Assembly: GCA_950295325.1 (NCBI GenBank)
Contig: OX485808.1
Span: forward strand, 39,078,527-39,142,526
Source of the DNA: Polytrichum commune
Taxonomy: Eukaryota; Streptophyta; Polytrichopsida; Polytrichales; Polytrichaceae
Direction: 5' to 3'
DNA: 64,000 nt
Positions 1-64,000 of this stretch are shown piece by piece; the first letter of the stretch is position 1, and each line of letters starts with the position of its first letter. The translations under genes were made by a program, and so were the position numbers. The notes under the pieces are model-generated. The model saw nothing but the letters and a program-made list of their open reading frames with translations. It ran no database searches and had not been told where the DNA came from.

Positions 1-1926
1 AAATCCTCTTCACATACACTAGATTGAATGCTCAATCTTGTATTTTTAAGCTCCTTCGATCCAACACATGTCCTGTGAACTAATAGCAACCTTTGTCGAG
101 CCTAACTGGTCTTGCCACTAGCTCAACCCTCATGTTTAAACCCTTCCATATTTTTTTGTGTAGGCCCAAGGTGGATGTTATGAGCCATCTCCATGCTTAG
201 CAGACTTGCCCACATGTGGTCAAATTGCTTAATATATAATACCTTTGCCACTTTGTCAGGTTAAAGGTGGGGCTTGGGATGGTTAGGTTATGATGGGCTT
301 GGGGCATGCGCCCCTTAGTCGAGTCATTCGTGCGCACATACCATCAACTAGTCTTCCCTTGGACTCTTGAGCTAGACCATGGCATATGTTGGTCAAACCA
401 AACATGAAACTTAGAGGATTTGTGATATTATGAATGCATTGGGTTCGTTGTAGGTTGATTCATGAAATAAATTGATGACATCGGCCACAATCCCAAGCAT
501 ATCCAAATGATCACTGCAATTCTCTTGTATAGTAATGATGCTAAGAGGAAAACACGCACAAACCCCAAAAGACGCAATGATGAACCCTGTCATACGTCCC
601 TATTGTTGAGACTGCATTATTCGCAAAGTGCAAACCAAATGTTGGCCCTGTTTTGGGCACCCTCCAAGATTTTTTTTAATTTTTTTTTAATAGCGTTCAT
701 GTACTTTTTTAATTCAATAACCCGCCATCTCGAAAATTAATTGATTAATTGCATTCACGCACTCAAAAAATTCGGTAACCAGAATTACCGCCATGGGTCT
801 CACATACTAAACCCCAAAGCTTAAGAGGTGAGACAAAACTCAAAACATGAAGAGCCCAAAGAGAATGAGTGAGAGATGCTAGGAGGTATATGAAGTTTTC
901 AAGCCTTGGCCTCTAACCCTCGGCCCCTAGGGCTTTACATTAGTGATCCTTGACCCCTAGGATATTTGTTTTTTATTGTTCACTTGAGGCCGGCTCAAGA
1001 TTCAAAAGTACTCAAATATTGGTTGAGTTGGCCCCAAGATTTCACGGCCTTGACTCCTAGTGTAAAGCGGCCTTAAGTCTCCTTGCACTAAGTTGGGGCA
1101 TCCCATGGTTATATTCTCAGGACCCACATGAATGAATGCACACTACTTGATAATATTATGAGACTTCACAAAAATTACCAATCATTTTAGAACAAATTAA
1201 AGAGTATACCTCAAATCAATAAAGAAAAACCAAAAGGTGTCCGCATCTAACCAATTGGACTTGGAAACACTAGGACCTCAACCAATTAGTACGCCCAAAA
1301 ATCTCCCCAGACACTATTTGAGGGAATACCAAAATCGTAACTTGAAAACCTTGGCGTCCTGTATGGCCAATGTTCAAGATCGAAGTCTTCAATGCCCTTC
1401 AAAATACACCTCTCTCAAAATAGCCCTTCAAAATGCAATTCCAAATTGAAAATGAAGACATCACTTGAAGTCCTCAATACAATTTGCCTGCCACAAGAAC
1501 CAACAAGCTTAGGGCATTGTCACTACAAGAAGTGGAGTTAGATGGTTGATTCTTAATTCTTCACATTGTATTAAAAACATGTACCATATAATTCATGCAC
1601 AAGTTTAATATGAGTTTTGTATTTCATTTCTATATTCTTGGATTGGCATCTTGGATTTGAACGAACCTTTCAACTGAAGAGCTGAGATTTGAGAACCCTT
1701 CAAAATGAAACTCATATGAAGGCTTCAATCTTGAACACTGCATACGGCTCCTTGTTTTGGTACTGTAAGAGGTACAGTTACAGTTTTGTCCTTGCACAAA
1801 TCATCGATTCAGTTATGGGAAAAAAGTAAAGTTGTTTCTTCATTAAAGGCAAACCAGCTGCCCACACATGGAGGGAATGCCCACATGATGCTCAGTCCTC
1901 CTGTCACCAACTAAGCTTTCAATGTG

Positions 1927-1957
<31 letters not shown>

Positions 1958-1974
1958 GTACTCTTCTCCCTCTC

Positions 1975-2400
1975 TATTAAGACATGTTTAGTCAGGCAAG
2001 AATTCGGAATGTGGTATTCTAAGTATTATGGCCTTTTGGCTTCAAAATGTCATACTATCGAGGTTTTTAGGAAACTGGCCTAACTTTTTAATGTAAAATG
2101 TCATTTTGTACATACAGTGAAGATACATGAGTATGAAAGAATAGTTGTATTGAAGAAGAGTGTTCACAATGTTCTCTAAGGTTCTCCAATGCTCACAACG
2201 TTCCCCATTGTTTCCCAATGTTTACAATGCTCCCAAGGTTTTCATGTATGTTGCGAAGAACTAATCGCATATGAACTTTGAAATACATGAACATCCCACC
2301 ACTTATGCACATCGATTGCCTCTATTTTATGAAAAATCGGGCCTAAAAGATGTTGTATTATGAGTGTTGTAGTCGTAGTATGGAGATAAATTACCTGGGG
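1975..2400 (+). repeat. Diverged direct repeat, copy 1
   Basis: Matching blocks occur in the same order here and at about 3400-3770. They include a 'gacatgtttagtcaggcaagaa'-like start, a block reading tactatcgaggttt, a block with cagtgaagatac, a run of gttctc-type motifs, and an end with gttgtagtcgtagt. Divergence is considerable (many substitutions and small indels), so this is an old duplication or two copies of an old mobile element. Confidence 0.5.
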
Positions 2401-3399
2401 GTGGACTCTTCACACCATGTGCGAATTAACGTGTGTATAGAAACGAGTGTTGTTTGAGGCATTAGAATACATAGTATACAAAAGGGAGAGGTATGTTTTT
2501 TCTTTAGTGTGTGCATTTGAAAAGGCTATTAAGAATTTTGAAGTGAAGGTAGATGTACTTATTTCATTCAATTTACATTTACATCCATTGTTGTCATATG
2601 GTTTTTCTCCCCAAAGACTACGCCGGTCCATCCTTGTTAGGGTGTGCATTTGGATTCTAGTTTCTTCCAAAGTTGAGACTCTTAAAGTTCTCATCATCTC
2701 CCTTGAATTTGCTCTATGGATTGTGGCTAAGTTATTATGCTCTTGTCAACTTCGTTTATTTGATGTAATTTATGAATGAAATAATATTCAACAACTTTCT
2801 TATTGGAAAGTGAAAGTGGATCGTACATGCAACAAAGGCCTATTTATATCATCAGTTTTCATTTTATGTGTGTAATGCAAGCATTTATCACATTACATTG
2901 AAAAGCTAAGTATAAATACTTGAGCCCATTTCTAGCAGTTGTCTTTATGTATACATATGTTTTCCTCTATAGTTCCCATTTTGAGGGTGTATAGGGTAAT
3001 TCACCCACGCACATCATTTGGTTTCCAATGAAGAGTCCACCGCTTGGGGATAAATTAACACTAGAAATTTTGGCTGACGAAAAATGCCTCGTATAGTCTA
3101 GGTGTTGAGTGTTGTAATATGGAGGGTGAATTGTAGGGGATTGTTAAATTGACCACACTTTGGTTAAAACAAACACAATGACACGTTGTGCGGTCACATG
3201 ACGTGTCAAAATTTGATTTTTTTATTGCACACATGAAGAGTAGCAAAGTATCAGCTTTGCTTCCTCTTTCTTTACATTTCAACTTACAATTGGAATTGTT
3301 CAAATATTGACAGGTCATGTGACCGCAGAATGCATCTCTATGGTCATTTTAGCAAACTAAGTGGTCAAATTAACAATCCCCATATTGCTTTGTTCTCCC

Positions 3400-3770
3400 T
3401 CTTATTTAGACATATTTGGTCATGCAAGAAAGTACCTTATTGTCCAAATGTCATATTCTTGGTAATATGATATTTTGGCCTCATATGTCGTACTATCTAG
3501 GTTTTCCAAGAAAATGGCCTATGTTCATTTCGTATGTTCATACAATGAAGATACAAAATTTTGAAAGAACGTTTGTATTGAAGATATTTGTTAACGTTCT
3601 CCAATGTTTTCCAAAGTTCCCCTGCATGTTTCAAAATACTTATCACATATGAACCTTGAAATGCACGTGGCTCTCACAAAATTCTACACATTAATTACCT
3701 CTATTATATGACAATTGGGACAAGTCATATTGTGAACGTTGTAGTCATAGTGTGAGGTAAATCCATACTA
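3400..3770 (+). repeat. Diverged direct repeat, copy 2
   Basis: Second copy of the block at about 1975-2400, in the same orientation and order of sub-blocks. The shared signature includes tactatctaggttttcc, acaatgaagata, gtattgaagat, ttctccaatg and gttgtagtcatagt. No coding capacity is seen. Confidence 0.5.
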
Positions 3771-5818
3771 GAAAGTTTGGTCGACAGGAAATGCATTGTA
3801 TAACTGAGTGTCGTAATATGGAGGAATAGACTATATTCACTTCTCATATACTTACTACTTATATAGGACAGTGGGCGCACACATCAGTGCCAATGCTCAA
3901 TGTTAACCAAATCGGCATAAGTTACTAGGTACCTACTTAGCTGACAAAAAATAACAAACGTCCCTTCCACATGGAAGCGTGCATAAATGTTTTCTCCAAG
4001 GAGAATCACTAGTTAGCATAATTATAAGAGAAGTTGAATCTCTTTGAAAATCCCTATTCAGAGTTGAATCCCTATTCCCGTACAGAAAGGTCATTTTAAT
4101 TTGGACGAAGAATTTTTGATTTGCAAAAAACCCTACAAATGAACTTGAGTTCGTAATATTTTTTGCTCTTATTGTGACATAATTGTATCTTTCAGACATT
4201 CCTCAAATTTTAAACATGAACTTTGATTTTTTTTTAATTTCAAGATATGAAGCTCAAGAAATCTACTTTAGTATGCAATTTTCAAAGCAAGCACATACGA
4301 TGACAACCACATTCCAACTTGCATTCAACAAGAAAGCAAATCTTCCCATCAAAATGTTACAAGATCACATCCAAAGCTTCATCAACATCGATGAACGTGT
4401 CTAGTAATTGAGTTTCCTTCACCGAAAAGGTCAAACACATGAATTAAGGTAGACGGTCCTAAATCAAACATAGCAATAATCTAGACAGCTACAGTTTAAT
4501 GATCTAATGATGGCGACATTGGTTAGAAGCAAGGGACTGGAGATATCGATTGTGCTTGTACTCAAGATTCTCTCTCTTTGAAAGAGTGTTGAGCTCGGGT
4601 TGTGAAGGTTGTGTGGGAGTTCTTCTAGACAATATGCGCTTCATTAATGCGTGGATATGTTATTGAATGTGAATCTAAGAATGGCCACCAAAAAGACATG
4701 TGTTTAAAAGAGATTGGACTACGTGCTCAAAATTGTTGACCATAATTTCTGAGCTCAGCTAGTGGTAAGGTAATTAAGATACTAAATTGACTCACCTTCA
4801 GCCCAAGCAACTGAAATTGCAACAAGGTTAATAATGTATATAATAGTAACATTCTAAAGTGGTAGATCTTAATATACACATGATCAAAAAACAATGGCGG
4901 AAACCTTGCCTCAACCTCCGAAAGGAAGCATTTTGCTGAGATCTAAACCTCCACAATGTATCTATTAAAATTTCAAACAGAGTTACCCTAACAGATTATG
5001 GCCACCTTCAATCCCTGGAAGGTTCTGCACCTGTTGATCACTCCTTGCAGGTCCAGTACTCGATCGAAGTAAAATCAACATGAATATATTTCACAGATGA
5101 TTTTGATAACACATCATCATCATCATTCTAACGGCGAATTAAACTTGCAGACCACAATATAGATGAGGTTGTAGTAGTAGTACGAGGTTTGCATCAATAC
5201 TGATCATTTCCTGTTGAATGGATAAATGATATGTACAAAATCTCTAAATTATTAGCAAGCAGCAAGTTGCACAGCCGTTATTATTGTGGTCTCCTGCCAG
5301 CCAAAATGGAAACTTAAGCTCGTGTGTTGATGACGCTCTCTTGACTCTTCCAGTGCTCCTTTTTTTTTTTGGGGGGGGGGGGGAGGAGAGAGAGAGAAAA
5401 AGGGGAAGGAAATTCGACCTACGTTGGCACAGATTCCAGTTTGGCATCCATTTTTGGAGGTTTAGAGTAAATCACCGGAAGTAGGAAACTCGGAATATTC
5501 AACATCCACAATAATTACTCTCTGCAATCCATGTCTGAGCTAGCTGATGCAGCCAAGTTTGTTATCAGTTCTCTTGAGTCCATGAGATCATGTCTCCATC
5601 TTCTTCAAGTCATCGTCTTCATGGCGAAAATTTATTGCACTTAAAAGGTTTCCACCAGACGTTGTCCTTCGATCGAGTAGTGATGACGCTAAGTTTGTAG
5701 AATTCTACAAAGTCAAAGAATCCAGAAGTTTTCCAACTAAGTTCAGGTCGTCCTCTTGAACGGCGTCAGATTCTCCAACTGAGAGCAAATTACATTAAGT
5801 TGATCATTGAACTGCAGG

Positions 5819-8800
5819 ATGTCTCCAACAATGCATCATCGAATGGGAGTGATTACATTGATACTATGGTGGATGTCTACCTTGCACAGTGTGATTACAG
5901 CGCAATCCAAGTCTACAAGTGTAAGTGAAGCATTCTCTCACTTCGACACAGCAACTACCTTATACTCCTCCGACAACTACCTCAAGTGCATCTTCGACCA
6001 CCACATAATCCCGACCTCCACCGAAGAGGTCACCAAGCTTGTGAAGATTCTGCACTCCGCAACCCCACTGGTGAAGATTCGAGCCACCCGGAGAGGATTC
6101 CACAGCTCCGCAGGATTCGTGTGCCCAGGCCCAAGAGCCAGCACCAAGAAAGAATTTCACGCCAACTTGGTTGATGGATCATTACCTCCATCCATCACCA
6201 TGCTACTCCACCGACTGAACAATGTCATAAAAGTCGATGCAAATCGCCACATGCTCACAGTGGGAGCCGGGATGACTCTGTTCAACCTACTGGACGCCGC
6301 AGAGTTACACAACATGTCCATTCGCGCAGGTGCGTTACCAATCTACGGCAACTTAACAGTGAGTGGGGTGATTCTGGCCTCGGCTCATGGATCCGGGCTA
6401 GGTACCATCAGCAGCCTGGGGGATTTGGTGACCAAAGTGAAGTGGGTGAATGGGAAGGGAGAGATTCTTGTGAGCGACACCGCAACAGAACCTGGAGCGG
6501 AAGAGGTAAAAGCCTTGGTGGGAGGGTTAGGGTTGCTGGGCATTGTGACAGAGTTCACTCTTCAGCTGGAACCCCGCTTTCGCACCGTTGTGGAAACTCG
6601 GAACAACTTGGATGACATGAATATTGTGGCGGATGTGACGAAGATGTTGGAGGAGGAGACTCCTCATGTGATTGTGCATTGGCGACCTGACGATGGGAAG
6701 TATAGAGCGGTGATGTGGAGGCGGCAGCAACAGCAAGTCATGGATGATGAAGAATTAGCACTTCCTAACCGTAATCCGGTGTTCTACCCGAATGGTAGAA
6801 TTGTGTATTTCAATGCTGTGGAGAAGGAAGTTGTTGAGTCGTGGAGTGAGCATTTGGCTGCTTGGGAGGCAGACATGATGGAAGAATCGGAGATTTCTGA
6901 TGATCTCAATGCGAGTAAGTGATCCATACTCTCCTCTCCTCTAATAAGTTATCGCTCCTCCTCCACTGACTCATGCATTGAGTTGATGTTTCCAATTTTT
7001 GGGATCAGAGATACTCCTGACCTTGGAATCCGAATAGTTTGATTGTTGTGGTCTGAAGGGTGCTTCATTCCTTGTGATGGTTTTGGTTGATGATTGGTTT
7101 TGGGTCCCCCTAGAAGCTTGATTGTTTAGCACTGTAAGTGGTAAAGAATGGTAAGTGGGTCTTAGTAAACAGTCACTTTTAGCTTTGCACCCCATAGGAT
7201 ATGGAATACACAAGTCTCATGCTCAGGTTTTTGAGCATCCGACTATTATATTCCAAGGTTCCACTAAACAAATAATGGGTGTGGAATATTTCTCTCTAAT
7301 ATCTTGTTCATTGTCAAAGTAATGTCTTTTCTTTTTCATTAAATGATCGTACAAGCCGTATAAGAAAGCACAAGAGATCCATGTCATGACAAGAGTGAAG
7401 TGTAATTCCATGTAACCTGGTTCAAGTGCAAAACTTTGTAATTCCACTACACCTGCTTATTTGGTATTAGGTGTCACTTACTATTTGGAGTTATGCAGTG
7501 CTATAATTTTTTGCTAAGGATGTAAGTTTTTACAAAGTAAAGTCATTAACTATATAGTTTACTTTGTAAAAACTCACATTCTTACAACAAAGTTAAAGCA
7601 TCACATAATTTCAAATAGTGACACTAAATACCATAAACATTGTAGTGCAAAGGAGAAGTCACCCTCTTGAAGATGGTGGCTCTCTTCTATATATGTATAT
7701 GTGCACAAAACCAATCACCTTCCATTTTCTCATGAATTGAAAGTGTTATGTTGACAACTAAAGCTTAGCTTACTTGGCAATTGCCTTCCATTGTCAAGGA
7801 ATTAAGTGCGGTCACCTACTTGGGAGTCAATTTTTCTACTCATTACGGGATGCTATCCACATGTCAATTCAGGTGGTGAATCATGTGGTTAAGTGAACCA
7901 ACATCCAATAGGAGGTCAATTTTTCCTCCACTTCTAGAGCCCACAAATTTAGTAACCCCTCTCTCACATTGGGACCCCAAGTCATCATCCTTAGCTAATA
8001 TGTTGTTGTTGGTGAGCACAAATCATCATATTCCAAGGACTGTAGCTCCCCACCAATTTTTGTTAATCAGAATGCACACTATCAATTTAGAGTCACCTAG
8101 CATTGTTGCTCTCATCCACAATATTGCCATGTAAGGTAGATGAGTCTTAAATGGTTACTTTATCCAACTAGCCCACATCTCCTATGATATGAAACACTTG
8201 ATTAGTACAAGATGGTTAGCGAAATTGAATCGAGCCCATATCCACTTTCCACATAATTTTCGGAGCTCGTATGAATTTCTTATTCATCATCAAAATGAAG
8301 ATTCTCAAGAATATTAAATGGTTGCCTTGATCCCCATAATTATGTTGACTATGGAGCCTAGAATGTTTATAATATTTTGAACACGTAACCCAATCTCTTT
8401 TAAACACATGTCTTTTTGATATCCATCCTTTGAGCCACACCTAACCACATACCACTCACATATAGGTATCCGACTTAACAAATTACATACATCTACCTTA
8501 GTTCGTCAGGTTCTCAAATTGAGAAATAAACAAATCAATGAAATGATGAATTCCTTCCCATTTCTGTTGCAGAAACATGCGCCATGGGAGAAGCGATGCT
8601 CAATGTCCCTTTCTTCAGGGACAAGGATGGGACTGTACTCGAACATGCAACAATTCCCACCAACAACGCAATGATATCCGCCGAATGCTCTCCCAAGTGT
8701 TCCTACCAGGTCAAACACATGGGCACCATCACCGAGGACATAGAATTCACCATCAAGGTTTCTCAGCTGGACGACTGGGTGAAGGATGTGAAAAAAATTG

Positions 8801-9399
8801 TGACAGCCGAGCTCGCGGAGCCACAAGCTCGCTTCGAAAGGCAGTATGGCAAGCAAACAAAGAATATCAAAAGGTGTCTGCCCCCAGGTTACTTTTGGCT
8901 TCGATTCGGCCGAGGAAACCAAAACCTGCTGTCAACCAACACTGGAACCGAAGACGTGGCATATGTGCAATGGATCAGTCTGGTGTCAGTATCCAGCCCC
9001 AACAAACACACCAAGCAAAGCTCAATCGCCGAAACGATTGAACAATTGAGCTTGTGCAAGTATAAAGCTCGGCCGCATTGGGGGAAGAACCACGAACGGA
9101 CGTTTCGTCACCGCAAGTGCCATGTGCGAGATAACTTCCCAGCAACCAATATTGCGAAGCTGCTGAATCTGCAACAACGTCACGACCCGTTGAAGCATTT
9201 TGAGCCTGAGCTTTTCAGCCATCTTCTTCGGAGGAGCGGCCCTCAGTATTCCAACCAATGCTCCCTGCACTTTTGGTGTTACTGTGAACTGGATGCTCAC
9301 TGTGCCCGTGGACATGCTTGTCAACCATCGCCTGTCTTTCCAGAGTACAAGACCTGCAGAATTGTTGAGCCCAGTGCACCCCAACATGATGAACTTTGA
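5819..9399 (+). CDS. GULLO: L-gulono-1,4-lactone oxidase-like FAD enzyme, secretory, HDEL-terminated
   Basis: Two exons, 5819-6914 and 8573-9399, join in phase (A|AA) through GTAAGT...ttgcag to give 640 residues, near the usual size of plant GULLO proteins (about 570-600). Residues 1-30 look like a signal peptide (hydrophobic VITLILWWMS core). Residues ~55-240 form the FAD_binding_4 (PCMH-type) domain; His95 in GFHSS sits where the covalent-flavin His lies in animal gulonolactone oxidase, and the GNLTVSGVILASAHGSG segment (~177-193) is the family's FAD loop. The C-terminal domain has the HWGKN motif (534-538), typical of aldonolactone oxidases. The likely reaction is oxidation of L-gulono- or related aldonolactones towards ascorbate; the substrate is inferred. 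The last four residues are HDEL, the plant ER-retention signal, which is unusual for the family. The ATG at 5819 is chosen because upstream codons in frame are non-ATG; Met5 and Met9 are alternatives. The 1.66 kb intron holds two MITEs. Confidence 0.88.
7461..7636 (+). mobile_element. MITE family A copy (hairpin, TGGTATT..GTGTCAC TIR) in GULLO intron
   Basis: Imperfect inverted repeat over the whole length. The left end reads ttggtattaggtgtcactta and the right end tagtgacactaaataccat, with a second arm pair of gttttacaaagtaaa type in the middle. Related copies lie at 19.65, 28.92, 38.99, 39.60 and 49.60 kb. No ORF. It is a non-autonomous DNA-transposon-like element; the superfamily is not determined. 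Confidence 0.7.
8132..8500 (-). mobile_element. MITE family B copy (~370 bp) in GULLO intron
   Basis: Bounded by perfect 11-base inverted termini (taaggtagatg / catctacctta). Internal sequence matches, on the minus strand, copies at 13.16-13.44, 15.74-16.08, 35.33-35.72 and 42.25-42.60 kb. Shared landmarks are the gtggtatgtg motif, an aaaagacatgtgttt block, a ggattggactacgtgctcaaa-like block and gtttcatatcctag. No protein coding. Confidence 0.65.
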
Positions 9400-10401
9400 T
9401 GCCCCCCAAGTTCAGAAGAATGATCCCAATCTGCAACTGCAGTGATTTGGTACAAACAGTTCTTTTCAACACATTGCAGTTAGATGTACAAAATGCTCTC
9501 TACGTTCTCAATAAGATCCTGCTGGAACAGCTCTTAGAAGAAGAAATTCAACAATCAAAAGTTTCACATGTAGTTTACATTGAGTGCCCTTGTTTCCACA
9601 ATCTCCTGTTTATGGCCGGTTGATTCTGCAAGCCTATCAACTGGATAAGCTCATCTAATGACTATTATACTGGATAACGTTTAGGATGTTGAAGTACTCA
9701 ATAGCATCGACATCTCTCAGCAGGCTGGCCAAATAGTTTGGAGGCTGATATGAAAACTTTCGCATCTCTGGATCATTTCAGGTAGTAGAGACTTGCATTG
9801 ATTGAAGCTTCAGATCCATAAGACCCATATAGAGTAACGAAGGATCCGTGACCTACAGAGTTAAGCGCTAAGCACGGTTCCTAATATTTAAATGGTCAAA
9901 TTCATAAATTTCATTTTCACAAGATCAAGAGGTCTCCAACGCACTAAAGAAAGGGTCGTTGGGATACTGTATGCAAAAGTAATAAGGTATTCAAAATTTC
10001 ATTTGTAGGCAACCTAAAATAACTCCTATAGCAGATGTTGAGGTAGGGTAGACCCTCATAATCAATATGTACGTATCATACAAGATTTCTAGGTGTTGGT
10101 TTTAGGTAAGGTGTTGGTTTTAGGTCAGGTGTTGGTTTTAGGTCAGGTGTTGGTATTGGGTACACATACTAAAACCATACTTGTACTGTGTATACTTATA
10201 CCTGTGAGAACATACATTAGTGGTAGGGAGGATACATATGCACTCTTATGATTTGCAAAGTATTACTGACAAGTATATGCCTCATGTGACATTCTCAGCA
10301 CTAATCCTTCCAAGCTTGCAAGGTAACAAACATCCTTGATGCAAAAAAATTGCAAAATTTGCTATTGCATACTATGATACAAAAGAAAAAAATCCAATGG
10401 G
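9400..10401. other. Convergent intergenic region
   Basis: The 3' ends of the plus-strand oxidase gene and the minus-strand WLM gene face each other here. The only structure I see is an 18-base tandem repeat at 10091-10162. No gene is recognised; short frames at 9396-9623 are most likely 3' UTR. Confidence 0.6.
10091..10162 (+). repeat. 18-base tandem repeat, about 4 copies
   Basis: The unit aggtgttggttttaggtc occurs three times almost exactly, followed by a degenerate fourth. It is a small minisatellite between two convergent genes. Confidence 0.85.
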
Positions 10402-13400
10402 TCATGTGCCCACATTGGGGGCTCGTGAGGCAGCAGGTGCTCCATATGAATATCTCCACTGGCCACAGGCTTCACAATTATCAACCAAATCTAGGTTTTC
10501 TAGAGTGCAAAATTTACAAGTCCATGTCTTTGCAGCAGGTGTAGAGGACTCAACAGGGAGTGCCTCTCTAATTGTGTTACATGCTCCACAAGCAAGCGCT
10601 AAAGGCTGCAACCAATAACCAGACAACCCTCTCAGCATTATGTGTAAAAACCCTTTAGACACATTATCTAAAACACCCCAACACAATGAAATGGCAATAA
10701 AAGCAAAGCACAAATGAGTTCACTATCAGCCATCTCTACCAAGACCAAGGGATAGCCTACATAAATTTGTTCAAACGGATGATTACAGGAACATGTACAA
10801 ATAAACCATGAAGCAGGAACAAAACTAATGTGAAATGACTAGCTTCCTTAAACTTCAATGGAGGAGATAGAGACTCTTACTGGATTATGCAGTGTGCATA
10901 TAATACAAGTCCACTCTCCAGATTCCAAGGAAGTGTTATTTCTGAGTCCTTGGTTACTCAAGCTGCTTTGTGTAACATTCCGCCCTTTCTTCTGTACTCT
11001 AGCTAGAGCTGCGTCATGAATTGGATTGAAGGAGATAGATCCATTGTTATCCCTTTTAACAGGATCACTCTGAAATCCCCCACCCATCCTGCCTGGAAAT
11101 AGAATATATAATTGTAAATTCATCATTTCAATCGTCCTTCTTAGAAACTGGTGTGCTGACACAAACTTATACAATACTTCCTGTCACCATTTGTCTTGTT
11201 ACATGAATGTGATCATGAGCAATATTGGCACTATTGGCACTTCTTAAAACATCATTATTGTCAAAAGTGGGGCAAAAGCCCCTACCAAAAGATGAGTTTA
11301 TGAGGGACTTTAAGGATAACTGTGATAATCCTGTAACCAGTGACAGGATTTTGTTGCGCATTCAAATCATAGTATCAAGATAGAAGGGTGAGCTCTTGAT
11401 ACCTTTCTCACTTGTGGAAGCTCCACCATTCCGAGAGCTTGGGCCAGCATCATCATTCCCTTTTGACTTCATTCCACTTGATAATTGACCACTTGAATTT
11501 TCCCTTTCCTTGGCCTTTTCAACACCATCATTACCGCTAGTGGTAGGTGCAGCACACCAGAGGTCATCTCTCTGTCTTCTTTCAGCTGCCATAGCAGCAG
11601 CTTGCAAAGGACTCAGCGCTCTCATAATTTCACTATCTCCGCCAAGTCGACGAGGACCACTAGGCATCAGTGACCCTTTCTGGAACCGCTTCTCAGCAGC
11701 TGCAGCAGCAATTGCTCGAAGATTTGTGGGAGGAGGATTGTGAGTGTAGCCACCAAGACGCTGTCCCGGAGCATCAAACCCTTGTCCTGTTCCAGAGATA
11801 CCTTTCGCCATCAACTCTTCGCATTCCTGTGCAACACCCAGTTTTATTTAGCAGTCATTAAAAACTTCTTGTAATGAATTCTGCATTTCATTACCACTTT
11901 GAATAGACATTGACTGAAAAAAATTCTGACTTCTCCTATTCACAATTACAAGATACAAGACAAGTACTGTGACAAATTGTCCATACAGTGGGGGCACAAT
12001 CATTGTACTGTTCCAGAAAATAGATTTATCCTCTAATTCAACATGACTTTTGGTCGGTTGTTTTGCACACAATGCCTTCCATGTTTGGCAAGTTTCAGTG
12101 CATGCTTCAAGGTAGTGTGGAGGTTAAAACAAAGCAAATATTCTATATTGGTTCATAGAGGATCGACCTCAAATTGGAATGTCAAGAGGTGCTAAAATGA
12201 ATTTGGCTCTCAAAGAACCTAAAGAGGTTGCTCTTCATTCAAATTCAAAACACTACCTCCAAGAATGCACCACAAGTGATTAAAATTATTGATATTCCAT
12301 GCAAAACAACCAAAGGAAAATCATAAGGGACCAACTCCTGATGAAAAGTCCCGTTGAAGTTAAGGATAACTCTAATGTTCTGCAGGAGATGTCCAGGCTC
12401 GCAACAAGACTCTACAGAGGCTTTCATATGTAAAGCAGGCCGAGACAGAAATACATTACATATGTGATCTCAAATAGAAAATATAATTCTCAATCTAATC
12501 TATGACAGGTTCCACCAGAGCTTCATAATGCTCTTGTTGATCAAAGCTTGAAGTCAAGTAGAGAGGTAGCCACAAAAACATAGTTTCTTAACCCTAGATA
12601 TTGCCTCCTAAACGACTTTCATCACACCTCACCAGCGATTGCTAAGAAATGTGTTCTCCATGTAGATATTAGACAAATAATGGGGGAGATTGAGTCACCT
12701 TTGTAATCTCGTCGAGCAGTTTATAGAACTTAGCATCATGGGGGCCATGTTCATTATGCGTAAGCTCGTGTAGTAAAGTCCCCAATATACTTTCGTATGG
12801 GTAAAAGTCGCGTTCACGACCATGGTATCGTAACCTGATACGCACCTCCTGACCACCGTCTATGTTTAATCCCAGCAGCCCTGGATTGCTGGGACTGCCA
12901 ATTCCACCACAACAAGCACCAAAAAAAGATCCTGTCAACTTGATCCTTCCTTGACAATGAGTGTGTCCTGAGTTACATGGTAAGTTTGGTACATAACTAC
13001 TTTAAGCAAGACCGATCACCATTCTTATTGTGCTTAAACCTTCAAGATTTGAAGCAGATGTGTTGAAATCAGCAGTATATTCACAAGAAAGCCATAAGGT
13101 ACATGTGCCTTGTTTGGTTACTTCTTGCTGTGTGCTACCTTATACTACTCAGATTCACGAGGTTAAAATTCACATGCGTCCGCACATGAATCTGAAGAAG
13201 CCAGGATAGATCCCAGAAGGTTTTAGAGCAAACTTTGAATTGGAATGAATTGTCAAAGTCCACTGACAGTGAGCCATAAGAAGGCTACATAGGTCCTCCT
13301 GATTATGTTGACTATAGAGCCTAGAATGGTTGACAAATTTTGAGCACGTAGTTCCCAAAATACTTTTGGTGCCTATTCTTCGATCTGCACCTAACCACCC

Positions 13401-13924
13401 CCTACTTAAATATTCATGTCCGATTAAGATAAGTAACCAAATTAGGCCTGCTTACCTTAGTTGGGAAACTCATTCAAATTTTTTAGAAACTTAACTTGTT
13501 GATCCTCAGATTACAGCTATCTGGTCACTGCACAAAGCACTCCCCTTCATCCTGACATGTGAATATTGCAGAATCTCTACTCCTCTCTTTCATGTATCCC
13601 AGATTTTCCTTAACAAAGTTAATCGACTGTGAAATGCCTCGCTGGCAGCTGTTCAGATTAAACCCTCCATCATCAGTGCAAACCCTAGTATAGAAATTTT
13701 CAAGCAGACACAGAATTGGTGTATGAGGGGGATTAAGCAGAGAGAATAAAGTACCAGAATTCAGAGAGAAGCTTGACTTGCCACTTGCGTTTCCGCATGA
13801 TAGGCTGCACCTGCTTGGCTGCCATCTCCAATAGCCTGCGGGCTTCTTCATCCTTCTCTTTCGTCAGTGTCTTTATCTCCCACACCTTGTCTAGGTCACC
13901 AGCGCTGATAGAAGAAATCACCAT
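10402..13924 (-). CDS. WSS1A: WLM-domain metalloprotease with two RanBP2 zinc fingers (Wss1/SPRTN-like)
   Basis: Five exons on the minus strand, 13924-13755, 12894-12699, 11826-11403, 11092-10881 and 10605-10402, all join in phase and give 401 residues, close to the ~400 of the plant WSS1A-type protein. The N-terminus (GDLDKVWEIKTL, KQVQPIMRKRKWQVKLLSEF) and CPSNPGLLGLN are WLM hallmarks. HELTHNEHGPH at 99-109 is the HExxH zinc-protease site with the third ligand His109. Residues ~122-320 are low-complexity, Ala/Ser/Gly-rich linker. Two RanBP2-type fingers follow: WTCIICTLHN..CGAC (~324-343) and WTCKFCTLEN..NCEAC (~363-383). The family cleaves DNA-protein crosslinks and is tied to ubiquitin/SUMO and Cdc48 in yeast; a nuclear genome-maintenance role is inferred. 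Introns 1 and 2 carry MITE copies. The start ATG at 13924 fits the conserved N-terminus. Confidence 0.9.
12050..12380 (-). mobile_element. Family C palindromic element in WSS1A intron 2
   Basis: Long imperfect inverted repeat: gcatgcttcaaggtagtgtgg on one side pairs with cactacctccaagaatgca on the other, and the pairing extends through the flanking 'gcaaaacaacc' segment. The same element, in the opposite orientation, lies at 45.65-46.00 kb and, interrupted, at 36.43-36.94 kb. No coding. Confidence 0.6.
13155..13440 (-). mobile_element. MITE family B copy in WSS1A intron 1
   Basis: Shares with the other family-B copies the blocks gttgactatagagcctagaa, gagcacgta, the cacctaaccac block and the tgaattgtcaaag region in the same order, on the minus strand. 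Its ends are eroded, so boundaries are approximate. Confidence 0.5.
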
Positions 13925-15600
13925 CCTTACAAGACAACCTCAACTTCTTCCCAGAATTACTTCCTCCCCTTTAAAGACAGGCCCAAAGGACGCCAAAAAA
14001 GTCAGCACAACAACAAAAAAGCGACTCCTAGCTCCAATCTGTTGCCTTCCCTTGCAGATGCACCATCAGCAGCATTAAATAACCCCTGTAATTTGCATAA
14101 TCCTGCAAGCAAGCCAATGCAAGGCTCAAAAATAGTACTCTTTCGACTTGCTCACTACATCACAAAGACAAAACAAACCCTAGCGGAACCATCATTAACA
14201 TCCCATCATATCCCCCAAATGGCTCCAAACCTGAGCTGAAAAATCAACACCAAATCTCTCTCTTATGCCTTGAATACAAAAGTTTAGTAATTTTGTTCAA
14301 TTTGATCCCTCCAGAACACAAATCTCCAAAGAAACTCCATACTATATACCTCGGCATGGTATTGTAACCCTAGAAGAAAACATAATCAACACTTCACCAG
14401 ACCTCTTTCAGAACTCAAATAACGCACAAATCTGAGCTGTAAAACACTACACTCTCTTTCACTCTATATCACTCTGACATCAACACTCCACCGTACCTCT
14501 CTTGACAATGATCGAAAAAACCTCTAATCACTCCAAATCAAATCTGCACCATCAGATTAAAAAAAGCTCTGTTTCATATTTTAGATTTTAAAGTATACTG
14601 ACCCTTTACAATTCATCCCCCAAGAACATGATTCTTCAAATGAGACTCTATACTCTACACCACATATGTATGGTTGGAACATTCTAGGCACATCGTAAAA
14701 TGTAAGAAACAATAATCAACACTCCACCAAATTTCTTTCAGAACTCAAACAAATCACAAATCTGAGCTATAAAAGACCACACTCTCTTTCCTCTGTCATC
14801 AACACTCCATCATACATACGTATATCCATGCCTCTCTTAATAAGTTAACGACTCAAACAGCTCCAAATAACTCCACATCCAAGCTGCACAGTCAGGTTCT
14901 TAAAAGTAGAATGTTGTTTCATACTTCGAATTTAAAAGCATACTGACCTAATTTAATCCTCTTCGATTCAATCGCCCCAGAACATGAATCTCCAAACGAG
15001 ACTTTATACTCTATACCACATAGGTGTTGCTGGAACTTTCTGGAACCCTAGGAAACAATAATCAACACTCCGCCATACCTCACTCTTCAGAGCTTGAATC
15101 ACGCACAAAACTGAGCTGTAAAACAAGAAATTCTGGTTCACTCTGTCATTCACACTTCAAACCTTATACCTCTCTTAGCATATCGACTCGAAGAAATCCA
15201 AATTGCTCCAGTCCGAGCTGTACAATGAGATTAAAAGCTCTGTTTCATACTTCGAACTTCAAAGTAAACTGACCTGAACTGAGTCAACTATCTTCCATTC
15301 GATCTCTCCAGAACATGGGAGATTGGAATTCGGAGCGCATCCGGATTCCGGCCTTCATCTTGGCAGGAAATTGCAAAGGTGATGATCTAAGGAAGAGCCT
15401 GTGGCAGCTTCCGAATCGTGATGTGTTTGCGAGTGTGGCTTGATCGGACGGCTGGAATTCGAACGGGTTGCATCGAACGGCTGCGATGGTTCCACCCCTG
15501 CTTCTCTCGCTCTTCCGCTTGCTTGGCCTTGAAGCCACACATCTCTGCCGCGGTCGCGCGTTAGCGTTACTCTCGGTATATAGAGACCCTCGTTATTAGG
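13925..15600. other. Upstream region of WSS1A with ~330 bp tandem repeat
   Basis: This interval probably includes the promoter and leader of the minus-strand WLM gene. A GC-richer block at 15300-15590 could be the promoter/first non-coding exon; open frames there match no known protein. Most of the rest is the tandem array at about 14310-15310. Confidence 0.5.
14310..15310 (+). repeat. ~330 bp tandem repeat, three diverged units
   Basis: The landmark ccagaacatgaatctccaaa recurs at about 14311, 14621, 14977 and (start only) 15308, giving periods of about 310, 356 and 331. Each unit also carries aatcaacactccaccatacc, cacaaatctgagctgtaaaa, ctgtttcatacttcga and agcatactgacc in the same order. 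Copies are ~75-85% alike by eye. No coding sequence. Confidence 0.75.
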
Positions 15601-15739
15601 CTGGTAGTTTGTAGTATATAGTATGCACTTCGAATTGGTAAGATTTGATTAGGTATTCAAGTCTAATAAATAATGGTGAGACTTGCATAGGGGGAATCAT
15701 ATGGAAAAAACACATTAAGGTAGTTGTGCCTAAATAGAA

Positions 15740-16080
15740 CATAATAATAATGTGGACACCTATATTTGAGTGGTATGTGGATAGGTGTGGATCTAAGAAC
15801 TAACATCAAAAAGACGTGTGTTCAATAGAGATTGGACTATGTATGTAAATTACGTTGACCATTCTAGACTCAATAGTCAACGCATGAATGTGGGGAGGGG
15901 GGGGGGGCTATATGACAAGTTAATGAGCACCAAAAACTTCGCTTTGCTAGTCAATAAAGTAATCACATGAATTCCCAAACTTATAATGCAAATGACTGCA
16001 TGCACAATTTGGATTTGCTAATCATCTTGCATTGATTGCGTGTTTCATATCCTACATGTTGGTAGGTTGATTATGGTTTG
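15740..16080 (+). mobile_element. MITE family B copy
   Basis: Plus-strand copy with tatatttgagtggtatgtgg, a diverged aaaagacgtgtgttcaa block, gactcaatagtcaac, a G-run (15893-15908), then ggatttgctaatcatcttgc and gtttcatatccta. Same order as the copies at 35.33 and 42.25 kb. Confidence 0.6.
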
Positions 16081-17138
16081 AAGATTAATGTATACAATAA
16101 AAGGCAAGATTGTTGTATGATTTGTGCTCTACATCCACAACTATTAAAATAAGAATGGTTGATACGTGGCTCAGTGGGATGGTTGCACATAACTTGTAGA
16201 ATGTTCAAATACAATGCCCCCACATCAAAAAAGATACCCATAACTTGCATGTGGAGAGGCATCTTGGATTTTCGTGCTTGCTTCTTCACGGATGTAGGCA
16301 TTTCATTATCTAGAAGCTTCACTCCAAACAATTTAAAACTATGGAAAAAGTTAATTATCATGTTTTTTTAACAAAATTACAAAGTGGCAAACCCCTTATT
16401 GTTCATGCTAAGGCTCATGCGTGGACATTGTCAAATTGTGATGTCATCTTTAAATGATTGATATAGGTACCCCCAATTTTGTTGACTATTGAACTTAGAA
16501 TAGTCAACAATTTTGAGCACATGGTCCACATTCTTTGAAACAAATGTCTCTTTGGTCTCCATGAATAGGGTGTTTATTACCCTATAAATAAAAAAATTAA
16601 TCATTACCCTATGAGTTCTTTTGGTCAAACTTAATTCAACATCCATCTTTCTATACATAACAATGGCCTTTGTAATCATACCACTCTTGATTGTTCGATT
16701 ATAAATACTTGAAGACATACACCACAATTTTAGTATCTTTGTTGCTTCAATTCATTTCTTAGTGTATACATTAAAACTTATTATAAGGAACTTGAGCCCT
16801 TGTCTTGTTCTCACTCATTCATATCATCCATTCCCATGCCTTTATCAAACTCCTCAAAACCAAGGCAACAAATTTTAAGGGCTTTTTGTGTGCATCCATT
16901 CCTTGTAATCAAAAGGTTTTTTTTTGTATAACATTAAAAAGTGTATTTGTAAGAGCTTTCAATAGATTACTACAAACTTCATTTGATGTAGAAATGAACC
17001 TGCAATGGCTAATCAAAGTTCAGGGGTCTTTGGGACCAAAAATCCAACCAACTTGCCAACGAACTTCTAGGAAGGAGATTGCATAGGAACCCAAGACCCT
17101 CTTAAGGGCTCAAAACCTTGGAAAAGCACTTATCCCCC

Positions 17139-17146
17139 ATATATAA

Positions 17147-17202
<56 letters not shown>

Positions 17203-17221
17203 ACACACACACACACACACA
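17139..17221 (+). repeat. Compound microsatellite (TA)n(GA)n(CA)n
   Basis: About 80 bases of consecutive AT, AG and AC dinucleotide runs. A further (AT)n run lies at 17298-17317 and a (GATA)n run at 17473-17496. These are slippage-prone and non-coding. Confidence 0.95.
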
Positions 17222-19650
17222 AGGGATTCCTTTTTAAACCCTAGTGTGTATATAGATTTTATACAAAGTTTTTTTTAAAATAACCTCCTTAGTTGAATAT
17301 ATATATATATATATATAGGGTGTATATGCTATGGTATATACAAGTATGTGAATCCCCCAAGTTAGTTCCACACACCACTCAAACATATCATGATTGAAGA
17401 CAAGCAAACAATTTAGGCCCACTTCCCTTTCAAGTCATTGGTTGTCATATTTGACAATGGTGAGCGGATATAGATAGATAGATAGATAGATAGATGACAT
17501 GTACCTATTTGTATCTAGGTTATCTATATGACCTCAAACCTTCCTAGAGGGACACTTTAAGAAACTTTTGATATTTTAGGCATGTTAAAAAGCCTGGATT
17601 TTTTTTTCAAAGTCCTTACATTATAAAATCTATACATGGTCTACAAATAAATCAAAACGTACTAAATTCATATGCAACCTACAAAAATTTGCAAAGTTGC
17701 TTTAAGAAACAAGCCTTTTGCTCACCACTATGGAGGGTCCATTGATGTTGGATTGCTAGGTGAGAATCACCACAAAATCAACCTTATCGTTAGTGAGGAT
17801 CTTCTGGCAGGTGAAAGTGTTGTCCCCCTTGGGTGAATCACTTTTTACACCCCTTTTTGAACAGACTAATCCTCAATTACCCATTGTGAGTGGCCAAAGT
17901 TTGTGCTCTTCTTAAAACGTTCTTTCATCCTTCTTGCACCGATACTGTGAATGGCTAAAGTGATGCTATTGTATACTTAATGCAACATATGATTAATTGC
18001 TTTTAACAATGACTCAATCGATGGCACCATTGCACTCACTTGTTGACAACTTAAGGATGAAAAATAGGTGTCACCAAACGGAGGGTGTTAGTTTAAGACA
18101 TCACTACCTTACAATCATATTACACACATTAAAGGACCTTCGTGGTCTCAATAAACCAATGTTGTAAGATAAGATCTATTTAAGTACCCATTTTGACATT
18201 TGAGCTAGTTTCCCAGGGTTTGAAATTTCTTTCTATAAAAATGAATCTTTGGCTCAAATAAATGTCAAAAATCACAACATCTTTTGAACTTTATTTTACT
18301 TTATCCAAACACACTAAGGAAGGATGAGCGTGTATGCTCCGATTGAACGAGTGCACACAATAAATAAATTGATAGATCAAGTTGGGGAGAGGAGGGGGGG
18401 GTGGCTTGTATTTTGCAATAGTGTGGCTCATGCCCAGGTTTGGAAGTATACAAAACAATGCTCATGAAGGGATAATTTCTTTGTTCAAAATCAATCAAAG
18501 AGATAAGTAGTGAGGCACCATCAAAATATCATCTTCATACATTTGAAATATTCTTATGTTCTTCTTGTGATGAATTTAGAAGAAGAAACCTACAAAACTT
18601 ATCATAGATTGCCACAATTTAGATGCAAGCATAATATAACTTCATAAGTTGCAAAAGACAATTATAATGTTATAGAAAGTGGGCCTTTGTTCTCTCTCTA
18701 CAAATAGGGAAAAAGAAAGGAGCCCCTTCTGCACTTGAGATCTACTCAAAGTTGGGATATGATTGTTCCACCAACTGAGATCTGGATGTCCTGCACATAT
18801 TGGGTCCCGAACCATAGTGCAACGACAATGTTAGGTGGTAGGAGAAAGGCCAAGCAACCCACGACCAATAGGTAGGTCGCAATATTGGGTTAGTCGCTAC
18901 CAATGTTTAATACATTGTTTATGGCTAGTCGGGACATGGTAGAGAGGTTGGAGGTGGAGGCTGGACTAGGGCTATGTGGCATATAAAGGTGCTAGTTGTT
19001 GGCAACTACCCATTACATGGTGATGGAAAGGTAGCTTATGGTCGGTGCCACTTCAAGTTGTGGCCGGGCCCATGATTTGCATCCCATTGACTTGTGTTGG
19101 AATTAACGGCCTAAGTCCAATAGACCCAACGAACATAGAAGGGCCTATGTGTAATGTTATGTGAACTCAATGTCAACTATTCATGATGATCTTATGATTA
19201 GCAGGTTCTTGAAGAAGATAAATACTTTAAAATGATCTCACTTAAATTTTGTGTCGTATAAAATACCTATGTTGGACACAATCCGACCATTTGAAATTAA
19301 TATTCCTATTTTGAGATGCCATGTTTCTAGGGTTATATTCACTCCCCCGTCTAAGGGAACGAATAAAGGTTACTAAGAAACGAGTGACCGACAAAATATT
19401 TTATGAATAGATAAAGGGGGAACAGACAACTAGGAGGTAGGCAATCACACGCCACTAGGAAGTATAGAACCACCCACATTTTCTAGCCTTACAAGGCTCG
19501 AGTTCTCAACAAGAAAGACCCTCGTCAAGAAAGTTATAAGGCATGTGGACCTTATCTGGTCATGCTTCTTAATTGAACACCTAAATATGAGTGGTCGGTA
19601 CATGGTTTGTATGTGGCAATCTTGCACTTAACTCTTAATGAAGTACACCA

Positions 19651-19795
19651 TTTATTTTAGTGCCATTTACTATTTGAAATTACCCAATACTCTTGTTGTA
19701 GATTTCAATGCTTACAAACAAAGATTAAATAGGTTGCATTGACATTATATGGCATAATTGGTAAGCCTGAATAGTGAGTGACACTAGATATCATA
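19651..19795 (+). mobile_element. MITE family A copy
   Basis: The left end tttattttagtgccatttac and right end gtgagtgacactagatatca are the degenerate family-A terminal repeats; the middle is unrelated or eroded. Boundaries are approximate. Confidence 0.5.
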
Positions 19796-20611
19796 AGTAG
19801 CGTAAAGGGTTCACTTTATGACTTATGTATAAAGTTTCTATTGATCTTTTCTAGTCTCATTGAGGGTGGACTTTGATGGCTTGAAACTTTGTGGAGTACA
19901 TTATTTGATGTCAAGAAGAAAATAAAAACATACCGGTAGTCATATGGGAGTCATATGTGATCATTGTATGAAGCATGTTATCCATCTAGGTCACCCAAGG
20001 CATGTGTTTGATTTCAAGTCTTCAATTACACAAAGTAATTGAAGTGCACTTGATGAATGAATTAATATTAAACAAGGTTGGTTTTGAAATAGTCAGTTGG
20101 AATTGAAATTATGTAACCCAAACACACATTTTTGGCATGTGAAGGTCCATAAAGTGCCTTCTTGGATGCTCATAGGTCAAGAACACACACCCAATAAAAC
20201 ATGTGTTGTGATGAGATTGTCAAACTACGTGCTCATGAAACTTGAAAATGACAATCTACAACTACTAACCAAATGAGACCACTCCAACCACTTTGATCCT
20301 ACGGTCAAAAATTGTATGTGGAGTTGGAGGCAGTGTCTGGGGAGATTTTTTAGGCATAATTGGTCAAGATCCTAGCCACATTCCAAGTCCAACCAATGAC
20401 ACATTGTGTGATCATTCAGTTCTTCTTTATTAGTTCGAGGTAAATTCTATAACTTCCTCTAAAACGATTGGTAATTATCATGAAGTCTCGAACTTCAACA
20501 TGTTATTTCTCAATTTCAACTTCTTGTTCTCACGTGTAACTAATGGTTGGTTCTCCCCTGTTCATTGGTTGGAGGTGCCCACAACCTACACAATTTAATG
20601 AATACAAGTTA

Positions 20612-21134
20612 TGCCCCGTCCCCACCCGACTTTACCAAATAACCAAAGTTTTTCCTAAAACCCGGGTAAAGCTCCCTCGGTTATAGCGGAGGCATCCACC
20701 TATCCCAATGCACCTACAAGAACTTGCTCCGGAGATTTTCAAGTACGTTTCAGTTAAGTAGCTTTCACACATGTTCTTTGTTTCATCTACCAAGCAATGA
20801 ATGTTGGATAGTTTTTGTCCCATCCCCAAATGCCTTACTACTCATTCATCTCACCATCAGTTTGCGTTACTGGAGCTCCTCGTGTCCTCATAACTAAGAC
20901 TAAAAGCAATCATCCACAAGGACAAGGGACTGCACTTGTAAAACTCCTACATTCTTGCCTCATGTCTAAGTACCGATGGGGAGAGTCGGTGCTTGAGACT
21001 GAAAAACCTCCACTTTTAAACCATGGCACATCATTTGCCGACTGGACTCACCACTAGATAGTGTCGATGGTGTGAAGGCCGTGTTTTTTAGAACCAACTT
21101 TTAGGCTTAGCCAAAGTCGGGTGGGGAGGGGGCA
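20612..21134. mobile_element. 523 bp element with 22 bp terminal inverted repeats
   Basis: The left end tgccccgtccccacccgact (+tt) and the right end (aa)agtcgggtggggagggggca are inverse complements at 21 of 22 positions. No transposase-like ORF inside, so it is a non-autonomous DNA transposon or a solo foldback. No clear target duplication is visible. Confidence 0.65.
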
Positions 21135-21389
21135 TTGGGTCGACATACCTACTAACGGTCAAACGAAACAACCGGACCTGCAATGAACCGGACCATGTAG
21201 AGTACTTAACGTACAGAAGAAGCACTTTCAAAGTTGCCAGGCCGGGTTGGGTTGCAAAGCACTAGGTTGGTTGCATTCGTATGTGGGTGACGCAAAAAGT
21301 GGAAAAAGGTTGCAGCCACTTGGCGTCATGTGGTTGGCTACAATGATTAGTGGGTGATTGTTTTCACATGCTAGCAGAGCCCTACATTG

Positions 21390-21665
21390 GGTGCCCATAC
21401 CCATGCCCATGCCCATGGGTTTTGGGTGGGCATGACTGCGATATTATTGTTCATGGGTGGGCATGGGTGGGGCACAATTACACAATCATACAAGACACAT
21501 TACACAATTACACAATACACATTACACAATTTTTGAATACATGGGCGCAATTTGAATAGCATGGGTGGGCATGGGTGGGGCGTGGGTGGGCACATGTCAT
21601 GCTATGTGTGGGCATGGGTGGGCATAGGTCACTGTTGATGGGCATGGTATGGGTATGGGTGCAAT
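21390..21665 (+). repeat. GGGCATGGGT-rich degenerate tandem block
   Basis: The decamer-like motif gggcatgggt (and its complement acccatgccc near 21398-21417) recurs many times, with islands of acacaattacac. It is a degenerate minisatellite. Confidence 0.8.
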
Positions 21666-21749
21666 TAAAAAGGAAAATGTTGGGCTCTGCATGCTAGTAA
21701 CATTAACTTGCTGAGGTCCTTGGCTGCGTTTTGTGGGACCATGTATCAG

Positions 21750-22255
21750 GCGAGCATACACTCTAAACTCCATAGTATCACACTTGTGGCAACCAAAGTG
21801 CACGTGATATTACCGAGTTTTGTAGTGTTAACATGGATGCGTGATACTAGTGAATGAGTGTAGCATGTGACATTATGGAAGAATACAAGGGAGATGTGAG
21901 GACGAGTTGAATTTGTTCTCTTGTCACCTAGGCTAGTGTGGTCCACTGCACTTGGCCGTCCCGGGCGATGTGGCGGACGCATGCACCAACATTCAACAAG
22001 TGGCATAAGAAGAAGAAGAGGAAGAAGAAGAATAAGAAGGTGGCACTCCACATGTTGACACATGGCGCAATGCAAGGGTGTGGGTGGGCTTCTTGGGTGG
22101 TTTGCATTAATGACAAATATCGTGAGATAAGGGTGAGAAATGTGACAATAAGGAGTGAGATTTGAACCACGAACATCTGTTCCCTAGGGTTTTGGGATAT
22201 TAGAGAGTGTGTGACATTATGGGGGTTGATATTACGGGAATTAGGGAGTACTTCT
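21750..22255 (-). mobile_element. Diverged relative of the family E TIR element
   Basis: Shares with the clean copy at 61321-61671, in inverse order, the blocks gcatacactctaaactcca, tggcaaccaaagtgcacgtg, catggatgcgtgat, gtagcatgtgacatta, gagatttgaaccacgaacat and ccctagggttttggg. It contains an extra GAA-rich insert near 22008-22040. Confidence 0.5.
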
Positions 22256-23389
22256 CGTTCAATTTTGGGATTTCCCGTTTATGGGGAGCACTCAAGACAT
22301 GTATTATGGAGTTTTCAACAAACATCTGTAAATTACCAAATTTTTTTCAATTGCAACCTTTTTTTAATTCATAAATTTGGTTTTTTTTTTTTTTTATAAA
22401 AGAGACCATCATCTAGCTACTTAATAATGTTATGGTTTTAAATTTTTGTTATTGTTGTACATATTATTTGTTCATTTTTGGCACATGTTTAGTTATGGAC
22501 TTGTATTTTATTGAAATACATTTATAAACATTTATAAACAAAACTTCTCACTAGGGGGATATTTCATCTTTGTGATATTGTAAACTCATAACATAGTTTC
22601 AAGAACTAAATTGGTTGACACTCACTTGTCCATGTAGCTCCCTACAAAGAGTAAGCACATTATTATGAATTGTAAGTAAAAAAAACATGTGTATGAGCTT
22701 GTGGTGATAATACGATATTGGCCAAAAACTTAAAGGTAGAAAAACTGGTTTACATTTTAGAAACTCACACGTATATCATATTGCTATATCGTTCAAGAGG
22801 GTTGATCCTTCGGTCCCTCATGACATTATCCCAATCAATTTCATCAATAAGAATGTCTTCCAATGAGATCTACATCATTGCATCAAGTGTTTTCAATCTC
22901 AAACTAGCTTTGGAATAGAAGTGACACTAAATACCATAAACAATGTAATATTTTCTCACCGCCAACAAACGAACATATGATTATGATAAGCATAACTTAA
23001 TCAAGGAAATTCCAATCTTTGATCCGATAGTTGTTAATGCTTCATAGTTGATTTGCCAATGCAACAAAAATCTCGTGGGTAAACCTAATCAATAGAAGTT
23101 GGAGAACTTGAAAAACAAATTGAATAACGTCCACGTATCTTAAGTGCATGTTTAAGACTAGACACCAAATTAGACACATCTACCTTAGCATCGTAATTTC
23201 ATATACTTAGTGAGTTATAGTATAGAAAGAAATCTTGATATTTCATACCCAAACATATCATGGCATCAAACACATTCATAAAATATTAAAAAATACATGA
23301 ATGGGTAAGAAAAAATTGTGTGTCAATTGAACGTCTGGGATTTGGGACACACAAAAAAAGAAAAAGAAAAAGATCTTTTGTGTAATGAT

Positions 23390-23815
23390 CCAATGAACAG
23401 GGAAAACTGACCAAAAACTGACCATTAGTTGCAGATGAACTAGTTGAGCTTGAGGAATAACCGATTCAAATTGAAGACTTCAGGAAAATTACCGATCTGT
23501 TACGAGAAATTTCAAGAATGTATTCTTCAATTTAATAAAGAGAACCCGAAAGTTGTCACCATGTTACCGACTTGGAAACCAGTGAACAGGGAGAACCGGC
23601 TGCTAGTTGCAGATGTGCCGGTTGAGTTTGAGAAATAAACAGTTGAAGTTCAAGACTTCAGGAGAATTACCGACCACTTTGAGGAATTGATAGAATATAC
23701 TCCAGTTCAAAAAAGAAAACCCAAAAGATGTCAGCATGTAACTGGTTGGACTTGGACACACTAGGATACTCAACTGATCATGCCCAAAATCCTCCCCACA
23801 CACTGCTACAATCTC
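23390..23815 (-). repeat. Family D repeat, two tandem copies
   Basis: Two adjacent units share aactagttgagcttgaggaa / tgccggttgagtttgagaaa, gaagacttcagga(a/g)aattaccga and a ttcaatttaataaag / ttcaaaaaagaaaac segment. Inverse-orientation copies lie at 20.33-20.58 and 36.60-36.83 kb, and a partial one at 1.14-1.32 kb. Confidence 0.5.
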
Positions 23816-24254
23816 ACTGAACTTCTCTCCTTTTTTTTTTTTGAGACAGAAGGCAAAAAAGCCAACAATCTCACTGAACTTAGGTTGCCAATCACAATAC
23901 ATAAGATTGCACAAAAAGAGCTTGAAAAGTAGCCTACTCCAGCCACAACTTAACTTATAGTAGACACGCCTATTCCTCATCAAGAATCCATCGGCAATCT
24001 ATAAGGTATCGGAATTTCAATAAGATTAGCACTAGATTTCATTCAAGCCGGAATCAACAGTGCCATGACACTGGTCTGAAATGACCCTAAAGCACCGGAT
24101 GATAGTGGAGAGGTACCCAAACCGAACGGAGTGGTTGGCGGTTCAACTCCCGGCCGTGAAATTGTCTCTCTACTTGATGGAAAAACTAACCAAGTGGTCA
24201 AGCGCCTCCAGTGTTTCAAAAATAAGAAATAAGAAATAATAATATCATGACACA

Positions 24255-24631
24255 GATAGATAGATAGATAGATAGAAACTCCGGTCCCTTTTTAGCAAGG
24301 GGCCGGCGTGAATGAAGTGTCCGTTCGTAATGCCAATGACCCGATGCCCACTGGACAAGGGGACATTGGGACAATACTACTCTCCCCTTTCGAGGATGGA
24401 CACTATAGTGACACACTATACTAGTTCCTTGCTAGCCACTAGTGCCTTGAAGATACCGGACATGGTATCCCCCCAAAGGGCTTTGAGGTACCCATACAAC
24501 AAGGTCCAAGGACCCCCCACCATAGTTGGGTGGACTAAGGTGGTGAGCACCACGCCGGCATGGGGAATAGAACCCACAACCTCCTCATTGGGGGCCATGA
24601 GCCCTAACCACCAAGCCAAGGCCCGTGGTGC
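24255..24631 (-). mobile_element. tRNA-derived SINE with 12 bp target-site duplication
   Basis: Flanked by perfect direct repeats TATCATGACACA (24243-24254 and 24632-24643). Read on the minus strand, it starts near 24631 and soon shows an A-box-like TGGCTTGGTGG and, ~40 bases later, a B-box-like GGTTCTATTCC, the internal polymerase III promoter of tRNA-type SINEs. Its 3' end is a (CTAT)n tail (24257-24275). Length ~377 bp, no ORF. The intact duplication suggests fairly recent insertion. Confidence 0.7.
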
Positions 24632-24861
24632 TATCATGACACATGTCTTGGTTTTGAGTGTTAAATAGACCCTAGACATTGGAAATATGTTCAGGTCAAC
24701 TTTTGGCTTCAAAAAGTCACAGTATAAAGTTACTGAAATATTTGCAGTCCTCCCGGTTTGTTTCTATCTTTGTGCACGGGAATAATTTGCAGCGCCTTAT
24801 ACTTCTCCAGGTTTGGCGCAAAATATTGTAATAAGTGGTGGGTTACGGGCGCCTCTACATC

Positions 24862-25091
24862 AACCTCCCGCTTAAGTACGCAACTTGAACATGCGCAGTT
24901 TGTGCGTACTTAGCTGGTAGGTGCATACTTTAGAAATGTTGGTTTAGAGAACGAAGTTATGTTCCAGGGTTTTGACTCTCTTTATAAGCCAAATGACGAT
25001 TCATGACATGTTCAACTAATGAAACCTTGAAGCCTAATTTTTTTGCCAAAAAATGCGTACTCAACCGGGATGCGTACGTAAGCGGGAGGTT
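24862..25091. mobile_element. 230 bp MITE with ~21 bp terminal inverted repeats
   Basis: The left end aacctcccgcttaagtacgc pairs with the right end gcgtacgtaagcgggaggtt with one mismatch. Internal sequence is AT-rich and non-coding. Confidence 0.65.
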
Positions 25092-25199
25092 ACTGTACTT
25101 GCAGTGGGCAACTGAGGTAAGGTAAGGACTCAAGCAGGTAAGTGTAGAGTAGAGGTAACTTAAAGAGTACAATGCCTGTCCTTCAAGGACGGACCTGAA

Positions 25200-26684
25200 G
25201 AAGCTGAAAGCAAGAGCCCCTCCTCAGCTCAGACTTTCTTCTAAGTCGCATCAGTTGTTGCCGAAACTGATGACGACGCCACAGCGGCTCCGGAGGAAGG
25301 AGAGTTCAACGGTGAGGAGGCCAGCAAGTCTCAAACAGTTGATTGTGGTTGCAGAATGCTGGAATTTGGAGGGTTCTTAAGGAAGGTGGGGTGTGAGGGG
25401 GGCTCCTTCCTGGCCGTCTCTTTTGAGGTCAATTGCTTGGGGGAAGTTTGGGGATTTGGTTCGAAGTAAGTCCAGTTTTGAGAATCAGAGGCTCAAGAAC
25501 CTGCATGGCGCCTAGTGTAGGAGAAAAAACAGCCAAATTGCGGGTCCATCTTTTTGTCATCTTTTGTTTTCCTGTCTTCTTCCAAACTCTTGTTTTGTGT
25601 GTGTGTGCATGCTCAAAAGTCTGAATCTTGGTGGATTCAAAGTTTGACTCTTGTGAGGGGAGAAAAGGGTGCTCTCAAAATCTTAAGTTTGCACTCAGGC
25701 TTGCAATTCGGGCTAGAAGTTTGCAGAAAGCAGTGGATTGGGTTATAAGCAGATTTGCACTTTTATTTTCATACTTTCTTTGAGTTTTGGATTGCCAGCC
25801 GCAAGCAGGAATGTGTTCATGGGACTACGGCCATCTTAGCTTCTGATTCATACTGATGTAAGTTTGGTCCTCATGGTTAGGTTTGATGTTAAGGATTTGG
25901 CTTGAACTTGGAGTTGTCGGTGAGATTTGAAGTTGAAGTTGAAGGCAAATCTTTGTACGGGAGATAAATGGGTCCTTGTGCAGTCTTCGAGAGAGGTTAA
26001 AGGTCAAACTTATGTTCACAGAAAATGAGAGTCCACTGGTGAGGTTTTGAAAGAAATCTTCTTTTTAATGCAACAGTTCCGGCTGTAGGTATGGATCTCT
26101 ATCATATGAGAGGTTTTGTGAAGTTTCTTGAAATGGGTTTGCTGTTGTTCTATTTTTCAGCATGAAGTTTCCCCAAGTATTTGTAAGCCTTTAAGAGTGA
26201 ATGAATCTGGTGGTCCAAGGGATTGTTTATGCTCATTCTTGAAGCCCCATTCAGTGTCTTCATTTCAAGTCTGTATTGTATCTGTATGGTAGTGACAATT
26301 TGAAACCTCATGTTTGAATTGTTGCACATTTAGGCCCAGATTCTTGGTGCCTAGAGTTACTTGCTACATTCTTACCACATCTTGTTTGGGCAACATATTG
26401 GGGTTACTTGTACTCCTTGTATTGCCTTTGCTCGGAATTTTCTAGTAGTAGAGGATTAGGGTTTGGGGTCACCATAACTTGCTCCTTTCAGTTTCATAAA
26501 TTTTGTCTGTACAAGTTTTCAATGTGAATTGCAGAGTCCTTGAATCTTTTCCAAAGTGTAAGGGGTTCTGAGAGCACTTTTTTTTTTGTGTTCTTTGTGT
26601 TTTTTTGGCAGATTCAGAGGATGAGGAAACACTCAAGATAGTGTTGTAGTAGAAATTTTGGAATTCCTGAAGGGTTTTGTTAAG
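25200..26684 (+). promoter_or_regulatory. Putative promoter and 5' leader of the Ca2+-ATPase gene
   Basis: No coding sequence is recognised. The stretch is richer in GC around 25200-25450, then T-rich (poly-T at 26578-26588), ending with ttttggcag before the first exon, so a leader intron ending at about 26609 is plausible. No TATA element could be assigned with confidence. Confidence 0.3.
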
Positions 26685-29600
26685 ATGGGGGATTCCATTG
26701 AGGACGGGAATGGAAGCGCGTCTGAGCCTTTGCTGGCTGAGTCACCTTCGAGTCGCGGGTTCTTTGGAAACTTATTCGACTTGGATCAGTACACTGTGTA
26801 CAAAGGGTGTGATATCAGCACGTTGGAAGCATGGCGAAAACCTGTGTTTGCTCTCAATGCGGTTCGAAGGTTTCGGAATGTTGCAGATTTGAAGAAAAGA
26901 AGAGAGAGACAAGCCAACATTGAGGTAAAGCCATTTGCTTTTTCCGTGCACTTTTTAATTCAGACTGATGAGCATTTTGATGTAACAGAAACCACTGCCC
27001 CCAAGTTCGGTATGCCACAGCCAGCAAGAATGCTGCAATCTGCACCAAAACCCATTGAGACACAAATTGGAACTGGAAAAATGTAAATTATGACGAGCTT
27101 TTAATTCTAAACCCCTCACAATGGTCATATATAGTTCATATCAGAAAGAAAGGAAGAAAAGAAATACAACTCCGATGTTGCCACCGACGTGAATTCTGGT
27201 GTGGATGCTTCATTTTGCAAGTTGGTCTAAGTCTATATGTGATCCTAACGGGCCATACGAGAATTAGAGGGCCCCCGAAGACTACTGCCTCCTTTTGAAG
27301 GTGAACACCTTCAATTGGCGTGGGCACCTATCTCAAGGCCAAGCCCCTAGTTTCCCACATGGTTGGTTGAAAATATTTGGTTCACCCAGATTACCCCCAC
27401 TATAAATTTGGTGGATCTTAATCAGAAATTAATCAAGTGCTAGGAAGGTCACTCATCTGAGTACTATTCCGGCCTTAGGCTGATTAATCTTGGAGTTCTC
27501 ATGGGATCCTGGTTAAGGCCTTGGTTCTAAGCCACCCTGAATTCATACCCAATTCTAGGCACTTTGACAACTGCCGAATACATTCCTAAATGAGAATTCC
27601 ATTTTAAACATCAAGCCATGTAGTTTTTCCTGTACACTTTGTAAAATCATGTACTAATAAGGTGATCGTCAAGCACTTTTTAAAATCTCAGGTCTCCATA
27701 GCTAGCAAGAATGCACACAATACTTGGACAAACACAAGATGTCACTGAAAATTAACCTCTGTCAAAAAGCTCAAATTGTACCCCCCTGGAAAGTTTACTA
27801 GTTTGAGTCTACAATTTGGAGTGATGGAATTTGGGAAGTTGACTTACAAAGTCTACTTATTTCTTTACTATACAATTTGTACCCTGTAGGAAGTCTTTAA
27901 ACCTTTTGTCTGAATTCCTCTGCCAGTTATCTGATCCATCTTCTTCAACTATATGTTTGACTAAGCTGCTCTCTCAACCTGCTGTCTACCTTTGTTCAAC
28001 CAATGTGCTTCCCTATAATCTATTGAGTTAATCATCTGAAGTTTTTCTTATTGATTTTTGTCTTTTATGCTGAATTCGGAAACAATTTAGAGTGGTGATG
28101 GATCTGAGGCCATGTACTGAAGTTTTGTGGCTCTTTTGGATTGTGGTAGGCAAGGGGTCGGAGTAATTGGAAGAAGGGGAAAAATGTCGCAAAAGCCGCA
28201 CTTAGATTCGTTGACCGTAAGCTCTTCTTCACATTGCATCCAAGTTAAGAATTTTGTGGAGTTGAAATAAGGTTTTGAGAGCTTTAAGGGTTTGGAGAAG
28301 CTCCAAATCAGAATTTCCTCTTCCTGTAACATTTGGTGATCTGCATAAGCTTCAATGTGATTTCACTGTGGTGTTGTTTCTCAAAACTTCTAGCAGCTTC
28401 TCAGATATGGTTTTCTTGATCCTTTTTTTTCGCTTTCCTTCTGCATCCAATTTTTATTTTATCGGATGCAGAACTTAATATCCCCTGGGAGAAAGATGGT
28501 TCCACTGATGAGACACAAGGTCCCACTGGTGAGAAAGCAAAGGAAAATGGCTTTGGCATTGACGCTGAACAACTTTCAACCCTCGTCAAGAACAAAGACT
28601 TTGAAGCTCTCGACAACCATGGAGGCATTGACAATCTTTTTGACAAACTCAAAACATCGCAAGAACAAGGTCTCCAAACTTGCGAAGAGCGAGAACTCAA
28701 GATCCGCCGCGACATTTTCAGCACAAACACTTATATTGAGAAACCGCCGAAAGGCTTTTGGAGTTTTGTGTGGGATGCGACTCATGACTTGACTTTGATT
28801 ATTCTTGCTGTCTGTGCTGTGGTGTCTCTTGCAATTGGCATCATCACCGAAGGATGGCAAGAAGGTAAGTTTTCCTTCAAGTACTAGCACCAGTTAAAAG
28901 TTTCTAAGCACCGTCTATGGTATTTAGTGTCACTCACTATTCTGAGTTCCGCAGTGCTATAACTTTTTGCTGAGAGTGTGAGTTTTTATCCAGTAAAGTA
29001 ATTCATGTTGTATTAATGTCCATACAACTTGTTTAATCTCTGTTGGTGCAAAATGACTCCTATAGTATGAAGTTATAACATTGTGTAATTCCAAAAAGTA
29101 AGTGACTACAAATACCATATACAGCGTAGTTGTAGTTGACGTTTATTATTGTTTGTCATAATGGTTTCTTGTTTTGTTGTGAAGGTTGGTACGATGGTGC
29201 GGGCATTGCATTCTCAATTCTCCTTGTTGTCTTTGTCACCGCCACCTCCGATTACCAACAATCCCTCCAATTCCGCAACCTCGACGCGGAGAAGAAGAAG
29301 ATTATGATCGAAGTCACCCGAGACTCACGCCGTCAAAAGATTTTAATCTTCGATCTTCTCGTTGGCGATGTTGTGCACTTGAGTGTTGGGGACCAAGTGC
29401 CTGCGGATGGGTTGTATTTTTCGGGATGTGGATTAAGTATTGATGAGAGTAGTATGACGGGGGAAAGTGAACAGCAAAAAGTGAACGAAGAAATGCCATT
29501 TTTACTTTCGGGAACAAAAGTGCAAGATGGGAGTGGGAAGATGCTCATCACGGGAGTTGGGATGAACACTGAGTGGGGGCATCTCATGGCAACATTGGGG

Positions 29601-32600
29601 GAGGATGGAGATGATGAAACCCCATTGCAGGTAATTTTTTTTTTAAAAAAAAAAAAAAAAAAAAATCATTCCAAAATTTGAGGTTGATGAGATCTTTCTC
29701 ATATTTTAGTAACACTGGACATGTTTTCGAAATCTGGACTATTTGGTCACCTCAATGGACGGATCCAATGTTTCTAAATTTCATGGGAGATATGCGAATT
29801 CTCAGTGATTATTCGAGTGTTATGAATTCAACTATGTTGATAAAAATCATTACACAAAAATTTTTTTGACCTTAAATCTATGTAATCAACTAATAAATAA
29901 TGGAGATCTAATGAAAGCATTTGTTTTCATATCATCAAAAACATCTCTGTATATTTCATCAGAGGACTCCACCATACAGATCTATTGGAGTTAATTCTAT
30001 GATGGAATTCAGCATTTGGTAACTGTGGACTGCACCTTGGCCCACTTTTACTTAAATATTAAGTCTGGAGTGGAGGAGGACAATTTGCGATTGATTCTTG
30101 TGTCTCTTAAAAGTTTTGTGTGCGAATTTTCGTGTTACTGCTGACTATGGTGATATGAAAATTTGAAAGAGCTTAGATCATCACCTTATGGAAGATTACG
30201 TGTTCAGAAACCCCAAAATAATTATATAAATCAGAGGAAGTTCACTGATCATTCTGAAATTCTTAGGGCTACTTGAAAATGTTTGTTAGTGTCACTGAAA
30301 AAGCTTCATTGACACTAACGAAGGGTTTGGATGATGAAAGTCTAGTAATTTGAATACTTTTTATGGTTCAATTTTGTGTCTGTACCCCAACATCGTTTTA
30401 CTTCCGTGCCAGTACTAATGAGAGGGCGTAAATAGGAGGTGCCATGATTGGATTGGAAATTGTAAGTTTGTGTCTCTATGAGTTCCATGTGCAAGTTGCA
30501 AAATAATCATGTAAAAGTGAAGAAGTTGCCAAAAATTCTGAGATTTTCAGGGCTACTCGGAAAGAGTTGATTTTTCAGTATACAGGGTTTATTCATAAAT
30601 CTTCTACCCAAGATAACCAGGGGTGTGTTACCATATTTGGAAATTAGAGTGGGCAACAAGAAAGAATATTTTTTTTCTCAAGAATCGACAAGAAAGAACC
30701 ACAATCAAAATTTCTATTTGAATTTTGGTTGGTAACATATTTGGGTTCCCAATGTGCTAATTTTCTCCTAACCTCTTTTCATTGTTGAATCCATTTCCCA
30801 GGTAAAACTGAATGGAGTGGCAACCCTCATCGGGAAAATCGGCCTCCTTTTTGCTGTGGTGACTTTCCTTGTCCTCCTCGGCCGGTTTTTGGCTGCAAAA
30901 GAATCTCTGAAATCCTGGTCCGGTGAAGACGCCATTGCAATCGTAAATTATTTTGCGATTGCCATCACGATAATTGTGGTGGCAGTTCCTGAGGGTTTGC
31001 CATTGGCTGTCACTTTGACCCTCGCGTTTGCCATGAACAAAATGATGGATGATAAGGTATTTAAGTTAACCCAAAACAGATACTTGTTTGAAACTCCTCT
31101 AGATTGCAAGTTTGTCTAACGTAAGGGCATCGCCAGTGGATCTAGGTAAAGCTCACTGCAAACCAAAACCTATCTTTTGACTGACCTAAAATTAGAAACT
31201 GAAATTACCATCATTAGAAGCACACCTAAATAAACGTGAGATGTTTCTCAAGAAAAAAGAATTGTAAAAATTTGACGTAGGTGAAATCCCTCATTGAAAA
31301 CACCACATTTTCAAAATTTAGAGGGAGTGCACCAAATCTTGCTTAAAAATGGAAAGATCCTCCCACACTCCCACACTCCAAATTGAAATGGTCACCTGTT
31401 TTAAAATCTAGTATGCATGTTTTCTGGAAGTACAACCTAGGACAGTTATCCCGAAACACTGATCATTTTGGGGTGTCACTTGAAGGCATTGGTGAGGCAT
31501 TTGGCGGCGTGTGAAACTATGGGGTCGGCCACTACGATTTGTAGCGACAAAACGGGAACGCTCACTACAAATAACATGACAGTCACAAAGGCATGGGTTG
31601 CAGGTCAGTGTCCTTGTTTCCTTTCCGCAAGTAAATACATTTGGCGTACTTACTACTAGGGGTAGGCTTACATAAGATTAAAAAAACTCAAAAAATGAAA
31701 CTTGAAAAGGAACCTCAACAACAAATTCTGGGCCCAAGGAGCTGGCATTTGGTATTAAAAAAATGAAGCGACTCACGAAATTACTCCTCCCAGTTTGAGA
31801 AATCAATCTTCAAGCTTGGGGTCCAATCTGGAGTCCAAAAATAAGGTCCACCAAGGAGTTTTTCAAGCCCCGAGTTTCTTGGATCCGGACCCTTACTATA
31901 AACTCGCTCTCAAGTTGCTCAAAGTGACTACTGCAGTGATTTATCCTTTTTGGCACAACAGAATGCTATTCTTGAGTGAGGATGCCACGTGTTGCGCAGT
32001 GGTTGGTTGGAACCCATGGGGGGGAAAAAAAAAGGTTCATGCGGCAAGGAAATGAAATCATGTTCCGCAAGCAAGGTACCTAAACTGGAAAAAAAGGTAC
32101 TACATAGTTGGTGTTGGTTTTAAGAGCTTTGCGATTTTCTCGGGATGGGAATTCGGCTCCCCAGCACTAACTAATGAACGTCGTTCTAAAACGCAGGCAA
32201 AGTGCGGGAAACCAAAGACATTAAATCCGAGCTTTCGGAAGAAAACTTTGAAATCTTGTTGGAAGGCACGTTCTTCAACACGGGAGGTGACGTGTCTTTC
32301 GATGATGGAAGGCCACACGTCCTTGGGACCCCGACGGAGGCGGCGATCTTGAGCTTTGGGTTGGGCGTGGGGGGCGATTTCAAGGAGAGCTGCAAAAAGG
32401 CGAAGCTATTGAAAATGGAGCCCTTCAACTCGAAAAGGAAAGTGATGGGAGTGGTGGTGAAAGAGAAGGGAAGCGGGAAGATTCGTGCGCATTGGAAGGG
32501 GGCTTCGGAGATCGTTTTAGAAAGGTGCGATAAATATGTCAATGAGGAGGGGAATGTGGTGGATATGGATGACAACAAGATGAAGGAGTTGAAGGCTTGT

Positions 32601-35600
32601 ATTTGTTCGTTTGCGGACGGTGCGTTGAGAACCCTTTGTTTGGCATTCAAGGACATCGATTCGGAGCCTAAAGGCGAGGAGCCTATTCCCGAGGACGGCT
32701 TTGTTTTGGTGGCCGTTGTGGGAATTAAGGATCCCGTGAGACCGGGTGTGAAGGAGGCCGTTGAGTTGTGCTTCAAAGCCGGAATCAAGGTAACGGGTTG
32801 AAAGTTATCCGCGTGATTGTTTTGGAGTTTTTTGGGGGACAAACTTGAAACCATTCTATTGCTTGACCGCAAGAAGTGTAAAAAAGAAAAGTAAAGGCCA
32901 ATTGTGTCGTTTATTTCAGCGAGTTTGGAGAAGATTAAGGGATTAGAAGGTTGAGCTGTGATTGTTTTTGAGTTTTTTTTGGACTCAAACAATCAAACTT
33001 GAAACCATTTTGTTGCTTGACTGCAAGAAATGGTAAAAAACATCGAAGGTCATAATTTTGCAGGCTATTATTGTGCAGTCAATTTAGCTAGTTTGGAGAA
33101 GAGTTTGTTTCCAGTTCCGACCCGCTTGCGGGTCCATGGTTGCATCCATGGAGCTCTGATGTATAATGGGTTTCATGTGCATAGCTCCACTTTAATGCAT
33201 TGAATTCTAATCTGATCTTGGTTTGTTTATTTATTTAATTTCAAATGTGAAGGTGAGAATGGTGACTGGAGATAATCTTAATACTGCGAAAGCCATCGCG
33301 CGGGAGTGTGGAATCTTGACGGATGGAGAGGCGATTGAAGGTCCGGTTTTCCGGGATATGAATATCAACGAAATGAGGAAGCTCATTCCTAAGCTCCAGG
33401 TAAAGACTTTTTTTTGTTCTCAAGTTTTTTTTAATCTTACTTTGGATACTTCAGTCCTGCCAATCGAAGGGTCGCAAACTGTATTATTTTTTATGAACCC
33501 CACACAGTAATTTCTCTGGACATTGGGGTTAAGTGCAACTTCGGCTATCTGACTCCCGAGGCAATCTAGGACTTGGGAAATCTGTTCCTTATCCTCAGGT
33601 TAAACAAACATCCTTCAAGAAAGCCGTAACGTGTGTCATTTTTCAGTTTTCATTTATATTATAAAATATGATAAAATAATAATAGGTTCCCTCTTCTTGC
33701 TTTGAGTCTTTTCTTCCTTCAAGAAAAGAGACGAATCGAAACAAAAGTAGTGCATCTTAGTCTGCCCGGAGTCAAGTGTGACCTAAGAACCTGGGATCAC
33801 TAATTTAAATAATAGTATGAATAATAACTCAATCACTAATAAGATTTAAACAACAGTTCAATTATCAATAGGGTTCAAAGAAGTACTCAATTTGGAATAT
33901 GCTAACTCCTAGAAAGTGTTTTGAACTTAATTTGGAATATGCTAACTTCTAGAAAGTGTTTTGAACTCAATTTGGAATATGCTAACTCCTAGAAAGTGTT
34001 TTGAACTTAATTTGGAATATGCTAACTCCTAGAAAGTGTTTTGAACTTAATTTGGAATATGCTAACCTCTAGAAAGTGTTTTGAACTTTATGATTGGTAG
34101 GTCATGGCAAGGTCTTCACCATCGGATAAGCATACTTTGGTGAAGGAGCTACGGGCATTGGGGGAGGTGGTGGCGGTTACGGGGGACGGAACTAATGATG
34201 CGCCCGCCCTACACGAGTCGGACATTGGATTGGCTATGGGCATTGCTGGTACCGAGGTACGTCAGATTTCAAGCCTTTGATTTGTTTGTTTTGATTTGGC
34301 CTGCTGAGTTACAGTAAAGATTTCGTTGAATATGTTAGTGTTCATTATGACAAGTAATTTATAGGAATTTCAACTTGAATTAGTTGAAACTTTGTCATTC
34401 CCTCTTTGTAACTAGGTAATAAGTCTTGCAAAATTTCTCGTTATTCTGTGGAATCTATTGTATAGAATGGTTTAGAATTCTCTAAAAAAACAAGTGGGTA
34501 GAAATTCCAGTCTTATATGCAAATGAAATTTGTGTACTACGTCAATGATACCTAGTGTGGCCAATATGGAGTAGGAGCGTTGTGAGTGCATAAGATTTGA
34601 GTATTTGGAAATATTTATTCTGGTTAGAAAATTATTGTGGGTTAGAAAAAAAAACCAAAATACTCAAAGGTTCCTTCGATTCACTCTAGTATTCAACAGT
34701 ATTTTAACTAAAACAGTTGATTTTTTTCCTTGTGCAATCAGGTGGCCAAGGAGAGTGCCGACGTGGTAATCTTGGACGACAAATTTCAGACTATCGTGGT
34801 TGTTGCAAAATGGGGTCGCTCGGTCTACTCTAATATCCAAAAGTTTGTTCAATTTCAACTTACGGTCAATTTGGTGGCTCTTGTCATTAATTTCAGCTCT
34901 GCTTGCATTACAGGTAAGAGTTTGCAACCTTATTCTAAATTTTGTTGTTGTTGCTTCAAACGATCTTCCTTCGATCCATTTAGAAGTAAATACTGTTTGT
35001 TACGTCAGTCTTGTGACATCTCCTTGAAGAGCCTTGATCGAACTCTTTTCGTTCAGGTTTTTTTCTTGTTGAATACTAAAAGAACTTTTGCTTTGATTGG
35101 AATTTAAAATTATTTGTTGTTACATCTTTCTTGTGGGAACAAAGAAGAGTTGTTTCCTGAACTTGAATTTTTCTCTTATAACATTTGTGTTGGAAGTAAT
35201 CCTTCTTGGTGCTCCTCTGGAGCGGTATCTGATCAAAACACAATTATCGAAACTTTCAGGTTTTATTGCCTCTGAACTAATTTTCATCTACACCACTTAG
35301 CGTATATAAAAGGTTTCTTATCCAACCACTAAGGTACAAGGTAGACCTCCCTTTATTCGGTTCCTTTTCTTATTCAGACACCTATATTTGAGTGGTATGT
35401 GGGTAGGTGTGGCTCTAAGAACAGGTACCAAATAGACATGTCTTTAAAAGAGATTGAACTACATGCTCAAAAGTATGCTAATCATTGTAGGCTCAATAGT
35501 GAAGATAATTGGGGGGGGCCTATATGACAATTTCTTGAGCACAAGCATCTTCACTTCAATAATGAATAAGATATTTGTATTAGCTCCAAAAACCATGAGG

Positions 35601-37410
35601 AAAGTGGCCACAGCCTCGATTTGGATTCGCTCACCATCTTGTCCTATTCGCGGGTTTCATATCCTAGGAGAAGTGAGGTAGTCGGAAAATAGTAACCATT
35701 TGAGACCCATGTACCTTACGGAAGTTTCCTTTGATTCATTTCGAAACCTCAATCGGAACCGTTCTTGCTTTGATTGAACTTGTGAGTTTCTTTTTACATC
35801 TTTCTAGGAAGCATATATGTATTCGTATATAAAGCACTCCTTGTCACTCACCTCCACATTGCAAAAGGTAATATATTCTTTTCTTTCATTTAAATTACAT
35901 TTTCTCCAGGAACGGCCCCGTTGACGGCCGTACAACTGCTATGGGTGAACCTGATTATGGACACCCTTGGCGCCCTCGCCCTCGCCACCGAGCCTCCCTA
36001 CGACGAGCTAATGACGAAGGCTCCCGTGGGCCGGCATGGGAATTTCATCTCGATGGTGATGTGGCGCAACATCATTGGCCAGGCCGTGTACCAGTTGGTG
36101 GTCTTGTCCATCCTGCAGTATAAGGGAAAAGCTATCTTGGGGTTGGAGGGGGAGGGCTCAACAATTCTCTTGAACACCATGATCTTCAACGCGTTTGTGT
36201 TTTGCCAGGTACGCGCCTTGGTTTTCACGCCCCACTCTACTTCCTCATGTTATGCGCGTGTCGAATCTCGGGCCGCTAAAGTGACTCCTCATGCGTGCTT
36301 GCTTTCTACGTACCCACACTAAAATAGTTGTGGTGTGGGTGGCGGCACTAATTTGAAGCCACTAGCTGAAGTCATCCCTAATACTACATAGCTAGAGAAG
36401 ACTTATCCTTCAATTTCGACCGGAGGTTTGGTCAAGAGTTGGTTGTTTAGGATTCCATGTTTAGGTTTCCATGCTTTGGAGTTGGTGTGGACGTTGGAGT
36501 GAAAGAAATTTCTATATCAGTTTATAGAGGGTCAAACTCATTCTCGTGCGAAAATGAGAGTTGTCCCTCAATGAACTGATATTGAAAGTTCTTCGACCAA
36601 ACCAGTATACAGGGAGATTTTTGGGCATAATTGATCAATAAAACTTCTAGTGTTTCTAAGTTCAACCGGTTACAGGTGGTGATCTTTCGGATTTTCTTAA
36701 TCTTGAGGTATATTCCATAGATTCCTAAAAAATGATCGGTAATTTTCCTGAAGTCTTGAACTTCAACCCGTTATTTCTCAAACTCAAGTGGTTCATCTGT
36801 AACTAGCGGTTGGTTCTCCCTGTTCATTGGTTGAAGCCTCCACACCGACTCCAAGCATGCACCGAAAACTTACCAAACATGGAATTCAAAACAACAAACT
36901 CCCGACTGAAACTCCGGTTGAAACTGAAGGGTAACTCTAAGTCACGAACCAAAAGAAACCATGCAAGTTAGTGTGGATAGCTCTTTCATACCTACATCTC
37001 TTAAAATCCTCGACCCTGACTTTGCAAACTTTGTATCCCTCAAACCTCACAATGCTCAGTTCTGTTCGGTATAATTCTTCCAACCATGAACACTTTTTCC
37101 GGTCTCGCAGGTTTTCAACGAGGTAAATGCGCGGGAAATGGAGAAACTCAACGTGTTTGCACACACGTTCAATAACCCGGTGTTCCTGCTCGTGCTCACC
37201 TTCACCGTCGTCTTCCAAGTCATTTTGGTCGAGCTTCTGGGGAAATTCGCGGGCACCGTCCCACTCAACGTCAACCAATGGATCATCACCGTCGGGATCG
37301 GATTCGTGAGCTTGTTCATCGCCGTTATTGTGAAGTTCATCCCCGTCCCCAAACCGAAGCTGGCCAATCACAATTCGTCACCCGTCGTTGCCAATGGCAC
37401 CCCCGCTTGA
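26685..37410 (+). CDS. ACA: Autoinhibited type IIB Ca2+-transporting P-type ATPase (ACA)
   Basis: Exons: 26685-26924, 28472-28864, 29185-29630, 30802-31056, 31486-31603, 32197-32789, 33253-33399, 34101-34256, 34742-34913, 35910-36208 and 37111-37410. All junctions from exon 2 on are in phase; the first is not resolved (see findings). The product is about 1,040 residues, as expected for plant ACA pumps. The N-terminus ([25 protein letters not shown]) is a basic amphipathic calmodulin-binding/autoinhibitory segment. TGES (actuator), [11 protein letters not shown] (TM4 Ca2+ site), SDKTGTLTT (phosphorylated Asp), [10 protein letters not shown] and KGASE (nucleotide binding), [12 protein letters not shown] (hinge) and [20 protein letters not shown] (TM6) are all intact. 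It pumps Ca2+ out of the cytosol; sequence is closest in memory to the ACA1/2/4 group. Introns carry a 5S-derived element, MITEs and a 40 bp tandem repeat. Confidence 0.93.
27430..27545 (-). mobile_element. 5S-rRNA-derived repetitive element in the Ca2+-ATPase intron
   Basis: Read on the minus strand, the segment contains GGATCCCATGAGAACTCC, then AATAGTACTCAGATGAGTGA(CC), which line up with the plant 5S rRNA segments GGATCCCATCAGAACTCC and the C-box AGTAGTACTAGGATGGGTGA(CC). Homology covers about 100 of 120 positions, with many changes in the A-box. The element probably extends to about 27150 (gtgggaaactaggggcttgg and further), so it could be a Cassandra-type TRIM LTR, a SINE3-like element or a lone 5S pseudogene. 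It is not a functional 5S gene. Confidence 0.65.
28917..29118 (+). mobile_element. MITE family A copy in the Ca2+-ATPase intron
   Basis: The ends atggtatttagtgtcactca and agtaagtgactacaaatacc are the family-A terminal inverted repeats, with gttccgcagtgctataactt and gaagttataacattgtgtaa as the inner pair. It lies in the intron between exons 28472-28864 and 29185-29630, ending about 65 bases before the acceptor. Confidence 0.7.
33888..34087 (+). repeat. 40 bp minisatellite, five copies, next to a splice acceptor
   Basis: The unit (taatttggaatatgctaact + cctagaaagtgttttgaact) is repeated five times head to tail with only a few substitutions. It ends 13 bases before the acceptor of the exon starting at 34101, in the Ca2+-ATPase gene. 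Confidence 0.95.
35330..35718 (+). mobile_element. MITE family B copy in the Ca2+-ATPase intron
   Basis: Complete copy with 8-base inverted ends taaggtac / gtacctta. Internal order as in the other copies: cacctatatttgagtggtat, agagattgaactacatgctc, a G-run at 35511-35518, tcgatttggattcgctcacc, gtttcatatcctaggagaag and agtaaccatttgagacccat. Confidence 0.7.
36430..36940 (+). mobile_element. Family C element interrupted by a family D repeat
   Basis: The outer arms (ccatgctttggagttggtgt ... ccacaccgactccaagcatg) match the family-C palindrome at 45.65 kb. Between them lies ~230 bases with aggcat/gggcataattgatcaa, agtcttgaacttcaac and ctgttcattggtt, the family-D repeat also present at 20.33 kb. 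The arrangement is a nested insertion inside the last intron of the Ca2+-ATPase gene. Confidence 0.55.
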
Positions 37411-38989
37411 TGCGGAATAGGTGCAGGCGCCCAAAGTCCGTCAGCGGTGCTTTTGAGTACTTTTGTGGCGTTTCTCTTTTCCCGTGGTTACGCAAGTTCT
37501 TAGTCTACTCGACGATCGGAGTTTGAACATTTTAGGAGTTCAAATTGTGGGATCTCCAAAATGCAGCAAGGTTCTGTTGATCGATTGTGTTCAGTATTTT
37601 TGCACACAACTCTCTGGGCAGTTCCAGCATGCTCCGTTATTATGTTTGACATGATTTGTTTTTTTCAAAACAAAAATTGCAAAGTTCTGAATATCTGTAA
37701 AAAAAAAGTTCAATTTGTTCTCCGTAGAGTTCCTTAGTGCATCGGTTCTCAAGATTCTTTCAGTTGAAAGTTTCACCAGTTGTAGTGGTCACTACATAGT
37801 TGATATTTTGGTGTGAGACATTATTAGACACTTTTCGTCTTGGAAACACTTACTTCAAAAGTTTGTTTCGAAGTAACCCAAGGAATCGAACTCCAAAAAA
37901 TTCTTAGAGCACCAGCTGGATCTTCAAAGCACCAGAATAGAGGTGCCCACGACCGATCACTTGAGAGATTCTGCAACAAATGTGGAGAGGTATAAGGCGG
38001 TGCTGATTTTTCACGTGTAGGAGGATAGAAATCAGGATGACTGCAAAATTTTGGGTAATTTTATTCCTTAAACTGAAATTGCTGTGGATTTTTTAAGCCA
38101 AAATTTGGTCCAAACACACTACCAATGTCTAGAGTTTGTCATAACCGCTCAGTTTGAGACAAAGTGCTCCTCACTTTAGCACTCAGAATTGGGGACATAT
38201 GTCACGGCACTATCAACTCCCTGGTACTATATCTTAAGATCTAGTGCAGAAATGAAGATATATTGTGAAGACCATTGAGGTTTAAAAAGGGTAACAAAAT
38301 ACAAACCCCCTAGGAACCTTATTCTAACCACCCATGAAAACAAATTACCAAAATCTCATCGAAACGTTGGCACCCTATGGAATCCTGACATGGTTCTATT
38401 ATAATAAAATTTTGGTATTTGAGACGTGAAGGCACTCATGACATTGTTCAACTGAATGACCAAGGTTGGGTAGGACCGGGAATATGTCATGTCAGGGAAT
38501 TATACGTTATGGATGCTTGTCTAAGTAGATTCAGCATGATAAATTGTGAGTTATGCAAGTGAAACACACTCAACAGATGGCCACGAAAATTGAAGGCCCA
38601 GGGATTCTGACCACCATCGGCCTGTGCTGGGCATTACTAAACTCGATCGTAGGCATGCTAAATTTGTAAGCATGCAAGCAAGCAAGAAAACAAACTATGT
38701 GTTTCTCTCATAACCCTGCAAATAAATTGTAATTTTTCCGAAAGCAGGAAGGTGGATAAGCAGGCAGAGCGTGTGTCATTTAACATAGTAAGTGTCAGTG
38801 ACTGTAGTATTAAAGGGCTGGCACACCTAATTCGCTTATGACCGGAGCTGGATTGACAACATGCTGTAGATATTCAGATTGTTTGCCACTTCTGCCCTAT
38901 CAATCCACGGTTGATGTATTTGACTGTGGAATGAATGCTCACAAGCTGCTAAATAATGTTGTGCCACAATAGTTGTAAAGTACAAATTG

Positions 38990-39512
38990 TTTATGGTATT
39001 TAGTGTCACATGCGTAATAGTGTCACTTACCCTATTTTGAGGTGTATGCTAGGTTACACTGATGATTAACAACTTCATCCGTAAGTGTTGTCTCATGACA
39101 CTTGCTCTTCAAGTGCGCTTACTAATATCTTTGCATGACTATGTTCAATAGTGCTATCTATGTTCCACAATAGTTTACAAGTTGACTAAAGTGTACATAG
39201 ACAACACTTAACATTAGGTATGTTCAAGAATATCTTCCTCTTGCATACTAAATTATGAAACATGACACTTGCCATTAGTATGCTAAAAAATATCTTCCCA
39301 TTGCATACTAAAACGCAAGACTACCATGTAAAGCATCCCAATGTGATACTCTAAATGTCATAATGTAGATATATTTTTTCACTTTAACAAGTTACTTATG
39401 TTGACAATTGGAATCATATAGGCAATTAGTGGGAGTGACGCTTTGAGACCTCTTGACTTCTTGTTTATTGCCTTTGCAAATAGTGTATGCGATACTAAAC
39501 ACCATAAACAAT
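38990..39512 (+). mobile_element. ~520 bp element with family A termini
   Basis: The left end attgtttatggtatttagtg and right end gatactaaacaccataaaca are inverted repeats of each other. The interior is longer than in the other family-A copies and has local repeats (gcatactaaa). No transposase ORF. Confidence 0.55.
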
Positions 39513-39596
39513 GTAGTTATATGAGGCGTGCTTATAGTGCCTAGTTGAACATTACTAGCTAGACTATATATATTGTCTGTTGATTCTCTACATATT

Positions 39597-39795
39597 GTAT
39601 CAACTGTCACTTACTTTTTGAAATTATGCAATGCTATATCTATTTACTTTATATCTCATATTTTGCCAACAAATGTCAAATTGGTTGTTTGGACATTTTA
39701 CAACATTAACAACTTTACTTGGTAAAATTTTACATCAATAGTATAAAGATGTAGCCTTGTGTAACTATAGATAGTAAGAAACACTAAATATTATA
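39597..39795 (+). mobile_element. MITE family A copy
   Basis: Hairpin-type copy: ctgtcacttactttttgaaa and tatgcaatgctata on the left pair with tgtgtaactatagatagtaa and aacactaaatat on the right. It lies 85 bases after the preceding family-A element. Confidence 0.6.
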
Positions 39796-42248
39796 TTTAG
39801 TGTAGTGTTTAGGTTGTTGGACATGCCGGAATAAAAAGTTCATGTTCATTTGGGACACGCCACTTTTTGTTTCTTGGGGTTTTGAGACTGAAAACATATG
39901 GAGATGCATTTTCCTCCAATGATGCTTGAATTCTATTGAATTACACAGGACATGCTACATACATATCTCAATTGTTTTACTATTAACACCTTATTAATAA
40001 ATAAAATGATACTTTGAGGTATTTTCAAGACCCTATAGGTAAATATAATTTACACCATGAATTTATTTTTAAACTCTATGTTGTTTGTAATCATTTATCA
40101 AAATATTGGATTTTTGACATAAGTTAACATTGATCCATAACAAAATGACAATAATACATTGACAGTACATGCAAATAGAATAGAATGGGACTTGGTTGCA
40201 ACACTATCTTTGAAACAATCCAACATTATCTTGAAACTTTCAGTGACCACTGCAAGCTTGCCAACAACTAAATTTGATGACTTTTAATCAACCAAGACAA
40301 CTTCTCATCCAATCCAAAGATATTCATTGAACCTCACATAAATTCTTTGTTCCTCCAAATATAATAGACCCTAATTTAATAATAAAAATTAGATCTACCT
40401 ATATTTTTCACCTACCTTATTTTAGATATAATATTGTATGGGTCATTTTATCAAAGCTATAATAATTCCAAAATATGTATAAATTTTTCTCTCTTGAATT
40501 AAAAATACCCTATCTTGTTTTCACGTGGTATAATGAAATTTTGACATTGACCTCCCTATGGTTGACATTGACCTATCCATGTGGTTTCTTGGAGAAACTG
40601 GCCACTCAACCAACCATAAGTTGTTAAGAAAAACACTCGTGTACAAGCTTGTGATGAAATTTGAAATTTGGTCAAAAGTTGAAGGTAGAACAACCATAAG
40701 TTGTTCATAAAAACACATGTGTACATGTTTCAAATAGCACTAGAAATTTACGTGTATATTGTACAACTCTATCTTTCAAGAGGCTTTGTCGATTCCTTGT
40801 GTTTGTGAAGAACAATATGACATCGTCCCAATCAATATCATTGAAAGGAGTATTTACTCATGAAATCCACATTGATGCATCAATTGCCTTCAACTTTTGC
40901 AAATCATACTAAATAGTCCTAATATTGTGGGCCACACTAATTTTCTATAGTCCACACTAATTCTCAAAATAAAATTAATTTGAGTCATATTAATTTTCAA
41001 CCCACTCTACATTTCTAGTACAAAATTAGCATGGGCTACATTAATTTTTTTTCTAAAAAATTAATATGGGTGCCTATTTTATTTTGTGCTACTTTTGTCA
41101 TATAACTAATAATTAATCTGTTGGTCGGAAGTCTACATGAAGACCTAGGTGAAGACCATAGGTCTTTGACCCATGTTAATTCCACCTTGACTAGAAAATT
41201 AATGTGGTCCACGCTAATTTTCCACCCACACTAACATGATTACTTAGTGTGGCTTGTAGGTGGTTCTTGATCAAGTTTTGCTTGGAAAAACTCAGGCTCA
41301 CACATTGCGGTTTTATGAGAGATTACTAACACTCTATGGCAAAAACCTCTTGTGATAGAAGGTTGGTGCACATGAAAGCTCAAGCCTACAAAAAGTGGTT
41401 GCCACAGTGTGTAGAAGCATGCTATGTTAGGTTTAAGACTATGAATGCATGCTCAAGATTGTGAACACAAGTATACCCCCGCTTGGACCCCACAATGCCC
41501 ACCTTGCAAAAGGAAGGCAACACACCTTATCCTACATCATGGATATTAGTGATCAATACAAGGAGAATGAGCTCACATTCATGTTGGTACAAAAATACCA
41601 ATTTTCCTTCTAACTTTTCTTTACCCCCCTAGAAGATGGCTAAGCAATAGAGGCAAGATTTGTGCTAGCCTTTGAAGGTGGATGATAGTTGTTAAAGGTT
41701 GTAATGGGTCCACTTACATATACTCTGGAGGGTGTTTTTCAAAACATTATCAATGGATGGTTGAATGAGAACTATGCATGTATGCAATAAGGTACGTGTA
41801 ACATAACTTAACAATGGTCTTTTGCAAACGTCTATGCATGAGGGTTATATGACATGGCTTGTAATTATAAGAACGGACTTGAAAAAAACACAGAAAACAT
41901 GTTTTACGATGAGATTGGACTATGTTCTCAAAATGAGGACACCATTTCCAAAATTTAATACAATTGGGAGAGCCCATGTGATCACTCAATGAGAAAGAAA
42001 TTCCTTCACTTTGACGTCTTATAACTTTTGCATCTCAACTCTGATATCGACACTTGAAATGAGGCTCTTCGTGATTCACTATTGCTAAGTGGACGAGACA
42101 ATATGCAATCCCATTCAACAACCATTGCAAATGTGCATGTGGAGTTGGAAATGTCCGTTATAGGCCCACATAAGTACCTTAAAGTCTACTCAAGTCTCAC
42201 CAAAAAGGCAAGAATGTAACTTAAGGATAACACCCACATTTGGTTACT

Positions 42249-42600
42249 TTTCTTATTTGGACACCTATATGTGAGTGGTATGTAAGTGATTTAGTGTAAC
42301 TCCTAGAACGGACACCAAAAAGACATATATCTAAAAAAAATTAAGACTACGTGCTCAAGATATGATAACAATTATGAACTCAATAATCAACATGATTGGG
42401 GGGGCTACAGACCATTTAATAAGCACAAGAATCTTCACTTTGATATTGAATAGGGTATTCATATGAGTTCCGAAATCATGAGGAATGTGGCCACGGCCTT
42501 GATTTGGATTTGCTAAGCATCTTGTGCTAATCTCGTGTTTCATATCCTAGGAGAAGTGGTGTAGTCGGAAAAAGTAACCATTTAGGACCCATCCACATTT
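42249..42600 (+). mobile_element. MITE family B copy
   Basis: Near-complete copy: cttatttggacacctatatg, gagtggtatgtaagtg, acaccaaaaagacatatat, actacgtgctcaaga, G-run, gaatgtggccacggccttga, tttggatttgctaagcatct, gtttcatatcctaggagaag, agtaaccatttaggacccat. It ends ~370 bases before the LHCB7 start. Confidence 0.7.
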
Positions 42601-42965
42601 CTAATCTATCTCTCCCATACATCTCATTTATCCAGAAGAAGGCATGAACTACCATTTGGCCGGACACAGAATAAACAGCACCACATTCTTCACTTTTCGC
42701 ACTTTTTAAACTTGGCCGGAGATATAGGTGATCATCACATTCAAACTCGAGGCATTGACATGATCTTCACATGATCTTACATTTTTCCAGGCAAGTAATT
42801 TAGCTATCACTGGGAGTTGGATTGCATTGAGCACACTCAACTTTTAATCAATTGGTTATGGCTCTTGGGTAGTTGGAATTTAAGGCTTTTGACAAGTTTT
42901 AGGGCAGTTTGCAGCTGGTTATAATTTGTGGGTCAGCTGTTTTCTAAGGTTGAAATTTGCAGGGC

Positions 42966-45900
42966 ATGAGCATTGCGTTCTTAAGGGAAATGGCAACATC
43001 GGTGTCTGGTTCAGTTTTTTCCTACTCCGGCTGTCTTGCGAAGGGGACAGTTTCTTCACCTCAGAATGGGTCGAAATTCAAGCTCCAGGTGCGAGATTTC
43101 GTTCAGCTGAGAGTAATTTTTCTGGATCCTGGTTTCGCGGGCGAGGCAAAATTTTCAACTGTGATTTGTAGTGTTGTTATTTTTGGAGGTTTTTGGTAAA
43201 GTCCTGATAAATTGAATATCTGTCAATCGTTGGTTGTTTCAATCTAGGGTATTTCAACGTTCAAGTGTCGACAACATTGTGTGGTTTGCTTTTGGCACTT
43301 GCAGAATTTTTTCAAGGGTGTGAAGGTAAAGGTTGTTGGTAACGGGTCCAAATCGCGTCCGCAAAACATGCAACAATTTCAGTGTAGAGCAGCATGGCAG
43401 GAGGTATGCATGCACTTTAATTTCGCTTTCATTTTGGTTGAAGGATATGCCCTAATTTTGTCTTTTTTCAATTACAGAGTATGTTACGGAGTTGGTTTCA
43501 TACATATAGATTACAATCCGCCAGTAAAGCATGGATAGTGCCAATTTTTTGCATATCGTTGATATCCAAATTTTGCAATAGGAACAATTTTGTGTGCTCG
43601 AATTGTTCTCCAGAAATTTTAGGCGTGTTGGTAATGTGGGTAGCTAGCAGGTGTGGTGGTTTTCTCTGCACTTCCATTCACAGTAGTAAAAGCCATAGCC
43701 AACAGCTCCATAGGAGAGCAGCTTCAACAGCGCATGCTCAAAACTAAAACAGCTGCTCAACAAGCTGCAGGCGAGGCTCGTGAAGCCCAAAGCAGTGTTA
43801 GAAATCAAAGGTAAATCCCTACAGATATTAGAGATCACAGATCAATGTATTGTATTTCCTGTCATCTTTTCGGGCTCTTTCTTCCATATTCTTTGCCATA
43901 GGGTTTATGTGAAATTTTCCTTTCAGGTTCCTGTAAAGTTCATAAAAAGTCAAACTGAGATTTCATACTGAGGTTCAGTTCTAGTTATTTTTTAGAGTTC
44001 AATTCTCAACTGGTAATTATTAGGGTTCGCAATTGGTCAGGGCATGATGATGGTGTTAGCTGGATCAATCATGTGTGCTGAAAAAGAGGTGTAAGAGCAT
44101 CTCCAACAATCACTGTAAAATGATTCATTCAATTATTCAGCTTTCTAGGTTTTTTTTTGGAGCAAAGTTGTATACTTCTCCCACCCACAAAGCTCAAATT
44201 GTTATTCAAATCTTTATTGGCCACCATTAGAGAGAGAGAGAGAGAGAGAGTCTAATCACCTACCCGTCCTTGAAAATCAAGCGACCGAGGACTTCAGAAG
44301 GTTGTCTCTCCCTCAATAATCGGTGGCCAATGAATAATTATGCTTTATATGGATTCCATGGGCTGGATGAGCATGCGGCATTGGCCCAAAAACTTTGAAA
44401 GCTGGTTATTGAGAGAATCATTTTAGTGTGACCATATATAGGAGTTGCTTTAAGTGTAATAGACTATGGCACTCTTGGAATTCAGGGATAATCTACTTTG
44501 AATGCAGTAAGTATTTACACGATACTTACAATAATCTTTGAAAATGCAGTATGTGGTACAGGGAAGGCCGTCCGAAGTGGCTTGGTCCTATACCATATGA
44601 CTATCCAGACCACCTTCAAGGTGAGGCTCCAGGTGACTACGGGTTTGACATTCTTGGACTGGCTCGCGATCCATCTGCATTCGAAAAGTTTTTCAAGTAT
44701 GTCTTCTGCATCTTATCCATGTAGGAGTTTATCAGGTTATTTAACTCTTATAGGGCATGCTTGCACTAGTTTGTATTACAATTTGTAAGAAATAGTAGCA
44801 TGCTCAAAGAGTATCTAATGCACCTCCAATGATTTTGATAGTATTTTTGGAAATGATATTGTCCACATAAGATACAGATCACTTATTTCTAACTTGCAGC
44901 AGGGTACATCTTGTAGGTATGAGGGGTAGTGATCATCCTATTTCAAATACTCAACTATTTTGTGATGTTGGAATTTTTTTTGTGAACAGTTTTGAGATAT
45001 TGCATGCTCGCTGGGCAATGTTGGCTGCACTAGGTGTGGTCATCCCTGAGCTTCTTGATCGCTTTGGGGGTGTTCAATTTTCTGAACCAGTTTGGTGGCG
45101 GGTCGGCTATGCCAAACTCCAGGTAGGTCTCACCTATTTTACTAAATCTATCAGGGTTCACCTTAACCTTTTCAATTGACAAGCATCTTTGATTCATCCA
45201 AGCATCTTCAAGCATTGTTAAGACCTTCCACAAGATAAGAATTTCTTTGATATATGTCTTTGAAAATGTGTGACGGACCTAATGTTGGGTTGATACTTAT
45301 GCAAGACCATTGCCATGGAAGCTTACAAAATGTGGATTTTTGGGTTGCTTGTTTCAGGGTGACACACTTGACTATCTTGGTATTCCAGGCCTACACATTG
45401 CTGGAGCTCAAGGAATTCTTGTGATTGCATTCTGCCAAGTTATTCTCATGGTAAACCTTTCATATCCAGTCCTTTAACTTTCTTGCTTGCCTTTTTCTAA
45501 ACATTCACATCGGGTTCAAATAGTCTGTCCATGTTCGCATTAAAATAATGAACATGAGTCTTCTAAGTTCATTGGGTTACCCCTTGCATTCGTGTAGACC
45601 GAGGTCTTTCAATCCTCTTAAAAAACTGATCCCAAGCATTGGTCCTTGTCCTAACAGAATTATCCTTCAACTCAATGGGATTTTTGGTCAGGCGTTGGTC
45701 CCCTACAATTTTCCATTGGTTGTTTTGCATACAATATCAGCAATGTTTTTTCACATGTGGTGCATGCTTCGAGGTAGTGTTTGAATTTGAATGAAAAGCA
45801 ACCTATTTTGGTTCATTGAGGGTCAAGCTCATTATAGCACCTCTTGGCATGCCAAATCGGGGTTGACCCTCAATGGAATGATAGAATTGTTCCTCATTCA

Positions 45901-46375
45901 AACCTCCACACTACCTTGGAGCATGCACCAAAAACTTGCCAAACATGGAGGGTAAAGTATGCAAAACAACTAACTCTGAACCAAAAGCTCCATTGTGTTG
46001 AAGTCTAATTATGATCAGGTAGTGGCTTGCAAATTTTGACTTTCACTAAACTCCCTTTGGGTTTGTTGGCAGCTTGGGCCAGAATATGCAAGGTATTGTG
46101 GCATAGAAGCATTGGAGCCATTGGGTATTTTCCTCCCTGGCGATGTAAACTATCCAGGTGGTGTATTTGACCCCTTGGGACTGACGAAAGACCCTGCAGC
46201 TTTTGAGGATCTGAAAGTGAAGGAAATGAAGAATGGACGTCTGGCAATGGTGGCGTGGCTGGGGTTCTACTTGCAAGCTCTTGTGACACAAAAGGGCCCT
46301 GTAGAAAATCTTTTTGACTTCATCGGAGACCCCATGCACCAAAATATCCTGGCATATACGATCTCAGCTCACTAA
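42966..46375 (+). CDS. LHCB7: Chlorophyll a/b-binding protein LHCB7
   Basis: Seven exons, 42966-43088, 43305-43403, 43644-43810, 44550-44696, 44990-45122, 45358-45450 and 46073-46375, join without a frame break to give 354 residues (Arabidopsis LHCB7 is somewhat shorter). A chloroplast transit peptide occupies roughly the first 60 residues. [20 protein letters not shown] is an LHCB7-specific N-terminal hydrophobic helix that other LHCs lack. [24 protein letters not shown] and [11 protein letters not shown] (helix B, Chl ligands) follow, then [24 protein letters not shown] (helix C) and [21 protein letters not shown] (helix A, ExxxNGRxAM). [20 protein letters not shown] distinguishes it from CP26/CP29. 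It is a rare thylakoid antenna protein thought to associate with photosystem II. The ATG at 42966 is the first in frame; Met at 42990 is an alternative. Confidence 0.95.
45652..46005 (+). mobile_element. Family C palindromic element in LHCB7 intron 6
   Basis: tgcatgcttcgaggtagtgt pairs with actaccttggagcatgca, and gggtcaagctcattatagca with a ggttgaccctcaatgg arm. It occupies most of the intron between exons 45358-45450 and 46073-46375, in opposite orientation to the copy at 12.05 kb. Confidence 0.6.
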
Positions 46376-47857
46376 ACTGTGAGCCTGTTTGTGTACAGGA
46401 TTGTAATTAATATTGTAACTTGCCCACTCGATGGCCAACCATTTGTTGACGATTTGACATTGATCGAGTAGTGTTAAACTGGGATGTCATCTCTATGTGT
46501 ATGATATACCAGATGAAACCGAAGTAAAGCAAGGTAATTGTTACCGTCTAGAGGTTTATTATGAATTTTGAATAACCCACAACCCCTGGTTGTACAATGA
46601 GGTGCATAGTTGGCCATTGGGTTGCCATGTGCTTTCCCAAAGATTCCTCAATTCTGGCTAAATTGTATGTAACCTAATGTAGATAGGCAGAATTGTGAAA
46701 ATCACAAGGACCTTACTGACTTGGTAACAGATGTGAAGATAACCTTGAAGGTAAGATTACATGTCAAAGTATGATTATGCAACCTATGCCTCAAGGTAAG
46801 ATCCAATAAAGGTAAGGTCAAAAAAACATTTGACATCCATCACCCCAATGACTACTACATCTAAACCAATTGGGAGGCAAAAATCTTCCCCCCCTCTAAA
46901 ACATGACATAAATCTTCTACCAACAAACTTATGCATCAAAACCCAACATAAGATCCATAAATAGCCTTTGGAGACCTTGTTTAGATAATTTGCAACATCA
47001 TATATAACATCCTTAACATTTAATCCAATCACATGTTGAGGGATCCTCATCCCCAGGCATCAATTAACCAGATTTATGCGCTTTGACACAAATCGAACAG
47101 TTCAATACCCCAAGTTACTCTCATACACATTTAAACTAGCTTTATTAGCATAAGGCCATCGTGACTGCGGTAATACAAGCACTATGTTCCTCAGGGTGCA
47201 AGGAGTAAGATCAAATCGACTAGAAGCCAATGCATCCGTGTTCAACTTCTACTGTCCTACACATCACACCAGCTTAAATACTACGTTGTCTTTGCGGACA
47301 AAACAAGAATGAGCTCACGACCTCTCATTCGCATTTGCTCTTCATTCCATCACTCCACTGCTTTCTACTCAATGGTAACAAAACTAATCATACTCTGGTT
47401 CAAGCTAAAGCTTTCCCCTAAGGTGACTACAAAAATCAGGTTAACTAACCATATATATATATATACTTGGAATTAATGCCAGGCCATGGCAACCCATTTT
47501 GAACTATCCAAGTCTTCGCCCTTGCCAACATTACCTGTGTGGTTGAGGGTCCATTTCATATGCCCACATTACCACATTCATGGCCCACCATAACATTGTT
47601 CAGCCTCACGCTCCCTCATCCATTCTTCTATACAAAGAGATGCCATGTTCAATGGGACCTTGCCACCGTACTAAGATCACTGAAGCGCCAGCGGATTTTT
47701 TCAGAATCACATTATGTTGATTCTTGGCCCTTGGTTGAAGTATTCTCCTGCCTAAAGTAAGTGGCAGGTGGAACTTAGCAATGTTGTAAAGCCGTAAGGT
47801 TCCCCTTTCGATAAAAGGAAACAATCCTGTCACAACATCATCTATCCATCTATTTAT
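46376..47857. other. Convergent intergenic region
   Basis: This is the space between the LHCB7 stop and the F-box gene stop, which face each other. The first few hundred bases should be LHCB7 3' UTR. A short (AT)n run lies at 47451-47463. The frame at 46784-47050 on the minus strand is long by chance standards but matches no family I recognise. Confidence 0.55.
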
Positions 47858-50759
47858 CTATCTACCTAGCTGCATCCAGTTGGGTTCGTAGGGAACGATG
47901 ACCTGATTTGCAGGACCCTTGTAAACCATGTCGATCAACGGGCGATTCGACCACGTCCCAAGTACAACATCATACGTGATCGTGGGCGTAATCCTCTTCC
48001 TCCGGTCCATCCGAACCATACCGATAAAGTGCTGGCCGGCTCGATCACTCCACGCACGCCACGCACACGAGCCCCGCAAGTTGTAATGAAAGCCTTTGAT
48101 TTCGACTTGCGTGAGTTCACGAAACTCCGTGGCCGTGTCTGCGTCCCCGTCGCCTCGGAGGATCGCGTAGGTCCACGTGTGGGTGTTGGGCACGTCCGAG
48201 CGCGACCAAGGCACCACCGCATATAGCACTCGCGAGCACACAAGCAGCGTTCCTGCGGCTTCGAGAAGATTGACGTACTGGGACATGTTGCAGTATTCGA
48301 CGGGTCGAAAGGCGCGGCTGAAAGCTTCGACCCACACGGGTGCTGCCCACACATCTTTCTCCAGGTCGAACCTCACGATCCCGACCTCGAATTTGCGCTC
48401 GTTGGGTAGGAACTCCTGGAACAAAACGATCAGGAACCTGCAGCCGGCCCCCCGGGGTGGTCATGATGGTCAAGGATGTTTAAGGGCACCGTGATTGGCA
48501 TCAGAAGTCTATTTCATAAATATAAGTTACGCATATACACATACACGTGCATAAAGGAGTTGGCACTATACCTGCTGCTGCCGCTGGTAATGTTGAGGAT
48601 TCGGTAATGTGGCTGATTGGGTTTCGATGACAACCTCTAGGAGTCGGAGGTGGAAGAGTAGACGCCCACATGGAGGTCGTTGTTGTTAGCATTGGTCTTG
48701 CTCACGAAGACAAGATTGAAAGAGCCAGCGGCTTTGTTAACTGTGAGGATGCACTTGCTATTTTGAGCAAACAGGTCGTGGAAGTGAGTAGGTGGACAAG
48801 GCAGTTCGCGCCAGCTCCTGTTGAGAGGATTGTAGACACAAAACAGTTCTGCCATTGCGACCCTTTTGTCGGACGCCCACCTTCTCGCAATGCAAATGAG
48901 ACCTGCGTCTCCTGCAACCAGCTCCAGATAACTCGAAGGCCGTCGTTCGCCCGAGGGCACAACCAGTCCTGCAATTAAACAAACATGAGCACAGGGTACT
49001 CAATTAATAGGATTTGGATTCAAGAATTATAGCTGATTATGATTTATAGCTCATTTTATGAAACATAAAGTTGTTATGTGTGATATATAAGGTTACCAAA
49101 TGTACAATTGGGGTATAATCAGAAACCATATTCTTATTCCACAAGGTCCAAAGAACCCTGTTTTATTGTATCTTACGACTCACGCTCAAGTCATAAAAAC
49201 ATTCTTTTCATTATGTTTCTTTCACCATCCGTTGCACGTAACGGTGCACATGGATGCCAAGCTTTTCAAATGCTAAGATATATCAACGCATTCATCTTTT
49301 TGAACTCGTCCTTGGAGCAAAACCAAAATTTTCATTCGATCTCAATGAGACTTAATTTTGTATGGAGGGTAAGCCTCTGTCACTAGTGGATCCCAAGTGT
49401 GTGTGGTTCATCCAAGTACTGGATATCATATACGAGGAGCCCTGCTATAACTTGTAGTAAGGCAACATTTGTATTATATTGAACGCGATGTTCACCATGT
49501 CGCGAGGACCACTTGCTACGGTCTATGTTTGTGATGCTTGTGTCCATTAAAGATCTACACATCAACGAGATCTGAGATGGAAAACACTTAGCATCAAGTA
49601 TGATATTTAGTGTCACATACACTATTTGCAAAGTGCCTAACCTAGATGCCTAGAGGTCTCAAAGTGTCACGCTAATTGCCACTATGATATTATTCGTTGA
49701 CATATAACTGTGACTTTCTGAAGTGCAAAAAATATTTATATTATAACATTTAGTGTAGCACATTGGGATACTTGAGATGATAGGTGTGTTTTGATATGCA
49801 AAGGGAAAAAAATTCAATTGAGCATAGTTATGACAAGTGTCATGTGTCTACATTTTAATAAGCAAGAGGAAAAAATTCTTGACTATGATACCAATGCCAA
49901 GTATCATTTTTGTACACTTTATTCACCTTTTAATCCATTATGTAACATAGGAATACACCTCATAGCCATTTTGCTAGCATGCTCATGCCGACATTTTAGG
50001 TTAGCGCACTTGAATGCCAAGCCTCATGAGGTGACACTAATGATGATTCAGATTGTTGATTATGAGCGTAACGATAGGCCTCAAAACAAAGTAAATAACA
50101 CTATTATAAATCTAACATTACATATCATAAACGTTGTACCATAATAACCGAGAGACCCTGAGGTAACAAAAAGAGAAAAGCTCAGGAGGCAAAAATAAAC
50201 ATAGGATAGATATTAATTCATGAAAGAAAGATTTTAACCAACAGTGTCATCACAAAAGGAAAATTATAGCTTTAGTTGCTTAGCAACATAGTTGTTAGTA
50301 TAAACCTGTGTTGATCATGGCTTCCGCCATGAAACTCCTCCGCTGGGCAACGCCTTGGAATGGGAAGAATGACAGTTTGTGCCACACCTGCTTGCTGCAA
50401 TCTAACAACATAGGCTGCAAGATGATCAAACTATTGTTGCTTTTCGATGTCTCATGATGGTGCATCCGAAGAAATCCTTTGTTGGTGCTTCCATCCACCT
50501 CCACCCCTCGGATCGACAACGAGTATTCCTTCTCCCTGCACAAGAACTCGAACACCATGTTGTTGGTAGCCATGTCGATTGATCGAGCTCGGAATAGCTC
50601 TGGAATGGGTAGCTTGGCTATCACGTGCAGGACCAACTCTTTGGGCAGTTGCTTCCAAATGCATTCTTTCATCTCCTCTTCACTTGCAGCATTATGGTTC
50701 ATATTTTTTTTCCCTCTTCCTCCTCCTTCTCGTACTTGAAGAAGAGCCTCTCGTAACAT
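47858..50759 (-). pseudogene. F-box/Kelch-like protein gene with an in-frame stop
   Basis: Three exons on the minus strand, 50759-50306, 48968-48572 and 48437-47858, join in phase at both junctions. Exon 1 starts an F-box (WKQLPKELVLHVIAKLPIPELFRARS), but the usual continuation CKRWN is missing and replaced by unrelated residues. Exons 2 and 3 are like the C-terminal beta-propeller part of plant F-box/Kelch proteins (FCVYNPLNRSWRELPCPP; FLIVLFQEFLPNERKFEVG). In exon 2, after VYSSTSDS, the frame reads TAG (48626-48624), where a Trp codon (TGG) would be expected; the frame then stays open through RLSSKPNQPHYRILNITSGSSR to the donor, and exon 3 is intact. Such proteins recruit substrates to SCF ubiquitin ligases. 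It is either a young pseudogene, a truncated protein of ~270 residues, or I have mis-set a donor. Met at 50702 is an alternative start. Confidence 0.65.
49587..49765 (+). mobile_element. Degenerate MITE family A copy in F-box intron
   Basis: gtatgatatttagtgtcaca on the left and aacatttagtgtagcac on the right are family-A termini. It lies within the ~1.3 kb intron of the F-box gene. Confidence 0.4.
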
Positions 50760-52055
50760 TTGATGTTTGAGAATTCTGATGATTAACGGCGTTCAATAAT
50801 TCTGAATGTGTCATCCACATCTTCTTGGCTAATTTGCAACTGTAGTGGCTCCGATGATGGTTATGCTGATGATGGATATAACCTTCAAATTGCCTGAATT
50901 TTTTGTATGTTGATTTTAATCTGCACATCGTGGTCTCACTCCTGAATATTAAGTCATGAAAGCTTGTTAACAAACTTTTGAAAAAGTGAATAAAATCAAT
51001 GAAGGCTAATTAAGCATGAAAATAATGTCTATGCACCTTTTTAATTTGCAAGGTAGATTGCAAGCTACCTACCCCGAGAACTATGATTGCTCCCAAGCAA
51101 CAATATATTTAACATTGTATTATTCTATGTATCCGCAATCGAGTTCATAATCTATTATTTTTTTTGCCTCGGTCAGATCATTGGCTTCAAATATCCGCCT
51201 ATTTTTCATCTTCAAGCCTCAGAAGATGTTTGTGTGGTGAATTATTACATGAGTCTGCACAATGTGGATCAACTGTATAGAGGCCCTGACCCAAAGAGCA
51301 AGAAAAAACTTCAAACTGCCATTAGAAAATTACAAGGAACAACCCTTTCACAAATGTACTTTTAAACCAAGGTCATCTAGAAAAAAAATAAAAATTAGTT
51401 GATGATTTTTTAAAACATTTGAAAATAATAGCAACAGAAGTAGAATCACTGGAGATGCATAATTAAGTAACTGATTTGGAACCAGTACCTTAATCTGCAC
51501 GCAAATCTCGGCAAGGTGCTGATCACAGGACTACCCTGATCCAAAAAGTCCAGAGAGAGTAAGAATGGACGTGAAGCTCCAGAAGACCACTATATATAGA
51601 GTTGTTGTTTCTTAAGAGCACGGAGTTGAGACCAAAATGTGCCGGTAGTTGAGTTCAAAGCAAATTTAATCTGTTGTGTATTAAAGTAGAATTGAACTGA
51701 AGAAGAATTATGAACTGGTACCTTGCGAGAGCGGTTATTAGAGATTAATCAGTAACACTCAGCATCCATCCCCAGCTACCCTCCAAGCGTGGGTGAAAGT
51801 AAGACGTTGTGATGTCGATATTGGATGCTAACAATGCCATCGATCTCAAACTTCGAGAAGAATCATTCATTCTCACCTGCCGATAAAACAGTCTGTGAAC
51901 CTCGACAGTAGGAATGTTGCCAGCCCTCGAGAGTGATCGACGAGGGCGTCGTTGTGACCATAATGAGCAAGTAATTATAAATCATCAAGTCAGAACTATC
52001 TCCCCGGCAATCAGTCTCGAGGTCTGGGTTCTCGTCAACCATATATCGTTGTTTC
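50760..52055. other. Divergent intergenic region between F-box gene and secreted-protein gene
   Basis: No supported gene. A TATATATA core at 51591-51598 could serve as a TATA element for the minus-strand F-box gene (0.8 kb upstream of its first ATG). A plus-strand frame at 51087-51365 has no recognisable relatives. Confidence 0.4.
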
Positions 52056-52063
52056 TATATAAG
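52056..52063 (+). promoter_or_regulatory. Putative TATA box for the secreted-protein gene
   Basis: TATATAAG precedes a stretch that opens a short frame (Met at 52070 or 52085) ending in a good donor, AAG|GTGAGC, at 52189/52190. A first exon, coding or leader, at about 52085-52189 is therefore likely. Confidence 0.35.
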
Positions 52064-52319
52064 CTTGGTATGGAGTCTTCTCCAATGTCTTCTTCGGGAG
52101 CCCAGGGTGATGATCTGCAAGGTGGTCATGTCAGTTTTGTTAGCAAGTTTTCGCAGAGGTACTCTTTAGGGTTAAGCCGTCGCAGTAAGGTGAGCTTCCT
52201 TCCTCTCTATGTTACTCGGGGTTAATCCAAACATTACTGTTTTGTCCATGCTTGCCATGTTTAGTATGATTGTGGTCGCTATAATTCTGGAATCTGGAGT
52301 TTGTAATATCTTTACAGTG

Positions 52320-53436
52320 GTGGTTGGAGGATGCATTAAAGTTGTTGTGAAAGAAGTAACTGTGATGAGTTCTTGATGTGTGACTTGATTAGGGCACGAG
52401 GTTGAAGCGACTAGTGTGTGGATAGAATTTATTTTTTGCCCAGACATTTGGTCATGGATGTCAATTCTAAACTTACAATCAAGAATCCATACCATGTCCA
52501 TGTTTGTCATGTTTGATATGATTGAGGATGCTACTTCAAGGATCTGCAGTTTCTGAATTCTTTACAGTAGTGGTCGGAGGAAGCATCTAGCTAGGTTGTT
52601 GGAAAAGCAGTGATGAATTGCCTGTGTATTACTTGATTAGTGGTCGAGGTTGAAGCGACTAGTGCATATGTGAGTAAAGTTTCTCTAATGTGACATTAAC
52701 TCTAATTGATAAAGTTATGGGTCATGAATGTCAAGTCCAAACTTATAGTTAAGTATGAATCTTGTATTTGCTTTCTCAGGGATTTAGCAACAACATCCAA
52801 CTGGAGGATGCATCTAGGTTGTCGGGAAAGCATCGGTGAATTGTCTTTGTATGAACTCGTTGATTAAGGCTCAAGGTTGAAGCGACTACTGTGTGTGGGT
52901 AGAATTTCTTTCTGTGACATTAGCTCTAATTGATATAGTTATGGATCATGCATGTCAATTCCGAACTCAAAAACATGAATCCCGTGTTTGCTTTCTCAGG
53001 AATTAGCAGCGACATGCAATTGGGGGTGATCAATGCATCTAGGTCATGGGAAAGCAGTGGTGAAATATCTTCGTATGACTTGATTAGGGCTAAATGTTGA
53101 AGCAACTACCAAGTGTGTGCGTAGAGTTTCTTTAATTCTGTGACATTAGCTCTACTTGACAAAGTCATGGGTCATGGAAGTCGGGTCCACACTCACAGTT
53201 ATGAATCTCGTGTTTGCTATCTCAAGGTATCAGCAGCGACATCCATTTGGAGGATGTATCTAGGTTGTTGGGCAAGCAGTGATGAATTGTCTATGTATGA
53301 CTCGATTAGGGCTCGTGATTGAATCAACTAGAGCATGTGTGGGTTGAGTTTCTTTAATGTGACATAAACTCTAATTGATAAAGATGTGGGTCATGGATGT
53401 CAATTCCAACAACTGACCCTCGTGTTTGCTTTCTCA
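52320..53436 (+). repeat. ~225 bp tandem repeat, 4-5 units, each ending like a splice acceptor
   Basis: The units begin near 52320 (degenerate), 52560, 52785, 53001 and 53226. Each carries ggaggatgcatctaggttgt, aagcagtgatgaattgtc, ttgaagcgactag, tctaattgataaag, gggtcatggatgtcaa, and, in all but the first, ends in (t)tgctttctcag followed by (g)gaattagcagcgacat. The last acceptor-like end, at 53436, precedes the ATG at 53464. Confidence 0.85.
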
Positions 53437-53463
53437 GGGAATTAGCAGCGACATTTAAAAGAT

Positions 53464-53895
53464 ATGGCTTCGAGAAGCAACGCAAACCTGGCTACGGCCA
53501 CTGCGTGCGCAGCAGCACTGCTTTTGATGCTGCTAGCAACGATGGTGGGAGGCGCACATTGCTTCGGACAAACAAGCATCCACCAAGAGCTTACCACGGA
53601 CTGCAGATCGGTCATGTTCGATGACAGGTTCGCCAGGTTTAGGACAGAGACCATACACCCACGAGGGATTGCCTACTGGGAATACCAGACAACTTTTTCG
53701 CAGTACTACCGCGTCGCCATGCTTGCTTCCGCGGAACAACCCCCCAAGGGCAAAACCATTGAAGTGTGGTCCCGCCGAGATTGGCCAGGAGTCACCGACC
53801 CAACCACGGTGTGGAAAGTGAATGTGACGGGGTTGTACAGCATGAATCTGAAAACAAACCAGTGGGTGTTTGCAGGCTTCTGGGATTTGTTCTGA
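53464..53895 (+). CDS. Small secreted protein of unknown function
   Basis: A single open frame of 143 residues starts at the ATG at 53464, 27 bases after an acceptor-like ttgctttctcag. Residues 1-33 are a clear signal peptide with an ALLLMLLATMVGG core and likely cleavage before FGQTS. The mature part (~110 residues) has one Cys (TDCRS), many aromatic residues (AYWEYQTTFSQYYRV; KTNQWVFAGFWDLF) and one N-glycosylation site (NVT). Codon use is GC-richer than its surroundings, which supports real coding. I do not recognise the family; the size and aromatic C-terminus recall small secreted plant proteins such as S-protein homologues, but the conserved cysteines of that family are missing. An upstream exon at 52070-52189 is probably leader. 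Confidence 0.65.
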   Translation: MASRSNANLATATACAAALLLMLLATMVGGAHCFGQTSIHQELTTDCRSVMFDDRFARFRTETIHPRGIAYWEYQTTFSQYYRVAMLASAEQPPKGKTIEVWSRRDWPGVTDPTTVWKVNVTGLYSMNLKTNQWVFAGFWDLF

Positions 53896-54737
53896 TCAGT
53901 TTCATGTAGTAAATATCTGGTCTGCCGGCCTCGAGAGATCACCAAGTTCACAGATTCACATCAACAGCGTAGTAACTTACTCGGAGACACATGATGCTTG
54001 TGCCATTTTGGGGAATTGAGTCACAGTATCTATCATCCCTTGTAGAGCATAATCGTGATGAATCATTCTTGCAATGTAATATGCTAAGTTCAGGAACTGA
54101 ACTGTGGACTAATATACTGTTTATGGTTCCCAGCAACTGGGTTTGGACCAGGGGGTTGGTGAATCACATGATTGCAAACAATAGAAGTAAGAATCACCTA
54201 AATGTTTGTGCTGTTGCTGATTTGTTTGTGCTTAGATTCTGTGCCCGTGTGACGATGTCCTCCTATAGGCTGCATGTTCAATCTGATTCTTCAAATCTGA
54301 ACCCCTGTCACATTGAATTGTGACTGGGCAACACATATACTTCTAGGTCAATTGTCGGGTATTATATTATTCTTTAGATTGTCTCTTACAGTTATATAAT
54401 TGAGTCAATTTCAAGTTTGAGATCATGTACATCCACTTGGTGGTCTACTGTAGAGATATATATTTTTTGGAACGAACTCCAGACAACATAAGAGAGTCCA
54501 TGTGCATCATCCACATATACTTAAACATCTTAAAGAACAAATGAACCAAGGCAAACGGATGAAACCTTCCCACGAAGTAATTGCTGGCATGGTAAATATC
54601 ATCTCTGAGCAAGTCCTATGATAGTCATGATGATCATTATGTGACTGACTGATTAATTCTCTCTTGTATAGTATGAATGACTATACATGGCAGTCCTTCA
54701 GGATTGGTCAAAACTATTGAGATCTAGAGACTAAAAC
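53896..54737. other. Convergent intergenic region
   Basis: Lies between the stop of the secreted-protein gene and the stop of the minus-strand CLPT-like gene. It holds presumably both 3' UTRs; no other structure seen. Confidence 0.5.
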
Positions 54738-57647
54738 CTACTGAACTAATTGTTGGTACTGGCCCTTTGCACTAGCTGGCTGTTTCATCTGCAGATATTG
54801 GAAAAATCAAAAATTCAGAAATTAAATATGAAAACGACCTGCTAAAGAGGAAAGACTGCTAAAGAGGCATAGAGCATACACACTACCTAAGCATATATTT
54901 TAACATCCCAAGTCCATAGACAGAATCGTAGCTGTGAAAAAAACTTATCAAAAACACGTATGAAGTTGACCAACAACTTTTGAGTTCAAGCCAAGTTTGC
55001 AGGTGCACTCTTGAAAGTTGAACTCCAATAGCAACTGAATGTATAAACCACTGACATCTCGAATGTGAAGGCTCCTTTGTAGAAGAATTAACAAATTTAA
55101 AAATCTAATCAATATAAACAGAATGTATAATCCACACCCAAAAATGTGTAAGAGATACTTACAGTTGCACCAAGTTCAGCAATTTTTTCATCATTTATGC
55201 CAAGGTTTTCAAGTACTTTCTGACCAGCTGAGCCCTTCTGGGCCCAGATTCCAAGCACCATCATGGTTGTACTCAGCTCGTTGCCAGATGCTCCTTCTGC
55301 AGAAATCACCAAGGCCACAACTTGTTGAGTCCACTTTCAAGCTACAGCTCATAGGTTTGTGCATTTTCTACCCCAGTGCACAGACCTTGTTAAAGCTTGA
55401 GGATAATTGCATAAGGGAGTGGATGGAGAGTAAAGGGCTCAGTGAAGATATAACCAATATCATATTTAACTAGACATGGACCTCCATCCTTGACAATGCA
55501 AGCATCTGTAGATATCACGAACATGGTACATTGGCCTTTCCTTAGCCTTGAATAGTCCACTTTTATGATGAATCAGATTTATATGTGTATACTTGCAATC
55601 CATCAGCTTGAAGATGCAAATGCTAAATGCCAGGATTTTTTGGACCATGTATAGTATTTAAATTAAAGCCCAAAGCCAAAAACTCTAAACCCTAAACCCT
55701 AAACTTTGCACAGGTTTAGGAAATATAATAGTTGCTTCCCTGATACTCTACAGGAGACTAAAAGAGTGAACAATTACCAGGTCTATTCTTTGTGTCAATG
55801 GCCCAATTGAGAGCCTTCTGAGCTGAGGTAGTAAGAGGTGGATGCTCCGGACTAAAAAAGTACATGTCAGCTTTGCCAAGCAGCTTAATGATCTCATCCT
55901 TCGCACCAAACAAGGTTACACCATTCTTCCGCAAAAACCTTGCTGCTTCACTTGTGCCTGTATTGCAGTGCCTAATTTGTTTCATTCACTGTCATCTGTG
56001 ATGACCTTCACGACGTGAGCAGCATAAAGATGTACCCTACTCTAGTATCATTGCTATATCCAAACCAACACATGGATCTAATTTCATACTTATACAATAC
56101 TTGAATTTGTCCGAGTTCCAAATTATTGGCCCCTTGGAACAACGTGCCCATGAACATAGACACATGTATTGGTGTGGCACAATTCACAACACGTTCAAAT
56201 TGTTCAAACTGACAGCATTTGCACACAATCTTGCGAAACTTGCATGTAGTGACGGTGGAGTTCTGTATACTGCATTTCCTAGATTGCTTGATCTCACCTT
56301 CCGTTAAAATTCCTAAAAGGAGTGACTCTGTTCCAGTTGTGGGGTACTTCAACTTGCGGGCCTCCAGCTCAGCCATGCTATATGACTTAACAGCTCTCGC
56401 CTCCCATCTGCCAAACTCCACTGTCCAACAATAAGAGTCCAAAACTTTGCACATTGCTCATACCAATGTAACCAAAGAGCCTGTCAAAGAAAAAAGTAAC
56501 GAACCCTAACAATAGATATGACTCTTCCGGTAACAGTCTGAATTAGTGATCGCTGCGAACTCTTCATTTCCCCTTATATCTTAAGATCCACTATTCAACA
56601 AGTAGCCCTCATACTCATAATCTGCCTTCACATTTACAAGCATATAGCATGGGAACACTTCGCAGCTATATTTGTATGTACTTTGAGGCAACTCTTACTT
56701 TCCAAGAAAGAAAATGTGAATTCAGCAGCATACATCTAAAGTACTTACGGGATATCTTGCCCAGGCGTCATGGTTTCTGTGTCCCTGCACCCATATCGAA
56801 AAACAGCAAGTTACATACTTTGCCAGTAGTTTTACCAGTACACTACAATTAATCAATGCATCTACCTTCACCACCACCACAGCTCTATCAAAACTCACTA
56901 TAGCTTCACTTAACTGCTAAATCTTTTGGCTGTCACTAAAATTCTCTTGAACTTGAGCAGAAGAATAATACTACGAACTGTGAAACAAGCCACGGATGTA
57001 TACTAGTCCTACGATATTATAAATCTTGAACGTCGGGCGCCAAGGCACTTTTCCTCTATCACATCCTTAAAACAAATTCTCCCAGGCAAGACAATGCATT
57101 ATCTAGACTAAGAGAAGAAGATAAGCCCATGACAGTCGGAATGACATATCAGCCGTAATGCCATTTATCCAACCAATGCAACAGTAGTTGAGTTTCTTCT
57201 AATCCCACTCCCATTTACAAGAATTGCTCAGGATAATCAAACCTTACCACACTGTAGGCCTATTTCCACCACCGATTTAGCAAGAGCCTCCCCCATCCTC
57301 TCTGATAACAACACCATGGCCATCCTTAAAGCCCTAACAAGTGGAACCTCGCCGCTTCTAAAACGTAGTAACTCTTTTATGAGCTAGACAAATCGAGATT
57401 GATTTTGTGATTCCTATCCCACATACCCTGATGGCAACACCATGGCGACCACGACACCACGCCTCCTTGAAACCCTAGCGAGTGAGACCTGGTGCAATTC
57501 CGGCGATATGCTGCTGCTCCACCGCAGCTGCCGCCGCCTGGGTGCTAGGCTAATGGAGCCGTTTCTACATGAAATTTGCGGAGAGGTGGCCCCCTTGCTC
57601 TGCGAAGCTGCCAGCAGGTGGCGGGAGAGAGTTGTCGCCATAGCCAT
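54738..57647 (-). CDS. CLPT1: CLPT-like chloroplast Clp protease accessory subunit
   Basis: Five exons on the minus strand, 57647-57427, 56407-56298, 55957-55778, 55296-55163 and 54788-54738, join in phase to give 231 residues (Arabidopsis CLPT1 is ~238). The first ~65 residues are Ser/Arg-rich, a chloroplast transit peptide. The mature part is the Clp N-domain fold: WEARAVKSYSMAELEARKLK, YPTTGTESLLLGILTEG, TSEAARFLRKNGVTL, IKLLGKADMYFFSPEHPPLT, SAQKALNWAID, and NELSTTMMVLGIWAQKGSAG, LENLGINDEK. LLGKADMYFFSPEHPPLT is a CLPT signature. CLPT proteins bind and stabilise the plastid ClpPR core. The small last exon (16 residues) is the least certain part. Met at 57641 is an alternative start. It diverges from tRNA-Trp, 250 bases away. 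Confidence 0.88.
55683..55705 (+). repeat. Telomere-like telobox repeats in CLPT intron
   Basis: Three consecutive copies of the plant telomere unit type (ctctaaa ccctaaa ccctaaa ct) occur in the intron between the exons at 55778 and 55296. Short interstitial telomere-like (telobox) motifs are common in plant genes and may bind regulatory proteins. Confidence 0.7.
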
Positions 57648-57899
57648 CCGATTCTCTGCAACGGAAACACAGAAACACGAAACGGCACAAGAGACGCTCC
57701 AGATTACACTGTGAAGCTGATGCGCTTGACCTCCCTTCGTGAACGGATGAGGATGGATGAAGTTGTTTTGGCTTTCTTTTTCGGAAAGGAAATAATGTTC
57801 TCGTTGTTGGATGAAGATTTCCAGGAGATTTAAGGACTTCGAAACCTTAAAATATGCAGAAAACGTTATATATGAATATAGCACACATGTAATCACTGG

Positions 57900-57971
57900 G
57901 GATCCGTGGCGCAATGGTAGCGCGTCTGACTCCAGATCAGAAGGTTGCGTGTTCGATTCACGTCGGGTTCA
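57900..57971 (+). tRNA. trnW-CCA: tRNA-Trp (CCA)
   Basis: 72 nt cloverleaf: acceptor stem GGATCCG/CGGGTTC with G-U pairs allowed, D arm with GCGCAATGGTAGCGC, anticodon stem TCTGA/TCAGA around loop CTCCAGA (anticodon CCA), T arm GCGTG-TTCGATT-CACGT type, discriminator A at 57971. CCA is not encoded and no intron is present, as expected for a nuclear gene. Internal A box (TGGCGCAATGG) and B box (GTTCGATTC) are intact; a T5 run ~25 bases downstream can terminate polymerase III. It decodes UGG. Confidence 0.95.
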
Positions 57972-58401
57972 ACATCCCGAATTACGCCCCGTACAACTTT
58001 TTCGTTTTTTCATTTTTTACCATTAAAATACATTGTCACCGAAAGTAATTACTGATGTTTTCTTGGGGAAATGTAGATTGGTGATATGACCCCAAAAAAA
58101 TGACCATATGAATTGTTGATACCTAATTATGTTGTGTGTCATGCAAAAAAACAACATGATTCTAAATCAAATTTCTCAAGCATTTCCTCAAGCATTTCCT
58201 CAAGCATTTCCTCATTGTTAAGAGTCCAGCTAGACTTGAACCATGTCATCATATTTCCAGCAAGATGTTGTTGATAAAGGGCACTGTGATCATTGATGGA
58301 ATTCTTACAACAAGTGGGGACACAACAATTGTAATAATGATCATCAAGTTGCTAAGTCTCAAATTATTTGTGGAATACAATTAAGTCATATATTTTGTAG
58401 C
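57972..58401. other. Intergenic spacer with short 12-base repeat
   Basis: Polymerase III terminator (T5 near 57997-58001) followed by AT-rich DNA. A 12-base unit, ctcaagcatttc, is repeated three times at about 58175-58210. The rest is probably the 3' UTR of the minus-strand Ulp1-TPR gene. Confidence 0.5.
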
Positions 58402-61400
58402 TCATGGGCTATATACATCTCCAGAAAAACATTGTAAACGTTGTATATAACCAATAACTGCTGCATCCAAATCTTCTAATGCCACTTCAAGTTGACCTAA
58501 TTTTCCCTTGACATATCCTCTCAAGAATAATATTTGTGGATCAGAAGCATTTAGTGTGTCCACCATATCCAAGTCTTGCAAGGCTCCTTCAAAATCTTCC
58601 CATTTGCATCTAATGAGTGCCCTTCTATGTAGTGTGATAGAGTTTCCAGGTTCCAAAAAATTTGCTTCATTTAGATCATCCAATGCCTCTCTAGCTTGAT
58701 CCACTAAGTGTCTAACATACCCTCTCCAAGATAGCACTCCTGGATCATTAGGATATTGTTTATTCACCGTATGTAAGTCTTGTAAGGCACCATCAAAATC
58801 ACCCATCATGCACTTCACATTTGCTCTCCTATGAATTGTGACCGTTTTTTCTGGTTCCAATAAATGTGCGGCATTCAAGTCTTCTAGTGCATCTTCAAAT
58901 TGGTGCAACATTCCTTTGACATATCCTCTCAATGACAATACTCGCGCATCTAGAGGTCGTAATTTTTCCACCATCTCTAAGTCTTGCAATGCCCCTTCAA
59001 GATCATGCATCATAGCTTTCACGTTTGCTGATCTATAGATTGTTTTGAAACTCTTCTCCAATTCCAATGAGGATGTTGCGACCAAGTCTAGTGAAGCTTC
59101 TACAAAAAACCCCAATCTCCCCATGACATATCCTCTCATGGACAATAATTGTGGATCAAAGGGATGCAATTCATTGATCACATTTAGATCCTCAAGGGCC
59201 AATATGTACATTGCATGGATCATTTTTTTGTCAAGTGTTCTTCTACAAAACAAATTAGGAAAACTTGATTCCAATGAAATTGCAATGTCCAAGTCTGATA
59301 ATGCTGAAGAAACATCACCAATCTTTCGTTTGATATGTCCTCTTAAAGAAATAATTAGAGGATCATTAGGTTGGAAACCATTCGCCATCTCTAAGTCTTG
59401 TAGCGCCCCAACGTAATTGTTGTTGCAACATTTGATAGCTGCCTCTCCTCGCAATGAGAGTGCCAAACTACTTGGTTCTACTGATGTTGAGATGTTCAAG
59501 TCCAAAACTTTGAAGTCTACAAAAAAAACACACACTAGTTCACCACTAACTTCAAATTTTGGGAATGAATAAGAAACATAATGTGGAAATGATGATTGCA
59601 ATCACATTATTATTCTAATATGGAAAGATCTCATTCAAATTATGATCATTAAATTTATCAGTCAATTGAATTGAATTATGACATGAGCTTGACTTGAAAT
59701 CATTTTGCTATGTGTAAGGGTATTTTGAACATAGGGATTCAAACCTACTAGCAAAGAATTTTTTAGCAGGATATCACATGCATTGCCAACACTAGCATGC
59801 AGATAGAGTCTATGTACTCTAATAATATTGCCTTCAATATTTCTTCTGTTATAAATGGCATAACAAAAAGCAAGCTATTTATGCAATGTTCCTTCTTCAT
59901 GAGGCTTGTCAAGTCTCTCGAATCCCACGAGTTTAAAGTTGCATAGTTGATTTGGTGACCCCATAAATGATCGGTCATTTTTAAATCAATGTCTCATTAA
60001 AATCAAGCAACATTATTATGATGATGAAGACCTTTAAGCTAATGAATAAAGGATAAACCAATTATTACCTGTTTGATTGTGATAGAATAGGTGCCTTGAT
60101 GTTTTGATAAGCAATTCCGAGCATGCATTGTGATTCTCCAATGTTAAAATCAAATTTGTAATGGTTGCCCGTTTTGTAAGGCAAATTGATGGTGGAAACC
60201 AATCCCTTGTAAGCTACCATACACAAAGCCACCAAATTAAGTTAAAAAATTTCATAATACACTTGAAGAATGGATAAGAAACTAACACAAAAGCTTGTAA
60301 ATCAAATTCATTTAGATAAAATCCTCAAAATATCACAAAGTCTACTTTAAAATGTTAAATAAATTTACGATAGCATATTGATCATGAAAATAAGATTTAA
60401 TTGTTGACTTACAAATGAAAATATTTGAACAGGTGCATCATAGTTGGTTATCGCCTCCAAAAATTGTTCTATGTATTCCAATACAAAAAGTGCACAATCG
60501 GTGTTGTTATCTTGTTGTGGAACCTTCCACCACCAAATGAAATGTGATGGTTAGTGCAATCTAAGACAAATTATGTAGGTATTTGCAATTCAGATTGACA
60601 CAATGAGGCTTGCTTGATGCTAATTACAAATATCAAGTGAAACCGTATAAATGAATCTAATTTCCTTTTGTCAATAGAATTTCAAATAATCTTGAAATTT
60701 GTAATGTATTTAAAGTTTACCTATGCCTCAATTGAGAGAGGCTAACATATTGTGCTAAGTTGCTAGTCACCCACAAAACACCCCAATGAAACAAAATTTA
60801 AATCATAATGAGATGTTTACATATAAAAATATACATAGTATTATTATATCTTACCGGAGGTACAATGAATGGAATTTCACATAACTTTTTTCGAAGAAAC
60901 TCAGGGTAATGTCTTCGAATCCATTCTTGCTCAAGTAGGCTATAAGAGAAACACAACACAATTAGATGGAGATAACACTCTATTAAATCTTGATTCATTC
61001 GTCTCTTTATACTAGATTAAATCACAACATCAAGTGTAATCACACTAAAGCCCAGCTCGTAAGTGAAACAAGGAAAATATTCATCATGATATTACTTATG
61101 CTCAACTAGGTATTACATCCACCTTTGAGTTATACATTTGTTATTAATTTTATCCTTTTAATTGATGACATTACCAAATATTGAATTTTGAATTATTTTC
61201 AATTTTGTTGCCCAACTATAAAAGATGTTAATATTATTATCATGTGTGACTATCATAACATACAAGTCAATATCCAAACCTCCATCTCATAGTTGAAATT
61301 TTTTAAGGTAAATTGGTTATAAGTACACTCTAAACTCCGTTAAATCAACTTCCTTGATGCCACTCTTGAAACCCTAGGGAACGGATGTTCTTAGTTCAAA

Positions 61401-63613
61401 TCTCACTCCTTGTTGTCATGTTTCCCTCCCATATATCACACAATTTGACATTAAAATAAATCACCAAAGAATTTAAACCACACGCTTGCACACATCGCAT
61501 TGTCATCATTATAATTATTCTCATTATTGCAATGTTGCACTTTGTGTTATGCCATAATGTCACATGCTACACAACATTCTATTTTATCACGCATCCATGC
61601 TAATACTACATAGCTCCTCAAGTGCACTTTGGTTGCCACGAGCATGATATTACAAAGTTTAGAGTGTACTTACATTGATGCATCATCAGTGACTTCACAA
61701 GCTATTGACTTTCCAAATATTATGTACAACTTCAAATCAATGATATTCTAATATAAAATATGATTTTAAATGAGGCAATGGAAAAAATACACCCACTATA
61801 AGCAAGAGAACACTAGATTAGAACTAAATTGCATCCACACATTGTCATGATGTGAGGCAGACAAAAATGTAGCTCATAAAATTTGGTTGACTTTCGAAGT
61901 CCAGGAAAGCCAATGAGAAACATTTTTTTATCATATAAATAACATCATACAAATCACTTGCACTTAATATTTAAGGAGATTCTGAGGCAAAGTTTGAAGC
62001 ACCTTACAATCTAATGTGGTTCTCCACATCTGAGTGGAGTTTATTTGGTATTGAATTGAGGTGCAATATCCGAGTTTCCATCTTGTCATTTGTAGTTGAT
62101 GCTACACAATGATGTCAATAATGTGCAATTGTTAAAAAAATTCCTAAGACAACCCACCCATCAAGAAAATCGATTTTGAGCATGTTCATGAAATTTCTTA
62201 TTGAAACAAAACCCTAACCAGTAGATAAACCAAACCAAATACTGGCATGTGTATTAACTCTTCAAGGATATAGAATCTTACATGAAATGAATCTTCCAGG
62301 GTAGCATATTATGATAAGGCTCCAATGCCCTCTGTAAAATCAATGAGATTAGTGCAATTTAACATAAATGTCAGAAAGCCTAAAATCAATTTTTTGAGCA
62401 ATTGGTGAAGACCTGGAGGTTCAAAGAAAATCTAGGGGGAAGTTCTAGTGCGTATTATTTCATATTTCTATATATTGATGAGACCTACATTAGTTTCAAT
62501 TCTTGTGATTGATAAGTAACCTTGTAGTTGTGTTGTAAAACCGGTTCCTTTGATTCAACAAAAAGTGTTGATGATTTATACTACAGAACTTCATAGAATA
62601 ATTTAACAAAACGCAACAATTACTCAACACATCAAATTAAACATGTTTTGAAAATAAAATGTATCAAAACTTGTCATTAAGTAAATATAAAAAAGAAAAC
62701 ACATCCAACAAGTCATGATATAAAGCATAAGTTAATTACCTTAAAATAATTGGAAGAAACACAAAGTCTTGTTGGAAGATGTCAACTTTTATCCAACGCT
62801 TAGCACTTTCAAAATCAACCATATTCAAATTGGCCATTGCAACCTTTGTGAAGAAATAATTGTTGAAGAAATGTAGGCCACGAATTTTTGAGTACTTCTT
62901 CTGAAGGTACCTATAGAATACAGTATACCACCAAAAGACCATGTTATCCATTTCGACTTCTATAGTATGATAAGACTATGCTACATATTCTATGTAGTGT
63001 CATATGGTATTTTATGTCACTGTGGTAACTTTTTTAATGAGTCCACTTCTTATGAATAAGTAAAATTACAAAAATTGTCATCCCAACTTACTTGAATCTG
63101 CTTCATTCAAATTCCAATTATTGAAACAAAGTTTGGTGTATTCTGCATCCTAGTAATTGAGTGTATTCTGCTGAGTAAGTGATAGTAATTGCAACATAGT
63201 AAATCTATAATGCCCAACAAATTTTAACAAGGAAAGACATATAATGCTAGGTTTAAAACTAGTGTTAGGCAGTCTAGAATTATTATTGAGCAAGAAAAAT
63301 AGAATTAGTGACACTAAATACAATATTATATAGTGTAGTGACTTTTAGTATAATATTCCAACATAGTAGTTGCAATCGTGTGAAAAATGTATAGTATGCA
63401 AACTATGTATACTACATGTCAACAAGGTATGACAAATTTTGTCAAAAGTGATGAGAAGAGAACACTCACCTGACATAAAAGTCTACAATGTTGCCATTCA
63501 CAAGCTTCCCAACTTCAAGGCATGTCAAATCATCCTTTGATATAGTGATAGGCTCATTATCATTTGAGGGCCATACGAGCTTTTTAAATTCTCTTTCAGG
63601 CGGGCGGTGAAGC
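58402..63613 (-). CDS. Ulp1/C48 SUMO-type cysteine protease fused to a TPR array (5' end incomplete)
   Basis: Eight minus-strand exons, 63613-63470, 62910-62740, 62331-62282, 62101-62008, 60939-60855, 60523-60413, 60213-60069 and 59516-58402, join in phase at all seven junctions (~638 residues; further 5' exons should lie beyond the window). Exons 1-7 form a Ulp1 domain: KLVWPSNDNEPITISKDDLTC, GNIVDFYVRYLQKK, HFFNNYFFTKV, then catalytic His in GHWSLIIICYP, the acidic position as ILHLNS (Asn instead of Asp), EIPFIVPPVPQQDNNTDC with oxyanion Gln and catalytic Cys, and the DWFPPSICLTKR tail. Exon 8 (~370 residues) is TPR-like, with repeated GALQDLEMV, LSLRGYVKGxL, ALEDLNAAxxLEP modules in a ~70-residue double repeat. 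Ulp1 enzymes process or remove SUMO; TPRs bind proteins, so a targeted deSUMOylase is inferred. An independent TPR gene starting at 59601 is the alternative. Confidence 0.75.
61321..61671. mobile_element. Family E TIR element in the Ulp1-TPR intron
   Basis: 351 bp with perfect 16-base inverted ends AAGTACACTCTAAACT / AGTTTAGAGTGTACTT. It lies in the intron between exons 62101-62008 and 60939-60855. No ORF. A diverged, longer relative lies at 21.75-22.25 kb. Confidence 0.75.
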
Positions 63614-64000
63614 CTATTATACAATATAGAATGAGCTTAAGTTAACATTTTGTGAATCACAAAAGCAAGCTACTGGTAATAGCATTATCCACAAAGTCCC
63701 TCGAATTCAAAGAGGATTGAAATCGTGGGTTTGATCCTTCTTTGAGAAAATTTCTATTAAGAGTCCGTTAGCTCATCATGTATTGGAGCCTATTTTGAAA
63801 GTTAAGTGAATGTTTGGAATCTCCCTTTTTTCACCTCTCAAACTTTAAAAGAAATTTTAGGATCTAAAATAGGGTATGCCGATGGGATCCACTAACCTAG
63901 AAGTCCCAGATCAGCCTATGCAAGGGTAGCTTGGCCCACCCATACTAGTAAGACAAACTAGAAAATTGGTTCTTAATAGCCCCACACCACTCTTTGAGTT
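63614..64000. other. Intron or upstream part of the Ulp1-TPR gene
   Basis: The first recognised exon opens in phase 2 at 63613, so more coding sequence lies upstream, past the window edge. In these 387 bases I see no exon with a Ulp1-like motif. Confidence 0.5.

Follow-up and report, generated by a model that had tools for sequence, protein, structure and literature searches.

A SUMO protease that carries its own TPR scaffold was proposed in an earlier note on this DNA, and the question that the locus raises is whether a Peptidase C48 domain and the TPR array lying behind it do in fact belong to one protein. The analysis covered a window of 64,000 nucleotides (contig C6:39078527-39142526), whose numbering is used throughout, together with the surrounding genome of 408 Mb in 64 contigs. 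Contigs C1 to C6 span 78 to 45 Mb, and C7 is at least 41.8 Mb long. The genome's LEAFY locus has the sequence LDYLFDLYEQC, whose Asp is of the moss type, so the plant is probably a moss. As judged from the sequence, the two parts probably make up a single gene: splicing would place a ULP2/SPF-like C48 domain in one frame with an exon that encodes ten TPRs.

The gene model consists of eight exons on the minus strand, running from 63613 down to 58402, which join into one open frame of 637 residues with no internal stop across the 637 spliced codons. All seven introns are GT-AG, and their phases (2,2,1,2,0,0,1) match at every junction. The arrangement described in the earlier note, seven C48 exons followed by one large TPR exon, was reproduced in coordinates, strand and phase, and its junction from 60069 to 59516 does read ACA G|AC TTC. 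The Pfam search that it had suggested found Peptidase_C48 in the spliced product (3.4e-17, residues 39-205, 63.5 bits against a cut-off of 20.7) and then TPR models (TPR_9 at 3e-15 and TPR_1 at 3.5e-10, with TPR_2, TPR_11 and TPR_17 also over cut-off); the approximately ten TPR-like repeats proved to be ten units of 34 residues. The model is incomplete at its 5' end. Exon A opens at an acceptor without an ATG, so the start of the gene lies upstream, outside the window, and the 5' end possibly extends as far as a trihelix domain (see below).

Table. Features of the C48-TPR locus, in window numbering
Feature	Position	Strand	Remarks
C48 exon A	63470..63613	-	LHRPPEREFKKLVWPSNDNEPITISKDDLTCLEVGKLVNGNIVDFYV; begins at acceptor, one base then codons, without ATG; acceptor phase the same as in L008, by eye
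C48 exon B	62740..62910	-	YLQKKYSKIRGLHFFNNYFF...DFVFLPIIL
C48 exon C	62282..62331	-	holds catalytic His; RGHWSLIIICYPG
C48 exon D	62008..62101	-	Asn at catalytic Asp position (ILHLNSIP); aligned to SENP7 ILILDSLK
C48 exon E	60855..60939	-	LLEQEWIRRHYPEFLRKKLCEIPFIVPP
C48 exon F	60413..60523	-	holds Gln and catalytic Cys; VPQQDNNTDCALF
C48 exon G	60069..60213	-	LTRDWFPPSICLTKRATI...; stop 11 codons beyond donor if unspliced
C48/TPR intron	59517..60068	-	552 nt; GC 0.31 (remaining introns of the gene: 0.25-0.32)
TPR exon	58402..59516	-	linker of 16 residues, then ten TPRs, a short tail and the stop

The C48 domain looks ULP2/SPF-like, not ULP1/ESD4-like. Its best matches among solved structures are to SENP7 (2e-25 and 2.9e-25), followed by SENP5 (2e-14), SENP1 (7e-14), yeast Ulp2 (4e-12), SENP2 (about 3e-11) and yeast Ulp1 (4e-6); SENP6 is absent from this list. 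Membership of the ULP2/SPF class calls for greater closeness to the SENP6/7 type than to SENP1-3,5/Ulp1, and this is what the SENP7 match at 2e-25 provides. The marks of the ULP1/ESD4 class, a C-terminal catalytic domain that is closest to SENP1-3,5, are both lacking. The earlier assignment to a ULP1/ESD4 type was therefore abandoned, since SENP7 is far ahead of the SENP1-3,5/Ulp1-type matches and the domain is not C-terminal. On the class of OTS, the available parts of PMC6117582 and PMC11371177 disagree. Because yeast Ulp2 itself scores below SENP5 and SENP1, the assignment to ULP2 leans mainly on SENP7 and on an SPF-type copy elsewhere on the same contig (L008, C6:40.46 Mb). The boundaries A/B, B/C, E/F and F/G and the opening phase of exon A agree, by eye, between this copy and the window gene, and the frame of L008 continues beyond the point where the window gene has its TPR intron.

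This class assignment changes what is odd about the locus. In Arabidopsis SPF1 and SPF2 the catalytic domain is central, according to the available part of PMC6117582, and a C-terminal arm is therefore ordinary in this class, leaving the TPR content of the arm as the only odd feature. The part of PMC11371177 available describes a ULP2 group, called SPF-like, that is made up of bryophyte, lycophyte and fern members. The claim of an unusual architecture thus survives for the TPR arm and lapses for the mere presence of sequence after the protease; the domain order is probably unusual, within a class where C-terminal arms are normal. Of the two arms that would flank an internal catalytic domain in this class, the window gene shows the C-terminal one, as TPRs. 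Upstream of the C48 domain, where an N-terminal arm would lie, the frames of a canonical SPF N-terminal region (L018) give only short and weak matches to the window gene.

How far the gene reaches upstream bears on a larger alternative, namely that it begins with a trihelix DNA-binding domain and continues through the ULP2-like C48 domain into the TPRs, which would make it a chromatin-directed SUMO protease or reader. Such a longer gene is possible but on balance doubtful. A trihelix exon does lie at 66521-67310, past the end of the window and on the same strand (Myb_DNA-bind_4, 3.6e-12), and its ORF starts 3.7 kb upstream of exon A. At C5:50.1-50.4 Mb there are five homologous trihelix ORFs, with ULP2-like exons behind four of them and, behind the fifth (L026), a protease that is cut off in exon A. 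The idea of a trihelix-ULP2-TPR gene arises because a trihelix neighbour is common to four of the five ULP2-like copies on C5; L020 (50.46 Mb), however, has no trihelix match upstream, the 2.7 kb that follow the trihelix copy on C2 show no match to C48, and copies that were duplicated together would preserve the order without any fusion. The splice signals are similarly divided. Trihelix exon 1 closes with a phase-1 donor in the copy upstream of the window gene (score 3.91) and in the C2 copy (3.52), but the corresponding C5 site scores less than the 3 needed for listing. These two copies and those on C5 also share a second short exon, in which each has an AG|GT whose phase, 2, is that of exon A, but these donors are weak (2.53, 0.1 and 1.24) and are followed by stops. 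Small alternative first exons also compete for the role, with a donor of 7.79 in the window gene and, in the C5 copy L022, 30 codons and a donor of 4.06. Finally, trihelix exon 1 of the C5 copies is more divergent (0.052) than the introns behind it (0.016 and 0.021), which counts against the longer gene, and substitution density in the C5 copies failed to separate exons from introns.

At the other end of the C48 domain, the alternative to a single spliced gene is a pair of neighbours: a ULP2-like protease that stops just past 60069, and a TPR gene with an unrecognised first exon or an internal start. We regard this as unlikely. The donor at 60069 scores 5.38 (donor scores rest on assumed base frequencies), while the next GT within 60213-60030 scores 0.19. 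The acceptor at 59516, which had been called strong, has 12 T in 18 nt, the highest value within 59700-59440. Counted over the two strands of the window, sites as good as this pair have a density of about 0.2 per kb. The chance that the available stretches would hold both such a donor and such an acceptor, multiplied by 1/3 for phase, is about 2e-4; this is a post hoc figure, with thresholds set at the observed values and rates taken from three donors and two acceptors in 58-64 kb, the tested sites included. The GC content of the intron between donor and acceptor also resembles that of the gene's other introns (see the table), which favours the fusion. Counting against a fusion, exon G read through its donor reaches the stop given in the table, and the protease could thus end on its own.

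The TPR exon, for its part, has no in-frame ATG from the stop upstream of 59601 until 59388, within TPR1, so that a separate start near 59601, the outcome that the earlier note had singled out as telling against its model, would be without a start codon in that exon. The ATG at 59388 does have G at -3 and +4, as an internal start might, but use of it would truncate TPR1, whose first half fits the repeat. No ATG-started exon with a usable phase-1 donor was found in 60300-59540 (best score 0.08, against 5.38 at 60069), which leaves room for a first exon that is non-coding or more distant. The relatives of the array on C3 are stand-alone TPR genes, as the two-gene explanation would lead one to expect; an ATG stands upstream of TPR1 in all eight of their ORFs that were read, and the window exon is without one.

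The array that would thus be attached to the C48 domain has a repeat pattern of its own. Its self-identity is 0.258 at a shift of 68 residues against 0.215 at 34, and identity at the DNA level is likewise greater at 204 than at 102 bases; this two-TPR period implies that the array probably grew by pairs. A structure prediction for the TPR exon alone shows helices at TPR spacing, in a model (mean pLDDT 47) too poor for comparison. The genome holds at least 29 TPR matches, one being the window and 22 lying in two clusters on C3, where the nearest relatives among the matches listed have 31-43% identity to the window array. The eight C3 ORFs read are open for 798-1027 codons. In four (L009 and L011-L013) the TPRs are followed by a kinase domain (9.1e-50 in the one of the four scanned), and in the others (L010 and L014-L016) by a different C-terminal region; 739 residues of L016 scanned with Pfam gave TPRs and two families below cut-off. 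A kinase remnant downstream of the window TPR exon was sought in 50001-58500 and not found.

No second C48-TPR locus was found in the genome: the window pair alone, among places listed as lower bounds, has a C48 domain within 20 kb of such TPRs. The proximity check used 48 C48 places, made up of 46 of 51 (five neighbouring exons being merged) and two more, and 15 of the 29 TPR matches, merged by ORF. Both lists are lower bounds; the window's own exons are missing from the list of 51 C48 places.

Whether the C48 domain is an active protease is a separate matter. The domain keeps the His (GHWSL), the Cys (TDCALF) and the Gln (VPQQ), but has Asn where the catalytic Asp should stand (LHLNS), and the His-Asp-Cys triad with Gln that is expected of Peptidase C48 is incomplete to that extent. 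The earlier description as a SUMO-type protease is borne out for homology to C48, which is clear, but it also presumes protease activity, for which the case is less clear. Papain-type proteases use Asn, and a literature search for Ulp1 D531N gave nothing. In the available parts of the sources, His-Asp-Cys is kept in all Arabidopsis ULPs (PMC6117582), the triad is conserved in SPF (PMC11371177) and that of NopD has Asp (PMC11130253), and there is no case of Asn at the catalytic acid position in those of PMC11130253 or PMC4961225. With His, Cys and Gln intact and Asp replaced, the domain would be expected to act as an isopeptidase slowly or in an altered way, or else to be a pseudo-protease that binds SUMO; the odds that activity is weakened in this sense are about even.

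The same substitution occurs elsewhere in this genome. Asn is found in all four transposon-associated copies (L002-L005), and Asp in each of the four others that were read at this position (L008, L022, L023 and L024; L025 was left out of this count, its exon D having been typed in from the L023 reading). Since Asn is found in five diverged loci, the substitution is probably old. FastTree joins the window C48 domain with L002-L005 at a modest 0.846, from rows that are incomplete and query-anchored. L021 was removed from the alignment. Where the automatic matches proved spurious, the exon was blanked: exon E in every paralogue from this genome, exon G in L002-L005, exon F in L002 and exon D in L020. 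For exon D of both L023 and L025, the sequence read in L023 was entered by hand. DNA matches to the transposon-associated copies include the D/E intron against a flank of L005 (76% over 280 bp and 71% over 83 bp) and 35 bp inside exon B, besides short weak ones. The window gene itself showed no sign of a transposase. That the locus is simply a decaying gene, an SPF-like relic with its catalytic acid lost, a TPR array joined by chance and no functional protein, would suit the Asn, the single locus without an established start and the weak grouping with transposon-associated copies, but is very unlikely given 637 open codons with every splice site intact, a frame kept open although identity has fallen to 33-49% with the C48 relatives that were compared and to 31-43% with the TPR relatives on C3, and the probable age of the Asn.

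Returning to the single C48-TPR gene, its most likely product would be a protein that binds SUMO, is scaffolded by its TPRs and has a protease activity that is weak or altered. Such a gene could have arisen when a TPR array of the family now on C3 came to lie downstream of an SPF-like gene, whose old C-terminal tail gave way to a new intron. The C48 face would bind SUMO or poly-SUMO and the His-Asn-Cys site may cleave slowly, while the TPR solenoid would bind a partner and thereby pick the sumoylated complex that is acted on; a trihelix start, if real, would put the protein on DNA. It is rather unlikely that all three modules are joined, as trihelix, ULP2-like protease with a His-Asn-Cys site and ten-TPR solenoid, with the protease sharing ancestry with a domain of pogo-like transposons of the same genome; if they are, the protein would direct the removal or the reading of SUMO to selected partners and sites on DNA. 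The open-licence literature, surveyed without full texts, yielded no plant C48-TPR protein and no trihelix-SUMO protease that we noticed, and one paper in it, PMC4759884, mentions both Peptidase_C48 and TPR. How the few SUMO proteases choose their substrates is an open question, and a protease-like protein equipped with a TPR scaffold would offer an example from nature of specificity gained by adding a domain. The Asn at the catalytic acid position would likewise test the need for that acid in the ULP2 class.

Three known systems serve for comparison. Ulp1-carrying transposons, the Kaonashi/VANDAL MULEs, have C48 domains in mobile elements (available part of PMC13317346). C48 domains occur in mobile elements here too, and the window domain groups weakly with the transposon-associated copies; however, the elements in this genome are pogo-like (DDE_1), not MULEs. 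With the TPR-kinase and other TPR genes on C3, the window gene shares 34-residue TPRs of one type, at the level of identity given above. Each of those genes consists of one long ORF whose ATG precedes TPR1, half of the eight with a kinase and half with another C-terminal region, whereas the window exon has no start and no kinase and shows the two-TPR period. With SPF1, SPF2 and the SPF-like group, finally, the window gene has in common a SENP7-like C48 domain, exon boundaries that by eye are those of L008, and a catalytic domain that is not C-terminal. It differs from them in the single locus found, in the Asn that takes the place of the catalytic Asp, and in a C-terminal arm made of ten TPRs.

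At five loci (L001 and L022-L025) a trihelix ORF has ULP2-like exons downstream of it, in the same orientation; at L026 the trihelix ORF is present and the protease is cut off. No trihelix match was found at L020, a further ULP2-like copy on contig C5.

Features of the window and of other loci (C1-C5, other contigs; C6, contig of the window)
Feature	Location	Strand	Remark
Frames resembling plastid Clp N-terminal-type protein	window 55758-57645	-	by eye
tRNA-Trp, anticodon CCA	window 57900-57971	+	
L001, trihelix ORF	G000:C6:39144949-39145836		beyond window end
L022-L026, trihelix ORFs	C5:50.10-50.39 Mb		
L002, pogo-like transposase + ULP2-like C48	G000:C4:19974500-19982000		DDE_1 3.2e-23 (Pfam)
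L003, same pair	C2:39124500-39132000		transposase frame homologous to L002
L004, same pair	C1:55224000-55231500		transposase frame homologous to L002
L005, same pair	C4:17034500-17043500		55-residue homologous transposase piece
L009, L011-L013, clustered single-ORF genes	C3:54.72-54.90 Mb		
L010, L014-L016, second TPR group	C3:56.56-56.81 Mb		

In the window, the tRNA gene occupies the gap that separates the next gene on the minus strand from the end of the TPR exon. The single 75-residue piece scanned from the Clp-like frames gave no Pfam match.

Both TPR groups lie on C3. In genes of the first, a protein kinase domain (9.1e-50 in the one gene scanned) comes after a long array of TPRs. Members of the second share a C-terminal region of several hundred residues, to which Pfam gave no name in the scanned part of L016; a stretch of this region resembles AP2 by eye.

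The D/E intron, between C48 exons D and E, is the longest of the window gene. A repeat is common to this intron (61326-61668) and the flank of L005 (5488-6078), with 76% identity over 280 bp.

Among the 150 transposase matches listed, of 269 candidates, a C48 match adjoins the transposase in at least four cases, L002-L005. In each the transposase is upstream of the C48 domain on the same strand, and the C48 domain has Asn where the catalytic Asp is expected. The Ulp1-carrying plant elements described in PMC13317346 are MULEs, whereas the transposase of L002-L005 is pogo-like.
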